The notes beneath the pieces are model-generated. The model did no database searches. It was given only the letters and a program-made list of their open reading frames with translations, and had not been told where the DNA came from. From NCBI GenBank assembly GCA_024401435.1, contig JAKSLB010000001.1:178280-242279 (forward strand): a stretch of DNA of 64,000 nt, in the 5' to 3' direction. This DNA is from Paludibacteraceae bacterium (GTDB lineage: Bacteria; Bacteroidota; Bacteroidia; Bacteroidales; Paludibacteraceae). Below are positions 1 to 64,000 of the stretch, in pieces; within the stretch, counting starts at the first letter, position 1; the number at the start of each line of letters is the position of its first letter. Position numbers and translations under genes: made by a program.

Positions 1-13
1 ATAAGCATAAATT

Positions 14-1411
14 TTAATTAGATTTAAATATTCTTTGCAACAACAATCGTAATTCGTCTGTAGGTTCTGCCCCTTTTGTCATTAGGAAATTTCCATCCTT
101 ATCAATTAAGAAAAAACTGGGTATGCTTTTGATATTATATAATTTCTTTAGCGCATCTGAATCTTCAGCTAATAAAAAATGCATCCGACCAGCATAACGT
201 TGTGCAATTTTTCGTACCGCCTCAGGAGTATCGTACAAACCTACGTTTAAAATTAACAAATCGTTTTTATAATCATTTTGAAAACGAAGTAAAACATCCA
301 AATCCTTCTGTGTTTGATCTATCACTGAATTTTCAAAATTCAAATATATATATTTCCCTTTATAATCCAACAAATTTTTCTTTTTTCCTTCAAGCGTTTT
401 CATTTTGAAGTCTGGCGCCGAAGATCCAATGATGTTCGATGTTGTATTATTAAGAATATAAGTTAGCAAATCTCTATTCTGTTGTGAGGCAATGCCAGAA
501 CCGATTTTCTGTAACAAATCCATCACCTTGAACTGATTGAATTGACTTTGGTTTACTAAGTCATACAACCACTTAATAGCAACCAATTCTCTCAAAGATG
601 GATCTGTGATTCCATATCGATTGGAAATCAACATAAAATACATTTTGACATTCCCCTCTTCTATAATACGCTGGAAAGCCAAATATTGCTCTCTGTCATA
701 TTGAGACTGAGGAATAAAATTCTCAAACAAATTATTGAAAATATCCCAAAAGGCAGGATTTTGCTCATCCGCCCCTAATTTATTTAATCGTAAAATTAAA
801 CTATCCTGATATACTTGTGAAGAAGAATTTAAAAGCAAAAGAAAACGATTTTCCATATACCGTCCCAAAAAAGGATCAGCATACAAATCGTTAAATATCT
901 CCTTCATCTGATCTATAGAATTCATAAATGAATCCACCGTTCCTCCATAAAGAACATGCTTCATAGAATAGAAATCGTATGCATCCTCAAACTCTAGCAA
1001 CTTCGCGTTAAAATCGGTCTCCTTCATACCGACAATCTGTAAAAAGATATCAGCTGGTTTATAATATGGATCCAACATTTGAGCTAAAGTTCGTTCTGCA
1101 TAAGGTGGCATTTTCACCTCATATTTTCCACCTGGTTCAAGGAAGATATAACCTTTAAATGTCTCATTCGGGATAAACGCTTGAATAGGAGACGACACAT
1201 CAGCTTTCAATTTGAAAGCACCCGATGCATCTACCACACACGAGTCTAATGTACGTTGCATTCCAACAACTCCATCCATATAGCAGTTAAGTTTTATCAC
1301 TTTACCTGCATAAGAAGGATCCGTACCAAAAAGAGTCGTCGTCTTGGCAAATACACCTAAGGAAAGGTGAAGAAACAATATGATTGATAATAAGTCTCTC
1401 ATCTTACACAT
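14..1411 (-). CDS. Exported TlpA-like thioredoxin-fold protein lacking CXXC
   Basis: A 465-residue exported protein. Residues 1-22 form a signal peptide (Met4 at 1402 is an equally good start). A small beta-rich N-terminal part (about 25-110) and a helical middle resemble the N-terminal regions of Bacteroidetes TlpA/DUF4369-type disulfide reductases. Residues about 335-465 are a thioredoxin fold: the strand before the active site and the cis-proline segment (KSIPSFFLIDKDG) are clear. Where active members have WCxxC there is FENSVIDQT, with no cysteines, so it should not do thiol-disulfide exchange. It is more likely a binding or structural relative of TlpA in the periplasm. A promoter-like element (1421-1428, reverse strand) lies almost on the start codon. 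No partner genes are visible because the window ends here. The fold assignment is good; the exact role is unknown. Confidence 0.75.
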   Translation of the reverse strand: MCKMRDLLSIILFLHLSLGVFAKTTTLFGTDPSYAGKVIKLNCYMDGVVGMQRTLDSCVVDASGAFKLKADVSSPIQAFIPNETFKGYIFLEPGGKYEVKMPPYAERTLAQMLDPYYKPADIFLQIVGMKETDFNAKLLEFEDAYDFYSMKHVLYGGTVDSFMNSIDQMKEIFNDLYADPFLGRYMENRFLLLLNSSSQVYQDSLILRLNKLGADEQNPAFWDIFNNLFENFIPQSQYDREQYLAFQRIIEEGNVKMYFMLISNRYGITDPSLRELVAIKWLYDLVNQSQFNQFKVMDLLQKIGSGIASQQNRDLLTYILNNTTSNIIGSSAPDFKMKTLEGKKKNLLDYKGKYIYLNFENSVIDQTQKDLDVLLRFQNDYKNDLLILNVGLYDTPEAVRKIAQRYAGRMHFLLAEDSDALKKLYNIKSIPSFFLIDKDGNFLMTKGAEPTDELRLLLQRIFKSN

Positions 1412-1820
1412 TTAAAAATACAAATTTAAAAAATTATTTCAATGTTCATCAAATAAATTGCTATGACATCTTAATTTTTTCAATAGATTTTACACACATA
1501 GTTCTTGTTTAATCAATGAAAAACAACAAAATAAATATAACTAATATTGATGATGCACAAATTATGAATGATTATAGATTTTTTTAATATCGTAACAATT
1601 GAAACAAACAAACTACAATATGAAACAAATAATATTAATAAAAAACAAAGGAACATCTACCTTTGCTTACGTTTTCAAACAAGACATTAAACTTTGTTAT
1701 TGGGAGTAAGGACAAGTTTACTTCAATGTTTTTTGACGAAGAAATATATGGAAAATTCTACCGTTGCGGCAATCCTCACTTATAATAGCGATGGTTGCCG
1801 CATAATTTATATCATCTGAT
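1412..1820. other. Intergenic region with a tiny ORF and one inverted repeat
   Basis: This stretch holds no convincing gene. A 29-codon ATG reading frame (1620-1709, plus strand) is present but has no recognisable product. Downstream, TGCGGCAA (1765-1772) and TTGCCGCA (1795-1802) form an inverted repeat with a 22-nt spacer, not followed by a T run. The gyrB terminator follows at 1821. Confidence 0.5.
1421..1453 (-). promoter_or_regulatory. Putative promoter of the thioredoxin-fold gene
   Basis: On the minus strand TAAATTTG (1421-1428) matches the Bacteroidetes -7 element TAnnTTTG, with TTTG (1450-1453) 21 nt upstream. The transcript would have a leader of only a few bases. Confidence 0.4.
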
Positions 1821-1852
1821 AAAAAAAGAAGCGACGCATACACGTCGCTTCT
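1821..1852 (-). terminator. Rho-independent terminator of gyrB
   Basis: AGAAGCGACG (1827-1836) pairs perfectly with CGTCGCTTCT (1843-1852) around a 6-nt loop. On the minus strand the hairpin is followed by seven T (1821-1827), 25 nt after the gyrB stop. Confidence 0.85.
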
Positions 1853-1876
1853 AAAATTCATATCGTCAAACCTTAC

Positions 1877-3817
1877 TTACGCATCAATAGTAGCATAAGT
1901 CGCATTATCTTCAATAAACTGTCTACGAGGAGCTACATCGTCACCCATCAACATGGTGAATGTATAATCTGCTTGTGACTCATTATTAATATGTACCTGA
2001 CGAAGGGTTCTGTATTGAGGATCCATAGTGGTCTCCTTCAACTGAGCTGCATTCATCTCGCCCAAACCTTTGTATCGTTGAATCTTCACGCCAGACTCCT
2101 GACCACCTCCGTATTTGTCGATGAAAGCCTGTTTTTGTTGATCAGTCCAACAATACTCCTCAATTTTACCCTTAGAGCATTTATACAATGGAGGTGCAGC
2201 GATATAGACATAACCATTCTCAATCAATTCACGCATGTGACGGAAGAAGAAGGTTAAAATCAATGTGTCGATATGGCTACCATCGACATCGGCATCGGTC
2301 ATGATAATAATCTTATGATAACGAAGTTTCTCCAAATTCAAAGCCTTGGAATCTTCTGACGTACCGATAGTCACGCCCAACGCGGAATAGATATTCTTAA
2401 TCTCCTCACTATTCAAAACACGGTCCATTGTAGCTTTCTCTACATTCAAAATCTTACCGCGTAATGGAAGGATAGCTTGGAATTCACGGTTACGACCTTG
2501 TTTAGCCGTACCACCTGCAGAATCTCCCTCGACAAGGAATATCTCACAAAGTTCAGGATTCTTACCAGAGCAATCTGCCAATTTACCAGGTAGGCCTGCA
2601 CCACCCAAGGCAGATTTGCGTTGTACACTCTTACGTGCATTAGCAGCAGCAATACGAGCACGTGCAGCCAAAACAACTTTATCTACAATGAGACGAGCCT
2701 CTTTTGGATGTTCTTCCAAATAGTTGGTCAAAGCCTCACCCACTGCTTGTTGTACAATACCAGATACCTCATCATTACCCAACTTCGTCTTGGTTTGTCC
2801 CTCAAATTGAGGTTCAGCCACTTTCACGGAGATCACAGCTGTCAAACCTTCACGGAAGTCATCACCATTGATTTCCACTTTTTCCTTCTCCAATATCTTC
2901 AAATCATCTGCATACTTTTTCAAAGTACGTGTCAATGCTGTACGGAAACCAGAAACGTGAGTACCTCCTTCAATCGTATTGATATTATTTACGTATGAAT
3001 GAATATTCTCTTTAAATTCAGTGTTGTAAGTCATTGCCACCTCAACAGGTGTACCATACTTATCAGTATTGATATGAATCACATCCGGAATCAAATGTTC
3101 ACGCAAAGAATCCAAATATTCAACGAACTCACTCAATCCTTTTTCTGAATAAAAGACATCTGAGCGGAAAGTTCCATCATCCAACGGACGTTTATCTGTC
3201 AAGGTGATTCTCACACCCGCATTCAAATAAGCTAAATCACGCAAACGTCCAGATAAAATATCATATTTATATTCGTGAACAGTAAAGATGGTATCATCTG
3301 GCAAGAAAGTTACCTTCGTTCCTGTATAATCAGCCGTACCAACTTCTTTCACACTATAAAGTGGTTTACCACAAGAATACTCTTGTTGGTAACGTTTCCC
3401 TCCACGGCATACCTCGACAGACATCTTAGTAGAAAGGGCATTCACACAAGAAACACCCACACCATGAAGACCTCCAGAAACCTTATAGGTTCCTTTATCA
3501 AACTTACCACCCGCATGCAAAACAGTCATAACGACCTCCAAAGCAGAACGTTTTTCCTTTTCATGCATATCAACAGGGATACCACGACCATCATCTTGAA
3601 CTGTAATGGAATTATTTTCATTGATGGTAACCTCAATGTTCTTACAATAACCAGCTAATGCCTCATCGATAGAGTTATCAACCACTTCGTATACCAAGTG
3701 GTGCAAACCACGTTCACTGATATCACCAATATACATTGCAGGACGTTTACGAACGGCTTCTAACCCTTCCAACACCTGAATACTACTGGCTGAATACGAA
3801 TTTTTTTCTTCGCTCAT
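1877..3817 (-). CDS. gyrB: DNA gyrase subunit B
   Basis: The ATPase subunit of DNA gyrase, which with GyrA introduces negative supercoils. The 646-residue length is normal for Bacteroidetes GyrB, which lacks the insert found in E. coli. The GHKL ATPase part (about 1-220) shows EVVDNSIDEA, DDGRGIP and GLHGVGVSCVNALS. A transducer domain follows, then a TOPRIM domain with LVEGDSAGG (Glu430) and DADVDGSH (Asp508 and Asp510 as metal ligands), and a C-terminal segment with QRYKGLGEMN. GyrB is preferred over ParE because of the KGLGEMNAAQLKETTMDP signature, though ParE is not formally excluded. The gene is monocistronic, with its own promoter (3858-3866) and a strong terminator (1821-1852). Confidence 0.95.
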   Translation of the reverse strand: MSEEKNSYSASSIQVLEGLEAVRKRPAMYIGDISERGLHHLVYEVVDNSIDEALAGYCKNIEVTINENNSITVQDDGRGIPVDMHEKEKRSALEVVMTVLHAGGKFDKGTYKVSGGLHGVGVSCVNALSTKMSVEVCRGGKRYQQEYSCGKPLYSVKEVGTADYTGTKVTFLPDDTIFTVHEYKYDILSGRLRDLAYLNAGVRITLTDKRPLDDGTFRSDVFYSEKGLSEFVEYLDSLREHLIPDVIHINTDKYGTPVEVAMTYNTEFKENIHSYVNNINTIEGGTHVSGFRTALTRTLKKYADDLKILEKEKVEINGDDFREGLTAVISVKVAEPQFEGQTKTKLGNDEVSGIVQQAVGEALTNYLEEHPKEARLIVDKVVLAARARIAAANARKSVQRKSALGGAGLPGKLADCSGKNPELCEIFLVEGDSAGGTAKQGRNREFQAILPLRGKILNVEKATMDRVLNSEEIKNIYSALGVTIGTSEDSKALNLEKLRYHKIIIMTDADVDGSHIDTLILTFFFRHMRELIENGYVYIAAPPLYKCSKGKIEEYCWTDQQKQAFIDKYGGGQESGVKIQRYKGLGEMNAAQLKETTMDPQYRTLRQVHINNESQADYTFTMLMGDDVAPRRQFIEDNATYATIDA

Positions 3818-3857
3818 ATTATTTTTGTCTTTTTGTTATTTCGCATTTCTTAAACAA

Positions 3858-3866
3858 GCAAATATA
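3858..3866 (-). promoter_or_regulatory. gyrB promoter, -7 element
   Basis: Minus-strand TATATTTGC is a perfect match to TAnnTTTGC, 41 nt upstream of the gyrB start codon. No clear -33 TTTG is visible. Confidence 0.55.
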
Positions 3867-4129
3867 ATAAATTTTTACGAGTTTTACATGTTTTTTTCAT
3901 AAAATGGTTTTCTTGTCAAGGATTTAAGTGAAATTTTCTATAACAACCGAACAAGGATCAAATTTAAGAGGATTTCTAGAAATTCTCTCGAATGTTAAGA
4001 GAGCATACGTCATACCCACCAAGCAGAATCTATATTCTCCTCGGACCATTCAGCAGGCAAAAATGAGCTGAACAACTTCAACTCATCTGCCCAATCGTTG
4101 TTTTATAAATACTATTGTAGATATTATGA

Positions 4130-4708
4130 TTACTTCTTGCAATCAAATTCAACAGTGATCTTTGTATCAGAATACTTTGAGGTTTCCTTTAACAATGAAT
4201 TGACCTTCTTTTCCCACTTTCGTTGTTTATCCTTATCTTGAGAATGTTTCGTCTCCTTATCATACAAAATTTGAAACTCTCTGGATTGTTTCGAATATTT
4301 ATTGAAAATCTGGTTTACCTCTTTATTTATATCGGATAATTCTTTCAATTTTATCTCGGAAATCTCTTTCCTCATATATCGAGAATAGATCTCTGTAATT
4401 TGGAAATGTGCTTTTTCGTGATTCAAAAGTTCATCTCCATAATGATCTTTCAACTTCATGGATTTCTCTTTCACCATATATGTTTTTAAATCAAACACAA
4501 CATTACAACCTTCAATCTGAGATAACAAGGAAACCTGACAATAGGTTAACGCACAAGTTGAGCTCTCCTCTCCCCTAAAATCATTCCATGTTACAACCAC
4601 AGTGTCGCTATATGGGATATACTTTGCTGTATCCGCAAACTCATTATCATTAGCATAGGAGGAAATGATCGCTCCTAAAAACAAAATCAAAACGCCTATT
4701 TTATTCAT
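4130..4708 (-). CDS. Exported DUF922-like putative zinc protease
   Basis: A 192-residue protein with an N-terminal signal peptide (about 1-19), so probably periplasmic. The central motif NHEKAHFQITEIYSR has the HExxH spacing (HEKAH) and the flanking residues seen in the DUF922 family of predicted secreted zinc-dependent proteases. Upstream, VTWNDFRG also fits the start of that domain. The C-terminal third is Lys/Glu-rich and probably helical. The second zinc ligand cannot be assigned by eye. It lies between gyrB and topA, all on the same strand, but with gaps of about 310 and 100 nt it is likely transcribed alone. Family assignment is moderately secure; protease activity is inferred. Confidence 0.7.
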   Translation of the reverse strand: MNKIGVLILFLGAIISSYANDNEFADTAKYIPYSDTVVVTWNDFRGEESSTCALTYCQVSLLSQIEGCNVVFDLKTYMVKEKSMKLKDHYGDELLNHEKAHFQITEIYSRYMRKEISEIKLKELSDINKEVNQIFNKYSKQSREFQILYDKETKHSQDKDKQRKWEKKVNSLLKETSKYSDTKITVEFDCKK

Positions 4709-4750
4709 TTTTTAAATTTATTAGTTCTTCGCAAAGTTATGAAATTTTCA

Positions 4751-4784
4751 AAAAAAAGTGCATATCACATAATGTAACATGCAC
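4751..4784 (-). terminator. Probable topA terminator
   Basis: GTGCAT (4758-4763) pairs with ATGCAC (4779-4784), with a partly pairable 15-nt interior. On the minus strand seven T follow (4751-4757), just downstream of the topA stop. Confidence 0.65.
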
Positions 4785-4805
4785 TCTTTATTCATAATCC
4801 ACTTT

Positions 4806-7241
4806 TTATTTTTTCTTCGAAGTAGTCTTCGATGATGATTTCGTTGTTGCTTTCGAAGTAGTTTTCTTTGCTGTACTCTTTGTAGATGTACTAGCAGTCG
4901 TACTCTTCGATGTTTTAGCTGCAGTACGAGCACTCTTCTTAGCTGGCTTCTCTCCTTGTTTTTCAATCAAGGCTTTGCAATCCTCAACTGTAAGTGTGGC
5001 AGGATCGGTTCCTTTCGGTATTTTATAATTAGACCCATTGTACGCAATGTAAGGACCGAAACGTCCGTTGCAAACATCGATACCTTCTGCATCAAATTGC
5101 TTGATATATTTGTTAGCTTCTTGCTGACGTTTTTCTTCAATCAACTCAATTGCACGATCCTCCGTAATCTCCATCGGATCATCTCCTTTTTTCAAAGAGT
5201 AGAATTTCGAATCATGTTTTACGTATGCGCCGAAACGACCTACAGCCACTACCATCGTCTTCCCCTCATACTCACCCAATTCTCTTGGTAACTTAAACAA
5301 ATCCATCACTTCTTCAAAGGTGACAGTTTCAAGAGATTGTGTTTTACGCAATGGAGCGAACTTTGGTTTCTCCTCATCATCTGCAGATCCGATTTGTGCG
5401 ACAGGTCCGAAACGACCGATTTTCACGAAAACAGGTTTTCCGCTCACTGGATCTATACCCACCTGACGTTCACCCACTTTACGTTCAGAACGTTGTGTGG
5501 CATTCTCCACTGTTGGATGGAACGTCTTATAGAACGAATCCAATGACGAGGTCCATAACAATTTACCTTCTGCCACATCATCAAATGTTTTCTCAACATT
5601 GGCAGTGAAATTATAATCTAAAATGTCTGGGAAATATTCTTGCAAAAAGTCATTTACCACAATTCCTATATCAGTAGGGAATAATTTAGAACGTTCGACG
5701 CCCACCATTTCACTCTTCACCTCATCGGAAACGGCATTTCCTTTTAAAGTAAGCACATTGTAATTACGAGCTTCCCCCTCACGATCTTCACGAACCACGT
5801 ACTCACGTTGTTGGATTGTTGAGATAGTCGTCGCATAAGTAGACGGACGACCGATACCCAACTCCTCCAATTTGTGAACCAAGCTTGCCTCTGTATAGCG
5901 AGGAGGACGTTGTGAGAATCTCTCGCAAGCCTCAACAGATGCTACATTCGTCAACGTATCTCCTATCTTTAATGGAGGAAGGAGATTTTGGCTTTCCTGA
6001 GTTTCATCATCATCTGTTGATTCCATATAAACACGTAAGAAACCATCGAAAATCAAAACTTCACCTTCAGCAACGAACTTACGCTTATCGCCTGAAATAG
6101 AGATGGAGACTGTAGTCTTTTCCAACTCTGCATCTTCCATTTGAGAAGCAATGGTACGTTTCCAAATCAATTCGTATAATTTTTTCTCTTGTGCAGTACC
6201 TTCAATTTCGTGTTGGTTAATATACGTAGGACGAATAGCCTCATGTGCTTCTTGTGCACCTTTCGACTTCGTCTGATATTGACGTGCATGATGATATTTC
6301 TCACCTGCCATGGAGATAATCTCTTCTTTCGCCGTACCTATTGCCAAGCTTGACAAGTTAACTGAGTCGGTACGCATATAAGTAATCTTTCCTGACTCAT
6401 ACAATGTCTGAGCGACTCTCATTGTTTGAGAAACTGAGAAGTTTAATTTTCTTGCAGCCTCTTGTTGTAATGTGGATGTAGTGAACGGAGCAGCAGGATA
6501 TCTTTTAATAGGCTTATGTTCTACATTTTCAATAGCGAAAGATGCGTTCTTGCAACGTTCCAAAAATTCTAGAGCCTCTTTTTTTGTCTTTATTCTGTCA
6601 GACAAATCAGCCTTCAAATCCACCATCTTGCCATTCTTATCTTTCACACGGAAAATCGCGCGAACACGATAGGAAGATTCTGAATCGAAACGTTGTATTT
6701 CACGTTCGCGGTCAACAATCAAACGAACCGTAACAGATTGTACACGACCAGCAGACAATGCAGGTTTCACTTTTTTCCAAAGAATTGGAGAAAGTTCAAA
6801 ACCGACAATTCGGTCTAAGACACGACGAGCCTGTTGAGCACAAACAAGATTATCATCAATATCACGAGGATTTTCAATAGCATTCAAAATAGCATTCTTT
6901 GTAATCTCGTGAAAAACGATACGTCTTGTATTTTCTTTCTTCAAACCTAATACTTCAAAAAGATGCCATGCAATGGCTTCTCCCTCGCGGTCCTCATCGG
7001 ATGCGAGCCATACGATTTCTGAAGATTTTGCTTGCTTTTTTAATTCAGCCACCAGCACTTTCTTATCTGCTGGAACTTCATAATCAGGAGCAAATTTATT
7101 ATCTATATCTATACCTAACCCTTTTTTCTTCAAATCACGTATGTGACCGAAACTTGACATCACCTTGTAGTCCTTTCCTAAGAACTTCTCAATGGTTTTT
7201 GCCTTTGCAGGAGACTCTACTATAACTAAATTTTTTTGCAT
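4806..7241 (-). CDS. topA: DNA topoisomerase I
   Basis: A type IA topoisomerase that relaxes negative supercoils. I start it at the ATG at 7241 because MQKNLVIVESPAKAKTIEKF is the conserved N-terminus. The frame stays open to ATG 7307 and TTG 7319, but that 26-residue extension is not family-like. The TOPRIM domain holds SPAKAKTIEKFLG and DEDREGEAIAWH. The catalytic tyrosine is Tyr288 in ITYMRTDS. The C-terminal half has cysteine-poor topoisomerase C-terminal repeats (FGPYIAYNG, KIPKGTDP) instead of zinc ribbons, as usual in this phylum. It ends in a roughly 40-residue Lys/Ser/Thr-rich tail that probably binds DNA nonspecifically. It is followed by a terminator at 4751-4784. The product is certain; the start is likely. 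Confidence 0.94.
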   Translation of the reverse strand: MQKNLVIVESPAKAKTIEKFLGKDYKVMSSFGHIRDLKKKGLGIDIDNKFAPDYEVPADKKVLVAELKKQAKSSEIVWLASDEDREGEAIAWHLFEVLGLKKENTRRIVFHEITKNAILNAIENPRDIDDNLVCAQQARRVLDRIVGFELSPILWKKVKPALSAGRVQSVTVRLIVDREREIQRFDSESSYRVRAIFRVKDKNGKMVDLKADLSDRIKTKKEALEFLERCKNASFAIENVEHKPIKRYPAAPFTTSTLQQEAARKLNFSVSQTMRVAQTLYESGKITYMRTDSVNLSSLAIGTAKEEIISMAGEKYHHARQYQTKSKGAQEAHEAIRPTYINQHEIEGTAQEKKLYELIWKRTIASQMEDAELEKTTVSISISGDKRKFVAEGEVLIFDGFLRVYMESTDDDETQESQNLLPPLKIGDTLTNVASVEACERFSQRPPRYTEASLVHKLEELGIGRPSTYATTISTIQQREYVVREDREGEARNYNVLTLKGNAVSDEVKSEMVGVERSKLFPTDIGIVVNDFLQEYFPDILDYNFTANVEKTFDDVAEGKLLWTSSLDSFYKTFHPTVENATQRSERKVGERQVGIDPVSGKPVFVKIGRFGPVAQIGSADDEEKPKFAPLRKTQSLETVTFEEVMDLFKLPRELGEYEGKTMVVAVGRFGAYVKHDSKFYSLKKGDDPMEITEDRAIELIEEKRQQEANKYIKQFDAEGIDVCNGRFGPYIAYNGSNYKIPKGTDPATLTVEDCKALIEKQGEKPAKKSARTAAKTSKSTTASTSTKSTAKKTTSKATTKSSSKTTSKKK

Positions 7242-7405
7242 CTTACATAGGGGATTCCACGAACTCCCAATATTATTTAGTTTAACATTCGCATCTCTAT
7301 TTGCCATCAAATTAGACAAAACGAGACATTATTTTTTCAAAAACGGGTGCAAAGTAACAAAAAAAGTTCCACAAAAAAAACATTATCATAAGTAAATCAA
7401 ACGAT

Positions 7406-8767
7406 TCACTTACATACGTTGCATCCGGAACACTTAGAAAGTTCCCCACGGAAACGCTTTTCTACCAATAGTTTTATTTTGTCTTTTAATGCTTCTATTC
7501 GCACATTTTCCAACACATCATTCACGAAAGCATACATCAACATCATCTTAGCTTCCGTTTCCGGAATACCACGTGAACGAAGATAGAACAATGCATTGTC
7601 ATCCATCTGACCTGTTGATGCTCCATGACTACATTTCACATCATCAGCATAAATTTCCAATTGAGGTTTTGTATTCATTTTGGCTGTCGTCTTCATGCAA
7701 ACATTACGGTTCACTTGATAAGCTTCCGTCTTTTGCGCATGAGGTGCAACATAAATCTTTCCAGCAAAAGCACCGGTCGATTCACCATCCAAAACATATT
7801 TATACGTCTCATTACTCTTACATTTAGGTGCTAAGTGATTGATGAAAGTTGTGTTATCTACATGCTCTTTTCTATCTTCAACCGCCATACCACACAACAA
7901 CGTCTCGCAATGTTCTTCTGCCAAATCAATTGTCACATTGTTTCGTGTCAACCCATTATGAAGAGTAATATCATTCACCAACACATTGGAACCTCCCATT
8001 TGTTTAATAAACAATGATCCAATTGAAACTGATTTTGAATGTGTATTCTCTAATTTATAATGATCATAAACCGCATTACGATTAACGAACACCTCTGTTA
8101 CCCTGTTTGATAAGAACTCCACATCTTCCATGGTATGTGCACAAACCAAAACGCGTGCCTGTGAATTCTCATCCAATACAATCAAATTACGAGCATTAGC
8201 CATTGTTGGCACAGAAGAGTGCATCACAGAGATGATCTGAATAGGTTTCTCCACGCAAACACCTTTAGGTACATACAAAAAGAAACCATCTTGTGCAAAG
8301 GCTGTATTAAATGAGACAGTTGCATCTTCATTTTCATGAACCATCTTATTATAATATTGTCCCACCAAATCAGGATGCGTAGTGGCATATTCATTCAAAC
8401 TACCGATCAACAAACCTTTCGATCTTAATTCATCTAAAGCAGGTTTACTGAATTCAGGACAGTAGAACGAGTCATTCACCAAAAAGAAAACATACGAGTT
8501 GATCCCTTGTACTTCACACTTGATTAAATCCGAAGAATTAACAGGGAACTGAACTCTATTGATATTCATACCATAATTGACAGCAAACGCATCTGTCAAA
8601 TCAGTATATTTATGAGATTCCAAACGATGAGTGGGAAATCCAGCCGACTCAAATGAACGGAAAGCAGCATCTCTGTATTGATTTAAAAGAGGTGCACTCT
8701 TCGAACAAAGAGTTTGATGAAACTCATTGAAAATTTCTATATAGGATTGTTCTGCATTAACTGCCAT
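7406..8767 (-). CDS. sufD: Fe-S cluster assembly protein SufD
   Basis: A component of the SufBCD scaffold complex, the cytoplasmic site of Fe-S cluster assembly. The protein has the SufB/SufD beta-helix core (IYVAPHAQKTEAYQVNRN, CSHGASTGQMDDNALFYLRSRGI). It ends in CSGCNVCK, a short cysteine cluster. I use ATG 8767 (MAVNAEQSY); an in-frame GTG lies three codons upstream at 8776. It is the last gene of the sufB-sufC-sufD operon, about a dozen bases after the sufC stop, which implies co-transcription and coupling. No sufS or sufE homologue follows; topA is next. Confidence 0.93.
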   Translation of the reverse strand: MAVNAEQSYIEIFNEFHQTLCSKSAPLLNQYRDAAFRSFESAGFPTHRLESHKYTDLTDAFAVNYGMNINRVQFPVNSSDLIKCEVQGINSYVFFLVNDSFYCPEFSKPALDELRSKGLLIGSLNEYATTHPDLVGQYYNKMVHENEDATVSFNTAFAQDGFFLYVPKGVCVEKPIQIISVMHSSVPTMANARNLIVLDENSQARVLVCAHTMEDVEFLSNRVTEVFVNRNAVYDHYKLENTHSKSVSIGSLFIKQMGGSNVLVNDITLHNGLTRNNVTIDLAEEHCETLLCGMAVEDRKEHVDNTTFINHLAPKCKSNETYKYVLDGESTGAFAGKIYVAPHAQKTEAYQVNRNVCMKTTAKMNTKPQLEIYADDVKCSHGASTGQMDDNALFYLRSRGIPETEAKMMLMYAFVNDVLENVRIEALKDKIKLLVEKRFRGELSKCSGCNVCK

Positions 8768-8780
8768 AACTTTCACTTAT

Positions 8781-9533
8781 TTATTCTCCCAACTCTTTTT
8801 TAATCCAATCATATCCTTTCTCTTCCAATTCCAAAGCCAACTCTTTTCCAGCAGACTTCACAATTTTTCCCTTGTAAAGAACATGAACATAATCAGGAAC
8901 AATATAATCCAACAAACGTTGATAATGAGTAATCACAATGCTTGCATTCTGAGGCGTCTTCAACTTATTGACACCATTCGCCACAATACGAAGTGCATCT
9001 ATATCCAATCCACTATCCGTCTCATCCAAAATGGATAAAGTAGGTTCCAACATAGCCATTTGGAAAATCTCGTTTCTCTTCTTTTCACCACCAGAGAATC
9101 CCTCATTAACCGAACGATTAGCCAATTTGCTATCCAATTCAACCAATTCTTTCTTCTCTCTCATCAACTTCAAAAAGTCAGAAGCAGACAATTGCTCCAA
9201 CCCCTTATACTTGCGATGTTCATTAACAGCCGCACGCATAAAGTTCACCATACTAACTCCAGGTATCTCCACTGGATATTGGAAACTCATAAAAAGACCC
9301 TCACAAGAACGAGCTTCAGGTGTCATTTCCAACAAATTCTTCCCATTGAAAAACACCTCTCCTTCTGTTACTGTATATGCAGGGTGACCAGAAAGAACAG
9401 AAGAAAGCGTACTCTTACCCGATCCATTCGGACCCATAATAGCATGAACTTCACCTGCCTTAATGGACAAATTAATACCTTTTAAAATCTCCTTCCCATT
9501 AATGGAAGCATGTAAATTTTTTATCTCTAACAT
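8781..9533 (-). CDS. sufC: Fe-S cluster assembly ATPase SufC
   Basis: The ABC-type ATPase of the SufBCD complex. At 250 residues it is normal length. It shows Walker [10 protein letters not shown] (about 35-43), the signature [10 protein letters not shown], Walker [13 protein letters not shown] with the Asp-Glu-Thr-Asp form characteristic of SufC rather than transporters, and the switch histidine in VITHYQRLL. It lies 27 nt after sufB and just before sufD on the minus strand, as expected for one transcript. Confidence 0.95.
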
Positions 9534-9560
9534 TTTGAATGTATTTACTTATCTAACCCA

Positions 9561-10997
9561 TTATCCAACAGAACCCTCCAATGAGACTTGTAATAATTTC
9601 TGAGCCTCAACAGCAAATTCCATCGGTAATTTATTGATGACCTCTTTTGCATATCCATTCACAATCAAGCCAACTGCATCTTCACTGCTGATACCACGTT
9701 GATTGCAATAGAAAATTTGATCTTCACTGATTTTAGATGTTGTAGCCTCATGTTCTACAATTGCCGTATCATTACCAATCTCCATATACGGGAATGTGTG
9801 AGCTCCACATTGGTCACCCAAAAGAAGACTGTCACATTGTGAAAAGTTACGAGCACCACTTGCTTTTGCAGAGACCTTCACCAAACCTCGATAACTATTC
9901 TGACTCTTTCCTGCAGAGATACCTTTTGAAACAATATGGCTTCGAGTATTCTTTCCTATATGGATCATCTTCGTACCTGTATCGGCTTGCTGATAATTAT
10001 TAGTGACTGCCACCGAATAAAACTCACCCACCGAATTATCTCCCATCAACACGCAACTTGGATATTTCCAAGTGATGGCAGAACCTGTTTCCACTTGTGT
10101 CCACGAGATTTTCGAAGATTCACCTTTGCACAGAGCACGTTTGGTAACAAAATTATAGATACCACCCTTTCCTTCTTTATCTCCTGGATACCAGTTTTGA
10201 ACAGTAGAATATTTGATTTCTGCACGATCGTGAACTACCAACTCTACAATGGCAGCATGCAATTGATTCTCATCACGCATCGGAGCCGTACAACCCTCTA
10301 AATAAGAGACGTAACTATCATCATCTGCAATAATCAAAGTACGTTCAAACTGACCCGTTTGAGCAGCATTGATTCGGAAATAAGTAGAAAGTTCCATTGG
10401 GCAACGAACGCCCTTTGGAATATAGACAAACGAGCCATCACTGAAGACAGCCGAATTAAGCGCCGCATAAAAATTGTCAGTATAAGGGACCACCGATCCC
10501 AAATAAGATTTCACCAAATCAGGATAGTTTTTTACTGCCTCACTAATAGAACAGAAGATTATACCCAACTCTGCCAAATTCTCTTTATAGGTAGTCTTCA
10601 CTGAAATACTATCCATAACAGCATCGACAGCCATTCCGGAAAGATGTTTTTGCTCCTCCAATGGAATACCTAACTTATCGAATGTCTTTACTAATTCAGG
10701 ATCAACCTCATCCATACTTTTAGGCGCATTTTTCTTAGGAGCTGCGTAATAGTAAATATTCTGATAATCAATTTTAGGTATATTCAAATGAGCCCAACGA
10801 GGTTCCTTCAACGTCAACCAATGGCGGTATGCTTTCAAACGATATTCGAGCAGCCATTCAGGTTCCTCCTTTTTTTTCGATATCAGACGGACAATATCCT
10901 CCGACAGTCCTTTCTGAATCACATCCGTTTCAATATCCGTCACAAAGCCATATTTGTATTCACCTTGAGTGACTTTGTCTACAATATTCTCGCTCAT
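9561..10997 (-). CDS. sufB: Fe-S cluster assembly protein SufB
   Basis: The scaffold subunit of SufBCD. The 478-residue protein is normal for the family and shows the conserved SufB segments [48 protein letters not shown] and the C-terminal YCNQRGI(S)[13 protein letters not shown] helix, which distinguish it from SufD. It is the first gene of the sufBCD operon, driven by a well-formed promoter at 11021-11052. Confidence 0.95.
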
Positions 10998-11020
10998 AAT
11001 AATATTTCATCTAAAGATTT

Positions 11021-11052
11021 GCAAAGTTAGTAATAATAATTTTTGCGACCAA
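11021..11052 (-). promoter_or_regulatory. Promoter of the sufBCD operon
   Basis: On the minus strand TAACTTTGC (11021-11029) is preceded by TTG (11050-11052) with a 20-nt spacer, a good Bacteroidetes promoter. The leader would be about 20 nt. Confidence 0.65.
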
Positions 11053-11098
11053 TTTTTTTCTGTTGGGATAAAATGAGTTAGAGTATTGACACATTCAA

Positions 11099-11182
11099 TG
11101 AAGGGGATTTCTATAAATTGCTTTATGGTGATTTTGAAAATCATCAAGATGGTGGCCAAAACTCAAAAATCCCCCTTAAATG
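11099..11182 (+). repeat. MITE-like dispersed element, copy 1
   Basis: An approximately 84-nt element starting with AAGGGGATTT (11101) and ending with AAATCCCCCTTAAATG (to 11182), so its ends are inverted repeats. The first 32 nt (11101-11132) match the reverse complement of 45268-45297 with a single mismatch. It sits between the divergent sufB and 11250 promoters and has no coding capacity. Confidence 0.65.
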
Positions 11183-11223
11183 ATATGTTCATTTATAAAT
11201 CGACGCAAGTGAAATCATTTTTT

Positions 11224-11232
11224 TATCTTTGC
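11224..11232 (+). promoter_or_regulatory. Promoter -7 element of the membrane-protein gene
   Basis: TATCTTTGC is a perfect TAnnTTTGC match 18 nt before the ATG at 11250. It overlaps an in-frame TTG (11229), which argues against that TTG as a start codon. Confidence 0.55.
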
Positions 11233-11249
11233 TAAAAATTAAGGTATTT

Positions 11250-11765
11250 ATGAAATTTCAATTCAATACACTTCAAAAAATAAAAGGCATCATTATCTTT
11301 TATATGATTGCCTTACTATTAGCAGGATTTACGGCGTTCCCTATTGAATGGGAATTAAAAACAATCTGCGGTTTAATCGAACGAATTGGGAATGACTGGA
11401 TCAGTCAACTCGCCATTGTCAATTTTATTTATGAGGTTAAAGATTCTATCGTTGACATCAATACAAATTCACCTTATATATCCTATGGATTTGATTGGTT
11501 AGCATTTGCACATATCGTTATTGCTCTTCTCTTTATTGGTCCATACAAAGATCCCATCCGAAACAAATGGGTAATCTATTGGGGTATGATTGCTTGTGTA
11601 GGAATTTTCCCATTAGCATTCATCTGCGGACCGATTCGATCTATTCCATTGTACTGGACATTCATCGATTGTTCGTTCGGATTTTTCGGAATATTTCCAC
11701 TTCTACTTTGCATTAAATACATCCATCAATTAGAAAAAGAACAAAACTCTCTTCCAAATCAATAA
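11250..11765 (+). CDS. Small integral membrane protein, unknown function
   Basis: A 171-residue protein of four predicted membrane segments (roughly residues 10-33, 80-95, 108-128 and 134-155). I do not recognise a named family. The conserved-looking block around the last two segments (FICGPIRSIPLYWTFIDCSFG) has polar residues inside the membrane part, which hints at a functional site rather than a simple anchor. The start is the ATG at 11250, because the upstream in-frame TTG lies inside the promoter. It is followed by a terminator at 11783 shared with the convergent AraC-type gene, so it is monocistronic. Confidence 0.75.
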   Translation: MKFQFNTLQKIKGIIIFYMIALLLAGFTAFPIEWELKTICGLIERIGNDWISQLAIVNFIYEVKDSIVDINTNSPYISYGFDWLAFAHIVIALLFIGPYKDPIRNKWVIYWGMIACVGIFPLAFICGPIRSIPLYWTFIDCSFGFFGIFPLLLCIKYIHQLEKEQNSLPNQ

Positions 11766-11782
11766 CCACGTAAAAATATAAC

Positions 11783-11820
11783 AACGGGACAATGCTTTGA
11801 TACATTGTTCCGTTATTTTT
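11783..11820 (+). terminator. Terminator between convergent genes
   Basis: AACGGGACAATG (11783-11794) pairs with CATTGTTCCGTT (11803-11814) with one G-T wobble, followed by ATTTTTT on the plus strand. It ends the 11250 gene. Confidence 0.8.
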
Positions 11821-11836
11821 TCATCATAAAAATTCC

Positions 11837-13090
11837 TTACAAATTAACACATACATTATCTATCGGTTTCAGATTTTGCACATGTTTTTTCACATTAGAA
11901 GGAGATTGTCCAAACTCTTTAGAGAAAGTCCTTGCGAAACAATTAGGATCTGAATAGCCACACATAAACGAAACTTCGGAAACTCGCAAATTACCTTGAG
12001 ACAGTAATTTTAATGCGTATGTCATACGATACTTCCGAATGTATTCGGATGGAGGCATATTGAATGACTCTTTGAATTTTCGGAAAAATTGTACGCGACT
12101 ATACCCGACCATCTGACCTAATTCACTAACAGTAAACTGCTCATTAGCCAAATTGCGTATAACACAACTTTTTACTTTCGTGCCAAAAATATCATCATCA
12201 TTTTCTGCTGGTAAAGAATCCACCAACCTTTCAATTTTGTTTAAGATTAAAGAGGGATCTCCTAAATGAAATTCTTTCTGTTTCTCTTCTAACAACAAAT
12301 TCGCTTTCAAATCTATTTCCTGTCTGATGTTCTCTTTTTTCTTTTTTGATTTCTTCTTACAATACAAAAAAATCGCCGATAAAACCGACACAATAGAAGC
12401 AAAACACAAAAATTTAAACAAGGCGGTTTCACTCCATATAGGTGTACGAACGATGTAAACTTCTTTCACTAAAGTTTTCGTCCCACACAATGCTTTTATT
12501 TGCAATCGATAGTTTCCTGGACACAAATCAGAAATAACGATCTGCCAGAAATCCCCGATATCATACCAATTCGCATGATTTTTACGCAAATAATTTTCTT
12601 TCGAAAAGGAATAAAAATAGTGATAATCAACATTTTCGGGTATATCAAACTGAAAAGAAAGAATCTTTTGTTGATAAGACACATATAATGTATCGCCCCA
12701 ATTCAGCAATTTTGAAGATGTGACCAATCTGTTATCAACAGACGAATAGATTCTAAAATCCGACACTGACAAAGGGAAATCGCGAACAGCACCCAACTGA
12801 TTTTTATCAGTCCGATTTTCAGGTTCCTTACCCGTAGATTCATCAACAAAGAAATCTGATTTTATCCCATTTTGTGTAGCATCACTAACAAACTTTCCAT
12901 ACTCTGTTGAATCAGCAACATCTTGCATAGAATCGTTCTCATTCATAGCAATACCCCCCCAGGTACATTGGTTATTGTGAGGAGCAACTCCCTTATAACC
13001 ATTTTTTTCAGTCGACATACAATCGGTTGAAAAAGCAGAAACGTTACAAAAATAAAACAATAACGCTACAGAAAACATTTTCTTCTCCAT
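11837..13090 (-). CDS. Membrane-anchored AraC-type regulator with Y_Y_Y-like sensor
   Basis: A 417-residue transcription factor. Residues 1-20 look like a signal peptide or first membrane segment. About 100-215 is a beta-rich exported part resembling the Y_Y_Y domain that closes the sensor of hybrid two-component systems (LSFQFDIPENVDYHYFYSF ... NYRLQIKA). A membrane segment lies at about 225-245, followed by a Lys-rich stop-transfer (KKKSKKKKEN). The C-terminal about 105 residues are an AraC/XylS double helix-turn-helix (FTVSELGQMVGYSRVQFFRKFK ... VSEVSFMCGYSDPNCFARTFSKEFGQSP). It resembles a hybrid regulator from which propeller, kinase and receiver are missing. It would bind DNA from the membrane in response to a periplasmic cue. 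Its target is unknown. Confidence 0.8.
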   Translation of the reverse strand: MEKKMFSVALLFYFCNVSAFSTDCMSTEKNGYKGVAPHNNQCTWGGIAMNENDSMQDVADSTEYGKFVSDATQNGIKSDFFVDESTGKEPENRTDKNQLGAVRDFPLSVSDFRIYSSVDNRLVTSSKLLNWGDTLYVSYQQKILSFQFDIPENVDYHYFYSFSKENYLRKNHANWYDIGDFWQIVISDLCPGNYRLQIKALCGTKTLVKEVYIVRTPIWSETALFKFLCFASIVSVLSAIFLYCKKKSKKKKENIRQEIDLKANLLLEEKQKEFHLGDPSLILNKIERLVDSLPAENDDDIFGTKVKSCVIRNLANEQFTVSELGQMVGYSRVQFFRKFKESFNMPPSEYIRKYRMTYALKLLSQGNLRVSEVSFMCGYSDPNCFARTFSKEFGQSPSNVKKHVQNLKPIDNVCVNL

Positions 13091-13230
13091 TAATTTGATT
13101 TTTTAAAATTTAAAAAATGTGTTTAATGATTGATAAACATACATAGCATACTAATCCCTTATGACTAAGGAATCATAATAAAAGCGCATTTCGTTCTACC
13201 AGTTCATATTTACATTCTTCCTTTAAGTTC

Positions 13231-13268
13231 ATGCCATAAATCTTGTCAAAACTATTTTGTTATGGCAT
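13231..13268. promoter_or_regulatory. Inverted repeat in the AraC-gene leader
   Basis: ATGCCATAA (13231-13239) and TTATGGCAT (13260-13268) are exact inverted repeats 20 nt apart, just downstream of the putative promoter at 13286 on the minus strand. They could be an operator or an mRNA hairpin. Confidence 0.4.
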
Positions 13269-13285
13269 CGAAAAATCTACATTTT

Positions 13286-13294
13286 GCAAATATA
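13286..13294 (-). promoter_or_regulatory. Putative promoter of the AraC-type gene
   Basis: Minus-strand TATATTTGC matches the -7 consensus perfectly. It implies an untranslated leader of about 190 nt before the start at 13090. Confidence 0.45.
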
Positions 13295-13698
13295 AAAGGA
13301 GCTTATCGTTCGTATCTTCGTCTCTTGTTTCATATTTCTATCATTTTTTTATAAATGAAACAAAAAGACAACATCTTAGAAACATTTAGAATTATACATC
13401 TAAACGGGTTTATGCATAAAACGGCGGAAAAATAATATTTTTTCCAAACTCTCACAAATTTGAGACCTTGTTCAAACTGATTTCCTTCCACTCGACAATT
13501 TTATCTATGTCCGTAATCATAAATATTTATTTAAGAATCACAAAAATTTTTATATGTTCGACTCAAAATAAAGTGTCATTTCCATACAGAATTAAAAATC
13601 ACGAAAAAAAGCAACAAATTTTTTCATAGGAAGAAGTAACATTCAAAATGATTTTTCTCATTCTTAAAAAATTTTCACTACAAAGCAATTTATATATG
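13295..13698. other. AT-rich intergenic region without visible gene
   Basis: The roughly 640-nt gap between the divergent AraC-type and ABC-F genes holds the two promoters and the inverted repeat listed separately. I see no further gene, RNA or repeat in this part. Confidence 0.5.
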
Positions 13699-13707
13699 TA
13701 TCTTTGC
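13699..13707 (+). promoter_or_regulatory. Promoter -7 element of the ABC-F gene
   Basis: TATCTTTGC, a perfect match, lies 23 nt before the ATG at 13730. Confidence 0.55.
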
Positions 13708-13729
13708 AGAAAAAGAAGATAATAACAAT

Positions 13730-15502
13730 ATGGCACTTCACTATCTACAGGTAGAAAACCTGACGAAGTCATTCGGCGACAATTTTTTATTCAAAGGAAT
13801 TTCTTTCGGACTCTTCGAAGGACAACGTGTAGCTCTTATCGCACGAAACGGAGCTGGCAAATCAACCTTGCTTAATATCATTGCAGGAAAAGAATCATAC
13901 GACGAAGGGAAAATCACCTTCCGAAACGGCATCCGTGTTGGCATACTTCCTCAAGATCCGAAATTTGAAGCCAAAAAAACTATTCTACAAATCTGCGAGG
14001 AGTCGGGTCATGAAATCCATATGAAGCAGATGCTTGGCAAGCTAAAAATCAACGATTTAGATCTCAAAACAGAAGTGCTATCGGGTGGTCAGGTGAAAAG
14101 AATCGCACTTGCTCAAGTATTGATTTCCCAACCAGAACTTCTCATCTTAGATGAGCCTACCAACCACCTTGATCTCGATATGGTAGAATGGTTGGAAGAA
14201 TACTTGCAGAAATCTCGTATGGCTTTATTGATGGTTACGCACGACAGATATTTTCTCGACCGCGTATGCAGTGATATCCTTGAACTCGATCAAGAACAAC
14301 TATTCACGTATAAAGGGAACTACTCTTATTATCTTGAAAAGAAACAAGAACGTCAAAATGTTCAAAATGCAGAACTTGCCCGCGCCAACAATCTATTCCG
14401 AAAAGAATTGGATTGGATGAGACGACAACCTCAAGCCAGAGCTGGGAAAGCACAATACCGCATCGACGCATTTCATGAATTAGAGAAGAAAGTAAAAGCT
14501 AAAAGAGAAAGTGGTAATGTGCAACTTGACGTGAAAGCCAGTTATATCGGAAGTAAAATATTTGAAGCTCAATATGTCTCTAAAAGTTATGGAGACCTTA
14601 AAATCCTCGATAATTTTTATTATAACTTCAGTCGATATGAAAAACTTGGCATTGTCGGAAACAATGGTACAGGAAAATCAACTTTCGTAAAAATGCTCGT
14701 CGGAGAAGAAAAACCAGATAGTGGTGCTTTCGATATCGGTGAAACCGTACAATTTGGATATTATAGTCAAACGGGCATGAAGTTTGACAACAATATGAAA
14801 GTTATAGATGCAGTCAAAGAACATGCAGAAGTAATTCACCTAGGCGACGGAAGGAAACTGACCGCTTCCCAATTCCTGCAATATTTTTTATTCACACCGG
14901 AAACACAGCAAAAATTCATTTCCAAATTAAGTGGAGGTGAACGCAGACGACTTTATCTCTGCACTGTTCTTATGAAGAGTCCAAACTTTCTTGTTCTTGA
15001 TGAGCCCACCAATGACTTAGACATCGTTACACTAAATGTTTTGGAAGAATACCTGCAATCTTTCAAAGGATGTGTGATTGTCATTTCACACGACCGTTAT
15101 TTTATGGACAAAGTGGTCGACCATCTATTTGTCTTTCATGGAAATGCAAACATTCAAGATTTCCCAGGCAACTATACTAGTTACCGTGAATGGAGAGATA
15201 TGAAAGAGTATTTCGATCGACAAGAAAAAGAAGCACAACAAAAACCAAAAAAATCCCCTTCCAACGAAAGAACCAAAAAAGAGAAACCCAAAAAACTAAG
15301 TTTCAAAGAGCAAAAAGAATTCGAATCATTAACCAGCGAAATCGCCCAATTGGAAGAAGAGAAGAAAATGATAGAAGAAGCCCTCTCCTCAGGCACCTTG
15401 CAAGGAGATGAACTTCTTCAAAAATCAAATCGTATCGGAAAATTAATCGAAGAATTAGATGAAAAAGAGATGCGTTGGTTGGAATTGAGCGAATTAGCAT
15501 AA
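13730..15502 (+). CDS. uup: ABC-F ATPase, Uup type
   Basis: A 590-residue soluble protein with two ABC domains and no membrane segments. The first has ARNGAGKST, LSGGQVKRIALAQ and LLILDEPTNHLD. The second has GNNGTGKST, LSGGERRRLYLC and FLVLDEPTNDLD. The inter-domain linker includes the ABC-F arm and the ARAGKAQYRID segment typical of Uup. The C-terminus has the charged linker and coiled coil (KLSFKEQKEFESL ... IEELDEKEMRWLELSE) that defines the Uup subfamily. Uup proteins act on ribosomes or branched DNA and reduce precise transposon excision in E. coli; a specific role here is inferred. The start follows a promoter at 13699. The next gene begins 46 nt downstream and may be co-transcribed. 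Confidence 0.88.
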   Translation: MALHYLQVENLTKSFGDNFLFKGISFGLFEGQRVALIARNGAGKSTLLNIIAGKESYDEGKITFRNGIRVGILPQDPKFEAKKTILQICEESGHEIHMKQMLGKLKINDLDLKTEVLSGGQVKRIALAQVLISQPELLILDEPTNHLDLDMVEWLEEYLQKSRMALLMVTHDRYFLDRVCSDILELDQEQLFTYKGNYSYYLEKKQERQNVQNAELARANNLFRKELDWMRRQPQARAGKAQYRIDAFHELEKKVKAKRESGNVQLDVKASYIGSKIFEAQYVSKSYGDLKILDNFYYNFSRYEKLGIVGNNGTGKSTFVKMLVGEEKPDSGAFDIGETVQFGYYSQTGMKFDNNMKVIDAVKEHAEVIHLGDGRKLTASQFLQYFLFTPETQQKFISKLSGGERRRLYLCTVLMKSPNFLVLDEPTNDLDIVTLNVLEEYLQSFKGCVIVISHDRYFMDKVVDHLFVFHGNANIQDFPGNYTSYREWRDMKEYFDRQEKEAQQKPKKSPSNERTKKEKPKKLSFKEQKEFESLTSEIAQLEEEKKMIEEALSSGTLQGDELLQKSNRIGKLIEELDEKEMRWLELSELA

Positions 15503-15548
15503 TGAGTATTTTAGTATCCTCCATAAATATCACTAAACATTCCCAAAC

Positions 15549-17753
15549 ATGAAGCAACTGACTTTAGATGATTGGATTCCCGGCGGGAAATACTACGAAA
15601 GTCATCAACCTTTCTCACCCACCAAGATTCTGTTTTGCAACCAATATAATATTCTATGTTTCTCCGATGGATTCGTCATTTTATCTAACGACAAAATTCA
15701 TCAAAATTCAACGCAAAGCACTTCGTTCAATCAACTATGCCAACCATATTATCACTCCTATTCTGAACTATCATCCAAAGCTAATTGTGAAATAAAACAC
15801 CCAACGTTCTATTTCTGTGAGGCAGAAGGAGGCTTCATTCTACTACATCTTTATGAAGACATTCATTTCCTAATTGTAAAATTAAACATCGAGCACAATG
15901 AAATCGAAGATGTGACCATCGCAAACGCACCCGAAGTTCCCCTTTATGTCCAATCCAACGAAAATGGAATAGTCGCTTTTTCCACCCAGAGAAACAATCT
16001 TTACATTTTAGACCAAAAACGAAGATTCAACATTCTATATCATTGCACTACAAATTACAAAATTAACAAAACACCTTCGCGTGATGAATTCGGAATTGAG
16101 CATCTTATTCATTGGTCACCCGACAATCAAAAAATTGCCTTTTATCTTACCGAAGACGAAAAGGTGCCAGAATATCCATACATCCATCTAACCGATATTG
16201 ATGCGCCCAATAATAAAAGGTTTTTAACACACACTACGAAATATCCTTTTGCAGGACAAGAAAGCGAAAGCACTCGAATCGGAATTCTTGACATAGAGAC
16301 AAAAAAAATCGTTTTCATCGATTGTAAAGATGATCCTACAGAGATTCCAGGCACCCAAAGATCCATTAATCATCAAAATTCATACATGCCCTGTCTATCA
16401 TGGGCAATCGATTCCAAACATATCTATGTATGCGAACTAGAAAGAAGTCAGAAATACTTTCAGGCAAAAAAATATTCGGCTGATTCAGGTACTTTCGAAA
16501 GTTTTCTTTTCGACGAAGAAGATGATTGTTACGTAGAACCTGAACATTCCTTCCTGTCAATATCGAAATCGAAATTCATTTTCCTATCACAACGAACAGG
16601 ATACAATCACCTTTATCTATACGACGAAGAATTAAAACAGACTGAAACACTCACCCAAGGAGAATGGAATGTAACGCAATGTATTGGATATTCCAACAAT
16701 AAGATTATATACCTTTCCACCGAAAATTCCTTGTTGAATCAAGATGCCTATTGGATAGACATCGATAGTAAAAAAACATCGTTTTTAACGGAGAAAAAAG
16801 GGCACCACACACTCTACTTAAATAAGACGAACAACAAATGGATCGATTGTTTTGATGCTCATGACAATCCTGGAGAAATCATATTTAATGGCGAGTCAGT
16901 CTATTCAATAGAGAATCCGCTGAACGGATATGATTTACCCAAGCAAACGATTGGTAGCTTTCCATATACTTTACACTCGCAAGGTAAAATGATAGATCAT
17001 GCCATCTATTATCGAGTAACATTTCCAATGAACTATCAAAAGGGCAAGAAATATCCCGTCATATTTTATGTGTACGGAGGACCACACGTGCAACTCATTA
17101 GCAATCATTGGGGAAGTGGCACTAAAGGATTTGAAGAGATGATGTCAGCAGAGGGATATTATGTACTCTGTGCAGATCCCATCACATCAATGAACAGAGG
17201 TCACAAAGAAGAATCTGTTATTTATCCCTATCTGAACAAAACACAAATAGAAGATTATGATGCTTCACTTGATTATTTTTTCAAACATTTTGAAGATGCC
17301 GATAGAAACAAAATAGCAGTATACGGATGGAGTTTCGGTGGATATATGACACTGTCTATGCTACTGATGAGCAAGTATCGTGACCACTTTAAAATTGGAG
17401 TTGCAGGAGGTGCCGTCATTGACTGGCGTTATTACGAAGTAATGTATTCTGAACGATACATGGGATATGAAAACTTTTTGGATAAAGAGTCGAAAGTGGC
17501 TAAAGAGAACGACATCAAAGAAAAGATTGATTTGCTCCAAACCCACTTGTATTTAATTCATTGTGATAACGACCCAGTCGTTCTCCCGCTTCATCCACTA
17601 TCACTCATCAACAAGATTAACAAAACAGGAGAAATCCTTGACTTAATTGATTTTTACCTATTTCCTGGACATGAACACAATGTAAAAGGACCACAAAGAA
17701 TTGCGTTGATGAATAAAATTAAATCTATGATTTCCAATTACTTAAATAAATAG
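15549..17753 (+). CDS. S9 family peptidase (DPP-IV-like)
   Basis: A 734-residue serine peptidase of the prolyl oligopeptidase/DPP-IV family. The N-terminal part (about 1-460) is a beta-propeller with repeated blade strands. The C-terminal part is an alpha/beta hydrolase. The nucleophile is Ser595 in GWSFGGYM, the acid is Asp675 in HCDNDPVV and the base is His710 in FPGHEHNV. It should release dipeptides or short peptides from protein N-termini. Most Bacteroidetes members have a signal peptide, but this one starts MKQLTLDDWIPGG without one, which suggests a cytoplasmic enzyme. It lies 46 nt after the ABC-F gene. A strong terminator occurs 114 nt downstream. Confidence 0.88.
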   Translation: MKQLTLDDWIPGGKYYESHQPFSPTKILFCNQYNILCFSDGFVILSNDKIHQNSTQSTSFNQLCQPYYHSYSELSSKANCEIKHPTFYFCEAEGGFILLHLYEDIHFLIVKLNIEHNEIEDVTIANAPEVPLYVQSNENGIVAFSTQRNNLYILDQKRRFNILYHCTTNYKINKTPSRDEFGIEHLIHWSPDNQKIAFYLTEDEKVPEYPYIHLTDIDAPNNKRFLTHTTKYPFAGQESESTRIGILDIETKKIVFIDCKDDPTEIPGTQRSINHQNSYMPCLSWAIDSKHIYVCELERSQKYFQAKKYSADSGTFESFLFDEEDDCYVEPEHSFLSISKSKFIFLSQRTGYNHLYLYDEELKQTETLTQGEWNVTQCIGYSNNKIIYLSTENSLLNQDAYWIDIDSKKTSFLTEKKGHHTLYLNKTNNKWIDCFDAHDNPGEIIFNGESVYSIENPLNGYDLPKQTIGSFPYTLHSQGKMIDHAIYYRVTFPMNYQKGKKYPVIFYVYGGPHVQLISNHWGSGTKGFEEMMSAEGYYVLCADPITSMNRGHKEESVIYPYLNKTQIEDYDASLDYFFKHFEDADRNKIAVYGWSFGGYMTLSMLLMSKYRDHFKIGVAGGAVIDWRYYEVMYSERYMGYENFLDKESKVAKENDIKEKIDLLQTHLYLIHCDNDPVVLPLHPLSLINKINKTGEILDLIDFYLFPGHEHNVKGPQRIALMNKIKSMISNYLNK

Positions 17754-17786
17754 TATTTGAAATGGCGAAAAAAAACTTAATTTTTT

Positions 17787-17817
17787 TTTGTCATAATAGA
17801 AATAAATTGCACCTTTG
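17787..17817 (+). promoter_or_regulatory. Promoter-like element upstream of an orphan terminator
   Basis: TTTG (17787-17790), a 19-nt spacer and CACCTTTG (17810-17817) match TTTG-N19-TAnnTTTG except for one base. A transcript from here would end at the 17867-17900 terminator after about 80 nt. Confidence 0.45.
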
Positions 17818-17822
17818 TAGCG

Positions 17823-17900
17823 CAAACAAAACAGGTAGATTTTTTCATAGTTAAGGTTTAGATTGATTAAGGGACGTTGTGAAACGTTCCTTAATTTTTT
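17823..17900 (+). ncRNA. Candidate small RNA or leader
   Basis: This is inferred only from a promoter-like element at 17787-17817 and a strong terminator at 17867-17900, with no open reading frame between them. It could be an independent RNA of about 78 nt, the leader of the antiporter operon with an attenuator, or simply the 3' end of the S9 peptidase mRNA. No known RNA family is recognised. Confidence 0.3.
17867..17900 (+). terminator. Strong Rho-independent terminator
   Basis: TTAAGGGACGTT (17867-17878) pairs with AACGTTCCTTAA (17883-17894) through one wobble, closed by a GTGA tetraloop and followed by six T. Confidence 0.85.
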
Positions 17901-17974
17901 GTATCTATCTCAAAAATAGGTGTTTTCGGACCGTTTTTTTAGTGTTAAAAATTCTTATTATTCTCTAAAATAGT

Positions 17975-17983
17975 TATTTTTGC
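17975..17983 (+). promoter_or_regulatory. Promoter -7 element of the antiporter operon
   Basis: TATTTTTGC is a perfect match but ends only 4 nt before the ATG at 17988. The transcript would be leaderless or nearly so. Confidence 0.5.
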
Positions 17984-17987
17984 ATTT

Positions 17988-20138
17988 ATGGAGCAGATTA
18001 TAGATAAAATATCATCTAATTTACCAATAACAGATCCAATTATGATCTTTTCATTGGTATTATTTGTTATTCTAATCACTCCATTACTATTTGAGAAAAT
18101 ACGAATTCCCCAGATTATTGGCTTAATTACATTTGGAATTATTTTAGGAGAAAATGGCTTAGGTCTTTTGAAAAGAGATGTAAGTTTCGAATTGTTTGGA
18201 GCTGTTGGTGTATTATACATCATGTTTTTGGCTGGGCTACAGATAGATCTAACTGACTTCAAGAAGAACATGAAGAAAAGTGTCGTGTTCGGATTTTTAA
18301 CCTTTTTTATCCCGATGGTATTGGGAACCATCAGTAGTTACTATTTACTTGACTATCTATTTTGCAAAACATATCCAGAAAATACAGTTTCAATTATATG
18401 CAGTGGATTTTCATTGAAAGGATATATCATATTAGCCTCATTGCTCATCGCAAGTATGTATGCTTCTCACACATTGATATCCTACCCTATTGTCGGTAGA
18501 TATGGTGTGACAAAAAATTCTTCAGTAAATATCAGTATTGGTGGAACCATGATAACCACTACATTGTCATTATTCATACTTGCTGTCATAGTAGCACTAT
18601 GTCATGGGGAGATGGGCATGAGTTTCTGGATCCGTTTTGCAATCTCCATTATAATATTTGCCATCATAATAGGGATTGTTTATCCACGAATAGCAGATAG
18701 ATTCTTTAAACACCATGACGATAGCATCTTGCAATACATTTTTGTTTTAGCAATGGTGTTTTTAGGTGGATACTTAGCTAAATTAGCAACTTTAGAGCCA
18801 ATTATCGGTGCCTTTTTAGTAGGATTGGCATTTAATCGAAGGATTCCTAAGATTTCTCCTTTGATGAACCGATTAGACTTTGTGGGTAATGCACTTTTCA
18901 TTCCCTTCTTCCTGATTGGAGTCGGAATGCTCATCGACCTTCGGCATGTATTCACCAGTCTTAACACCCTGATAGTTGCCTTAGCAATGAGTTTAGTGGC
19001 AACACTATCAAAATACATAGCAGCCGTTATCACCCAAAAAAGCTTTCAAATGAGCAAAGAAGAAGGATTAATGATTTTTGGTTTGAGTAACGCACAAGCA
19101 GCCGCAACATTGGCCGCTGTAATGATTGGATACAACATCATCATTGGAGAAACATCAACAGGCGAAGCCATTCGACTACTAAACGATGACATTTTGAATG
19201 GTACCATTGTCATGATCTTAGTCACCTGCACCATTTCATCTTTTGCGACAGAGAAAGCTGCTAAAAAACTGGTTCGTTTAGAAGACCAATTGGAAGATAA
19301 GATGACAGAAGAAAAATTAGTAGACAGAATACTTGTTCCGTTATACAATCCTGACACATTAAGAAGTTTGATGGAACTCGCCATTCTATTGAAAGTTGAT
19401 AAAAGTAGGGAACCACTTTACGCATTAACCATTGCCAACACAAATGCAGCCCACCTGACCTCAGAAGAGAAAGCGAAAAAACTGCTTGAGAAAGCTGCAA
19501 AAATAGCATCCAGTACAGACAACTCTGTTCGTATGCTCACACGATATGATGTCAATGTAACAAGTGGTATTATACAAACCATCAAAGAAAACCAAATCAC
19601 AGAGGTTGTTATTGGTCTACACCACAAATCCAATTTCACAGACTCATTCCTTGGAGATAAGACAGACAACTTACTAAAAGGAACGAATCAAATGACCCTT
19701 ATTTATCATAGCACACAACCAGTAAGTACCATCAAGCGACTTGTTATCGCTGTTCCTCCTAAAGCAGAATTTGAAGTGGGATTTGTAAAATGGTATGACC
19801 GTATAAAAAACATTTGCAAACAAATTGGTGCCAAAGCATGTTTCTATGCTCATAATGAAACACTAGAACAAATCCGTGTTTTGGCGAAACGAAATAAATT
19901 CGGTGTGGAAACAGAATTTTGTGAATTGGATGCATGGGAAGATTTCCTTGTTCTCACAAGAGTCGTTATGCCTAACGATCTTTTTGTTGTAATATCTTCA
20001 AGGAAAACAGCCATTTCATACGATCCATTATTCGAAAAATTACCCAATCACCTATCCAAATACTTCGCTAAAAATAGTTATATTATATTATATCCAGATC
20101 AATTCGACGAGAACGCATCTGATAAATACATTGTTTAA
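17988..20138 (+). CDS. CPA2-type cation:proton antiporter
   Basis: A 716-residue membrane transporter. Residues about 15-430 form 11-13 hydrophobic segments of the Na+/H+ exchanger (CPA2/KefB-like) family. These include EKIRIPQIIGLITFGIILGE, the GLQIDL and LEPIIGAFLVGLAFNRRIP segments, and a FLIGVGMLIDL loop. The C-terminal about 270 residues are soluble and look like a cytoplasmic universal-stress-protein-like domain (LVPLYNPDTLRSLMELAILL). There is no TrkA-N domain, unlike KefB/KefC. Ion specificity (Na+ or K+ for H+) cannot be told. It is the first gene of a five-gene operon with gaps or overlaps of 1-9 nt, which mixes ion homeostasis, lipid and DNA repair functions. It may be transcribed as a leaderless mRNA. 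Confidence 0.88.
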   Translation: MEQIIDKISSNLPITDPIMIFSLVLFVILITPLLFEKIRIPQIIGLITFGIILGENGLGLLKRDVSFELFGAVGVLYIMFLAGLQIDLTDFKKNMKKSVVFGFLTFFIPMVLGTISSYYLLDYLFCKTYPENTVSIICSGFSLKGYIILASLLIASMYASHTLISYPIVGRYGVTKNSSVNISIGGTMITTTLSLFILAVIVALCHGEMGMSFWIRFAISIIIFAIIIGIVYPRIADRFFKHHDDSILQYIFVLAMVFLGGYLAKLATLEPIIGAFLVGLAFNRRIPKISPLMNRLDFVGNALFIPFFLIGVGMLIDLRHVFTSLNTLIVALAMSLVATLSKYIAAVITQKSFQMSKEEGLMIFGLSNAQAAATLAAVMIGYNIIIGETSTGEAIRLLNDDILNGTIVMILVTCTISSFATEKAAKKLVRLEDQLEDKMTEEKLVDRILVPLYNPDTLRSLMELAILLKVDKSREPLYALTIANTNAAHLTSEEKAKKLLEKAAKIASSTDNSVRMLTRYDVNVTSGIIQTIKENQITEVVIGLHHKSNFTDSFLGDKTDNLLKGTNQMTLIYHSTQPVSTIKRLVIAVPPKAEFEVGFVKWYDRIKNICKQIGAKACFYAHNETLEQIRVLAKRNKFGVETEFCELDAWEDFLVLTRVVMPNDLFVVISSRKTAISYDPLFEKLPNHLSKYFAKNSYIILYPDQFDENASDKYIV

Positions 20139-20147
20139 TATTAAATT

Positions 20148-21476
20148 ATGAGTCAGTTTTCAAAAACATCGTTATTTTACTCCTTCATGAGAGTTTACTC
20201 CAACTTTATCTACAAAAGATGGTTTAATACAATAGAGATCAATGGAGATGTTAATATACCAGAAGGAGAGCCTGTCATTTTCGCACCTAACCATCAAAAT
20301 GCATTTATTGACGCAATGGCATTGTTATCATCTTCTCCAGAGCCAATTGTTTTTTGGGTTCGTGCAGACTTATTTAGCAACAAAATAATCGGTTCAATCC
20401 TTCGTTCTCTCAAGATGATGCCTGCTTATAGAATGAGAAACGGATTCAATAATCTAAAGAAAAACGAAGAGTCTATATGTAACTCTGATGATGTTCTTTT
20501 ACATAACCAATTCCTATGCTTAATGCCTGAAGGAGGTCAAGAAGAATACAGATCGTTACGTCCGCTTGTGAAAGGAATATTCAGAAGTGCATTCTCGGCT
20601 CAAGAGAAAATAACCGAAAAAGACAAATGGGTAAAAATCATACCAACGGGTATCGATTATGGTCATTACGACAAAAGTGGTCGTCACTTAATTGTCAACT
20701 TCGGAAAGCCAATTAGCATAAAAGACTATATGGAATTACATAATGAGAATGCCCCTGTAGCTCTTAACACTATCAAAGAGGAACTTTCAAAAAGAATCGA
20801 ACCTCTTATGCTAAACATTAAAACGAAAGATCATTACGACACATTCTATACAGCAGCCTATCTTCACAACGAAATAATGCTAAACAAATTAGAGTTAGAC
20901 GACAACGAAACAAATCGTTTAGTGGCTCGCCAAAAAATTGTCAAAATACTTGAAACGGCAGAAACGGATGAAAGGTGTACAGAATTGATTCAAGAACTAG
21001 ATGAACAATGTTCCTCTTGGAATAAAAAGCATCCTGATACCAGTTTTAGCGCAAAGGCTCAAGAATATAAAGGATTTGATCTGGATTTACTGATTAAAAT
21101 TTTCTATCTTATCATCACCTCTCCATTAGAAGTATACAGTTTGATTGTTAACGGAATAGGTTACGGTATCAGTAAATTTTTAGGGAAAAAAGCTCATGGT
21201 TCTGGATTTGAGGCATCTGTAAAATTCGGTGCTGCCGGCATACTCATGCCAATTCTTTACATCATAGAAACAATCATCGCAGCCATTTTCTTTAAAGATG
21301 TTGCACATACTATAGCATTTTTATGTACATTACCACTATCATTTTTCTTTATGCTTCGCTATAAATGGAAATTTCAATATGTGGTAGAAAGACTTAAAAA
21401 TATGATTCATAAGCCAGAAGAGCCAGCAAAGGTTACTTCTATAATGCAACAAATCATTTCAATTATTGGACTATAA
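20148..21476 (+). CDS. PlsC-like glycerolipid acyltransferase
   Basis: A 442-residue protein whose first about 220 residues are a PlsC-type acyltransferase. It has NHQNAFID (the HX4D-like motif in the H-x5-D form common in the Bacteroidetes branch) and LMPEGGQEEYRSL as the second motif. It probably transfers acyl chains to glycerophosphate-type lipids. The C-terminal half is a helical region followed by about three membrane segments (roughly 305-410), which the short E. coli PlsC lacks. It starts 9 nt after the antiporter stop, in the same operon. The substrate is not predictable. Confidence 0.82.
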   Translation: MSQFSKTSLFYSFMRVYSNFIYKRWFNTIEINGDVNIPEGEPVIFAPNHQNAFIDAMALLSSSPEPIVFWVRADLFSNKIIGSILRSLKMMPAYRMRNGFNNLKKNEESICNSDDVLLHNQFLCLMPEGGQEEYRSLRPLVKGIFRSAFSAQEKITEKDKWVKIIPTGIDYGHYDKSGRHLIVNFGKPISIKDYMELHNENAPVALNTIKEELSKRIEPLMLNIKTKDHYDTFYTAAYLHNEIMLNKLELDDNETNRLVARQKIVKILETAETDERCTELIQELDEQCSSWNKKHPDTSFSAKAQEYKGFDLDLLIKIFYLIITSPLEVYSLIVNGIGYGISKFLGKKAHGSGFEASVKFGAAGILMPILYIIETIIAAIFFKDVAHTIAFLCTLPLSFFFMLRYKWKFQYVVERLKNMIHKPEEPAKVTSIMQQIISIIGL

Positions 21477-21477
21477 T

Positions 21478-22191
21478 ATGGCAAGTGCAGCTGATATAAA
21501 AGATGAATTATTTGCATCCGCTATTCCTGGCAAAAAAGAGATTTTATCTTCTTTTTTTAAATCAGGGGAAGGAGAATATGGAGAAGGAGACCAATTCATC
21601 GGAGTTTCTGTTCCTCAGCAAAGAGCTATAGTTAAACAATTTGCACCTCTTTGTTTGGATGAAATATCAATTCTATTGGCAAGTGAATATCACGAATGTC
21701 GGATGATTGCCCTTCTTTTTTTAGTTCATTTATATAAAAGCAACAAAAAGAATGAAGCAGTCAAGAAAGAGATATATGATTTCTATCTAAATCATACAAA
21801 AGGAATCAACAACTGGGATTTAGTTGATCTTTCTGCACCCTATATTGTAGGTGACTACTTGCTAGGTAAAGACCGCAAAATTCTCTATACTTTATCAAAA
21901 AGTAAGAATATGTGGGAACGAAGAATCTCTATCGTTTCCACCATTACATTCATAAGAAACAACCAATTCATCGATACATTACAACTTTGCGATATACTGA
22001 TTTCAGACAAAGAAGATTTGCTGAACAAAGCAACAGGATGGATGTTACGAGAAATCGGCAAACGAGATTATGATCTTGAGTTCAATTATCTAAAAGAGCA
22101 CTACACTCAAATGAGTAGAACATCACTTCGTTATGCAATAGAAAAATTTGACAAAGAAGTGAGAGATGCATTTCTCAAAGGACAAATATAA
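21478..22191 (+). CDS. DNA alkylation repair protein, AlkD-like
   Basis: A 237-residue all-helical HEAT-like repeat protein of the AlkC/AlkD glycosylase superfamily. The typical features are the N-terminal FIGVSVPQQRAIVKQF, the middle NNWDLVDLSAPYIVGDYL (which positions the catalytic Asp of AlkD-type enzymes) and the C-terminal TGWMLREIGKRD ... SRTSLRYAIEKF. It should remove alkylated purines (3-methyladenine or 7-methylguanine). I start it at ATG 21478, one base after the preceding stop; an upstream in-frame TTG at 21466 overlaps the acyltransferase. The neighbour ruvB, 8 nt downstream, is also a DNA-repair gene. Confidence 0.88.
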   Translation: MASAADIKDELFASAIPGKKEILSSFFKSGEGEYGEGDQFIGVSVPQQRAIVKQFAPLCLDEISILLASEYHECRMIALLFLVHLYKSNKKNEAVKKEIYDFYLNHTKGINNWDLVDLSAPYIVGDYLLGKDRKILYTLSKSKNMWERRISIVSTITFIRNNQFIDTLQLCDILISDKEDLLNKATGWMLREIGKRDYDLEFNYLKEHYTQMSRTSLRYAIEKFDKEVRDAFLKGQI

Positions 22192-22199
22192 ATTAGACA

Positions 22200-23219
22200 A
22201 TGGGAGAATTCGATATACGTAATAGTGCAAGTGAAAAAGAAAAAGAGTTTGAAAATGCTCTTCGTCCTCTTTCTTTTGATGACTTTGCTGGACAAGCAAA
22301 AATCATCGAAAATCTACGCATATTTGTTCAGGCAGCGAAAATGAGAGGCGAATCACTTGACCATATTCTTTTCCATGGCCCTCCAGGACTAGGAAAAACA
22401 ACTCTATCCAACATCATTGCCAATGAATTGGGGGTAGGCTTCAAAATCACATCAGGTCCAGTTTTAGACAAACCTGGTGATTTGGCAGGATTACTAACCA
22501 ACTTAGAACCTCACGATGTCCTTTTCATCGATGAAATTCATCGTCTCTCCCCCGTTGTGGAGGAGTATCTATACTCAGCGATGGAAGATTATCGAATCGA
22601 TATTATGATTGATAAGGGTCCTAATGCAAGATCAATTCAAATTGATTTGAATCCATTCACATTAGTTGGAGCTACTACCAGAAGCGGATTATTAACAAGT
22701 CCGTTAAGAGCAAGATTTGGAATTAATTGTCATTTGGAATACTATGATATAGATGTACTAAAGAAGATCGTCATACGCTCAGCCACACTTCTCAATGCTC
22801 CATGCGAAGAAGAGGCTGCCATTGAAATATCCAGAAGAAGTAGAGGAACGCCACGTATAGCCAACGCTTTACTTCGTCGTGTACGCGATTTCGCTCAAGT
22901 AAAAGGAAATGGTACAATCGATGTGAAAATCACAAAATATGCATTGGAAGCATTAAATATCGACACCTACGGATTGGATGAGATAGACAATAAATTATTA
23001 AACTTAATGATTGACAAATTCAATGGAGGGCCTGTCGGACTAACCACTATTGCAACAGCTTTAGGGGAAGATGCTGGCACGGTAGAAGACGTATACGAAC
23101 CATATCTTATCAAAGAAGGATTCCTTAAACGCACTCCTCGCGGACGTGAAGTTACAGAACTTGCCTACAAACATTTAGGGAAACATAAATTCGGTCAAAT
23201 GGAATCATTATTCGACTAA
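22200..23219 (+). CDS. ruvB: Holliday junction branch migration ATPase RuvB
   Basis: The AAA+ motor of the RuvABC resolvasome. The 339-residue length is standard. It has Walker [11 protein letters not shown], Walker [10 protein letters not shown], the RuvB-specific beta-hairpin region ([18 protein letters not shown]), sensor 1 GATTRSG and the arginine-finger segment LRARFG. The C-terminal winged helix includes [24 protein letters not shown] and [10 protein letters not shown]. It sits 8 nt after the AlkD-like gene and 1 nt before the dehydrogenase gene. ruvA and ruvC are not in the window. Confidence 0.97.
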
Positions 23220-23220
23220 G

Positions 23221-24177
23221 ATGAAAAAGAAAATACTGGTCACCTACAATCTCTTCAGAGAAGGATTTAATGAAGCAACTGATGATTTCGAATTTATTTT
23301 TCCAACTGAAAAATCATTCGATAAAAGCGAGATTATTACTAAAATCAGTGATTGCGATGCTCTACTCTCCATGTTCAACTTGCCCATTGACAAAGAGATT
23401 ATAGATGCTGGTAAAAATCTTAAAATCATTTCTAATTTCGGCGTTGGATTCAACAATATAGACATAGCATATGCTCAAAAGAAAGGGATTGTTGTCACCA
23501 ACACTCCAGATCCTGTCATTGAACCAACCGCTGAATTAGCATTCACATTAATGTCTGATTTATCAAGACGAGTAAGTGAATGCAACCGAAAATTACAATA
23601 CAAGGAGCCGATCAAATGGGGAGTGATGGAAAATTTAGGTACAGGTTTATACAACAAAACATTAGGGATTCTCGGCATGGGCCGAATTGGTCAAGCTGTA
23701 GCGAGAAGAGCAATTGCTGCAGGAATGCATATAATTTATCATAACCGACACAGATTAAGCGAATCCATCGAAGAAAAATACAAAGCTACGTATGTTTCAT
23801 TCGATGAATTATTAAAGCAATCAGACTATATTTCCATTCATACACCATTAGATGAAAGCACCTATCATTTGATGGATGAAAAAGCTCTCAATCAAACAAA
23901 AGAAGGTGTTTTCATAATAAACACTGCTCGAGGTGCTGTAATTGATGAAAAAGCATTAGTTTATCAACTTGAAAAAGGTCATATTGGAGGCGTAGGGTCA
24001 GATGTTTTTGAAAAAGAACCTGAAATTGAAGAAGGACTTTTAAAAAGAGATAATGTAGTTATTGTACCTCATATAGGTACCGCAACCATAGAAGCAAGAA
24101 ATGCAATGAGTAGATATGCCGTTAAAAACATCATGTTGTTTTTCGAAGGCAAAGATGTTTTGAGTCGAGTAATCTAG
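23221..24177 (+). CDS. D-2-hydroxyacid dehydrogenase family protein
   Basis: A 318-residue NAD(P)-dependent oxidoreductase of the D-isomer-specific 2-hydroxyacid dehydrogenase family. The Rossmann motif is GILGMGRIGQAVARRA. The catalytic residues are in NTARGAVIDE (Arg), EKEPEIEEGL (Glu) and PHIGTATIEARNAM (His). It resembles glyoxylate/hydroxypyruvate reductases more than SerA, because it has no ACT domain. The substrate is unknown. It is the last gene of the operon starting at 17988, one base after ruvB. Confidence 0.9.
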   Translation: MKKKILVTYNLFREGFNEATDDFEFIFPTEKSFDKSEIITKISDCDALLSMFNLPIDKEIIDAGKNLKIISNFGVGFNNIDIAYAQKKGIVVTNTPDPVIEPTAELAFTLMSDLSRRVSECNRKLQYKEPIKWGVMENLGTGLYNKTLGILGMGRIGQAVARRAIAAGMHIIYHNRHRLSESIEEKYKATYVSFDELLKQSDYISIHTPLDESTYHLMDEKALNQTKEGVFIINTARGAVIDEKALVYQLEKGHIGGVGSDVFEKEPEIEEGLLKRDNVVIVPHIGTATIEARNAMSRYAVKNIMLFFEGKDVLSRVI

Positions 24178-24259
24178 CAAAAAACATTTTTTAAAAAACA
24201 GAAAACCAATTACTTATCTATCGTTTTTGCACATTTTGGCAAAATAATCCCGAAAAAAA

Positions 24260-24291
24260 TTGGAATCAAGGGAAAAAGTATATAATTTTGC
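24260..24291 (+). promoter_or_regulatory. Promoter of the initiator tRNA
   Basis: TTG (24260-24262), a 20-nt spacer and TAATTTTGC (24283-24291) match the Bacteroidetes promoter, about 30 nt before the mature tRNA. Confidence 0.65.
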
Positions 24292-24319
24292 AACACGATT
24301 CAAAAATGAATTGGCTACA

Positions 24320-24392
24320 TGCGGAGTGGAGCAGTTGGCAGCTCGTTGGGCTCATAACCCAAAGGTCGTCTGTTCGAGTCAGGCCTCCGCAA
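24320..24392 (+). tRNA. Initiator tRNA-Met (CAU)
   Basis: A complete cloverleaf without encoded CCA. Acceptor arm TGCGGAG/CTCCGCA, D stem GAGC/GCTC, anticodon stem TTGGG/CCCAA with loop CTCATAA (anticodon CAT), T arm GTCTG/CAGGC with loop TTCGAGT, discriminator A. It is the initiator rather than the elongator form because three G-C pairs close the anticodon loop and the 11-24 pair is A-T. It has a U1-A72 pair where E. coli has a C-A mismatch. A promoter precedes it and a terminator follows directly. Confidence 0.95.
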
Positions 24393-24394
24393 CT

Positions 24395-24427
24395 AAAAAA
24401 GACCAAACGATGTTTGGTCTTTTTTTT
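24395..24427 (+). terminator. Terminator of the tRNA gene
   Basis: GACCAAA (24401-24407) pairs with TTTGGTC (24413-24419), flanked by an A run before and eight or more T after. Confidence 0.85.
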
Positions 24428-24487
24428 GTATATACATCTACAAGTTTTATAAAGATTTGATAATGATATTGTGTTTTATAAAGGACG

Positions 24488-24516
24488 AAAAAGGGACGTG
24501 AAGACACGTCCCTTTT
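24488..24516 (-). terminator. Bidirectional terminator, end of the giant gene
   Basis: AAGGGACGTG and CACGTCCCTT pair around the AAGA loop, with A5 on one side and T6 on the other. It works in both directions and lies 26 nt after the stop of the minus-strand gene ending at 24542. Confidence 0.8.
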
Positions 24517-24541
24517 TTCATTTGTATAGGTATTTTGATTT

Positions 24542-27500
24542 TTATTTCAAATCCAAATGAATTAATTCAATTGTACCCTTGAAGGTATTACCATTAATGA
24601 TAGCGCTATAGTAATAAACGCCTGGATCAGCATAACGACCCGAATGATCTTTACCATCCCATCCATTATTACCCTCACTTACCTTATTTCCATAACGGTC
24701 GAAGATAACAACGTAACGATTCTCCAAGAAGATATCATTCAAACCTTCTCTACGTGTAGGAGTAAATGCAGTCGGTACATGTTCCAAAACGTTAATTTTT
24801 AGAATATTTGAAGGGACAGCAGGGCAAACACCATCACCTGCTATCACATAATATCTAGCCGTATCTTGAGGAAGGAATGTAAAGTTAGTGTTTATATCCG
24901 TAACATCTATAAACAATGGCTCTAACAACTCATCTGATTCAGGATTTAATATGGAACCTTCCTTATCGAAGATTGTTGGAACAGTAGACAAATCAGAATG
25001 AGTCATATACCACACCAAAATAGATGGAGTGTAATTCGTAGATAATGAAAGTGTGACTTGATCGCCATACCAACATCTGTTAATACCTAAAGGAGAAGTA
25101 GCTAACTGCAAATTAGCAGAATCATATTTCTTATGAATATTCAATAAGAAACTATCACGTTTCACCAATTGATATTTTCTCCAAGCGAGCAACTCATCTT
25201 TATTTCCGTCCAAATAACTCAAACTATCTTCTGTGCTATACAAAGTCAAACCACAAGTCGTAAACTTACTATCTAATGTTGTCGTACGACCGCATTCATT
25301 CTCTGCAAAATATGCCACAACTTTACTAGTATCGCTATAAGGAATAGGAGCACCAGCTATATAATCAACGCCATCTATTATCCATCCCGTTTTTGTTATC
25401 GCAGAGCCCATAGGTTCCACACAAGGATTAGTTGTTCTACTAACCATAGCCAAATCCAAAGAATCATCTTCACAAATATGGATACCGTTAGACTCCATCA
25501 AGATACGTGGACGTTCCTTAATGGTAAGATAAGCAGAAGTTGTATCCATACATTGGGTCGTTGTATCCATAATAACAAAATAGTACAAATCTGATTGATC
25601 CATTCTTGAGAGATGAGTTCTCTCTTTAATAAATTCGCTCATTTTTTGTTCATTAGGAATATAGAAACGATTATAATAAGTAACCGCATTATCACTATAA
25701 ATCAAATTAGATTCAGATACACTACCACGATAGTAATCATATGCGAATGTACTACTAGAAGTAAAGATACCATCCTCATCTTCATATGCTACACTACCAC
25801 TAGCATATCTAACTTTTTGAGATTGTAAATTGATAAATGATGTATCAGATCCACAAATCTCCTGATCATATCCTATAGAATGAACAATCGATTTAGGATT
25901 TTGTACAATCACCAATACCTTAGCACTATCGACGTTACCGCATTTATCTTTTGCATAAATCCACACATTAAGACTTGATTCGACAATGGTTCCAGCCGCA
26001 GGGACTTGCCATACTGTTATATCAGCAATTTCAGTACATAAATCATGGATGTAATTTTTTGCTTTGTCTTCCAATGCAGGAACAGCTTGTCTACACTTCT
26101 TAAGATTGACAGCCAAAACAGTATCTCTCCAACCATTAGAGAAGTTAAACTTAGGAGCCACTGAGTCAACCACTTGAATTACCTGAACCAAAGGAGAACT
26201 AATATGTCCACAAGAATCTTCAACTGTCCATGTACGCCAAATTGTATAGGTATTATAGTTACAACTATGAATGTCTTCAGAACGACTTGTTTCAATCTTC
26301 TTATGAACAACCAAAGCAGAATCTGGTGTACAATTATCAGATGCATCAATCACCACATCTTCCATCTCCATCACTATTTGGATTAAAGAGTCTTGGTCAC
26401 AAGAGTAAACCAAAGTATCAAGTTCTGTATGAATCACAGGAGCTGTAACATCTTGAATCGTATATACCTGATCACAAGTGATTCTATTATTACGGACATC
26501 ATCAATAATATATGTACGAGTTAACTTATAATTACAAGGGAGTGTACCCTCACTAGTTTCCTCATAACGATATGTTCCCTCTTTATACTTTTGCATTTCA
26601 GATAGTTTTCCACCAGCAGCAAGGAAGTCCTCAAATGTTGCATATGGCAATGGAATCTCGCCATAACATTCATAATCAACTTTTTCAGCGATTGGACATT
26701 CCAATACCGGAGGAACCATGTCTTCGATTCTAACAATCTGAGGACATACGACAGAATCTCCAAATACATATTTAAATGTCCACTTAACCGTAGTAAGTCC
26801 TATTTCATAATTTGCATATCTTTCTGTGGTATCCGAACGCCAGAATGTCAATGTAGCAGCATGACAATTATCGATTTTTATTTCAGGTTGTTCCAAACCT
26901 GCCAAACGAACCTCTTCAGCAGTAGCAAAGAAAGAATCTAACAAGTTGACAGTAACCGTATCTTTCAAAGTTCTACAATCAAATGTATCAGTCTTAACGA
27001 TTACAGATTTTTCACATGAATCTTTCATTAAACCTTTTTGGTCAATGAAAATCCATCGGATATCCGTTTTACCAAGAGGGAAGTCTTGCGAATTCCACAC
27101 AATTGGATTTCCTTTTTCATCTGTCACCAACTCTCCATTAAAACGACGCTGGATAATCGGTTGAATTGTATCATCATCACACATATCATAAGCGGTAGGG
27201 AATGTCATATAATGAGACAATGAATCAGCTTTTAATGAACATTCTCCGTGAGGTAAAACGACTATAACATTTGCGTCCACATCACAACTTTCCATCTTTA
27301 AAGCAACGGAATCAATCACATTAACAAACATAACGCAAGAATCTGAGTTGCCCGCTTTATCTGTAAATGTCCATACAATCTTGTGTCTTTCTGTTGGATA
27401 CACAGCAGTTTTTAATTCCTCATTATGATATACAATAATTGAACTATCTTTTTGTCTTACATAAGCTGTTATTTCTGGCAATAATAAGCCATCGCAAGGA

Positions 27501-30500
27501 TCATTCAAAGATAGAGTTGGAAGGTGCAAATCCTCATAAGGAATTTCACAAGCCATTGTAGCGTAGACATCTTTTTCAGGATCTTTACAAACCGTATCCA
27601 AATTAGGAGCAGAAGAATCGACTACAGAGAATTTGGTTACACAACTACTATCAATATCACCTTTACCATTATCAAAATACCAAATCAGTTTATGATATCC
27701 ACGAGGGAATGAATCAGCCAAGCAAGAAGGTAAGTTTTCAAAATTTGTTACCATCATCGCCATTTTTTCGATTGGATCCTCAGCACAAGTTGTATCGTAT
27801 TGTCCATTTCTATGTTGAACCTTTTTAATCCAAACAGAATCCAATTCACCATATGTGTTTACGCAAGAATATTCAATTGTCGAATCAGTTGAATTATAAT
27901 TCTCATCCAAGAACATTACTCTGCGAATCATCACTGGATAAACGATGGTATCATAATCTTTACTTAATGAAGAACTTGTACCTAAATTCTCATAATTATA
28001 AGGAGAACCAGAGCAATCATCGTAAGTATATTTTGTCTCGCAAAAATAAGCAGCAGAAGCTGTTGGAATACTATCCAAAGTATATCTTAAAGAAGCCAAA
28101 CAATTTTCTGGATCCACATATAATTTCGCATCACTTGGACACTTATTTGGTTTTGGTGCATATTTCGAATCAACAATTACATTTCTAGAACAAATTATCG
28201 TATCATATCTTTGTGTATCAAAGTTAAAATAGTCACTTGAGAACACATAAGTTATATTAGTTACACCGATTGGGAATCTATGCTTCAAATAATCGTCAGG
28301 CGATATAAGAGAATCAACTGCCACACCAATAACATCTCCGTTGTCATTCACACAAGAACCAGAGAAATAGATTTCCAATTTAACATTTCCGCAATACTCA
28401 GGATTAGTTTGAGGAACGGTTAAAAGATTTTCCAATGTATATTTAGTATCTGGGTTAACCGTGCTTTGAGCTTGAGCAGAGGCATATCCATATTCCATAT
28501 GATCATTCAAGTTCACACTTGTTCTGATATCATTTACAGTATCACAACGGAACATATCCTCTTTATTCAAAACAGAAACACGACTACGACAGTACATAGC
28601 GTTACCTGATGCATCAGCGAATTTCCACAAAATAAATGTAGTACCCACCTCATAATCATCCATCAAACCTTTCTCCATGGAATACTTCGACAAATCTACA
28701 TCTGGATCTTCACTTAAATCCTTTTGTGAACGTCCAGCATATTCAGCTTTAATCATTATCAAAGTATCCTTGAAAGTAGTATCAGGAAGTTCAGGTATCT
28801 TAATAGTAAGATTACTACCTGGGCGTGCCACGCAACCATCCTTTGCAGATACATTAATAGTATAATCCTCTACCAACTTACAATCAACCGCAGGAGTAGT
28901 CTCATCAAGGACTTCCAACGAATAATTACAAGCAGCCGATTTACCGCAACCATCCACAACAGAAAAATCCACCTGACCATGACCAGCAAAAAGAGTCAAA
29001 GCAGTTTTTGATTTGTCGGATAATTGTGCTTTATGAAGTACGTATGTTGAATCAAAACTATGAATAGACTCATCTCCTTCATAATGAATATGTACATTTA
29101 AAGCAGGATCATCATCGCAACTAGTTGTATAGTCTGGAATTGGCAAATAAATAGTTGTATCCAATTGGCCACTTCTTAATGTATAAGAAGAAGGTTCTGA
29201 TAATTTATCGCAATTAATAGTAGGAGCATCAGTTGAATGGATCCTAAATGTATCTTTAATATTTGCTATACAAATACGATCACCATTTACAACCTCCAAT
29301 TCAACTGGAAATAAAGCATCTACCATACCACACAATGCTTTTTTATCATATCCATTAATGTGGATAGTACCATTCTCATCCATTATAGCACCCGTAAAAT
29401 TCCATGTATATCCCATTACATCCTCTTTATTCATAAGGACAATGGTATCCGAAGAAGTAGCAACACACATAGTGTCTTCACCTCTCTTCGTAACAAAATT
29501 CAAACGAGAGACATTCGGTTGATCATAAATCCAAACAAGTAAAGTATCTCTACCATTAAAATCATTAACAAGTACACCTTCTTCATCATACATACGAGTA
29601 AACAAATATAATGCATATTGTTTATCGGGTGTATAATCGCTACTTACACGGGCACCTTCCTCTACAATAATATCAGCTGATTTTGTGTCAGGTGCTACCT
29701 CTAAGCGAACTTTGGTCTCATTTTCAGGTTCACCTTCAGGTGCTGCTAACGCCCAATCAAATGAATAAGAACCACCATTTTCCAAAATATACTCCAACAC
29801 TTTCTCGTCTTTTATTTTATAATGTGAACTTTGCGGATATGAAACAACACAAATATCACCACCATCAATTCCAGGTCCCATATCATCACAAATTTTTCCA
29901 CCTAACGTAAAATCAATATTCGTTTTCCCATCTGTCAAACGATAATAGAATGCCCCCTTATCAATCATTTTGATATACGCACGCTCTGGATGATTGAAGT
30001 CATCATACTCATAACCAATTTCCTCTGGTTGCCAAGGAACAACTCTAGTATAGGTTGCATCAGAATATTTCACCCATTTATAATCAGCACCACGAGAAAA
30101 ACCTGCTGCATTAACTACTACGTAATCATCTATACAAGCAATACGAGGAGCCATACAAACAGACTCAATTTCAGCACTAATATAGTCAATGGCCAAAGTA
30201 GCACAAGTAGGGAATTGTTCGAAATATGGATTGAAACAGAATTCTTTCAAACCATTAGGACTTGGGAATGTGCCATAATAAGTCATTTCGAAGCGAAATA
30301 CATTTGTAATGCTACTATTGTAATTATTTTTAATTATCCCTCCATAAATAAAATTAACTGGTTCAAAACCTAACGTCAAATTTTGTTTGACGATCAGTTG
30401 ATTGGTTGCATCATTATAAATCTCCAAATCCATATTATCTGAGGTAACCATTCCATGTTGAGTTCTCGCAATCATCTTACCAGAACCTTGTATACCATCA

Positions 30501-31285
30501 GTACAATTTGCTGGTATAATCATATAAAACCGCATCGTAAAACGATAGGTTCCGCCACTTTGGAATTGAGGATTACTAGTAGGGAACTTAATGTAAAAGA
30601 AGTCATCATTTACATTTTCTCTTACATAAAAATTATTATTTGGATTTACACCCAAAGAGTCATCAATATGCAAAGCAACTCCCAATTGCTCTTGAGTTTT
30701 CAACTCACCCGGATCACAAGTAAAGACAATTCCCTGTTCTGAAAAATACTCTTCTATACCTATTGGGAATCGATCACTTTCTTTTCCACCCCAATCAACA
30801 CTTGTAGCTCCCGGAGCATAATTAAAATCAGTACCACCATAATATACACCTGTTGTTGTCTGATGACAATCTTTAATTTTACAAGTAGTATTTTGAGTGA
30901 TTTTCTTTGTTAATTCCTTAGAGAACTTCAGTTCATCTCCTGCCATAGCTTTTACCAAAACCTTCACATATAAATCAGAAGAAGGCATTTGTAATGTATT
31001 TGACGAAACAATACGTGATCCTCTTGATCTCCAAGTGACACCATCTTCAGAGGTAGACCAATCATATACAACACGCAATGGCGTTGGTCGTAACCCTGTT
31101 ATATCAAATCCAATTGGATCTTTCGGACACGCATACTCTACCCCACCAGAAGATAATACAAGATCTTCCAATGGATTTGGTTCTTCTAACTGAGCATACG
31201 TTAGAGTGGAAAACAAGAAAACAATACAAGTCGATAAAACCTTGTAGATCTCAGGACTCCCTAAAAATTTTTTTATTGTATTCAT
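24542..31285 (-). CDS. Giant secreted HYR/Ig-like protein with T9SS type-B sorting domain
   Basis: A 2247-residue surface or secreted protein. A signal peptide (about 1-31, ending TLTYAQ) is followed by a roughly 400-residue N-terminal part, then a long series of HYR/Ig-like beta domains. These are recognisable by recurring phrases such as W(T/K)F.D..GN, cysteine pairs and VIDS/VVDSVAP linkers. The last about 85 residues are the gliding-motility-associated C-terminal domain (VPTAFTPTRREGLNDIF ... VVIFDRYGNKVSEGNNGWDGKD ... GVYYYSAIINGNTFKGTIELI), the type-B T9SS sorting signal. Such proteins are exported by the type IX system and act as adhesins or matrix proteins. Many regularly spaced cysteines suggest disulfide-stabilised domains. 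No PorP/SprF-like partner, often encoded next to type-B cargo, is adjacent. The ligand is unknown. Confidence 0.88.
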   Translation of the reverse strand: MNTIKKFLGSPEIYKVLSTCIVFLFSTLTYAQLEEPNPLEDLVLSSGGVEYACPKDPIGFDITGLRPTPLRVVYDWSTSEDGVTWRSRGSRIVSSNTLQMPSSDLYVKVLVKAMAGDELKFSKELTKKITQNTTCKIKDCHQTTTGVYYGGTDFNYAPGATSVDWGGKESDRFPIGIEEYFSEQGIVFTCDPGELKTQEQLGVALHIDDSLGVNPNNNFYVRENVNDDFFYIKFPTSNPQFQSGGTYRFTMRFYMIIPANCTDGIQGSGKMIARTQHGMVTSDNMDLEIYNDATNQLIVKQNLTLGFEPVNFIYGGIIKNNYNSSITNVFRFEMTYYGTFPSPNGLKEFCFNPYFEQFPTCATLAIDYISAEIESVCMAPRIACIDDYVVVNAAGFSRGADYKWVKYSDATYTRVVPWQPEEIGYEYDDFNHPERAYIKMIDKGAFYYRLTDGKTNIDFTLGGKICDDMGPGIDGGDICVVSYPQSSHYKIKDEKVLEYILENGGSYSFDWALAAPEGEPENETKVRLEVAPDTKSADIIVEEGARVSSDYTPDKQYALYLFTRMYDEEGVLVNDFNGRDTLLVWIYDQPNVSRLNFVTKRGEDTMCVATSSDTIVLMNKEDVMGYTWNFTGAIMDENGTIHINGYDKKALCGMVDALFPVELEVVNGDRICIANIKDTFRIHSTDAPTINCDKLSEPSSYTLRSGQLDTTIYLPIPDYTTSCDDDPALNVHIHYEGDESIHSFDSTYVLHKAQLSDKSKTALTLFAGHGQVDFSVVDGCGKSAACNYSLEVLDETTPAVDCKLVEDYTINVSAKDGCVARPGSNLTIKIPELPDTTFKDTLIMIKAEYAGRSQKDLSEDPDVDLSKYSMEKGLMDDYEVGTTFILWKFADASGNAMYCRSRVSVLNKEDMFRCDTVNDIRTSVNLNDHMEYGYASAQAQSTVNPDTKYTLENLLTVPQTNPEYCGNVKLEIYFSGSCVNDNGDVIGVAVDSLISPDDYLKHRFPIGVTNITYVFSSDYFNFDTQRYDTIICSRNVIVDSKYAPKPNKCPSDAKLYVDPENCLASLRYTLDSIPTASAAYFCETKYTYDDCSGSPYNYENLGTSSSLSKDYDTIVYPVMIRRVMFLDENYNSTDSTIEYSCVNTYGELDSVWIKKVQHRNGQYDTTCAEDPIEKMAMMVTNFENLPSCLADSFPRGYHKLIWYFDNGKGDIDSSCVTKFSVVDSSAPNLDTVCKDPEKDVYATMACEIPYEDLHLPTLSLNDPCDGLLLPEITAYVRQKDSSIIVYHNEELKTAVYPTERHKIVWTFTDKAGNSDSCVMFVNVIDSVALKMESCDVDANVIVVLPHGECSLKADSLSHYMTFPTAYDMCDDDTIQPIIQRRFNGELVTDEKGNPIVWNSQDFPLGKTDIRWIFIDQKGLMKDSCEKSVIVKTDTFDCRTLKDTVTVNLLDSFFATAEEVRLAGLEQPEIKIDNCHAATLTFWRSDTTERYANYEIGLTTVKWTFKYVFGDSVVCPQIVRIEDMVPPVLECPIAEKVDYECYGEIPLPYATFEDFLAAGGKLSEMQKYKEGTYRYEETSEGTLPCNYKLTRTYIIDDVRNNRITCDQVYTIQDVTAPVIHTELDTLVYSCDQDSLIQIVMEMEDVVIDASDNCTPDSALVVHKKIETSRSEDIHSCNYNTYTIWRTWTVEDSCGHISSPLVQVIQVVDSVAPKFNFSNGWRDTVLAVNLKKCRQAVPALEDKAKNYIHDLCTEIADITVWQVPAAGTIVESSLNVWIYAKDKCGNVDSAKVLVIVQNPKSIVHSIGYDQEICGSDTSFINLQSQKVRYASGSVAYEDEDGIFTSSSTFAYDYYRGSVSESNLIYSDNAVTYYNRFYIPNEQKMSEFIKERTHLSRMDQSDLYYFVIMDTTTQCMDTTSAYLTIKERPRILMESNGIHICEDDSLDLAMVSRTTNPCVEPMGSAITKTGWIIDGVDYIAGAPIPYSDTSKVVAYFAENECGRTTTLDSKFTTCGLTLYSTEDSLSYLDGNKDELLAWRKYQLVKRDSFLLNIHKKYDSANLQLATSPLGINRCWYGDQVTLSLSTNYTPSILVWYMTHSDLSTVPTIFDKEGSILNPESDELLEPLFIDVTDINTNFTFLPQDTARYYVIAGDGVCPAVPSNILKINVLEHVPTAFTPTRREGLNDIFLENRYVVIFDRYGNKVSEGNNGWDGKDHSGRYADPGVYYYSAIINGNTFKGTIELIHLDLK

Positions 31286-31680
31286 TATAGCTAAATTGAA
31301 ATCTTATAATTTAACACTCTCACCATAAATAAAATCATCCCCCCACAGATTACTATATTCTACTTATTTACATCATCTATATATAAAAAGTATAAACATA
31401 GTTTTCAACGCGCAAAATTAGTTAAAAAAAATTAAAAAAAGAATTTCAATACATATTTTTTAAATACTACAAGGTATACATATATAAAAAAGAAAGAGCC
31501 TCCCTGGCGGTCAGCTCCTCTTAAAACGCAACTTAGAACTAAACATAGAATTTAACAAACTAAAATGGTGAGTGGTAGATCTCATAATCAAGCTCATTAA
31601 TATTAATACAAATATCGTGCCAAACTTTCCAAACTCTAAAAAAAATTTTTATTTTTTTTCATTATAGAGCGTATTTATAA
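31286..31680. other. Intergenic region upstream of the giant gene
   Basis: Besides a putative -7 element (31412-31420) I find only AT-rich sequence and one less AT-rich patch (about 31493-31525) in which AAGAG and CTCTT could close a weak hairpin. No gene is visible. Confidence 0.45.
31412..31420 (-). promoter_or_regulatory. Putative promoter -7 element of the giant gene
   Basis: Minus-strand TAATTTTGC matches TAnnTTTGC, about 127 nt upstream of the start codon. No good -33 element is seen. Confidence 0.4.
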
Positions 31681-31716
31681 AAAAAAATGCGCAATTGAAA
31701 AATCTCAATTGCGCAT
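31681..31716 (-). terminator. Terminator of the DUF4384 gene
   Basis: ATGCGCAATTGA (31687-31698) pairs perfectly with TCAATTGCGCAT (31705-31716). On the minus strand a T run follows. Confidence 0.85.
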
Positions 31717-31735
31717 TTAATATATTACAATTCAA

Positions 31736-32611
31736 TTACTTAACAGTAATATTTTGACTATAAACACCTACTGGATAATTAGAAGATGTTGTTGTTGAAG
31801 GATCTACCTTTTCCAAATATTTTTTTACTTGACGTAAATCATAAGGAACTTCAGTAGCAATCAACATCAAATTATCGACACCCTTAGGCTCTGCAAATTC
31901 AATTGGATATGATACCAAATCAATTGTACAGTTTGCAGGAATCAACAAGTGAGACATCGTTGTAGCGTCATCAATAGGCAAGCAAACATACTTTTCATTC
32001 ATTTGGTTGATGTCAAGTATATTAACATACAAAGGAACATCACTCATGTTTTTGATTCTAAAAATAGCTTGTTTGTCTACGACAACTTCATTACCTAATG
32101 CTTGTTTGCTATCACGATCCAAAATCTCAAACGATATCTGATAATCTGTTGTAGCATTGTTAAAGTTATTCATAGAAACGCCCTTTGCTTTGGCAATAAG
32201 TGCTTTAGCAATGTCATTTTCTATTATATCTCCACGATATGTACATCCAGCTGCATCATTACTAATTTTATCAGTACCTCCATTAAACAAAGATTTTGAT
32301 GCATGAGAAACAAAATTTGCAGCGTATGATTGTTTTCCTTTATAATTAGCGATTAATTCACTAACCTTTTTACCATTCGTCTGAGAGATAGAATAAATCT
32401 TTTCAGCTTTTCTATCTATAATGGAAAGAGCAGAATTATCAGCTACACGAACAACATCATCATTTTTTAATTGGTTACGTTTTTGAAGTGCAACCCATTG
32501 ACCATTTTCTTGTCGTTCAGCTTGTCCAATCACGCTGTAAACATAAATATCTTGTGCAGAAAGTACTCCAACCAGCATACTTAAAACTGCCATTATAAAA
32601 AATCTTTTCAT
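31736..32611 (-). CDS. Exported DUF4384-like protein
   Basis: A 291-residue protein with a signal peptide (about 1-19). The N-terminal part (20-75) looks like a small beta barrel of the FecR/SH3 sort (ENGQWVALQKRNQLKNDDVVRV). The C-terminal half (about 150-265) resembles DUF4384 (VPLYVNILDINQMNEKYVCLPI ... LIPANCTIDL ... EPKGVDNLMLIATEVP), a domain often encoded with or fused to caspase-like proteases and kinases. It lies 145 nt downstream of the caspase gene on the same strand but has a very good promoter of its own (32689-32720) and a strong terminator. It is probably a periplasmic partner or substrate in the caspase module; that role is inferred from position. Confidence 0.7.
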   Translation of the reverse strand: MKRFFIMAVLSMLVGVLSAQDIYVYSVIGQAERQENGQWVALQKRNQLKNDDVVRVADNSALSIIDRKAEKIYSISQTNGKKVSELIANYKGKQSYAANFVSHASKSLFNGGTDKISNDAAGCTYRGDIIENDIAKALIAKAKGVSMNNFNNATTDYQISFEILDRDSKQALGNEVVVDKQAIFRIKNMSDVPLYVNILDINQMNEKYVCLPIDDATTMSHLLIPANCTIDLVSYPIEFAEPKGVDNLMLIATEVPYDLRQVKKYLEKVDPSTTTSSNYPVGVYSQNITVK

Positions 32612-32688
32612 ACGCTTACAATATTTATGGAACCATTTGTCCCGATTATTAATAATTAATTGATGGTATTCTTTTCAATCTTTCAATT

Positions 32689-32720
32689 CAAAGATACTCA
32701 CCTAATATATATACTACAAA
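32689..32720 (-). promoter_or_regulatory. Promoter of the DUF4384 gene
   Basis: On the minus strand TTTG (32717-32720), a 20-nt spacer and TATCTTTG (32689-32696) form a consensus Bacteroidetes promoter. The leader is about 70 nt. Confidence 0.7.
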
Positions 32721-32756
32721 AATTTTGCCAAGTTTTTCACTCATATTATTCGAGAA

Positions 32757-34772
32757 TTATTTTTTCTCGAACAATATAAAGTTTCCTTGTCTATTTTCAA
32801 AGATTGGCATTTGACGTCCATTGGTAGCAGAACGTACTTCATTACGAATGTAAAGTTCCAAAGCATCCAATGTAATATTTCCATTCTCGTCTACAGCAGC
32901 TCCCTTAATACCCTCCAACAAAGCTTTGGTGAATATACCATTTTCCCATTGCTCTGATTCATTGGATTTTTGTGCTTCTGTACTTGAATAGAATCCGATT
33001 ACATCAGGATCTGCCAACGAGAATGTCTCCGTCGTTCCTTTCACACCATACATTGAACCTGAGTGACAAGCATCCATAAAGATAATAATACGACATTTAC
33101 GATCTTTCAAACGCTTCAATGCACTCTTGATAATATCAAAGTCAACGGCAGTCGCAAACAAGTCGTTACTTTCTGCATTACAAGACAAGAAATAAGTCTC
33201 TGCACCTTCTTTTGCACCGTGACCAGAGAAGAACAACAACACAACATCTCCCTGTTCCACAGTGTTAACAAGAGTAGAAAGACCCTTCTTAATATTCTTA
33301 TCTGTACCAGACTTATCCTTGATAAGATTAGCAGTCTTTATTTGTTTATATTGAGACAAATTACATCCTTGAACTGTATTCATGAAATCTTCTGCATCCT
33401 TAGCTGCATGTTGCAATTTCAAATCAGCTTGGTCATAATCACTAATACCTACAGCAAAAACATGCAATGCTGGCTTTGGTCTGTCTCCACGATAATGAAG
33501 CAAAACGACAGCCGGATCACTATTTTGACCTTTATTATCCTTTGCAATCAATTGCACACGACAATCAGCTACACGAGGGAGAGTAAGTGTAAGTTGTTTT
33601 CCAACACGCTTTACGCCTTTTGTGTTTGGATATTTTTCTCCATTGATATAAGCAATCACCTCTGGATTACTTCCATCGTATGTAGTGGTCTCATAAATAA
33701 ACGTCACCTCAGGATTTGAATATTGAGAACCATCTTTTGGACTAATAATACTAATGGTTGGAGCACCTGGAACCTTAGTTGCTGAAGGTATAGGATCTTG
33801 CTTCGTTGGCGTTGTATTCTTAGTTGGTGTAGTAGGAGTACTTGGCACCTTTTGTGGCTCTTGCGCAGCCAAATTAGGTGTTTTATAAGTAAACGTTTCT
33901 ACATTTGGAACTGCAGAAGCAGCAACTTTTGCATTAGGAGTTCTCTTTTGCCATGCAGCAGCGGCAGCTCTCGCTTGTGCCATATCTGCTTGTGGTTTTA
34001 CATCTTTTATAAAGTTACCTGCTCTATCAATAGCAAACCACTTTCCTTTGTATTTCACAACAGCATAATAAGTTGTTGCATTAAAAATAGCACCTTTATC
34101 TACATTATCAAAAACTGGTTTCATAACCCAATTACCTAAATAATTGATAAAACCAAGTTTCTTCACATTACCCTTCATACCAATATAGATGTTTTCACCC
34201 ACAACAGCATTTTTTGACCATTCTGCAATGGCTTTTTTCGCATCTTCTTTAGAAATGAAATAGGGATTAATAAACATCACGCCTTCACGATTCACAAATC
34301 CCCATTGACCATCCAATTTTACCAATGAGTAATTCTGACCTTTTGAGAAATTAAGTTCTGGATCTACATCTTCATAAATAGGTCTGAAATACATTTCACC
34401 TGTATAATCAACAAATCCCCAACGAGTATAGGTTTGATCATATACTGGATACAAGAACTGACCTTTGGCACCACGTGCCACAGCCAACTTAGCTGCTCGC
34501 AATGCTAATTCTTTTGTTTCAAACACTGGTTTTGTGTAGTACTTTCCATCTGCGGCAACAGCACCCCACTTACCTTGATATTGCACAATTGCATACTTAC
34601 GACCAGCAAATGCATTGGCTTGATCATAATTATCAAACTTCGGTTCTACCACCCATGTAGAGCCATTCATAAATCCCCACTTACCTGTCTTTGTACTTTT
34701 ATTAGCTTTTTGAGCTGATAAAGGTGCGAATAAGAAAGACAAGAGACATAGTACTAAAAAATATCTTTTCAT
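32757..34772 (-). CDS. Secreted WG-repeat caspase-like protease
   Basis: A 671-residue exported protein. After a signal peptide (1-20) come about six WG-type repeats (KWGFMNGSTWVVEPKFDN, RWGFVDYTGEMYFRPIYEDV, KLGFINYLGNWVMKPVFDNV and others; residues 28-260). A Pro/Thr-rich linker (about 285-335), an Ig-like segment (about 340-430) and a C-terminal peptidase C14 domain (about 435-668) follow. The catalytic dyad is intact: His518 in FFSGHGAKEG and Cys569 in IFMDACHSGSM. Bacterial caspase homologues cut after basic residues, usually upon activation. Export to the periplasm or cell surface is unusual, as most relatives are cytoplasmic. It starts 8 nt after the stop of the CHASE2 gene, so the two are one operon. 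The substrate is unknown. Confidence 0.88.
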   Translation of the reverse strand: MKRYFLVLCLLSFLFAPLSAQKANKSTKTGKWGFMNGSTWVVEPKFDNYDQANAFAGRKYAIVQYQGKWGAVAADGKYYTKPVFETKELALRAAKLAVARGAKGQFLYPVYDQTYTRWGFVDYTGEMYFRPIYEDVDPELNFSKGQNYSLVKLDGQWGFVNREGVMFINPYFISKEDAKKAIAEWSKNAVVGENIYIGMKGNVKKLGFINYLGNWVMKPVFDNVDKGAIFNATTYYAVVKYKGKWFAIDRAGNFIKDVKPQADMAQARAAAAAWQKRTPNAKVAASAVPNVETFTYKTPNLAAQEPQKVPSTPTTPTKNTTPTKQDPIPSATKVPGAPTISIISPKDGSQYSNPEVTFIYETTTYDGSNPEVIAYINGEKYPNTKGVKRVGKQLTLTLPRVADCRVQLIAKDNKGQNSDPAVVLLHYRGDRPKPALHVFAVGISDYDQADLKLQHAAKDAEDFMNTVQGCNLSQYKQIKTANLIKDKSGTDKNIKKGLSTLVNTVEQGDVVLLFFSGHGAKEGAETYFLSCNAESNDLFATAVDFDIIKSALKRLKDRKCRIIIFMDACHSGSMYGVKGTTETFSLADPDVIGFYSSTEAQKSNESEQWENGIFTKALLEGIKGAAVDENGNITLDALELYIRNEVRSATNGRQMPIFENRQGNFILFEKK

Positions 34773-34780
34773 ATTGCAAA

Positions 34781-36031
34781 TTATTTTTTTTCGTTATCAA
34801 TAGTAGTTTCCGCTGCAGATACATTCGCATTTTCATTAGATACTGCGGCACCTTCTGAAGCCGAAACCGTTGGTTCATCTTTCACTATCACATCTGGCGT
34901 TTTTTGTCCTAACATTTTCTTAATACGCAACCAAATGAAATAGAATATTTCAGCTGCATATCCTGCAAGACCTGTTCCTAAAAGAGCATACAACAATCGA
35001 ACATTATATTGTTTCTCTATAAATAGGTATCCAGCCACAAACACCAATGACAACATTATTATCAACTGAAGAGAAGTAGACAAGAAACCTGAATAGTCAT
35101 TATATACCTCATTCAACCAGCAATAGATAATACAGAAAATTAAAGTAACAATAAATCCCAACAATAATGCTTGGTTTTCTGTCATATTATCAATCAACCG
35201 ACCATCTTTGGTTAAAGTTGAAATTGAATAACCATGAATCGTGGTTCCACAAATTCTGCGAGTTCCATTGATCTTTACTGGAATATCATGAAAATCTCTT
35301 AAATCTTGGAAGTCTCCTACAAGGAAAATCTTATCCTTCACATCCTCTGGATATAATTCGTCATAGATATGATACTTTTCAAAAAGGGTTTGCTTGTAAT
35401 TAATCAGCTCCTCTCCATCTCCTCGCTCTTCCCATTTCTTTTGGATATCGGGATATGCAATCTTCATAATCTCATTGACGTAAGTACTCAACGTAGTGTC
35501 ACCAAACTTGACGGTCTTACTGAAATTACGGACGGTCTCATTCGAAATATTGACACAGCCCTCTGGACAACCAGATTCTTTAACAAAATAAGATTCCTCC
35601 TTAATGAAAGTGTCATAATTTGGCACCATACGGCATGCGGCAATTACACGATCCTTGCATCGATTCATCACTCTCTGTAAACTATCATTAGCCAATGTGT
35701 CCTGTGAATTAGGTCCGAAAATAACATCTAACGCTATCACCTTCGCCCCCAAATCATACAAGCGTTGAATACCAAAAGCAATCTCTGAACGTGAATAACA
35801 ACCCGATAGATCATACATCACCACATCAAAATTCACATCCATCTGCTCATCCGAATTATCGTTCATAATTTGGAAATAGGTATCCGTCATATTAAAGTTA
35901 TTCAGAACCTGTGTCATCGGATCCATATAAGTTGAACTATAACCAATTTTAGCCACAAGAGCACAAATGGAAACGATAACAACCATTACCATCAATCCAT
36001 GAGGAATATATTTTGTAAACAAGTTCTTCAT
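34781..36031 (-). CDS. CHASE2-domain membrane protein without output domain
   Basis: A 416-residue protein (ATG at 36031; an in-frame TTG is two codons upstream). One N-terminal membrane segment (about 12-32) is followed by an exported CHASE2 sensor domain of about 250 residues. Its typical motifs include VVMYDLSGCYSRSEIAFGIQRL, AKVIALDVIFGPNSQDT, DKIFLVGDFQDLRDFHDIP and GTTIHGYSISTL. Three more membrane segments (about 290-375) and a short, acidic, disordered cytoplasmic tail (about 385-416) complete it. CHASE2 normally senses an extracytoplasmic signal for an attached kinase or cyclase. None is attached here and none is adjacent. Output to the secreted caspase encoded 8 nt downstream is a plausible inference. 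Confidence 0.85.
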   Translation of the reverse strand: MKNLFTKYIPHGLMVMVVIVSICALVAKIGYSSTYMDPMTQVLNNFNMTDTYFQIMNDNSDEQMDVNFDVVMYDLSGCYSRSEIAFGIQRLYDLGAKVIALDVIFGPNSQDTLANDSLQRVMNRCKDRVIAACRMVPNYDTFIKEESYFVKESGCPEGCVNISNETVRNFSKTVKFGDTTLSTYVNEIMKIAYPDIQKKWEERGDGEELINYKQTLFEKYHIYDELYPEDVKDKIFLVGDFQDLRDFHDIPVKINGTRRICGTTIHGYSISTLTKDGRLIDNMTENQALLLGFIVTLIFCIIYCWLNEVYNDYSGFLSTSLQLIIMLSLVFVAGYLFIEKQYNVRLLYALLGTGLAGYAAEIFYFIWLRIKKMLGQKTPDVIVKDEPTVSASEGAAVSNENANVSAAETTIDNEKK

Positions 36032-36164
36032 ATTCAATTACCCAGAATTCGATTAAACTTACAATCATTAAAAACAATAAAAGTCCAAAATCACAATGAT
36101 TTTACCATAATCTTATCGTTTTGTTGGAAACTTTATACATGAGTCCCCTTTATATTATAACAGA

Positions 36165-36195
36165 CAAAAATATAAAAGATTGTTAGATAAACAAA
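36165..36195 (-). promoter_or_regulatory. Promoter of the CHASE2-caspase operon
   Basis: On the minus strand TTTG (36192-36195), a 19-nt spacer and TATTTTTG (36165-36172) give a consensus promoter. The leader would be about 125 nt. Confidence 0.65.
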
Positions 36196-36233
36196 AAAAA
36201 TCATTTTATACCTTAACTTATCATCGCAAAGAA

Positions 36234-37304
36234 CTATCGACCTCCCGTCAATAAACGAGAGATCCAAGTAGGGAAAAATCGAGTAATTCCCATATATAAA
36301 AGTAATCCTACAAATATCACGAGAGAGGGACACAAGAAATAACTAATAAACATTCCAACATTACCATACTCTTCGAAAATGGGAACAATTATTTTCTGAC
36401 TTAATAATAATGGCAATGTAAAAAAAGCATACAAGAAAAAACTAGCTCCTGAAATATTTGTTGGAAACCATTGTCCCTTACGTTGAGTAAAATGGAAAAA
36501 TAAAAGAAGGAAAGAAACAATTCCTATTAAGTCGTTCAAATGTTTCATCCAACGAATCTTATTGTGAGAAAAAAAAGCAATGAGGACAAAGAGAATAAAA
36601 TAAATAGCCAGAAATAGGAAACAACGATTATCTCCCCATTTATCTGGCAACGATAATTTTTTTATTCCTGCGAATGCACCTAACGAAAAGAAGAAAAGTG
36701 CTTGATCACTTGGTGCATACATAGTTGGTTGGAACTCACCTACCCATATTATGCCGAACAGAATCAAAACAAACCCTTTCGTTTTCACTAACAAGGAATA
36801 CACTATAGGTGAAAATATAGACATCACCATTAAATCGCGTACGAACCATAATGGTATATCCAACACTAAGCCAGTGAAAGAAGGATTATTGTATACATGA
36901 CCTAAATTCCAAAATGACCAAAAGAAATCTGAAAAGGTAAAATCTGTCACCGGCTTTTCTGAAGGCATTGGTCCGATGAACAAAGAGCCAATATAATAGA
37001 GGAAAAAGAAGATTAAATTCCAAACCAGGTAAGGTAATAAAAGTGAAAAGAGACGTCGGTATAATTTCTCCTTGTAAACCTGCGTAGTAAATTTTTCAAA
37101 TGAGAGGAAAAAAAGATAACCCGATATTATAAAAAAGAGGGGTACGCACAATCGAAAAACAAATTCCATAGCAAAAGTTTGAGCGAACTCAAAAGTGACA
37201 AAATTAAATTTATGAACGTTCACACAAAACAAGAGAGGATTGCAATGCATGAAGACAATCAACATGCAGAGAGGGAATCTAAGATTTGAGACGAGTAAAC
37301 GCAT
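36234..37304 (-). CDS. Acyltransferase-3 family membrane protein
   Basis: A 356-residue protein with about ten membrane segments of the acyltransferase-3 family, which O-acetylates or O-acylates surface polysaccharides and other extracellular molecules. Typical are the first segment with a buried His (FPLCMLIVFMHCN), FRLCVPLFFIISGYLFF with an Arg in the membrane, YRRLFSLLLPYLVWN and PLWFVRDLMVMSI. The acceptor cannot be predicted. The start codon lies 7 nt after the T run of the asd terminator, so expression may depend on read-through or on a promoter overlapping it. Confidence 0.82.
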   Translation of the reverse strand: MRLLVSNLRFPLCMLIVFMHCNPLLFCVNVHKFNFVTFEFAQTFAMEFVFRLCVPLFFIISGYLFFLSFEKFTTQVYKEKLYRRLFSLLLPYLVWNLIFFFLYYIGSLFIGPMPSEKPVTDFTFSDFFWSFWNLGHVYNNPSFTGLVLDIPLWFVRDLMVMSIFSPIVYSLLVKTKGFVLILFGIIWVGEFQPTMYAPSDQALFFFSLGAFAGIKKLSLPDKWGDNRCFLFLAIYFILFVLIAFFSHNKIRWMKHLNDLIGIVSFLLLFFHFTQRKGQWFPTNISGASFFLYAFFTLPLLLSQKIIVPIFEEYGNVGMFISYFLCPSLVIFVGLLLYMGITRFFPTWISRLLTGGR

Positions 37305-37310
37305 AAAGAC

Positions 37311-37345
37311 AAAAAAAGGGTTGTCTGCGATAAAACAGACAACCC
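37311..37345 (-). terminator. Terminator of asd
   Basis: GGGTTGTCTG (37318-37327) pairs with CAGACAACCC (37336-37345). Seven T follow on the minus strand, ending just before the acyltransferase start. Confidence 0.85.
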
Positions 37346-37360
37346 TTCCCTATGAAAAAA

Positions 37361-38371
37361 TTATTTTACATTACCTACTTTAATAAGGTATTCTGCAATT
37401 TGAACAGCATTCAAAGCAGCACCCTTTTTAATTTGGTCACCTACCAACCAAAGAGTCAATCCATTTTCGCAGGATAAATCCTTACGGATACGACCCACAT
37501 ACACATCATCCTTACCAGCTAAGAATAGAGGCATTGGATATTTCTTGTTAGCAGGATCATCCAACAACTGAAGACCTTCACCTGTTTCGATAGCCTGACG
37601 AGCTTCTTCTATGCTGATTGGCTTTTCTGTTTCAATCCACAATGCTTCTGAGTGAGAACGAAGAGATGGAACACGAACACACATAGCAGAGCAATTTACA
37701 TCGCTGTGCATGATTTTCTTTGTTTCATTGAACATCTTCATCTCCTCTTTTGTATATCCATTGTCAGTAAAGACATCAATTTGAGGGATAACATTATATG
37801 CTAATTGATAAGCGAACTTATTAACTGTTACAGGTTTGTTGTCCAACACCTCACGATATTGTTGTTCCAATTCAGCCATAGCAGCAGCACCAGCACCACT
37901 GGCAGCTTGATAACTAGCAACGTGAATACGTTTGATATGGCTCAATTTCTCAAGTGGTTGAAGTACAACCACCATCATAATAGTTGTACAGTTAGGGTTT
38001 GCGATGATTCCCTTAGGGCGATTCAAAGCATCAGCTGCATTACACTCAGGAACTACCAATGGAACTTCAGGGTCCATACGGAAAGCACTTGAGTTATCAA
38101 TCATCACAGCACCATACTTTGTAATGTCAGCAGCAAATTCTTTCGAAATACTTGCACCAGCAGAAGTAAAAGCGATATCGATATCTTTAAAATCATCGTT
38201 GTGCTTCAATTCCTTAACGGTGTATTTCTTTCCTTTGAACTCATAAACAGATCCTGCACTTCTGGATGATCCAAAAAGAACCAAATCATCCAATGGGAAA
38301 TTTCTTTCTGCTAAAACACGAAGGAACTCTTGTCCGACTGCTCCACTCGTTCCAACAATTGCTACTCTCAT
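37361..38371 (-). CDS. asd: Aspartate-semialdehyde dehydrogenase
   Basis: Reduces aspartyl phosphate to aspartate semialdehyde with NADPH, the branch point to lysine/diaminopimelate, threonine and methionine. The 336-residue length is normal for the Gram-positive/Bacteroidetes type. It has the NADP site [15 protein letters not shown], the catalytic Cys128 in NPNCTT and His240 in [10 protein letters not shown], plus [10 protein letters not shown] in the dimer region. The promoter at 38447-38455 is divergent from the 38482 gene and the terminator follows closely, so it is mainly monocistronic. Confidence 0.95.
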
Positions 38372-38428
38372 TAAATTATTTTTTGTTAATTATTTTACAA
38401 AATCCGTTACAATATCATTTTTTATCCA

Positions 38429-38436
38429 TAATTTTG
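38429..38436 (+). promoter_or_regulatory. Putative promoter -7 element of the lamin-tail gene
   Basis: TAATTTTG on the plus strand, 46 nt before the ATG at 38482, close to the divergent asd promoter. Confidence 0.35.
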
Positions 38437-38446
38437 TAACGCCTGT

Positions 38447-38455
38447 GCAAAGATA
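38447..38455 (-). promoter_or_regulatory. asd promoter, -7 element
   Basis: Minus-strand TATCTTTGC, a perfect match, about 76 nt upstream of the asd start. Confidence 0.5.
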
Positions 38456-38481
38456 GTTTATAACAAGTAAAAATTTGTAAA

Positions 38482-40227
38482 ATGAGACAAAGAATTTTAT
38501 CTGTTTTTGTGGGAATCTTTTTCACACTACTAACGAATGCCCAAATTTCTGAGCATTTTTCATCTAAAAATCTATCATCTTCTTGGGATGGAGAAGTATC
38601 TAAATTCAGTTTGCAAGACGAACAATTGCTGTTATCCGACACCACACAATCGGGATCTGCCTACCTTTCCACCTACTCTACCGCTATCGACAATGGTTCG
38701 TGGGAACTGCATCTTCAAATGAAGTTTAAACCTTCTGGTTCAAACTATGTTCGTTATTATCTTACAAGTAACAGTCCCATTCTCAACGAAGCCCTCGACG
38801 GCTATTACGTCCAAATAGGCAACTCCAACAAACAAATCCTGCTCTATCGAATGAAAGGAACCTCTTCTAAAAAAATTGGAGAGAGTAGTGAAAATAGAAT
38901 CGATACCTCCTCGGTCGATTTATACCTTAAAGTGATTAGAAGCAAAACGGCTGAATGGAAAGTATACTCAAAACTGAATGACGAGAAGCAATTCTCTGAA
39001 GAGTTCTCCGTCACAGACTCGACCTATTTAACCTCATCTTTTACTGGTATTTATTGCAAATACACAAAATCTAATGCAAATAAAATGTCGTTCGATGATA
39101 TCATAGTTGAGGGAGAGGGAGAAGAAGACAAAGAAAGTCCTTTTATCTCTTCCTTTTCTCCAACAGACACACTACTAACCATTCATTTCAACGAATGGGT
39201 CAATGAAGATTTTATTCAATTAGGAATAGAGCCTCAACTTGACTATACTGCAGAATGGAATAACGCGCATAACCAACTCTCCATTCATCTAAATGAAGTT
39301 TTTGAAAGAGGTAAAAAATACGATCTAACTCTTTCTGACATCCGAGATTTCAGAAGCAATGTAAGTGATACCATCCTTTATTTTGCTCATGTAGATGAAA
39401 TAGAACCCCAAGATATTCTATTTACAGAGGTACTATTCGTACCTAACAAAGGTGGTAGCGAATTCGTTGAAATCTATAACAATAGTAACAAGGTCTTAGA
39501 TCTTTCACTGCTGAAATTTTCCACACGCAAAGCAGCCGACTCCTCTCTTTATTCTGCCAAGAAAATCGCCACAGAATCATGTTTGATTTTCCCTCAAGAG
39601 ATAAAAGTATTGACCAACAGTCGAACTGGATTAACCGATTTTTATCATTGTGAAGAGAATGCTATCATCGAAATGTCATCGTTTCCTTCTTTGCGAAATG
39701 AAACAGGTTCCATTGTTTTATTTCGTAGCAAAGACTCTCTAATCATAGATGATTTTTACTATGAAGACACTATGCATGAAGAGTCTGTCCCAAACAAAGG
39801 CACTGGCGTTTCTTTAGAAAGGAAATCATTAACAACTCACGAATGGACTTCATCAGCAGGCATCAATGGATATGCCACTCCAGGTTATTTTGCAAGCAAT
39901 ATAGAGAATGCCGTAGATGATATACATTTTGATGCGACAGAAGTATGTTTTCCTTTATATGATGAAGAGCATCATTTTCAATTGAAATACCGTTTTGACG
40001 AACCAAACTATTTGGCTACAATCAAAATATATAATTTAAATGGGGAATGTGTAAAAGACTTACTTCACAACACAACACTTTCTCAGGAAGGAATTATCCA
40101 ATGGGATGGAACAAATAACAACGAAAACATCCTTCAAACTGCACCTTATATTGTAAGAATGGAAGCCCTTCATGCAACCTCAGGGAAAAGAGTTACAAAA
40201 TCATTTGTCGTTTTAATATCAAGATGA
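38482..40227 (+). CDS. Secreted lamin-tail-domain protein
   Basis: A 581-residue exported protein (signal peptide about 1-20). Residues about 25-210 form a beta-rich domain that looks like a concanavalin-type jelly roll. About 215-300 is an Ig-like segment. About 308-430 is a lamin-tail domain (ILFTEVLFVPNKGGSEFVEIYN, VLDLSLLKFSTRK, GTGVSLERKS, WTSSAGINGYATPGYF), common in extracellular proteins and nucleases of this phylum. The C-terminal 80 residues resemble a FlgD-like Ig or T9SS-type sorting fold (ATIKIYNLNGECVKDL ... PYIVRMEA). No catalytic residues are recognised. It is convergent with the outer-membrane protein gene at 40346. Confidence 0.75.
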   Translation: MRQRILSVFVGIFFTLLTNAQISEHFSSKNLSSSWDGEVSKFSLQDEQLLLSDTTQSGSAYLSTYSTAIDNGSWELHLQMKFKPSGSNYVRYYLTSNSPILNEALDGYYVQIGNSNKQILLYRMKGTSSKKIGESSENRIDTSSVDLYLKVIRSKTAEWKVYSKLNDEKQFSEEFSVTDSTYLTSSFTGIYCKYTKSNANKMSFDDIIVEGEGEEDKESPFISSFSPTDTLLTIHFNEWVNEDFIQLGIEPQLDYTAEWNNAHNQLSIHLNEVFERGKKYDLTLSDIRDFRSNVSDTILYFAHVDEIEPQDILFTEVLFVPNKGGSEFVEIYNNSNKVLDLSLLKFSTRKAADSSLYSAKKIATESCLIFPQEIKVLTNSRTGLTDFYHCEENAIIEMSSFPSLRNETGSIVLFRSKDSLIIDDFYYEDTMHEESVPNKGTGVSLERKSLTTHEWTSSAGINGYATPGYFASNIENAVDDIHFDATEVCFPLYDEEHHFQLKYRFDEPNYLATIKIYNLNGECVKDLLHNTTLSQEGIIQWDGTNNNENILQTAPYIVRMEALHATSGKRVTKSFVVLISR

Positions 40228-40345
40228 TGAAATAACGAGGGTGTGTCAACATTCATAAGAGAATATCTTGTTTGGGGGCACACTCTCTTTATGATCTTAA
40301 CTCGACAAACAACATCATAGCACATATTCTTAAAATGAACATTCT

Positions 40346-41248
40346 CTATGGCTGTTCTATTACCTCTTCAACTGTTTCTTCTTTAACTTCCGTCTGGTTT
40401 TCTTGAATGACATTTTCTTCAGGATGATTCATTTCTATAAGGTTCTCCGTATTTTCAACAGAAGAAGATTCAATTTCTTTCTCGTTTGATGCTTTTTTCT
40501 TTTCTGCGATTTTTTGTTTCAATTTTTTGACAATTGATTCCACATCAATATAATAACCCAATTGAACAGAGAAAACACCATTTTTACTTTTCAACTCTGA
40601 ATTTTCGATGGTATTCGTATCCGTAATTCTTGTTGCTTTCACTTTATCTATATTATTCAATCCTAAATCATACATGAGTCCCAAGCGATATTTCTCTATA
40701 AATAACACATTCACGCCGAAACTTATACCCCAATCAAAACGACGATAATGTCTTTTTATATCATAAATATTATCTTCTTTTGTTGAATAGTATACTTTCT
40801 GATTAATTGCTTCATTAAACCATTCACCCTCTTTAAATGTTCGTCCTTTTAATCCTATAGCGTAATAAAATCCCAATTGCGGTGTAATCCATACTTTCTC
40901 GAATGACAAACGATAATTAGCAGTCAACGGAATTTGAAGATAATTAATTGTAAATTTCTCTTTTTCCCAATCCACGTATCCGACATGTGTCTTGTGATAA
41001 CCTTTATGTTGGAAAGTCAAACCACTTTCTACGAAAAAATTTTTGAAGACAACGTAATCGACCAACGCTCCCGCATGGAAATGGAAATTAGGCTTTTTAT
41101 CAAGAGACTCTCCCTGACTCATTCGCACATTCGAAGGACCTATTCCCGCCGTAACAGCATAATAAAACCTTCCTATACTATCACATTGAGAAAAAAGAGC
41201 CGAAGGGAGTAAAAATATACCTATAAGAACAACAATTATCTTTTTCAT
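40346..41248 (-). CDS. Outer-membrane beta-barrel protein with acidic tail
   Basis: A 300-residue protein with a signal peptide (about 1-20) and an eight-to-ten-strand outer-membrane barrel of the PorT/OmpW-like type (AVTAGIGPSNVRMSQ, YVVFKNFFVESGLTFQHKG, YLQIPLTANYRL, ITPQLGFYYAIGLKG, YRLGLMYDLGLNNI, VFSVQLGYYI). After the last strand about 65 residues are Lys/Glu-rich and low-complexity, ending EETVEEVIEQP. A tail beyond the final strand is unusual, because outer-membrane barrels normally end at that strand. The function is unknown. It lies downstream of the 41478 gene on the same strand, separated by a palindrome array. Confidence 0.78.
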   Translation of the reverse strand: MKKIIVVLIGIFLLPSALFSQCDSIGRFYYAVTAGIGPSNVRMSQGESLDKKPNFHFHAGALVDYVVFKNFFVESGLTFQHKGYHKTHVGYVDWEKEKFTINYLQIPLTANYRLSFEKVWITPQLGFYYAIGLKGRTFKEGEWFNEAINQKVYYSTKEDNIYDIKRHYRRFDWGISFGVNVLFIEKYRLGLMYDLGLNNIDKVKATRITDTNTIENSELKSKNGVFSVQLGYYIDVESIVKKLKQKIAEKKKASNEKEIESSSVENTENLIEMNHPEENVIQENQTEVKEETVEEVIEQP

Positions 41249-41351
41249 AAAATGACCTTTAAATAACCCACATATAACTTACAAAAATATACTATTATAC
41301 AAATGTCGGAATTTATGATCATTTTGCAAAATGAAAAAAGAAATTTCTATA

Positions 41352-41477
41352 GTAGGGGCGAATTGCATTCGCCCGTATCCCGTATGGGCGAATAGCATTC
41401 GCCCCTACTATAGAATAGCATTCGCCCATACTATCGAATAACAATTCGCCCCTACTATAGAATAGCATTCGCTCTTA
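41352..41477. repeat. Palindrome array A (GGGCGAAT-type)
   Basis: About six imperfect copies of the palindrome GGGCGAATTGCATTCGCCC or its half, separated by short AT-rich spacers (TACTATAGAATA). Two copies at the left face each other around GTATCCCGTAT. The array ends at the stop codon of the 41478 gene. The same family occurs at 43016 and 51425. Confidence 0.8.
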
Positions 41478-42893
41478 CTATCTAATAATGATTTTAGAAG
41501 CCATCTTACCTTTTTCGTTTTTAACAAGGATAACGACTACCTTATCATTTTCAGAAGCTAATCTTCCGTTCAAGTTATAGATAGCTTGTAATTCTCCGTT
41601 TAGAACTATGATTTTACCATCATTATCAACATAAGAAATGATTTCGAAATCATTGTTTTCAGCCATAAATTCTTTTACATCTGTAAACATTGCAGAAGAT
41701 AGAAGAATTTCATCCACCAAATAACCAACTTCCATTGGAGTGAAGATTAAATCCACTGTAGTTGCGCCTTCTGGTACAGCAACTTCTCCTTTGAACTTAG
41801 TCCAAATCCACTTCATAGTATCATTAGCGACATCAACGATTTCACCCGTATTAAATTTGTATTTAATTGGCATATCTTGGTTTGCAACAACAGAGTAATC
41901 GGCATCAATAGATGCACCATCTTCGTTTTTGTACTTTTTAATCAACATTTCAGAGTAAATCTTCTTAGTTCCCTCAGGGATAGCGATACCTGGGATAACG
42001 ACAGAATCTCTTGTTGCAGAAGATTCAATACGTAAGGCTTGGAGGATTTCGTCGTCATAATAACCTGAGCCATCAGTATTTCTCACACTATCAGGCATAA
42101 AATCGCGGAATGATCTTAATCCTTTGCTTTTATCTCCATCTGTGATAACAGGTTTTATACCACCATTAAAATATTCCTCTAAAATCATATTGTCTTTTTT
42201 TGCCGACACATGACGTATATAATGCATTTCGCCATAAAATTCGCCTATGTTATAACTTGTAAAGTTTTCTGCATAAAATGGTTTTACATTATCTTCTGTA
42301 GGAACAAAACATAAGTTTCTGATATATGGGAAATTTGTAATATCGCCCGTTCTATATTCACGAGCGTAACTTAAAATCATACCGCTCATTGTTTTGAAAG
42401 CAGGATTAGCATACACATACTTATAAGTGCTTACCCATTGTTCGGTAGGTCCCCATTTTGCATCAACAAAAATAAGGGCGTCGCTATGTGGAGCATTTTT
42501 TGCTTCCAAGTCAGATTCTTGTGGAGCCAAACCGATAATAAACAATGGTTTATTACCCTCTTTAATTAAGTTAGTATCAGCATGTTGGGATGGAATCATA
42601 TATTCCATTACCATAATGTAATTAGTTTCAAGATTCAATGGGTCATTAGCATCAAAAAGGATTCTTGGATCAAGATAGTCTTTTGTTATTTTTCTAAATT
42701 CAACTGCAGGTACTCCATCTTTGATTGTCTCAACCAAAGAGTCAGCAGCCGAATTGTCTTTGTAAGGTTTAATGTTGAAATTTTTTGTGAATTTTCCATC
42801 TTTGATAATCCAATAGGCATGATCGAAAGCATTCTCTGCGAAGCATGTCATGGTTGTAATGATGGCAATTGCAAGTAAAGTTAAACGTTTCAT
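41478..42893 (-). CDS. Exported protein with T9SS-like C-terminal tail, unknown function
   Basis: A 471-residue protein with a clear signal peptide (1-19). The body is beta-rich: residues about 25-215 look like one galactose-binding/jelly-roll domain (NYIMVMEYMIPSQ ... KPLFIIGL), and about 225-400 a second (KKIYSEMLIKKY, MKWIWTKFKGEVAVPEGATTVDLIFTPM). The last about 65 residues (DGKIIVLNGELQAIYNLNGRLASENDKVVVILVKNEKGKMASKIIIR) have the strand pattern of a T9SS type-A sorting domain. No enzyme motif is recognised. It lies downstream of the GH5 gene on the same strand, so a carbohydrate-related role is possible but inferred. Confidence 0.72.
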   Translation of the reverse strand: MKRLTLLAIAIITTMTCFAENAFDHAYWIIKDGKFTKNFNIKPYKDNSAADSLVETIKDGVPAVEFRKITKDYLDPRILFDANDPLNLETNYIMVMEYMIPSQHADTNLIKEGNKPLFIIGLAPQESDLEAKNAPHSDALIFVDAKWGPTEQWVSTYKYVYANPAFKTMSGMILSYAREYRTGDITNFPYIRNLCFVPTEDNVKPFYAENFTSYNIGEFYGEMHYIRHVSAKKDNMILEEYFNGGIKPVITDGDKSKGLRSFRDFMPDSVRNTDGSGYYDDEILQALRIESSATRDSVVIPGIAIPEGTKKIYSEMLIKKYKNEDGASIDADYSVVANQDMPIKYKFNTGEIVDVANDTMKWIWTKFKGEVAVPEGATTVDLIFTPMEVGYLVDEILLSSAMFTDVKEFMAENNDFEIISYVDNDGKIIVLNGELQAIYNLNGRLASENDKVVVILVKNEKGKMASKIIIR

Positions 42894-42952
42894 TTTCTTT
42901 TGTATTAGATATTAATTAATATTTTGATCTACTGAATTCATTTTCATAAAAT

Positions 42953-42961
42953 GCAAATATA
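42953..42961 (-). promoter_or_regulatory. Putative promoter of the 41478-42893 gene
   Basis: Minus-strand TATATTTGC, a perfect -7 match, about 60 nt upstream of the start codon. Confidence 0.5.
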
Positions 42962-43015
42962 GCAATTATTCATTTTTATTGTAGGAATAGAGGGTAAAAT
43001 CTTTTTTGACTTTAA

Positions 43016-43116
43016 TAGGGCGAATGCAATTCGCCCATACGTACGGGCGAATTGCATTCGCCCTATTATCAAAATAGCTTTCGCCCTATTATCAAAAATA
43101 GCATTCGCCCCTTATC
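43016..43116. repeat. Palindrome array B (GGGCGAAT-type)
   Basis: Two facing copies of GGGCGAATTGCATTCGCCC joined by ATACGTAC form one long palindrome (43018-43063). It is followed by two degenerate half copies with AAATAGC..TTCGCCC and TATTATCAAA spacers. It lies between the GH5 gene and the 41478-42893 gene, next to the GH5 terminator. Confidence 0.8.
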
Positions 43117-43153
43117 AAAAAAGAAGCCTTGCGAGTTCATTGCAAGGCTTCTT
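43117..43153 (-). terminator. Terminator of the GH5 gene
   Basis: AAGAAGCCTTGC (43121-43132) pairs perfectly with GCAAGGCTTCTT (43142-43153). On the minus strand it is followed by T-rich sequence. Confidence 0.8.
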
Positions 43154-43173
43154 ACTAATTTATGGTAGTTAGA

Positions 43174-45114
43174 TTACTTAACCATCAATTTTTGAGATGT
43201 TGTACCAGCAGCATTTTCAACAACAACTGCATAGATACCAGCAGGTAAGTTCAAAGCGAATTGAGCTTCCTTGTCAGCCTTAACATCTTGTGTATAAACG
43301 CAAGCACCTTGAGCATTAAGTACTTTAACTTTTGAATCCAAAGTAACAGTCAAGTTGAAAGAACCATTCTCTGAAGGATTTGGCCACAAAGAAACTTTAT
43401 TATTCTTGATTAAATCAAGTTCAGTTCCATTTTCTGGTTTACCCTTGATCTTAAATGATCCCAATCCAGCAAAAGAAGTCATGAAAGCGATAGCAATAGT
43501 ATGAGTTCCTGCCTTATCAAAGTGGATACGGTAATTAATATTTGAATTATACTCTGAAGTAGGTTTTACCCAACCCCATTTGTGATAATCTGAATTTGCT
43601 CCATCTCCAACTGTACCACCACCTTGACATGGAGTCAAATACAATGCTTGGAAAGGAGTTGATTCACCATTTTCTGTTACCAAACCTGGTTTACCATCTA
43701 CAGCAATAGCGAAAGTATTAAAATCTGAGAAATTACATGAATACAATTCAAATTCGTAATCACCAGCAATTTTAACTTCAATTGTATATCTTACCCATTC
43801 ACCGTTTCCGATATAACCTAAAGATTTGTAAACAGGATCTGTAGAAGTTTCATCTGTATAACCAACATCAAAATATTCGTCACTACGGAAGTTTTCATTC
43901 TTAGTATCACCAGCATTACATGGATGTTCGTTATTTAAATTATTTCCTGAGCATGCCCAATCTTCATCATAGTCAAAATAACCATTATCTTGACCACCCT
44001 TATCGTAAGCACTTAAATCCAATAAGAAATCATTAACACCATCAAACTCTTGTTGGATGTATGGAGTTGACTCGCAATATGAGAAATGATCACCCTTACG
44101 TAATTCACCAGTAATATAGTTACCTGATGCAGACAAAGAGTTACCATATTGTCCACCATTCCAAGTGGCAGAAGACTCACCTTTATCACACCAGCTCCAG
44201 TTAGCCCAACTGATTAATTGTCCACCAAGGTTTTTACCATTAGCCACTTTCAACATGTGGTCACCAGCTTTTGTATCAACACCCGTATCACCAGTGTGGC
44301 TTGATAGACCCCACTCAGTAATGAAAATAGGAACGAATGCAGCAGCACCAGAAAGAATACCTAAATATCTTTGTTGGTCACCAGCATAGTGGTGGAAAGA
44401 GTACATAATTTGCAAGTTCTTATAACTATCTTTGATTTCAAGAGGATCTTGGAATGCTCTAGTAAGGTCTTGGTCCCATTGAGGAGTACCCACCATAACA
44501 ACAGCATCTGGATCTGCTTGACCAATAATAGGAAGAACTTTGTAAGCATATTCTTTAATCCAATCCCATACATAATCGAACTCTGCAGGAGCACCTTCAA
44601 CGTCATCATTTGGTTCATTACAGATTTCATACAAAACGTGTTTGTAACCTTTTTGTTTTACATAAGAGGTAATCTCATTAAAGAAGTTATTGTATCCATT
44701 ATAAGCACCATCATTAGGGTTACCTGGTTTTAGAATATGCCAGTCAACCAAACAATAAATTTTAGCATTAGCACAATAATCGATACAGTTTTTAACCCAA
44801 TCAGTTCTTACACCATAGGTCCAACCTTCGTTAATATATTGAGCGATACGTGCGAAATTAGCACCATAACTTTTCATTTTATCGAAGTCGCTTTGGTCAT
44901 CGAAAGCTTTTCCAAATTCGCCACTATAACCAAAAGTACTCCAACCACGTAATTGAATAGGTTCTCCACTCTCAGAACATAATTGATTACCAACTAATTT
45001 TAATCGACCCCATGCACCAATGTAGTCATTGTTTGATGGATTCGAATAATCAAATCCAGCAAATCCCTGCAAATAGACCAATAGCAGAGAAATTAATGTA
45101 AAAATTTTCTTCAT
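43174..45114 (-). CDS. Secreted GH5 glycanase with CBM and T9SS type-A domain
   Basis: A 646-residue exported glycoside hydrolase. After the signal peptide (1-20) comes a GH5 catalytic barrel (about 30-345) with the acid/base Glu167 in YEICNEPND and the nucleophile Glu267 in IFITEWGLSS. RGWSTFG at its start and SFHHYAG between are typical of endoglucanases (GH5, cellulase-like). Residues about 365-560 form a CBM6-like beta-sandwich (NGEWVRYTIEVKIAGDYEFELYSC ... INYRIHFDKAGTHTIAIAF). The C-terminal about 75 residues are a T9SS type-A sorting domain (VSLWPNPSENGSFNLTV ... KVLNAQGACVYTQD ... LPAGIYAVVVEN). It likely cuts beta-glucans or mannans outside the cell; the exact substrate is not predictable. 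It has its own promoter and terminator. Confidence 0.9.
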   Translation of the reverse strand: MKKIFTLISLLLVYLQGFAGFDYSNPSNNDYIGAWGRLKLVGNQLCSESGEPIQLRGWSTFGYSGEFGKAFDDQSDFDKMKSYGANFARIAQYINEGWTYGVRTDWVKNCIDYCANAKIYCLVDWHILKPGNPNDGAYNGYNNFFNEITSYVKQKGYKHVLYEICNEPNDDVEGAPAEFDYVWDWIKEYAYKVLPIIGQADPDAVVMVGTPQWDQDLTRAFQDPLEIKDSYKNLQIMYSFHHYAGDQQRYLGILSGAAAFVPIFITEWGLSSHTGDTGVDTKAGDHMLKVANGKNLGGQLISWANWSWCDKGESSATWNGGQYGNSLSASGNYITGELRKGDHFSYCESTPYIQQEFDGVNDFLLDLSAYDKGGQDNGYFDYDEDWACSGNNLNNEHPCNAGDTKNENFRSDEYFDVGYTDETSTDPVYKSLGYIGNGEWVRYTIEVKIAGDYEFELYSCNFSDFNTFAIAVDGKPGLVTENGESTPFQALYLTPCQGGGTVGDGANSDYHKWGWVKPTSEYNSNINYRIHFDKAGTHTIAIAFMTSFAGLGSFKIKGKPENGTELDLIKNNKVSLWPNPSENGSFNLTVTLDSKVKVLNAQGACVYTQDVKADKEAQFALNLPAGIYAVVVENAAGTTSQKLMVK

Positions 45115-45183
45115 GCACTTATGATATTAGAATTATACTTAAAATTTACAACATTAAACACTTCAAATTTTATGCCATGAACT

Positions 45184-45216
45184 GCAAATTTATTAAAAAA
45201 CTAATTTGTTATACAA
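45184..45216 (-). promoter_or_regulatory. Promoter of the GH5 gene
   Basis: Minus-strand TAAATTTGC (45184-45192) with TTG (45214-45216) 21 nt upstream. The leader is about 65 nt. Confidence 0.5.
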
Positions 45217-45249
45217 TAGCGACATAAATTTTTAACTTTTTTTTAATAA

Positions 45250-45299
45250 TTAAGGGGACTTCTATATCACCACAAAGCAATTTATAGAAATCCCCTTAA
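45250..45299 (-). repeat. MITE-like dispersed element, copy 2
   Basis: A 50-nt near-perfect inverted repeat: the two 17-nt arms (45250-45266 and 45283-45299) have one mismatch. Read on the minus strand, its first 32 nt after the TT equal 11101-11132 except one base, so it is a shortened copy of the element at 11099. Confidence 0.7.
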
Positions 45300-45377
45300 C
45301 ATAGAAAATCACAGCAACTTTTCAAGAAAATATTTACCCAATAGAGTCAAAAGAGATTCCTTTATTTTGAAATTTAA

Positions 45378-45408
45378 TTGCTTTTTATTAAAAATTTAAT
45401 ATATTTGC
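45378..45408 (+). promoter_or_regulatory. Promoter of the lipoprotein gene
   Basis: TTG (45378-45380), a 19-nt spacer and TATATTTGC (45400-45408) form a consensus promoter. The leader is about 100 nt. Confidence 0.65.
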
Positions 45409-45440
45409 GAAAAGGAGGATTTATTTTCGATCTTAATTAA

Positions 45441-45477
45441 CAATCGACCGATTGCAGAATTAGGTGAGTTACTGCAA
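45441..45477 (+). promoter_or_regulatory. Two overlapping hairpins in the lipoprotein leader
   Basis: CAATCGACCGATTG (45441-45454) and TTGCAG...CTGCAA (45452-45457 with 45472-45477) share three bases, so the two hairpins exclude each other. This could be a regulatory switch, but no known riboswitch is recognised. Confidence 0.3.
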
Positions 45478-45512
45478 CTTTATAAACACAACTTAATTAA
45501 AAAACAAAGCGC

Positions 45513-46148
45513 ATGAACAAGAAAATTTTTTATGTAATGTTAGCATTGGTAATGTGTGCATGTGGCACACAAACCACAAAAGAAGACAACAATAACGTAG
45601 AAGGAACAAGTCAAGCAGATAGCGCAACTTGTACAAAACCAGATTCTATCGCAATTGATACGACTTCTGCCGTAGTATCACAAAAAAAACCTGACAGCAA
45701 AAAAGCTATAGAGCAAAATAATGTGATTGCCGTTAAATTTATGGGTTATTTCAAAGATTACGCCAGATTAAAATCATCCAACAACTATATCAAAGCTTCT
45801 AAGGTATTTCCTGAAATCGCTTCAAGGGAAGATTTTTCCGTCAAAACAGATGGTGAAGAAGTTTACTTAATCATTGCAAAATTTGACAGCGCAAAAGTTT
45901 CCATCAACGAACTTACATTTGATATGTTACTCAATGGTCAAGACGAAAGTGACGGAAAAGTTTTATTTGAAGGAGAAGCTAACACACCCTATTTAATAAA
46001 ATGTAATGTAAGCGATACACACTCTGACATTAACATTCACGTTGAATATGGAAATGGGGAAATAATCAATTACTCTCCTAGATTAAGTTTGCAAGATGGA
46101 TCTGTCATCACATCCCAAACTGGCATTCAAGAAATAATATTTAAATAA
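45513..46148 (+). CDS. Putative lipoprotein, unknown function
   Basis: A 211-residue protein with a lipoprotein-type signal (hydrophobic stretch ending ALVMCACG; Cys17 is the likely acylated residue). A Thr/Ser/Asp-rich linker to about residue 60 would extend it from the membrane. The remaining about 150 residues are mixed alpha/beta (AVKFMGYFKDYARLKSS, EVYLIIAKFDSAKVSINELTFDMLLNGQDESDG) and match no family I know. It has a strong promoter and a 100-nt leader with two alternative hairpins. It is upstream of and co-directional with the 17-repeat protein, but about 255 nt separate them. Confidence 0.7.
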   Translation: MNKKIFYVMLALVMCACGTQTTKEDNNNVEGTSQADSATCTKPDSIAIDTTSAVVSQKKPDSKKAIEQNNVIAVKFMGYFKDYARLKSSNNYIKASKVFPEIASREDFSVKTDGEEVYLIIAKFDSAKVSINELTFDMLLNGQDESDGKVLFEGEANTPYLIKCNVSDTHSDINIHVEYGNGEIINYSPRLSLQDGSVITSQTGIQEIIFK

Positions 46149-46176
46149 TTATTTTTCAACAAAACAAAAAAAATCT

Positions 46177-46184
46177 TATTTTTG
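46177..46184 (+). promoter_or_regulatory. Putative promoter of the 17-repeat gene
   Basis: TATTTTTG matches the -7 consensus, about 220 nt before the ATG at 46405. No good -33 element is seen. Confidence 0.3.
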
Positions 46185-46404
46185 TAGTTTAATTGTAAAA
46201 TGGGTAATTATAAACACCCTAAAAATTAATTTAAAATTTACAAAAAAGAGATTCTGTAATCCTTTTTGTGTTTTGAATTCTTGTTTACATCTTGTTAAAT
46301 TCCTTAACGATTGTTTTAGGTCAAAATAATAGTATGATTAACAATATGATTCAAGCAATAGGAAAAGGCATATGGTAATCCAGATTAAACTATAAAATTA
46401 TCTT

Positions 46405-49400
46405 ATGAAAAAAAGATTTTGTCTATTCTTATCTTTACTATGTACATTTTCATTTGCATGGTCAACGGATTATTTTCAATTACAAAATTCTGATTTCGAA
46501 GAGTGGGAAACCCAAAATGGAGGTGCTGAACCAGTTATGTGGAACACTTATGCTACCGCAGGTGGTAGTTTAGGTTCTATGGTACAAAGCATAGAACAGT
46601 GTTCTAAATCTACTGATGTACATAAAAACTCGAAAGGACAATATTCTGCTGCTGTTAAAGCCAGAAAAGTTCTCCTTAGTATCATTGCCAATGGAATGAT
46701 TACAACAGGTCAGATTGAAGGAAACTCTGCAACTGCAACCAGTGAGGACAATCACAATATTTCAAAAATAAAAGAAGGATACGCATCTCCCTTTACTGGA
46801 AGACCGGACTCTGTTTCAGGATGGCTCAAAACAGGCTTCAAATCCACTTCCCAATTAGGACGTTTCTATTTTGTTTTTCATGACGAAAGTAACACACAAG
46901 ACCCTGGAACGAACATGTCGCAGGTAATTGCTGTCGCAGGTACAAATGTAAATTATGCTTCTGATTGGCAAAGGGTTTCTATCCCATTATATTATAAAGG
47001 GGAAACACTGACTATCCTAAACGAAGGTGGAAACGCTTCTCGTACTCCTGCTAGTACAAAAGAACGTCCTTCTTATTGTTTAGCCTCCATCGCCACCAAT
47101 TACTTGGCTGGGAAAGGTAATGCTTCAGATGTACTATATGTGGATGAAATCGAAATGATCTATAACTCTAAACTGAAATCTTTAAAGATTGATGGCTCTA
47201 CCATATCTGGGTTCAGTAAAGACATCTATTCTTATTCCGTAGATAAAAGTTACGACGATGTGTCTGTAACCTATGAAAGTGATGGTAAATTTGCCACTAT
47301 CGACAAAAACTATGATTCTTCCACCAGCACACTTACTCTTACCATTAAAGGTGATGACTACAGCGCTACCAACAATCACCACACCTACACAATCACATTT
47401 AAAGCTGGCGCACCTTCTTGCGACGCTCTACTAACTTCATTCAAAATCAACGGAACTCAAATTAGTGGCTTCAATTCATCCACTAAAGCTTACACTTTGA
47501 ATGATGTCTATGCTAACGTATCGTCATCTATCTCTTACACTGCATCCGATTGTGCTGAAACGTCTCAATCATGGGATGAAACAACACAAACATTAACAAT
47601 TACAGTAACTAACAAAAGTGGTTATGCAGAAAACAGCAATACATATACATTCAAATTCCACCAAGCTTATGGTGCTCAGTTAACAAGCTTAAAAATCGGA
47701 GGAACCGAAATCTCTGGATTCTCCGCCTCAACGTACTCTTATACTACTGATCGAGCTTATAATGAAAATGAACTCTCCTATACAATCAGTGAAGGAGCCA
47801 CCATTGAAAAAAGTTATAACAGTAATACATACAAACTAACACTCACTGTTAAAGGTGGTGACTTTGCCGTTAATAGTAGCAATTTCAAAACTTATACTAT
47901 CCAGTATCATGCTCCTTATGGTGCACAACTTACTGACGTGAAACTATTTGATAAAACCATTGCAAACTTTGCAGCCTCAACCTACAAATACACAGTTTCA
48001 AATGCATATTACGAAGATAAAGTTAGTTACACTGCAGACGCAAACGCTACTGTTGAGAAAAGCTACAACTCTTCAACAAACATTTTAACACTCGTAGTTA
48101 AAGGTGGTGATTTCGCATGGAACCCATCTAACACAAATACCTATACCATCCAATTCCATGCACCATTTGGATCCATCTTGACAACTCTTTCTATTAATGG
48201 TTCTGCCATCGCTGCCTTCTCTTCTACAAAATATGAATACTCGGTTAAAAATACTTATATCGAAGGTTCTACAAAAATCACTTACACTGCCAGTGAAAAT
48301 GCAACAGTATCTGCAGCCTACAACGCTACCCAAAATACATACACACTAATCGTTAAGGGTGGCGATTATGAGTATAACAATGCGAATACACATACATATA
48401 CAATTTCATTCCATAATTCGTATGGTAGTCAACTTACTGATTTAAAGAACAATGGAACAACAATTAATGGCTTTACGCCATCTACTTATAACTACACATT
48501 AAAAGAGACCTATTCTGCATCATCTATCACCTACACAGCTGATGACGAAGCAACCGTTTCTTCATCTTACAACGAAGCAAATTATAAACTTACCTTGACA
48601 GTTTCGGGCGGTGATATCAAAGAAAATCCTACCAATCAAAAAGTTTATACCATAACATTCCATGCACCTTACGGATGTAAATTACAATCTTTAAGCATTA
48701 ATGGAAAAGCATTAAGTGATTTCAACAGTTCTGAATACTATTATACTGTATCTGACACCTATAAAGAAGGTATAGTATCTTACCAAACAGATAGTGAAGC
48801 AACTGCTACAGAAAGCTATGATGCTAAATCCAACACATTAACGATTGTGGTTTCAGGTGGTGACATAGCAACGAACAAAACAAACAAACAGACTTACTAC
48901 GTAAAATTCCACGATGCTTATGGGGCACAACTTACCACTTTAAAATTAAATGGTTCGACCCTTAGCGGATTTGCACCTAACGTATACAATTACTCTGTGA
49001 AAAGTACATACGACGCGCAAAAAACTTCAATCACTTTCACAGCAAATGAGGAAGCAACAACAACCGCCTCTTTCAATGAAAGCACCAACACTTACGTAAT
49101 CGTGGTCAAAGGTGGTGACTATGTTAGCAATCCTAGCAATACAAACATATACACCATCGCTTTCCACGACTCATATGGTTCACAATTGACAAGCTTATCT
49201 ATCGCTAATGCATCTATTGAAGGTTTCTCTCCTTCTAAATACGAATACACAGTAGCCAATGCTTACGATCCTACTCTGGTTACCTATACAGCTGATGCGG
49301 ATGCAACTGTTGAGGTTTCCACTGATGCTAAAAATTATAAAGTCACATTGAAAGTGAAAGGTGGAGATTTCGCAGATAATAGTAGTAATTTCAATACCTA

Positions 49401-51408
49401 CAACATCAACTTCCATGCACCTTATGAATACCAACTTACATCATTAACTATCAATGGTAGTTCAGTAACTAATTTCAGTCCTAACACTTACAACTATTCA
49501 GTAAAGAATACTTATAAGGACTCTGAAGTCAAATATACAATCAGTACAGATGCCACTGTTACTGAGAACTATGACGAAGCATCTAACTCATTAATAATCA
49601 CAGTAAAATCAGGAGAAAAGAATTCTGCGAATACAAACAAATATACTATTAATTTCCATAATTCGTACGGATCTCAGTTAACCTCACTTAAAATTGACCG
49701 AGTAGAGATAGAAAATTTCAACCCTAATCAATATGCTTATTACGTGGCAAAAAATTATTCGGATGTGAACGTCTCTTATGTGGAGGATGAAGATGCCACA
49801 AGTACAAGTTCTTTTGATGAAGGAACCCACACGTTAACAATCACTGTAAAAGGTGGCGATTTTAATGAAAACAGTTCAAATGTGCATACATACACCATTC
49901 AATTCTGTGCACCATCCTATTTAACAGCCTTAAAAATCAATAACGCATCTATTCAAAATTTCCGTGAGACGAAATTTGCCTATACATTATCAACCACTCT
50001 ATATGAAAATGTAACAGTTACCTATGCAGCATATGAAGGATCGAAAATAGACACCACATACGATGCATCTTCCAATATATTGACGATTAAAGTAAGTGGT
50101 AGTGATATCAAAACATTCCCTGAAAACTATCACGTATACACTGTTCAATTCCATACTGCAAGCGGATCGTTGTTAACCCAATTATTAGTAAATGGTAACT
50201 TGATAGAAGATTTTGATAAAAACAAATTAAATTATATCGTTCATGGAGCATATTCGGATTACACAATCACCTACACGCCAGATGCTGATGCACGAGCAAA
50301 AATGTCTTTCAACGAAAGCAACAATTTGTTAACCATCGTTGTAAACGGAGGTGATATTGCTGAAAATCCACAAAACACTCATTCATATAAGATTCAATTC
50401 TACGCTCCATCTAAACTAAGTTCTTTAAAGGCAGATGGCGTTTCAGTTAGTGGATTCTCACCTTCCATCTACGAATATTCACTATTATCTTATGCTTATG
50501 AAGGCACAAAACTTCTTTATAATGCAGATGAAGGCACAACCATTGACACCACTTACAATGCAAGCAAACATATTCTTACGATTCAAGTAAAAGGAAAAGA
50601 TATTGATATGTTCCCAGACAACTATCATACATATGAATTGCAATTTAGTAAGCCTTTTGAATCCCAACTTCAAGATCTCAAAGTGGATGGAACTACAATC
50701 AGTTCATTTGACAAAGATCATTACAACTATAAATACGATGCAATTTATGCAGCCTCAACACTTGACATCATTCCTGACAATGGTGCGACTATTGATACAA
50801 CCTACAATAAAAAGACCCATATTCTAACCATCACCGTCAAAGGAGGTAACATCAAGAAGGTAAGCAGTAATTATCACATTTACACCATCGAATTTAATGA
50901 TCCTACGACCTATAATTCACAATTACAATCCATCCATATCAATGGTCAAGCCGTTTCTGATTTTGACCGTAATGTGTATATCTACGATATAAATGGTTCA
51001 TTAACTAACATCTCTTATGTTGCAGATGAATATGCAACTGTTTCTGAACTTTACGATGCAGAAAAGAATGCGTTATATCTCACAGTAAAAGGTGGTAATT
51101 ATGAGAAGGACACAACCAATATTCATGTATACACGTTGAAATTCACAGCACAATTTTCATTTGAATCCTATGTGACTGACCTTTCTTCGAATGGTATACA
51201 AGTATCCTCATTTGATAAAAACAACTATGAATACATTATTAGCAATAGTTACGAAGCATCAAACATCAACTACGCTATTAGTGCATTAGCTCAATATTGT
51301 GCTGATTATAATAAAGAGACAGGTCTTTTGACGATTGTTGTATGGGGAGGCGATTTTAAATCAAATCCAACTAACTTCCACACATACAAGATTCAATTCA
51401 AGAAATAA
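46405..51408 (+). CDS. Giant secreted protein: PCMD domain plus 17 cadherin-like repeats
   Basis: A 1667-residue exported protein with a signal peptide (1-21). Residues about 22-250 match the PCMD domain (putative carbohydrate metabolism domain): LQNSDFEEWE, ATAGGSLGSMVQ, SPFTGRPDSVSGWLKT. From about 255 to the end there are 17 tandem units of about 83 residues of the cadherin-like beta-sandwich type. The unit reads roughly QLTSLKINGTSISGFS, then YNYSV, TYTADEDATV, a Tyr-Asp/Asn turn, LTITVKGGDF and YTIQFHAPYGS. The copies diverge, so the array is old rather than freshly duplicated. The last unit ends directly at the stop codon with no T9SS sorting domain or anchor. It probably projects from the surface and binds glycans; this is inferred. 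Confidence 0.85.
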   Translation: MKKRFCLFLSLLCTFSFAWSTDYFQLQNSDFEEWETQNGGAEPVMWNTYATAGGSLGSMVQSIEQCSKSTDVHKNSKGQYSAAVKARKVLLSIIANGMITTGQIEGNSATATSEDNHNISKIKEGYASPFTGRPDSVSGWLKTGFKSTSQLGRFYFVFHDESNTQDPGTNMSQVIAVAGTNVNYASDWQRVSIPLYYKGETLTILNEGGNASRTPASTKERPSYCLASIATNYLAGKGNASDVLYVDEIEMIYNSKLKSLKIDGSTISGFSKDIYSYSVDKSYDDVSVTYESDGKFATIDKNYDSSTSTLTLTIKGDDYSATNNHHTYTITFKAGAPSCDALLTSFKINGTQISGFNSSTKAYTLNDVYANVSSSISYTASDCAETSQSWDETTQTLTITVTNKSGYAENSNTYTFKFHQAYGAQLTSLKIGGTEISGFSASTYSYTTDRAYNENELSYTISEGATIEKSYNSNTYKLTLTVKGGDFAVNSSNFKTYTIQYHAPYGAQLTDVKLFDKTIANFAASTYKYTVSNAYYEDKVSYTADANATVEKSYNSSTNILTLVVKGGDFAWNPSNTNTYTIQFHAPFGSILTTLSINGSAIAAFSSTKYEYSVKNTYIEGSTKITYTASENATVSAAYNATQNTYTLIVKGGDYEYNNANTHTYTISFHNSYGSQLTDLKNNGTTINGFTPSTYNYTLKETYSASSITYTADDEATVSSSYNEANYKLTLTVSGGDIKENPTNQKVYTITFHAPYGCKLQSLSINGKALSDFNSSEYYYTVSDTYKEGIVSYQTDSEATATESYDAKSNTLTIVVSGGDIATNKTNKQTYYVKFHDAYGAQLTTLKLNGSTLSGFAPNVYNYSVKSTYDAQKTSITFTANEEATTTASFNESTNTYVIVVKGGDYVSNPSNTNIYTIAFHDSYGSQLTSLSIANASIEGFSPSKYEYTVANAYDPTLVTYTADADATVEVSTDAKNYKVTLKVKGGDFADNSSNFNTYNINFHAPYEYQLTSLTINGSSVTNFSPNTYNYSVKNTYKDSEVKYTISTDATVTENYDEASNSLIITVKSGEKNSANTNKYTINFHNSYGSQLTSLKIDRVEIENFNPNQYAYYVAKNYSDVNVSYVEDEDATSTSSFDEGTHTLTITVKGGDFNENSSNVHTYTIQFCAPSYLTALKINNASIQNFRETKFAYTLSTTLYENVTVTYAAYEGSKIDTTYDASSNILTIKVSGSDIKTFPENYHVYTVQFHTASGSLLTQLLVNGNLIEDFDKNKLNYIVHGAYSDYTITYTPDADARAKMSFNESNNLLTIVVNGGDIAENPQNTHSYKIQFYAPSKLSSLKADGVSVSGFSPSIYEYSLLSYAYEGTKLLYNADEGTTIDTTYNASKHILTIQVKGKDIDMFPDNYHTYELQFSKPFESQLQDLKVDGTTISSFDKDHYNYKYDAIYAASTLDIIPDNGATIDTTYNKKTHILTITVKGGNIKKVSSNYHIYTIEFNDPTTYNSQLQSIHINGQAVSDFDRNVYIYDINGSLTNISYVADEYATVSELYDAEKNALYLTVKGGNYEKDTTNIHVYTLKFTAQFSFESYVTDLSSNGIQVSSFDKNNYEYIISNSYEASNINYAISALAQYCADYNKETGLLTIVVWGGDFKSNPTNFHTYKIQFKK
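47167..51405 (+). repeat. Seventeen tandem about 250-nt coding repeats
   Basis: The coding repeats of the cadherin-like array, each about 249 nt, beginning with units such as AAATCTTTAAAGATTGATG. Units 3-11 are most alike, mainly in the segments for GGDF and YTIQFH; the later units are more diverged. Confidence 0.75.
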
Positions 51409-51424
51409 CGATTTGCCATTTTTT

Positions 51425-51550
51425 AGGAGGGCGTATGCGATACGCCCGTACGTACGGGCGTATTGCATACGCCCTCTCAAAAAAATTGCATACGCCCTCT
51501 CAAAAAAAATCGCATAAGCCTCCTCAAAAAAGATTGCATACGCCCTCCTC
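51425..51550. repeat. Palindrome array C (GGGCGTAT-type)
   Basis: Two facing palindromes, GGGCGTATGCGATACGCCC and GGGCGTATTGCATACGCCC, are joined by GTAC and make a perfect-looking cruciform. Three or four degenerate half copies (GCATACGCCCTC) follow, spaced by CTCAAAAAAA. The family is the same as arrays A and B, with a T for A change in each arm. It lies between the convergent 17-repeat and VWA genes. Confidence 0.8.
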
Positions 51551-51588
51551 AAAAAAAAATGGCGCATTCGAAAATCGAACACGCCATT
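51551..51588 (-). terminator. Terminator of the VWA-DUF3883 gene
   Basis: AATGGCG (51559-51565) pairs with CGCCATT (51582-51588), with a second inner stem TTCG/CGAA. On the minus strand nine T follow. Confidence 0.8.
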
Positions 51589-51619
51589 CAGGAATAAATT
51601 AGAAGTTTTTACAAAACTA

Positions 51620-53209
51620 TTACTTCACTGTCAACATAACCTGACCAGCCTTTACTTTTTCATTTTTAGAAGCACCTGGACGAACTTTTCCGTTCATCAA
51701 GGAACCAATCAAGTTATCAATCAAAACAATCTTAGGAGTATCTTCTACGTTACGTACCAAATAAACTTGGTAGTTACGATTGTTATTCAAACACATATCC
51801 CACTCTTTTTCTGTCAAGAAGAATGTCTTTGAATCATCTTTAGCTCCCTTACAAGCTATATAATACTCGGTTGTATTGTTTTCATAATCTACAATTTCAA
51901 AATCGTATCCATTGGTAACTTTCGTTTTCTCATTGCACCATTTAACACGATTAGGATATTTCTTTTCAAGATAATCAAACAAAATCTTTTCGCTAGCAGC
52001 AGAAACCGCCTGACGAGCCACAGCATCAAGATCTATGACAACTTTTCTGTCTCGCTCTTTTAATTGATCTATAGCAACCTGAAGATCATTCTTATTTGCT
52101 TCCAAAGCTTGAATCTCTTCATCTTTATCTGAAACAACGCCCTTTAGTTGTTGAATAGTCTCATTTGCTTCCTTAACAGTTTCTTGCAACTGATTAATGC
52201 TTTCAAGATTTGTCTTCTCTGCAGCACGAAGTTGTTCGTTCTCCTTGGTTAATTCTTCTCTCTCCTTCAAAACACGTTGCAATGTTTCCATATTAGACTT
52301 CAATAAAGATTCAATATCTTCATTGACATTTTGAAGAGCAGATACTGCATCGAAATGTTCTTTATTTTGATTTTGAGGAACAGAAGCAGCTTTCACCGAC
52401 TCTGCGACCTTGGCAAAATTCTTATTATTAATCTCAACAACAGGTTTCTTCACAGGTTCTTCGTGTTTTTCTTCCACCTTAGGTTGTTGAGCTGGTTGAG
52501 CATTTACTTTAGGTTGTTGAACAAATGCTGCCATTTTAGGAGCTTCTGACACTGGCTCTTCTTTTACAACAACTTTTGGTTCCTCTTTCACTTCCACTTT
52601 AGGTTCTGCTTTCACCTCTGCTTTAGGAGCAGCAGGAGCGACATACTTACCATTCAATGCATCGATAATTGGAGCAACCAACTCACGAATAGCAAATGGA
52701 TCGCTTAACTTATCTTCAGGGATATTGCAACATACGCCACTGGTAAGTTCAACACTCTTTTGAGCTGAACGCAAATCAGAGTCTCTCATAGCAATACCAA
52801 TAATATTAACCTGAATACCTTGTTGTGCCAATTTCTCAACCTCATATTCAAGGACACCACCATCAGTATCTTCACCAGCTGTAATAACAACTATTCTCTT
52901 TCCTTCAGCATCCATAGATTTTAATGACTCCATAGACTCCTTCACTGTAGCAGCAACAGGGGCACCACCACTTGCCAATGGAAGTGATGTAGCTTTCTTA
53001 ATAAAATCAGCCTTTGTGTTAGGTTCTGCTAAATCAAGAGATTTAATTATGATAGGAGATCCGCAAACTGATTTGAAAATTCTCATTCCAAACACTCCTG
53101 AAAAGTCGAAATTAGGAGCAATCTCATCTGTCAAAATTCTCTGTGTAATAGACAACTTTTTGTCCATCTTATCGGAAATATCGATAAGAAAATCGGTTAC
53201 TTGTTTCAT
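51620..53209 (-). CDS. VWA / coiled-coil / DUF3883 fusion protein
   Basis: A 529-residue cytoplasmic protein without signal peptide. Residues 1-190 are a von Willebrand A fold (FLIDISDKMDKK, VVITAGEDTDGG, GIQVNIIGIAM). The metal site is altered: DxSxS reads DISDK, GGTP reads GGAP and the second Asp is Ala. A Pro/Glu/Lys-rich linker (about 195-265) and a long coiled coil (about 290-400) follow. Residues about 405-500 are a DUF3883 domain (GYDFEIVD ... YYIACKGAKDD ... FFLTEKEWD ... NYQVYLVRNV), a PD-(D/E)xK-like fold. The usual E-x-K there reads A-C-K, so nuclease activity is doubtful. It looks like a scaffold or sensor. Neighbours give no clue, as it is alone on its strand with its own terminator. 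Confidence 0.8.
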   Translation of the reverse strand: MKQVTDFLIDISDKMDKKLSITQRILTDEIAPNFDFSGVFGMRIFKSVCGSPIIIKSLDLAEPNTKADFIKKATSLPLASGGAPVAATVKESMESLKSMDAEGKRIVVITAGEDTDGGVLEYEVEKLAQQGIQVNIIGIAMRDSDLRSAQKSVELTSGVCCNIPEDKLSDPFAIRELVAPIIDALNGKYVAPAAPKAEVKAEPKVEVKEEPKVVVKEEPVSEAPKMAAFVQQPKVNAQPAQQPKVEEKHEEPVKKPVVEINNKNFAKVAESVKAASVPQNQNKEHFDAVSALQNVNEDIESLLKSNMETLQRVLKEREELTKENEQLRAAEKTNLESINQLQETVKEANETIQQLKGVVSDKDEEIQALEANKNDLQVAIDQLKERDRKVVIDLDAVARQAVSAASEKILFDYLEKKYPNRVKWCNEKTKVTNGYDFEIVDYENNTTEYYIACKGAKDDSKTFFLTEKEWDMCLNNNRNYQVYLVRNVEDTPKIVLIDNLIGSLMNGKVRPGASKNEKVKAGQVMLTVK

Positions 53210-53650
53210 GGTATAATATCCTTTTTTTTAATTTTTTGCTAAAATAATAATTGTATTTGTAAAAATATGTAAAATCCCATTCTTTTTTTTTAAAATTGAA
53301 GAATTAATAGAACTCCCCTTAAATATATTTGATTGAAAAAAAATGTCCTTTGGTTGAATAAAAAAAAAAAATACTATACAATGAATTATTTTAGCATTGC
53401 AAAAAGTGTAATGAGATACGTCATAATTCTTTTCATTGAAATCAATGCAAATTGAATGAAATGGAAACATACAAAAGATGCTGAAAGGTTTATTTATTCA
53501 GTTGTCCGCTTTATAAAATGGATTTTTTGTGTTTTTTGCATGAAATTATGACCCTAAATCGTGTTGTTCTATATAGTTCGAAGTCAGTTTGCTGTGAAGC
53601 AAGTTGACTTTTTATTTATTTAACTAAATAATGTAATGTACAATATTTAT
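53210..53650. other. Intergenic region with an orphan terminator
   Basis: The roughly 490-nt gap between divergent genes contains A- and T-runs, a solo MITE end (TAGAACTCCCCTTAAAT, 53308-53324) and a strong plus-strand terminator at 53581 with no gene in front of it. No open frame of note is seen. Confidence 0.45.
53581..53613 (+). terminator. Orphan Rho-independent terminator
   Basis: AAGTCAGTTTGCT (53581-53593) and AGCAAGTTGACTT (53598-53610) pair with two wobbles around a GTGA tetraloop, then a T run. No plus-strand gene precedes it within 2 kb. Confidence 0.7.
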
Positions 53651-53653
53651 ATT

Positions 53654-53662
53654 TATATTTGC
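53654..53662 (+). promoter_or_regulatory. Promoter -7 element of the 53702 gene pair
   Basis: TATATTTGC, a perfect match, 40 nt before the ATG at 53702. Confidence 0.5.
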
Positions 53663-53701
53663 AAGCAAAGTCAAAATAATATTTAAATAAATTTGATACC
53701 A

Positions 53702-54178
53702 ATGAAAATGACAAGAAAAATAGGCATTATGGCTATCGCTCTATTCACATTTGGAGCTATGGTTCATGCTCAAAATTCAGTATCCATTATAGACAAAAGT
53801 GGAAAAATAACCGGACTTTCTCTCTCGAATGATGGTAAATTATATTTTGAGAACGACAATTTGATGATTAAGAATTCTGCTTCCGATGCGGTTCAAACAT
53901 ACGCATTAGCCAATATTAAAAAGATAGTTTTCACAGAATTGTCTGGCTTAAATGATGTGGAGATGGAAAATATCGCCATATTCCCTAATCCTACAACAGA
54001 TAATGTGTACGTTGCATACGCTAAAGAGGGTGACAAAGCCGAACTTTACACATGGAACGGACTTTTATTAGCCACAAAAAGTTACTCGACCGACAAAGGT
54101 GTTTCTCTATCCGAGTATCCAATCGGATTATATATTTTACGTATCAATGGTCAATCTTTTAAAATCAGTAAAAAATGA
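53702..54178 (+). CDS. Small exported protein with T9SS type-A sorting domain
   Basis: A 158-residue protein starting at ATG 53702 (an in-frame TTG at 53693 and an ATG at 53708 are alternatives). It has a signal peptide (about 1-24). A short beta-rich part (about 25-85; SVSIIDKSGKITGLSLSND ... ALANIKKIVFTE) has the pattern seen at the N-terminus of many Bacteroidetes surface proteins. A complete T9SS type-A sorting domain follows (IAIFPNPTTDNVYVAY ... YPIGLYILRINGQSFKISKK). There is almost no passenger. Its TGA overlaps the next ATG (ATGA at 54175-54178), so the two are translationally coupled and probably work together on the cell surface. Confidence 0.78.
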   Translation: MKMTRKIGIMAIALFTFGAMVHAQNSVSIIDKSGKITGLSLSNDGKLYFENDNLMIKNSASDAVQTYALANIKKIVFTELSGLNDVEMENIAIFPNPTTDNVYVAYAKEGDKAELYTWNGLLLATKSYSTDKGVSLSEYPIGLYILRINGQSFKISKK

Positions 54179-56052
54179 AAAAAGTTCTTTTCTTTATAGC
54201 AGCCTCTCTGCTCTCATCTGTAGCAATGGCCGACCATGTTATGTATATCAAAGATAATCAATCACAAGTTCGTGAGGAGAAATGTGAAGATATAGATAGT
54301 ATTAAAAGCGTAAATGGTGTTGTTTCTCTTTATAAAACAAGCAAGACATACACATACGAAGCTAAAAACACAGAAATCACTTTCGAAGAAATCATCACTG
54401 CTTCTGATACTGTTTCTATCGTATATGGAAACGGAACCCCAACCATTATAAACCCATACAATGAAACCATTATGATTTCCACCAATGGAAATCATGTAAC
54501 CGTCAACTGCGCCAATCAGTTAAAAGACGTGGTATACGAATTGAAAGGGTCTACCAAAAATGGTTCTTTCACCATTGAGACGCCTCGTAAATTCACTCTA
54601 TTGTTAAACGATTTATACATGGAATCCGTCTCTGAAAATGCACCGATTCGCTCACTATCAGGTTCTACCATGACAGTCGTTTTAAAAGGTAACACCACTT
54701 TAGTAGATGCCGCAACCGACACTTGTAATGCTACTCTACGAAGCAAAGGTCAAATTGTATTTTCGAAAGAAGGAAACGGTAAACTTGAAGTGATTGGTAA
54801 TGCCAAACGTGCCATTCAAACAGGTGACTATCTTCAAATCGATGGAGGTACAATTGTGGCTACCGCTAAAAATGGAGATGTGATAAGAGCTAACGACTAC
54901 TTGGAAATGAATGGTGGTTCTTTAACGGTTAATGGTACTGGAATAGAAATTACTGCCGGATATGCTACCATCAATGGTGGTTCATTATCTATCGTTTCTA
55001 CCGAAACAGACTCTAAAGGATTGAAAATTGCCAAAGACCCTACTCTCGCTGGTAGTGCAACCAATGGTACTCTCACGATCAATGGAGGTGCTGTCAACAT
55101 TAATATCTCAGGTGATGGTAGCAAAGGTATTAAAGCAGAACATGATATTATCATGAAAGGTGGAACCTTAACAGGTACTGTCAATGGTTCATACATTATT
55201 GAAGAAATAGATGGCGAAGAAGACGTTTCTTATTCTGCGCTTGTGAAAGCAGACCGTAATCTTACGATCTCTGATGGAAAAGTCAGCATCGTTCTTAGTA
55301 AAGAAGCTCTCGGATCTCGTGCTTTAACCTCTGATAGTGGCATTTTTGTCAATGGAAATGCTATCATTGAAATCGAAGCTAACTGCAACGCTTATACGTA
55401 TGTAAGTTCTAAAGGAAAAGACAAACAGAAATTCGGTTATGGATTCAAAACAGATGGACCTATTAACTTTGGCGGTTTATGTTCTGTTACTGTTAACACC
55501 ACAACCAATGAGTACTCAGCTATCTGTGCCATCACAGAAGAGAATAACATAACATTAAGTGAAAAATGCCAAGTATTCTTCCAAGCGGCTTCTAATGCTG
55601 CTCTCAATTGTGACCGTGTTTCATTAAACGGAGGTTTGCTGATACTCTCTACGGGTAATTCATTCACTCCTGCTGGAGTAGCAAAAGTCACTCCTAATGG
55701 TGGTACCTACATCGGATTAGGTTCTAAGAACTCTACATTCATGGGAGGAACTTCACCTATCATAAGCGACACTAAACACACAATAGGTAATGCTATCAAT
55801 ATTAAAGACCTATCTGGCAATAGTATTTTCACCTACCAAAGTAAAGATATTAAAACAACATTAACATCAGGATATTTACAAATTTCCACTCCAAATTTGA
55901 AAACTGAAACATCTTACAGTTATTCAACAGGTGGTACTATTTCAGGTGGAACTTCTTTCCATGGTTACTATGAAGGTGCTACTTATACAGGTGGTACTTC
56001 ATCCAATTTCACCACTGGAACAGGTAGCCAAATTGTTAATATTAACAAATAA
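54175..56052 (+). CDS. Exported Cthe_2159-like carbohydrate-binding protein
   Basis: A 625-residue protein with a signal peptide (1-19). A short N-terminal part (DHVMYIKDNQSQVREEKCEDIDSI) has the same style as the neighbouring small protein. It is followed by the DUF4353/Cthe_2159 domain, a right-handed parallel beta-helix that binds acidic polysaccharides such as polygalacturonate. Typical are the repeated turns GDYLQIDGGTIVATAKNGD, NDYLEMNGGSLTVNG, GYATINGGSLSIVS, DSKGLKIA and GSKGIKAEHDIIMKGG. The C-terminal about 60 residues are Gly/Thr/Ser-rich (YSTGGTISGGTS), as is usual in this family. It is translationally coupled to the upstream T9SS protein. No sorting domain is visible in this one. 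Confidence 0.82.
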   Translation: MKKVLFFIAASLLSSVAMADHVMYIKDNQSQVREEKCEDIDSIKSVNGVVSLYKTSKTYTYEAKNTEITFEEIITASDTVSIVYGNGTPTIINPYNETIMISTNGNHVTVNCANQLKDVVYELKGSTKNGSFTIETPRKFTLLLNDLYMESVSENAPIRSLSGSTMTVVLKGNTTLVDAATDTCNATLRSKGQIVFSKEGNGKLEVIGNAKRAIQTGDYLQIDGGTIVATAKNGDVIRANDYLEMNGGSLTVNGTGIEITAGYATINGGSLSIVSTETDSKGLKIAKDPTLAGSATNGTLTINGGAVNINISGDGSKGIKAEHDIIMKGGTLTGTVNGSYIIEEIDGEEDVSYSALVKADRNLTISDGKVSIVLSKEALGSRALTSDSGIFVNGNAIIEIEANCNAYTYVSSKGKDKQKFGYGFKTDGPINFGGLCSVTVNTTTNEYSAICAITEENNITLSEKCQVFFQAASNAALNCDRVSLNGGLLILSTGNSFTPAGVAKVTPNGGTYIGLGSKNSTFMGGTSPIISDTKHTIGNAINIKDLSGNSIFTYQSKDIKTTLTSGYLQISTPNLKTETSYSYSTGGTISGGTSFHGYYEGATYTGGTSSNFTTGTGSQIVNINK

Positions 56053-56322
56053 TCTCACATAAATGTCATACTTCCACGTCTTCTTCAAGTGATTCATAGC
56101 ATCAATCACTATGATTTCAAACTTGAAGAAACGGGATGATGATAATATGCACGACATGTTCCGATGGGGAATGTGTCGTTTTTTTTCACTGTATTCTACC
56201 TTTACTCCCCTCTTTTATTTTATTATATTGCTGTCCGGTAAACCTTTTATATGTTTAATTTTTTGCAAAAAAAATGAATTATATAATTAATAATACATAA
56301 TAATCGCATTCTATGTTATGTG
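56053..56322. other. Intergenic region after the coupled gene pair
   Basis: This part holds the terminator at 56151-56186. Upstream of it CTTCTTCAAGT (around 56081) and ACTTGAAGAA (around 56121) could also pair. No gene is visible. Confidence 0.45.
56151..56186 (+). terminator. Terminator of the coupled gene pair
   Basis: ACGACATGTTCC (56151-56162) pairs imperfectly with GGGAATGTGTCGT (ending about 56179), followed by eight T. Confidence 0.75.
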
Positions 56323-56430
56323 CAACCCCTCTGGGGTTGTGTGGACGGGGATACAAATCCATTATTCTACCGATATGGAACCCCTATGGGGTTCTGTGAG
56401 ACGTAGAGACACAATATTTTACGTCTCTAC
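56323..56430. repeat. Cluster of three palindromic repeats
   Basis: CAACCCCTCTGGGGTTG (56323-56339), GAACCCCTATGGGGTTC (56378-56394) and GTAGAGAC...GTCTCTAC (56403-56410 with 56423-56430, with a partly symmetric interior) lie within 110 nt. Each is a perfect or near-perfect palindrome of a kind that recurs in intergenic regions of this phylum. No gene is present. Confidence 0.7.
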
Positions 56431-56797
56431 AAGGGGACGACGGTGCCCCATTTGCAAAAAAAAGCATATTGATTCAACTCTCGTTGTTCGATTAGGGACT
56501 TGTTTGCAAAAAAAGAATCCGCAACACCGTATTTAATGGCATTGCGGACTATTTTAGTATGTCTTTTTAAGTTTAGCGGACACCAATATAAAAAACAGGC
56601 AATAAAATGCAATAGAATTTAAAATCTTTATACATTTGAAATGTGTTTGTCCTGATTGTCCTTTCTTGCGAAAGAATGAATTTTTCGAGTATGGTTGGCG
56701 CAACTTCACAAAAACCAGATGAAGGTTAGAATTCGTTGTCAGACAAATTTTTTTCTTAGAAAGGTAACAAATTTTTTAATTTTAATAAACGTAATTT
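56431..56797. other. Intergenic region before the BspA-like gene
   Basis: An inverted repeat TCCGCAA (56518-56524) / TTGCGGA (56542-56548) and a weak -7 match TACATTTG (56631-56638) are the only recognisable elements. No gene is seen. Confidence 0.4.
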
Positions 56798-59572
56798 ATG
56801 GCAACTAAATTTTTACACAAAAGTTTGCTGAGGAACTGGATTCTGACAGCAGCAAGTCTCGCCTTTTCGCTGGAAGCGATGGCGGTGGATGATGTAACTA
56901 GAGATGGCGTTAAGTATTCCTTGGATGAAGCAAATCAAGAAGCTACTGTAACGGGTTTCGATGCGGAACTTCTCCCACCGGAGTTAAGTAAGGACACTAT
57001 TCAGGAAGGAGGGGTAACCTATAAGGTGACTAGTATCGGAGATGATGCTTTCCTGGATTGTTCCAGTCTAACATCAGTATCCTTCCCCAACGTGATTAGT
57101 ATCGGAAAATTTGCTTTTTATGATTGTATCAGACTAACATCAGTAGACTTCCCTAACGTGACTAGTATCGAAGATTATGCTTTCGAAAGATGTTCCAATC
57201 TAAGATCAGTATCCTTCCCCAACGTGATTAGTATCGGAAAATTTGCTTTTGATGATTGTCACAGTCTAACATCAGTAGACTTCCCTAACATGACTAGTAT
57301 CGGAGCTAATGCTTTTGGTGAATGTCACGGTCTAACATCAGTATCCTTCCCTAACGTGACTAGTATCGGAGCTAATGCTTTTTATTATTGTTCCAATCTA
57401 ACATCAGTATCCTTCCCTAACGTGACTAGTATCGGAGAATATGCTTTTTATGATTGTTATTACAATCTAACATCAGTAGACTTCCCCAAGGTGATTAGTA
57501 TCGGAGATGGAGCTTTCCAGGGTTGTTCCAATCTAACATCAGTATCCTTCCCCAACGTGACTAGTATCGGAGAATATGCTTTTTATTATTGTTCCAATCT
57601 AACATCAGTTTCCTTCCCCAACGTGATTAGTATCGGAGATGGAGCTTTCAATAATTGTGCTATAAAAACTATAACATTGAATCAGCCAGACCTTTTAATG
57701 GTAAATGCTGAAGTTTATGCAAATTTTGGAACGTTGAGTAATATTACTCTTTATGTTCCCGCAGAGGCTTTGCAGTCATACAAAGAAGACAAAAACTGGT
57801 CAAATTTAGGCTTTAAAGACATACAGCCGATAAACTGGTTTATTGCGGATGGTATCGTATATACCAAAATTGACAAAAACGCGGTAGAGGTGGCTGCTGG
57901 AAATTGCTATGAGGGTGAGTTGGAACTCCCTTCCACCGTAACGGATAAAGCAGGAAAGCAATACTCGGTAGTTAGTATCGGTGAACACGCTTTCTATAAG
58001 TGTGCAAAACTTACGGGTATCGAAATTCCAAACACGGTGACTTATATCGGAAAAGAAGCGTTTTATAACACAGGACTTACTTCAGTTGTCGTTCCTGCAA
58101 GTGTGACTGGAATGGGTGCGGAACCATTCCATTTCTGCCAAAGTCTTAAGACGGCTGAAATTTTAGCACCGATCGATACCCTTAATTGCACATTCTCAGA
58201 ATGTGAAAATCTCCAATCAGTCATACTTCCAGGCAGTCTGAAATGTTTTGGTTCTTATGCGTTCTTTAATTGTAAAAGTCTTGACTCTATAGTGATGAAA
58301 CAGTATAAACCTTCTTCGATAAAAGTCAGCACAGAAAACCCTTTCGGTACTAATAAAGGTTATGAAATGTTAGATGGAACAGTGTTGTATGTCCCTAATG
58401 GAACGAAAGGTGACTATGAGAGTAGCTCTTTGTACGGTCTATTCAAAAACATACAAGAATATACGCCTACGTACAAAGCTAAAATCTACAATGGAAGAGA
58501 TTATGAGCAGGGTTATGTGAGCATGAACGACAAACTATCCGACAACAACATCGCTGTTGTGGAGGAGTTGATATACGACCTTGATTTCGACATTACGCAA
58601 AGTGAAAACATTGTATGGATGACCGAAGCAAATCTATATAAGGCCAACACCATCCGTTTGGTCGATTCTTTGCCAGCATATTTCCCTGTCGGGTTCCTTG
58701 CGAATGAGATTTCCTACACTCGTACCCCTTCAATTTATAATGAGAAGGCTGAAGGAGCAACAGGCTGGGAGACACTTTACTTGCCATTCGCTGCTACGAC
58801 GGTGACGGCAGACGGTGACACTATCACTCCGTTCAACTATGGAGGAATGGAGAAAAAAGAGGAGAACATATCGGCAGGAAATGACTTCTGGGCAAAAGAA
58901 CCAGTCATGGATGTGGAAAACACATTGTATTTCTCCCATATCTCAGATGCAAAATTCGAGGCAGGAATGCCATACCTCATCTCTTTCCCTGGAGAAGGTT
59001 TCGGAAAGTACAGTCTGAACGACAAGGCAATCGTATTCTCGGGCTCTAACGTGAATGTTTCGGCTACAGACGATTTGTCTGCAGGAGTGAATTGCGGTCA
59101 ATACACCATGGCCGGCACCAGCATGGGATTGTCATCGTCTGAGGCTGAGGATTACTACTTGTTCATGGTTGAATACAATGAGTTCCAAAAGAAGGTAGGT
59201 GAGGGTGTTGTTCCTTTCCGCTGCTACGTGCAAAAAACGCCTTCAGAGGAAGGTTCTTCATCATCATCATCTTCTTCGTCATCATTGAAATCAAGTCGCG
59301 GAAATGTTGTTTTTGTTGGCAGCTACGAGGATTACATGGCTCAGCAGGATGACAATACCACGCTTCAAACAGATGCCAATGCAGATCAAGTTATCATATA
59401 CGCACAAGACAAGAACATCATTCTTGTTGCGAGTGAGTCGGGCGTGGCAACTGTCAGCAATCTCAACGGACAGGTCATCAAGTGTGTGAACTATCAGGAA
59501 GGATTGAACAATCTTGGAGAGTTTGCTCAGGGTGTTTATGTGATAAACGGCGTGAAAGTGATTGTAAAATAA
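56798..59572 (+). CDS. BspA-like leucine-rich repeat surface protein
   Basis: A 924-residue exported protein with a long signal region (1-29, ending SLEAMA). Residues about 76-290 are ten LRR_5 (BspA/TpLRR) units of 22-23 residues with the pattern VTSIGDxAFxxCSNLTSVSFPN. A second, more divergent LRR block (about 390-520) follows. The middle (about 550-800) is mixed and has no family I can name. A poly-serine linker (SSSSSSSSSS at about residue 826) precedes a C-terminal part whose last strands (VATVSNLNGQVIKCVNY ... LGEFAQGVYVINGVKVIVK) look like a T9SS-type sorting domain. BspA relatives bind fibronectin, fibrinogen or other cells. The codon choice of the second half is noticeably more GC-rich than neighbouring genes. 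It may be co-transcribed with the small peptide gene downstream. Confidence 0.85.
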   Translation: MATKFLHKSLLRNWILTAASLAFSLEAMAVDDVTRDGVKYSLDEANQEATVTGFDAELLPPELSKDTIQEGGVTYKVTSIGDDAFLDCSSLTSVSFPNVISIGKFAFYDCIRLTSVDFPNVTSIEDYAFERCSNLRSVSFPNVISIGKFAFDDCHSLTSVDFPNMTSIGANAFGECHGLTSVSFPNVTSIGANAFYYCSNLTSVSFPNVTSIGEYAFYDCYYNLTSVDFPKVISIGDGAFQGCSNLTSVSFPNVTSIGEYAFYYCSNLTSVSFPNVISIGDGAFNNCAIKTITLNQPDLLMVNAEVYANFGTLSNITLYVPAEALQSYKEDKNWSNLGFKDIQPINWFIADGIVYTKIDKNAVEVAAGNCYEGELELPSTVTDKAGKQYSVVSIGEHAFYKCAKLTGIEIPNTVTYIGKEAFYNTGLTSVVVPASVTGMGAEPFHFCQSLKTAEILAPIDTLNCTFSECENLQSVILPGSLKCFGSYAFFNCKSLDSIVMKQYKPSSIKVSTENPFGTNKGYEMLDGTVLYVPNGTKGDYESSSLYGLFKNIQEYTPTYKAKIYNGRDYEQGYVSMNDKLSDNNIAVVEELIYDLDFDITQSENIVWMTEANLYKANTIRLVDSLPAYFPVGFLANEISYTRTPSIYNEKAEGATGWETLYLPFAATTVTADGDTITPFNYGGMEKKEENISAGNDFWAKEPVMDVENTLYFSHISDAKFEAGMPYLISFPGEGFGKYSLNDKAIVFSGSNVNVSATDDLSAGVNCGQYTMAGTSMGLSSSEAEDYYLFMVEYNEFQKKVGEGVVPFRCYVQKTPSEEGSSSSSSSSSSLKSSRGNVVFVGSYEDYMAQQDDNTTLQTDANADQVIIYAQDKNIILVASESGVATVSNLNGQVIKCVNYQEGLNNLGEFAQGVYVINGVKVIVK
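57025..57660 (+). repeat. Nearly identical 66-69-nt LRR coding repeats
   Basis: Nine full units and a partial tenth. Eight are 66 nt and one is 69 nt. The segments for SIGxxAF and LTSVSFPN are almost identical in DNA between units, which points to recent duplication or gene conversion. Confidence 0.8.
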
Positions 59573-59684
59573 GAGCAGTATGGGGTGAATCTGTATTCAC
59601 TCCATATTATTCAATGGATAGATTTCAAAATCGCACAAAAGATTAAGAAATAACTGTTGTATAAAATTAATAATCGGGAGCTTG

Positions 59685-59702
59685 TAGAAGACCCCTTAAA
59701 TG
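59685..59702. repeat. Solo end of the MITE-like element
   Basis: TAGAAGACCCCTTAAATG matches the end of the element at 11182 and 45250 (AGAAGTCCCCTTAA) with one change. It sits just before the small peptide gene. Confidence 0.4.
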
Positions 59703-59710
59703 ATAAAAAT

Positions 59711-59845
59711 ATGGAAAGACAAATATTTGAAACTCCAGAAATGGAGATGATTGAGATTACGGTAAACGATGTTATTGCAACTAGTGGTGAAGGAGAAGGA
59801 CTGCAACCTGGTTGGGCACCGTTGATTCCTGGTGTGGAAGAATAA
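59711..59845 (+). CDS. 44-residue peptide, possible precursor
   Basis: A small ORF from ATG 59711 (an in-frame TTG lies at 59657 but adds an unlikely sequence). It begins MERQIFETPEMEMIEITVNDVIATSG and ends in a Gly/Pro-rich segment with one Trp (LQPGWAPLIPGVEE). The arrangement of an acidic, amphipathic N-terminal part, a TSG junction and a short variable C-terminal part is that of the many short Bacteroidetes peptides of unknown function, and it loosely resembles a peptide precursor. No modifying enzyme or exporter gene is nearby. A strong terminator (59869-59899) follows 24 nt after the stop, which supports it being a real transcript end. Confidence 0.5.
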   Translation: MERQIFETPEMEMIEITVNDVIATSGEGEGLQPGWAPLIPGVEE

Positions 59846-59868
59846 ATTCCTAATTCTAATAAGGTCAG

Positions 59869-59904
59869 AGGAGAATGTGACTATATGGCACATTCTCCTT
59901 TTTT
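59869..59904 (+). terminator. Terminator of the small peptide gene
   Basis: AGGAGAATGTG (59869-59879) pairs perfectly with CACATTCTCCT (59889-59899), followed by T6. Confidence 0.85.
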
Positions 59905-59961
59905 GCATCTTTATTGTAAAAAAAAGTCTGCTATAATTTAACGTGAGTTCGACGAAAACTT

Positions 59962-60306
59962 TCAAAACAAAGAGAGTTGATTATCAATGGTTTTCACAAT
60001 GTTGATACATGGTTTCTTCGGGAAAAAACAATAGGCAGCAATTCCACCTAACAGATTAACCACAAAATTGTCAAAAGATCGATGTCTTGAATGCTCAACC
60101 TGTGCAATATTCTTTAGTTCATCGTTCACTGTCTCAATGATAGCTCTGTGACGAAGAAGGACTTTGTCGGACACACTCATTAACGCACCCTTCATATTGT
60201 TCTTCAGCTTTGTTATCAACTGTATTCCGTCAACAAAAAGACGTTGAAAAAGATTTTTGCTTATATACCCCTTGTCTGCAACAAGTATTCTTTGGTTCTT
60301 ACACAC
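59962..60306 (-). pseudogene. IS982-family transposase, C-terminal remnant
   Basis: A 114-residue frame that matches the C-terminal third of IS982 transposases: ADKGYISKNLFQRLF, LITKLKNNMK, RAIIETVNDELKNI, QVEHSRHRSFDNF and CFFPKKPCIN. A complete protein has about 300 residues, so roughly the N-terminal two thirds, including the first catalytic acidic residues, are gone. The sequence breaks near 60306. Beyond the 3' end, TTTAACGTGAGTTCGACG (about 59937-59954) may be the remaining terminal repeat. The element is immobile by itself. Confidence 0.85.
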
Positions 60307-60309
60307 TCT

Positions 60310-60615
60310 AAGTGGTGTGTTATCAACTTATCTCATGAAGAACTATATACAAATGCAGGTGATATTTATCCGAACTACAATACTGAATATTATTCTGATT
60401 CTTACAAGAATTCAGTTAACTATTTCAACCTATCTATGACGAAGGAAAATGCTTTAAAATTATTGAATTGTAATATACCCGGATTGATGGAAGATGTTTA
60501 TAAATTAATGTACTGCGGCAAAACTGATTATGCAATGCACAATGCCGAAAATTATGCTCGATTTGTAAAAGAATTGTACAATGAATCATGCTATGATTTT
60601 AACTTCGATTCTTAG
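60310..60615 (+). pseudogene. Truncated gene next to the IS remnant
   Basis: An open frame that runs in from the IS remnant without its own plausible start and continues for about 100 residues (INLSHEELYTNAGDIYPNYN ... LMEDVYKLMYCGKTDYAMHN ... YNESCYDFNFDS). It looks like the real C-terminal end of a protein whose 5' part was lost with the IS rearrangement. I do not recognise the family. It is followed by a terminator at 60661, as expected of a former gene end. Confidence 0.55.
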
Positions 60616-60660
60616 TAAGTGCTATTTCCTTAAATCCCTTTGTCTATGCAGATGACAATC

Positions 60661-60689
60661 GTATGACATCAACATGGCATACCTTTTTT
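60661..60689 (+). terminator. Terminator after the truncated gene
   Basis: GTATGACAT (60661-60669) pairs with ATGGCATAC (60674-60682) with one mismatch, followed by CTTTTTTC. Confidence 0.6.
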
Positions 60690-60763
60690 CTACACTCCAA
60701 CTAATTTAATACTGCTATGACAAATAATCCTCTTTTCACCCGTCAATATTCGATTCAATTCAC

Positions 60764-60771
60764 TATCTTTG
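60764..60771 (+). promoter_or_regulatory. Putative hsdR promoter, -7 element
   Basis: TATCTTTG matches TAnnTTTG, 65 nt before the hsdR start. No -33 element is obvious. Confidence 0.4.
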
Positions 60772-60836
60772 AAATTTTAGATATGTGATGGTCTAGGTAT
60801 CCTATGCCATTGTGAAATAGAGAAAAATAGAACTGA

Positions 60837-63560
60837 ATGACTTCTATGGACAAGCCCATGACACCCGAAGAAAAGGCACGAGTGAAGATCGACAAGATGT
60901 TTGAAGCTTCTGGTTGGCAAGTGGTGGATCGTAATTTCTACAATCCAGATGTTAATGCTGTGGCTGTCCGTGAAGGTTTGCTCAAACATGGCTTGGAAGC
61001 TGACTATTTCCTTTTTATCAGGGGAAAGGCTGTGGGCGTGCTGGAAGCAAAGCGTGAGGAGGTAGATGTCTCCTCGGAAGTGGTGCGGGAGCAGGCTGAA
61101 AACTATACTAAATCAGTTCCTAATACATATCGGACATTCTCGAACCCTTTGCCGTTTTACTATACTTCTAATGGTAAGGATATTTATTTTTCGGACAAAC
61201 GGAAGGATGCCTTTAGTTTCGCTCCCGTGAATCATATCCACACCCCCAGAGAGGTGGTGAAGATGCTTGGCATCGAGGATGAGTTCGCTGGATTACCGCT
61301 CTTGAAACAAGGTAAACTTCGTAACTGCCAATTCGAAGCCATCACCAACCTGGAGAAGAGTTTTGAAGCGGGTGACAAAAGGGCCTTGATCGTTTTGGCG
61401 ACGGGTGCGGGAAAGACCTTTACCGCATGTGCGGCCTTGTATCGCCTCTTGACCTATACGCCCATGAAACGGGTATTGTTTCTTGTGGACCGCAACAACT
61501 TGGGCAAGCAGGCGGAAGGAGCATTCGCGGAGTTCAAGCTGACGAAAAGTGGCGAACCCTTTAATACCATCTATGGCGTGGAGCGTTTGAAAAGTTCCCG
61601 TATTCCGAAGGATGCCAATGTGGTGATATCTACCATCCATCGTCTCTTCTCTTTTTTGAGCGGAGAGGAGATCGTGGATAGTGACGAAGAGGATGATGAT
61701 GATGATGCTTTGAGGGAGGTTGTGTTGCCGCCCAATCCATCTCTGCCCAAGGACTATTTCGACCTGATCATCGTGGATGAGTGCCACCGCTCCATCTATG
61801 GCAACTGGGGTGCGGTGTTGAGGTATTTCGATACCGCCAGAATTGTCGGCCTGACCGCTACCCCTATTCCGGAAACCTTGGCCTTCTTCAATCAAAATGT
61901 GGTGGTGAACTACACCCTTGACCAATCCATTGTGGATGGCGTGAATGTGGATGCGAGAGTGTTCCGCATCAAGACGCTTGTCTCCGAGGAGGGCGGTGCC
62001 ATCCGTGAGGGAGATCCATTGAAGAAAGAGACACGCTATTACGGCACGGTGGAGGATGTGAGTTCCAGACAACAAAGAAACTATACTCCTGAGGAGTTGA
62101 ATCGTAGTATCATCAATCCTGCACAGATCAAACTGATACTGGAGACCTATCGGGATAATATCTACACAAACATGTATCCTGATCGTGAACCCAATATGGA
62201 TTATATCCCCAAGACGTTGATTTTCGCTCTGAATGAGGCGCATGCGAATAATATCGTGAAGATCGCCAAGGAGGTTTTTGGCCGCACGGATGACACATTC
62301 GTCCAGAAGATCACCTATTCCGTGGCGGATAGTAATGATATGATTCGTCAGTTCAGAAATAACATAGAGTTCCGTATCGCGGTCACCTGTACCTTGGTGG
62401 CGACGGGTACTGATGTCAAACCCTTGGAGGTGGTGATCTTTATGCGTGACGTGCGCTCCCAGCCGCTTTATGAGCAGATGAAGGGTCGCGGTGTCCGTAC
62501 CATTGATGATAATTCCTTGCGAAACGCTACACCGAATGCATTCTCCAAGGATTTCTTCTTTTTGATAGATGCGGTGGGCGTGACGGAACATGATATGATA
62601 GTTCCTCCAGCGGGAGAGGGCGGCGCTTCCCACTATATCTCCCTTGCCAAACTTTTGGAACTCCTTACCCATGGCAACTATGAGGATGAGTATCTGCGTC
62701 GATTGGCGGGCATCCTCTCACGCATGGGTAATAGCGAACGTGTGGAACAGGAGGATAAGGATGAGTTCGCCTATTTGGCGGGTGTCACCCTCTTGGACTT
62801 GGCCGCCAACATCTTCAAAGCGATGGAGGATGGTTTGCCTCCCTATTTGGACATCAATGATCCTAATCCGGAGCGTAAGGCGCTCTTCGCCCCTCTTGGT
62901 TCACGTCCGGATGCGCGCGAGAAGTTGAAGGAGATCGCCGCAGGATATGTCGTCACTGTGGAGAATGGGGAAGATACGCTGATTTCAGCGGAATTCTCCG
63001 TGGAGGATGCGGTGGAGACCACTTCCGCTTTCGAGACCTACTGTCGGGAACACAAAGATGAATTGGAAGCGCTCCGAATCATTTACAACAACGAGGGCGC
63101 TCCCTTGTCCTATCGCATGTTGAAGGATTTGGAGAAGCAGTTGAGACTTGCCAATAACAAATTCTTCGCGACGAAACTTTGGGACGACTATGCGATGGTA
63201 AAGCCTGAAAGGGTTCGTAGGAACAAGACGAAGGAGGAGAAGGAGGCGATCACCAATCTGATTCAGTTGGTGCGGTTCGCCTACAATCAAATCGATGAGC
63301 TGGAGAGCATTGTGCCCCAAGCGAATTCGCTCTTTAACTTATGGCATGGACGTAAGCAACAGAGTGTCACCGACGCCCAAATTGAGATCATGAAGCAGTT
63401 GGTGAACTATATCGCCACCAATGGCTTCGCTACCGTGGCGGATATTCGTGAGTTTGATTCCGCCAAGGCGATCAAACTGATACTCGCCTATAGCGACGCG
63501 ATCAAGGCCAATGAGGCATTGAATGATCTATCTAAGTTTATAATTTATAACATTGCATAG
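60837..63560 (+). CDS. hsdR: Type I restriction enzyme, R (motor/nuclease) subunit
   Basis: A 907-residue subunit that translocates and cuts unmodified DNA as part of an HsdRMS complex. The N-terminal nuclease domain has the PD-(D/E)xK residues Asp56 (EADYFLF) and Glu70-x-Lys72 (VGVLEAKRE). The helicase core has LATGAGKTFTA (Walker A), VDECHRS (motif II), GLTATPIPET (motif III) and the QMKGRGVRT motif VI. The C-terminal part belongs to the EcoEI_R_C type. An acidic insert (DSDEEDDDDD) sits between helicase motifs. Base composition and codon use are much more GC-rich than the flanking DNA, typical of a transferred restriction locus. hsdM follows at 63916 after a hairpin-rich gap. hsdS is not in the window. 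Confidence 0.95.
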   Translation: MTSMDKPMTPEEKARVKIDKMFEASGWQVVDRNFYNPDVNAVAVREGLLKHGLEADYFLFIRGKAVGVLEAKREEVDVSSEVVREQAENYTKSVPNTYRTFSNPLPFYYTSNGKDIYFSDKRKDAFSFAPVNHIHTPREVVKMLGIEDEFAGLPLLKQGKLRNCQFEAITNLEKSFEAGDKRALIVLATGAGKTFTACAALYRLLTYTPMKRVLFLVDRNNLGKQAEGAFAEFKLTKSGEPFNTIYGVERLKSSRIPKDANVVISTIHRLFSFLSGEEIVDSDEEDDDDDALREVVLPPNPSLPKDYFDLIIVDECHRSIYGNWGAVLRYFDTARIVGLTATPIPETLAFFNQNVVVNYTLDQSIVDGVNVDARVFRIKTLVSEEGGAIREGDPLKKETRYYGTVEDVSSRQQRNYTPEELNRSIINPAQIKLILETYRDNIYTNMYPDREPNMDYIPKTLIFALNEAHANNIVKIAKEVFGRTDDTFVQKITYSVADSNDMIRQFRNNIEFRIAVTCTLVATGTDVKPLEVVIFMRDVRSQPLYEQMKGRGVRTIDDNSLRNATPNAFSKDFFFLIDAVGVTEHDMIVPPAGEGGASHYISLAKLLELLTHGNYEDEYLRRLAGILSRMGNSERVEQEDKDEFAYLAGVTLLDLAANIFKAMEDGLPPYLDINDPNPERKALFAPLGSRPDAREKLKEIAAGYVVTVENGEDTLISAEFSVEDAVETTSAFETYCREHKDELEALRIIYNNEGAPLSYRMLKDLEKQLRLANNKFFATKLWDDYAMVKPERVRRNKTKEEKEAITNLIQLVRFAYNQIDELESIVPQANSLFNLWHGRKQQSVTDAQIEIMKQLVNYIATNGFATVADIREFDSAKAIKLILAYSDAIKANEALNDLSKFIIYNIA

Positions 63561-63630
63561 CATGAAACCTATTGAAAAATACCAATATACACCTTCTGAA
63601 AAGGAGTGTGTTCAATCCAACGAACCCATT

Positions 63631-63848
63631 CTGGCTGGAAGCCAGTATCTGAGTAACCGCGGGCAACGCCTGCGGATTAGGATACACGTAGATCCAGTCT
63701 GCCTGGAGGGCAGTACCTTGTTCCAAAGAACGATGCATCGCCCCAAGGTAGTGCCTTCCAGGCACACGGAGTCGGTGGTGCGTTTTAACCGGCAGCATCT
63801 CCTTCGTCGATGCAACCGGTTACTAGGATATTGCCTTCCAGGCAATAT
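63631..63848. repeat. Hairpin cluster between hsdR and hsdM
   Basis: Six or seven short stem-loops within about 220 nt: CTGGCTGGAAGCCAG (63631), CCGCGGGCAACGCCTGCGG (63657), CTGCCTGGAGGGCAG (63699), the palindrome CGATGCATCG (63731), GTGCCTTCCAGGCAC (63751), an ACCGG...CCGGT stem (63788-63820) and ATTGCCTTCCAGGCAAT (63830). Several share a TTCC or GGA loop. Frames that cross it are not protein-like. It is a structured DNA or RNA element of unknown function. Confidence 0.65.
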
Positions 63849-63906
63849 GACGATTTGATTAAGTTCTTATCGTTCTTTGTAAGTCGTAATGTTCAAAACA
63901 TAATGA

Positions 63907-64000
<94 letters not shown>

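Follow-up and report, generated by a model that had tools for sequence, protein, structure and literature searches.

CHASE2 is generally regarded as a sensor whose signal passes inward to kinases and cyclases, and most discussions of bacterial caspases concern intracellular agents of cell death or defence. A 64,000-nucleotide stretch of DNA (the window) from a Paludibacteraceae bacterium, whose habitat is very probably the herbivore gut, encodes a CHASE2 membrane protein without an output domain next to a caspase and a third protein, both of which are predicted to be exported. This raises the question of where a signal received by such a CHASE2 protein would go.

The locus and its predicted products

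The minus strand encodes all three proteins, i. e. the CHASE2 protein (34781..36031), a WG-repeat caspase (32757..34772) and the third protein (31736..32611), with a spacing of 8 bp between the first two genes. This agrees with an initial sequence-only reading of the locus, which placed both sensing and proteolysis outside the cytoplasm and which proved right in outline, while its overall interpretation is partly supported. The CHASE2 gene starts with an ATG at 36031, and an in-frame TTG is also found at 36037. The genome contains a single CHASE2 protein, a single C14 protease and a single copy of the partner domain described below. A strong promoter of its own, which had been claimed for the third gene, is not conserved. 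The pattern TTTG-N20-TAnnTTTG, which we take to be the Bacteroidota-type promoter consensus, matches upstream of the third gene (32689..32720, minus strand) and weakly upstream of the CHASE2 gene (36165..36195, minus strand); it occurs five times in the window versus 2.4 expected, a number reached by 11 of 100 shuffles, and in none of the 20 relatives examined was it found within 220 bases upstream of the third gene. The gap between the caspase and the third gene ranges from -4 to 228 bp in these relatives. Sigma-70-type sites numbered 22 versus 20.7 expected. A hairpin resembling an intrinsic terminator (31685..31718, minus strand), consisting of a 15-pair stem and a T run, follows the third gene, and the scan reported no such hairpin on the coding strand between the three genes.

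The CHASE2 protein (416 aa) gives a Pfam CHASE2 (PF05226) match of 50.9 bits, above the curated cut-off of 26.3, and the Pfam scan detected on it neither a kinase nor a cyclase nor any further output domain, just as the sequence-only reading had held. Such a cytoplasmic domain is usual, albeit not universal, in CHASE2 signal transducers. The AF2 model (pLDDT 82.1) contains helices at residues 2-29, 285-309, 314-340 and 347-373 and hence shows the helix pattern of CHASE2 receptors with one helix before the domain and three thereafter; a simple hydropathy scan recovers all of these except one of the last three. Based on this helix count and the charged N-terminus, the CHASE2 domain (residues about 30-284; 35180..35944, minus strand) is predicted to be extracytoplasmic. 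The presumably cytoplasmic C-terminal tail (residues 374-416; 34784..34912, minus strand) is variable and unconserved in alignment A1, and its last 39 residues (378-416) are predicted to be disordered with a pLDDT under 50.

The second gene product (671 aa) matches Pfam Peptidase_C14 (1.8e-19; 70.8 bits, cut-off 21.4) and WG repeats (6.2e-7; 29.8 bits, cut-off 25.6). Its caspase domain comprises residues 432-671 (32760..33479, minus strand), and the protein scores 75.3 bits with the EACC1-associated caspase model NF047832, below the curated cut-off of 140. The dyad residues His518 (33221..33219) and Cys569 (33068..33066), which had been noted as intact, as well as Asp459 and Asp567, show no variation across 21 aligned sequences, and all 31 caspases of the named loci contain both dyad motifs. 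In TbMC2, an acidic-pocket role is described for two Asp residues (PMC6426788), with which Asp459 and Asp567 were equated by eye as acidic-pocket candidates. Whether the caspase is exported, a point on which the sequence-only reading could have been refuted, was addressed indirectly: each of the 21 sequences examined has a signal-peptide-like start, as judged by hydropathy only.

The third protein (291 aa) likewise has a signal-peptide-like start, which by N-terminal appearance is seen in 16 sequences. It had been taken for an exported DUF4384-like protein, which captures its probable location and its C-terminal half. The C-terminal β-sandwich (residues 150-291; 31739..32164, minus strand) reaches 13.9 bits with Pfam DUF4384 (PF14326; cut-off 27, E 0.059), so that ‘DUF4384-like’ is a fair label for a domain that falls short of the threshold for membership in the family. 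It weakly resembles the DUF4384 regions of five proteases linked to or near partner genes (hhalign probability 58, E 1e-4), as compared with a probability of 1.2 against the Ig-TPR part of the class-level partners. The N-terminal domain (residues 20-110; 32282..32554, minus strand; alignment A6), in turn, belongs to an unnamed family that accompanies output-less CHASE2 proteins in Bacteroidota. Without its signal peptide, the third protein matches the profile of this family with E 3.3e-9 and an hhalign probability of 96.1. A more apt description of this protein is a CHASE2 partner followed by a domain with a distant likeness to DUF4384. In the AF2 model, strands span residues 22-82, and residues 111-127 have a pLDDT under 50. 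Between the two domains, a linker (residues 119-128; 32228..32257, minus strand) has a mean conservation of 0.86 versus 0.65 for residues 20-90, the highest of seven stretches compared, and carries a basic residue at position 126 in all 16 rows of A6 and in 20 of 20 further members (36/36 examined). A FecR assignment of the N-terminal domain, which looked FecR-like by eye, was discarded: comparison with 11 FecR proteins encoded in genomes of the class gave hhalign probabilities of 0.2-0.5, and Pfam FecR (PF04773) matched neither the window protein nor 10 class partners.

Co-inheritance and the partner family

In a sample of 150 related genomes that includes the host's own, CHASE2 was detected in 24, whereas the caspase, matched along most of its length, and the third protein were detected in 23 each. 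All three occur together in 22 genomes, two of the three in two (G018 without the third gene and G077 without the caspase), a single one in none, and 126 genomes have none of them. The three-gene arrangement is beyond chance (Fisher test, 3e-26 by genome with relatedness ignored; 1e-10 by genus with one two-of-three genus counted as positive), and random co-occurrence, an outcome that would have spoken against the sequence-only reading, was not seen. In six of the 22 genomes with all three, belonging to three genera, the genes are located on different contigs, so that they are co-inherited even when unlinked. The genes flanking the three-gene unit are not conserved, and the neighbourhood comparison of relatives revealed no cytoplasmic gene conserved beside it. 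Compared with locus L109, dN/dS is about 0.03 for all three genes, with synonymous sites near saturation.

Across the class, the partner domain was found in 28 of 295 genomes, which include 21 of the 22 with CHASE2. Considering only the CHASE2 genomes that had given no row to the profile, 10 of 11 encode the domain versus 7 of 273 genomes without a CHASE2 match (p 3e-13). The partner gene adjoins CHASE2 in 14 of 20 class-level loci, and 10 of these 14 had given rows to the partner profile; for the remaining six loci, it lies at another place in the same genome. At the phylum level, it lies next to CHASE2 in 11 of 20 stretches, all of which were found through the partner domain. In the plasmid collection, a single relative was found, in Bernardetia, whose next gene encodes the partner domain (E 3e-21) with a LapA-module match (E 0.025). 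One protein fuses CHASE2 to the partner domain with one extra hydrophobic helix in between, which by prediction places both domains on one side of the membrane. The class-level partners carry TPR matches after a sandwich-like part.

Cysteine proteases with starts that appear signal-like by eye adjoin further CHASE2-partner pairs: caspases on both sides (L173), CHAT proteases (L170, L298), a papain-like protease together with a caspase (L293, L301) or a papain-like protease (L308). DUF4384 accompanies papain-like proteases and, with sub-threshold matches, the caspases of L171 and L173. Of the 32 linked pairs that do not belong to the WG-caspase clade, 26 showed no protease in the same gene run, with CHAT and papain-like proteases sought in chosen neighbours only. 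Any C14 protease occurs in 12 of 22 class genomes with CHASE2 versus 99 of 273 others (p 0.11); since this difference is not significant, the caspase is not a constant partner, and C14 was dismissed as an obligatory class-wide companion of CHASE2.

In locus L169, a 497-aa gene adjoins CHASE2. A transglutaminase-like assignment of its product was dropped, as Pfam, NCBIfam and PDB give no support. Visual inspection of its homologues shows D-C-[ED]-D-R and a subsequent His in all 15 loci aligned, as well as D-P-T in 13 of them. In none of the other 14 loci was CHASE2 or the partner domain found within about 1.5 kb or less, and the gene was left out of the evidence.

Known systems, proposed mechanism and alternatives

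In the open-access literature accessible to us, a scope that leaves out most subscription papers and preprints, no description of this layout was found. Related gene pairs are described from Proteobacteria, where a LysM-FecR protein and a CHASE2 histidine kinase are encoded as neighbours (PMC5192318), as are MtxA and a CHASE2 cyclase (PMC4439547). As in the window, the gene for an exported protein adjoins that for a CHASE2 receptor. MtxA features a signal peptide as well as Ig-like and TPR-like domains, which recalls the TPR matches after the sandwich-like part of the class-level partners. In contrast to the window, the receptors of these pairs combine CHASE2 with a cytoplasmic kinase or cyclase in one protein, and no exported protease is added. 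At the sequence level, the profile comparison gave no link to FecR and the likeness to MtxA (4z29) is weak, with E 0.45 (second of two rows) and E 0.36 (late among 53 rows, mostly TPR proteins); MtxA was not recovered with the profile of the window family itself (A4). Caspase domains paired with CHASE2 are known from a Trichodesmium erythraeum metacaspase and from EACC2-caspase proteins (PMC2853523, PMC3501461, PMC8195603). The T. erythraeum example is described as one fused protein with a predicted cytoplasmic caspase, whereas the window encodes separate proteins with the caspase predicted on the CHASE2 side. DUF4384 is reported to accompany caspase homologues (PMC6426788), where it is part of the protease, while in the window the sub-threshold domain is attached to the CHASE2 partner. 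A further precedent is LapD, a membrane receptor that laterally governs the periplasmic cysteine protease LapG, which in turn cuts the retention-module protein LapA (PMC6890996). A similar lateral scheme is proposed here, and the partner domain weakly resembles the retention module (NF033682): matches with E values of up to 10 were obtained for 7 of the 16 domain members (best E 2.2e-5), with a highest full-length score of 22.7 bits versus a curated cut-off of 50 and no match for the window protein. However, LapD reads cytoplasmic c-di-GMP, LapG comes from another protease family and the window set lacks an adhesin; instead of a LapG-type protease and a GGDEF/EAL receptor, the window encodes a C14 protease and an output-less CHASE2 receptor.

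Taken together, there is an even chance that the three genes constitute an extracytoplasmic receptor-adaptor-protease unit. The CHASE2 protein would serve as a receptor in the membrane whose sensing domain faces the periplasm, and the third protein looks like an adaptor, as its N-terminal domain would engage CHASE2 and its C-terminal DUF4384-like domain the protease. The receptor-adaptor pair would then hold or release the WG-caspase at the membrane surface, and the latter would cut proteins of the envelope on the C-terminal side of Arg or Lys, with the signal running laterally in the periplasm rather than inward. Gene linkage and a shared membrane side are well supported by prediction; direct binding, the assignment of domains to binding partners, the direction of control, the trigger, the substrates and the lateral signalling are inferred.

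Alternatively, the third protein may be a substrate instead of an adaptor. The Arg/Lys-specific caspase would cut at linker residue 126 and separate the CHASE2-binding from the C-terminal domain, which would reset the receptor by analogy to LapD-LapG-LapA. This reading, which we consider somewhat improbable, draws on the high conservation of a linker that nonetheless mostly lies in a low-confidence region of the model, on the strictly retained basic residue, and on the invariant Asp459 and Asp567, which are consistent with the basic-residue specificity of orthocaspases (PMC6426788). The weak retention-module matches also fit, and 5ix9 ranked first in a second-look fold comparison. Tentatively, and with some doubt, the adaptor and cleavage ideas may be extended to a phylum-wide class of lateral signalling systems, in which an output-less CHASE2 protein and an exported partner, a distant cousin of the LapA module, govern caspase, CHAT or papain-like proteases, and in which the Paludibacteraceae caspase would dock on its partner and cut it at the basic linker residue, wholly outside the cytoplasm.

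It is unlikely that CHASE2 instead signals inward via an unlinked cytoplasmic partner, with the caspase as one of several envelope factors in a regulon. CHASE2 proteins often possess cytoplasmic output domains, and in the phylum a CHASE2-cyclase (two loci) or a CHASE2-sigma54 activator (one locus) is encoded no more than about 5 kb from a partner-domain gene; the T. erythraeum fusion is also predicted to act inward (PMC3501461). Against this, the last helix is followed by a short, disordered tail that is not conserved, and the neighbourhoods hold no conserved cytoplasmic gene. A separate cytoplasmic partner, which the sequence-only reading had named as a potential refutation, could be addressed indirectly, by this lack of a conserved neighbour and by the finding that the class-wide constant partner of this CHASE2 type is predicted to be exported. 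Still less probable, and in our view quite remote, is a device for phage defence or cell death, which would kill the cell through proteolysis in the envelope. Caspases are known from described conflict systems, and a PADLOC scan of these three proteins returned a caspase model at 9.5e-17, but this model may match any C14 protein and the scanned neighbours are for the most part unrelated genes with housekeeping or envelope roles. The low dN/dS and the long co-inheritance rather argue for a steady role.

Implications

If the receptor-adaptor-protease reading holds, an output-less CHASE2 protein, co-inherited with a partner and a caspase that are both exported, would convert an outside signal into proteolysis without any crossing of the membrane. 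The partner family merits a name, the fusion with CHASE2 hints at the side of the membrane on which it works, and the basic linker residue offers a precise candidate cleavage site.

The three genes and their inheritance

On the minus strand of the window, the gene of an output-less CHASE2 membrane protein (36031..34781; Pfam CHASE2 well above cut-off) is followed by that of a WG-repeat caspase (34772..32757; Pfam Peptidase_C14, C14, well above cut-off), and the gene coordinates confirm the eight-base gap claimed by the sequence-only reading. The third gene (32611..31736), encoding a predicted exported protein of 291 aa, starts 145 bases after the caspase gene and is followed by a terminator-like hairpin (31718..31685). 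Two similar TTGGCA...TTTGTA stretches, sigma-54-site-like by eye, lie upstream (32731-32715, minus) and downstream (31623-31607, minus) of the third gene. All three genes are under purifying selection, with dN/dS values versus the related locus L109 of 0.031, 0.035 and 0.032, which are rough at 0.63 to 0.71 synonymous differences per site, and versus L110 of 0.040 (caspase) and 0.043 (third gene; CHASE2 saturated). In the CHASE2 protein's AF2 model (pLDDT 82.1), one helix precedes the ectodomain and three follow it, before a disordered tail. The 21 caspase and 16 third-protein sequences compared share a conserved hydrophobic start that carries basic residues and mostly finishes in A-Q or similar.

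In named genomes, the CHASE2 profile found 32 loci, in MAGs titled Paludibacteraceae, Bacteroidales or two Candidatus genera; many isolate names indicate rumen, reticulum, caecum or horse faeces, and relatives ~90% identical to the window in CHASE2 make a Paludibacteraceae host very probable. The caspase is the next gene after CHASE2 in 31 of these loci (exception L123), and the third gene follows in 21 and also in L112, whose genome carries it in the usual position, while the fetched stretch of the other 10 does not contain it. The most distant loci (L137-L139; CHASE2 27 to 30% identical to the window's) retain the order CHASE2, caspase, third gene, and one genome (G045) has CHASE2, third gene, caspase.

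Co-occurrence of the three families, which the sequence-only reading proposed to check, is seen among 150 related genomes, the window's own included. At E 1e-5, CHASE2 is present in 24, the caspase, counted where the match spans most of the protein, in 23 (leaving out 30 genomes matching WG repeats or caspase domain only) and the third gene in 23; 22 genomes hold all three, two hold two (G018 without third gene, G077 without caspase) and none holds one alone. The three share one contig in 16 of the 22 and lie on different contigs in six from three genera (G019, G020, G050, G051, G075, G076). The G051 assembly is broken, with unit pieces at contig ends; a short WG-only frame follows CHASE2 near one such end (L041:14-664), and the family caspase begins another contig. 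None of the three families occurs in G005 (same genus, 97% complete).

Five genes flanking the unit in the window were looked for in 23 fetched loci, of which some are truncated at contig ends: the large one (24542..31285) lay beside the unit in three, that at 37361..38371 near it in one, and the other three in none. The large neighbour encodes a 2247-aa protein whose end resembles, by eye, a T9SS (CHU_C-type) sorting domain; a 581-aa protein (38482-40227) matches lamin-tail and FlgD-Ig families below threshold. An additional gene of 336 to 374 aa, seen in one genus, touches or overlaps the CHASE2 start (L045:227-1351, L042:9495-10505), one copy showing weak likeness to glycosyltransferase family 2. 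One genome carries a distant second copy of the third-gene family (L107, G013:C22:13520-14293; 26% identity) apart from the unit.

The third protein and the CHASE2-partner family

Judged from profile comparisons, the third protein seems to combine a CHASE2-partner domain with a protease-associated domain, because its N-terminal part matches CHASE2 partners and its C-terminal part DUF4384 regions of proteases. In its AF2 model (pLDDT 76.6), strands at 22-82 and helices lead, through a linker modelled with low confidence, to a beta sandwich. Without signal peptide, its profile matches exported neighbours of class-level CHASE2 over residues about 20-128 (probability 96.1, E 3.3e-9), versus control probabilities of 0.5 for FecR and 0.3 for caspase. 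For the C-terminal half, the match probability is 58 with DUF4384 regions from five proteases encoded at or close to CHASE2-partner pairs, but 1.2 with the Ig-TPR part of class partners. The earlier label "DUF4384-like" stands as a resemblance (Pfam match) but not as a family score, which is below cut-off.

In a class sample of 295 genomes, the CHASE2 profile matched 22 and the partner-domain profile 28, with 21 in common. Because 11 of the 16 rows of the latter were chosen from genes beside class CHASE2 genes, the recount was restricted to CHASE2 genomes without profile rows: 10 of 11 have the domain versus 7 of 273 others (p 3e-13), and the remaining one (G439) carries it next to CHASE2 at E 2e-7. 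Five of those seven genomes without a CHASE2 profile match were fetched; four have a weak adjacent CHASE2 match (L238-L241) and one (G184, L237) none in the fetched stretch. Of 20 class loci, 14 have the partner domain adjoining CHASE2, and 10 of these 14 contributed profile rows; the other six genomes hold the domain elsewhere, beside unrelated-looking genes.

In the phylum sample, 30 of 277 genomes have the domain, four of them shared with the class sample. Among 20 stretches from 19 of these 30, output-less CHASE2 is adjacent in 11 (L292, L293, L295, L296, L298-L302, L307, L308), a CHASE2 enzyme lies within about 5 kb in three with weak partner-domain matches (two cyclases, one sigma-54 activator), and five show no CHASE2, one of them (L291) from the same genome as L307. 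Tandem output-less CHASE2 genes precede a single partner gene in L292 and L307, two genomes of one phylum-sample family. The named organism Bernardetia also carries a pair.

One of the 20 stretches encodes a single 750-aa CHASE2-partner domain protein (L297:6633-8882), also with Ig-like and TPR-like parts by eye. CHASE2 and helices are followed by a basic stretch, an extra hydrophobic helix (409-427) and the partner domain. Since one more hydrophobic helix thus separates the two parts, the partner domain would lie on the CHASE2 side, by hydropathy with the last CHASE2 helix not called. This fusion is useful for structure work.

Proteases beside other CHASE2-partner pairs

Among 32 linked output-less pairs that do not belong to the WG-caspase clade (14 class, six f104 and 11 phylum loci plus Bernardetia, some closely related), at least 6 have a protease beside them, with CHAT and papain sought in selected neighbours only. 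The order at L173, whose genome has three C14 matches, is caspase-DUF4384, CHASE2, partner, caspase-TPR (gaps 6, 76 and -16 bp). A TPR-CHAT protease is found at L170 and L298, and a papain-like protein with DUF4384 at L293, L301 and L308, exceeding the DUF4384 cut-off only in L308; at L293 and L301, a short gene without Pfam match (L293:5942-6454, L301:3901-4401) and then a caspase follow. At L171, caspases lie no more than a few kb away, and the complete copy is on the opposite strand. Fusion included, C14 occurs at 4 of 33 loci (L171, L173, L293, L301) versus 0.09 expected (p 3e-6), a rough figure from the class-wide density (at least 280 C14 matches, with no more than 9 counted per genome) and an assumed genome size. 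At genome level, the C14-CHASE2 tie is not significant (12 of 22 CHASE2 genomes versus 99 of 273 others). One base from CHASE2 at L169 lies a gene whose 497-aa protein belongs to no recognised family (L169:7013-8503) and has a conserved Cys-His-Asp pattern reminiscent of transglutaminase-like proteases; among 81 genomes from the taxonomic family of L169, 23 have homologues.

Proposed wiring of the unit

In the portions of the literature consulted, exported partners are paired with CHASE2-kinases or CHASE2-cyclases (PMC5192318, PMC4439547), and caspase-CHASE2 fusions are described (PMC2853523, PMC3501461, PMC8195603). That the sequence-only reading knew of no described system with this layout accords with the open-access full texts covered, in part, where no output-less CHASE2 with an exported caspase was found. 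The sensor domain and the protease are each known; their wiring in this unit is, as far as searched, not described.

The caspase might cut the third protein at its conserved linker (residue 126), which we regard as rather improbable. Linker residues 119-128, mostly of low model confidence, are the most conserved of seven stretches compared (0.86), a basic residue occupies the same position in all 16 family members aligned and all 20 further ones, and orthocaspases cleave after basic residues, according to the part of the source consulted (PMC6426788). This residue is, however, retained in genomes without C14, and docking of the linker on CHASE2 is therefore an equal reading. LapD-LapG-LapA, in the consulted part of its description (PMC6890996), provides a precedent for lateral control as proposed here and belongs to a different family. 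The gathered facts are accounted for most simply by an adaptor reading, in which the third protein would join the CHASE2 receptor to the caspase.
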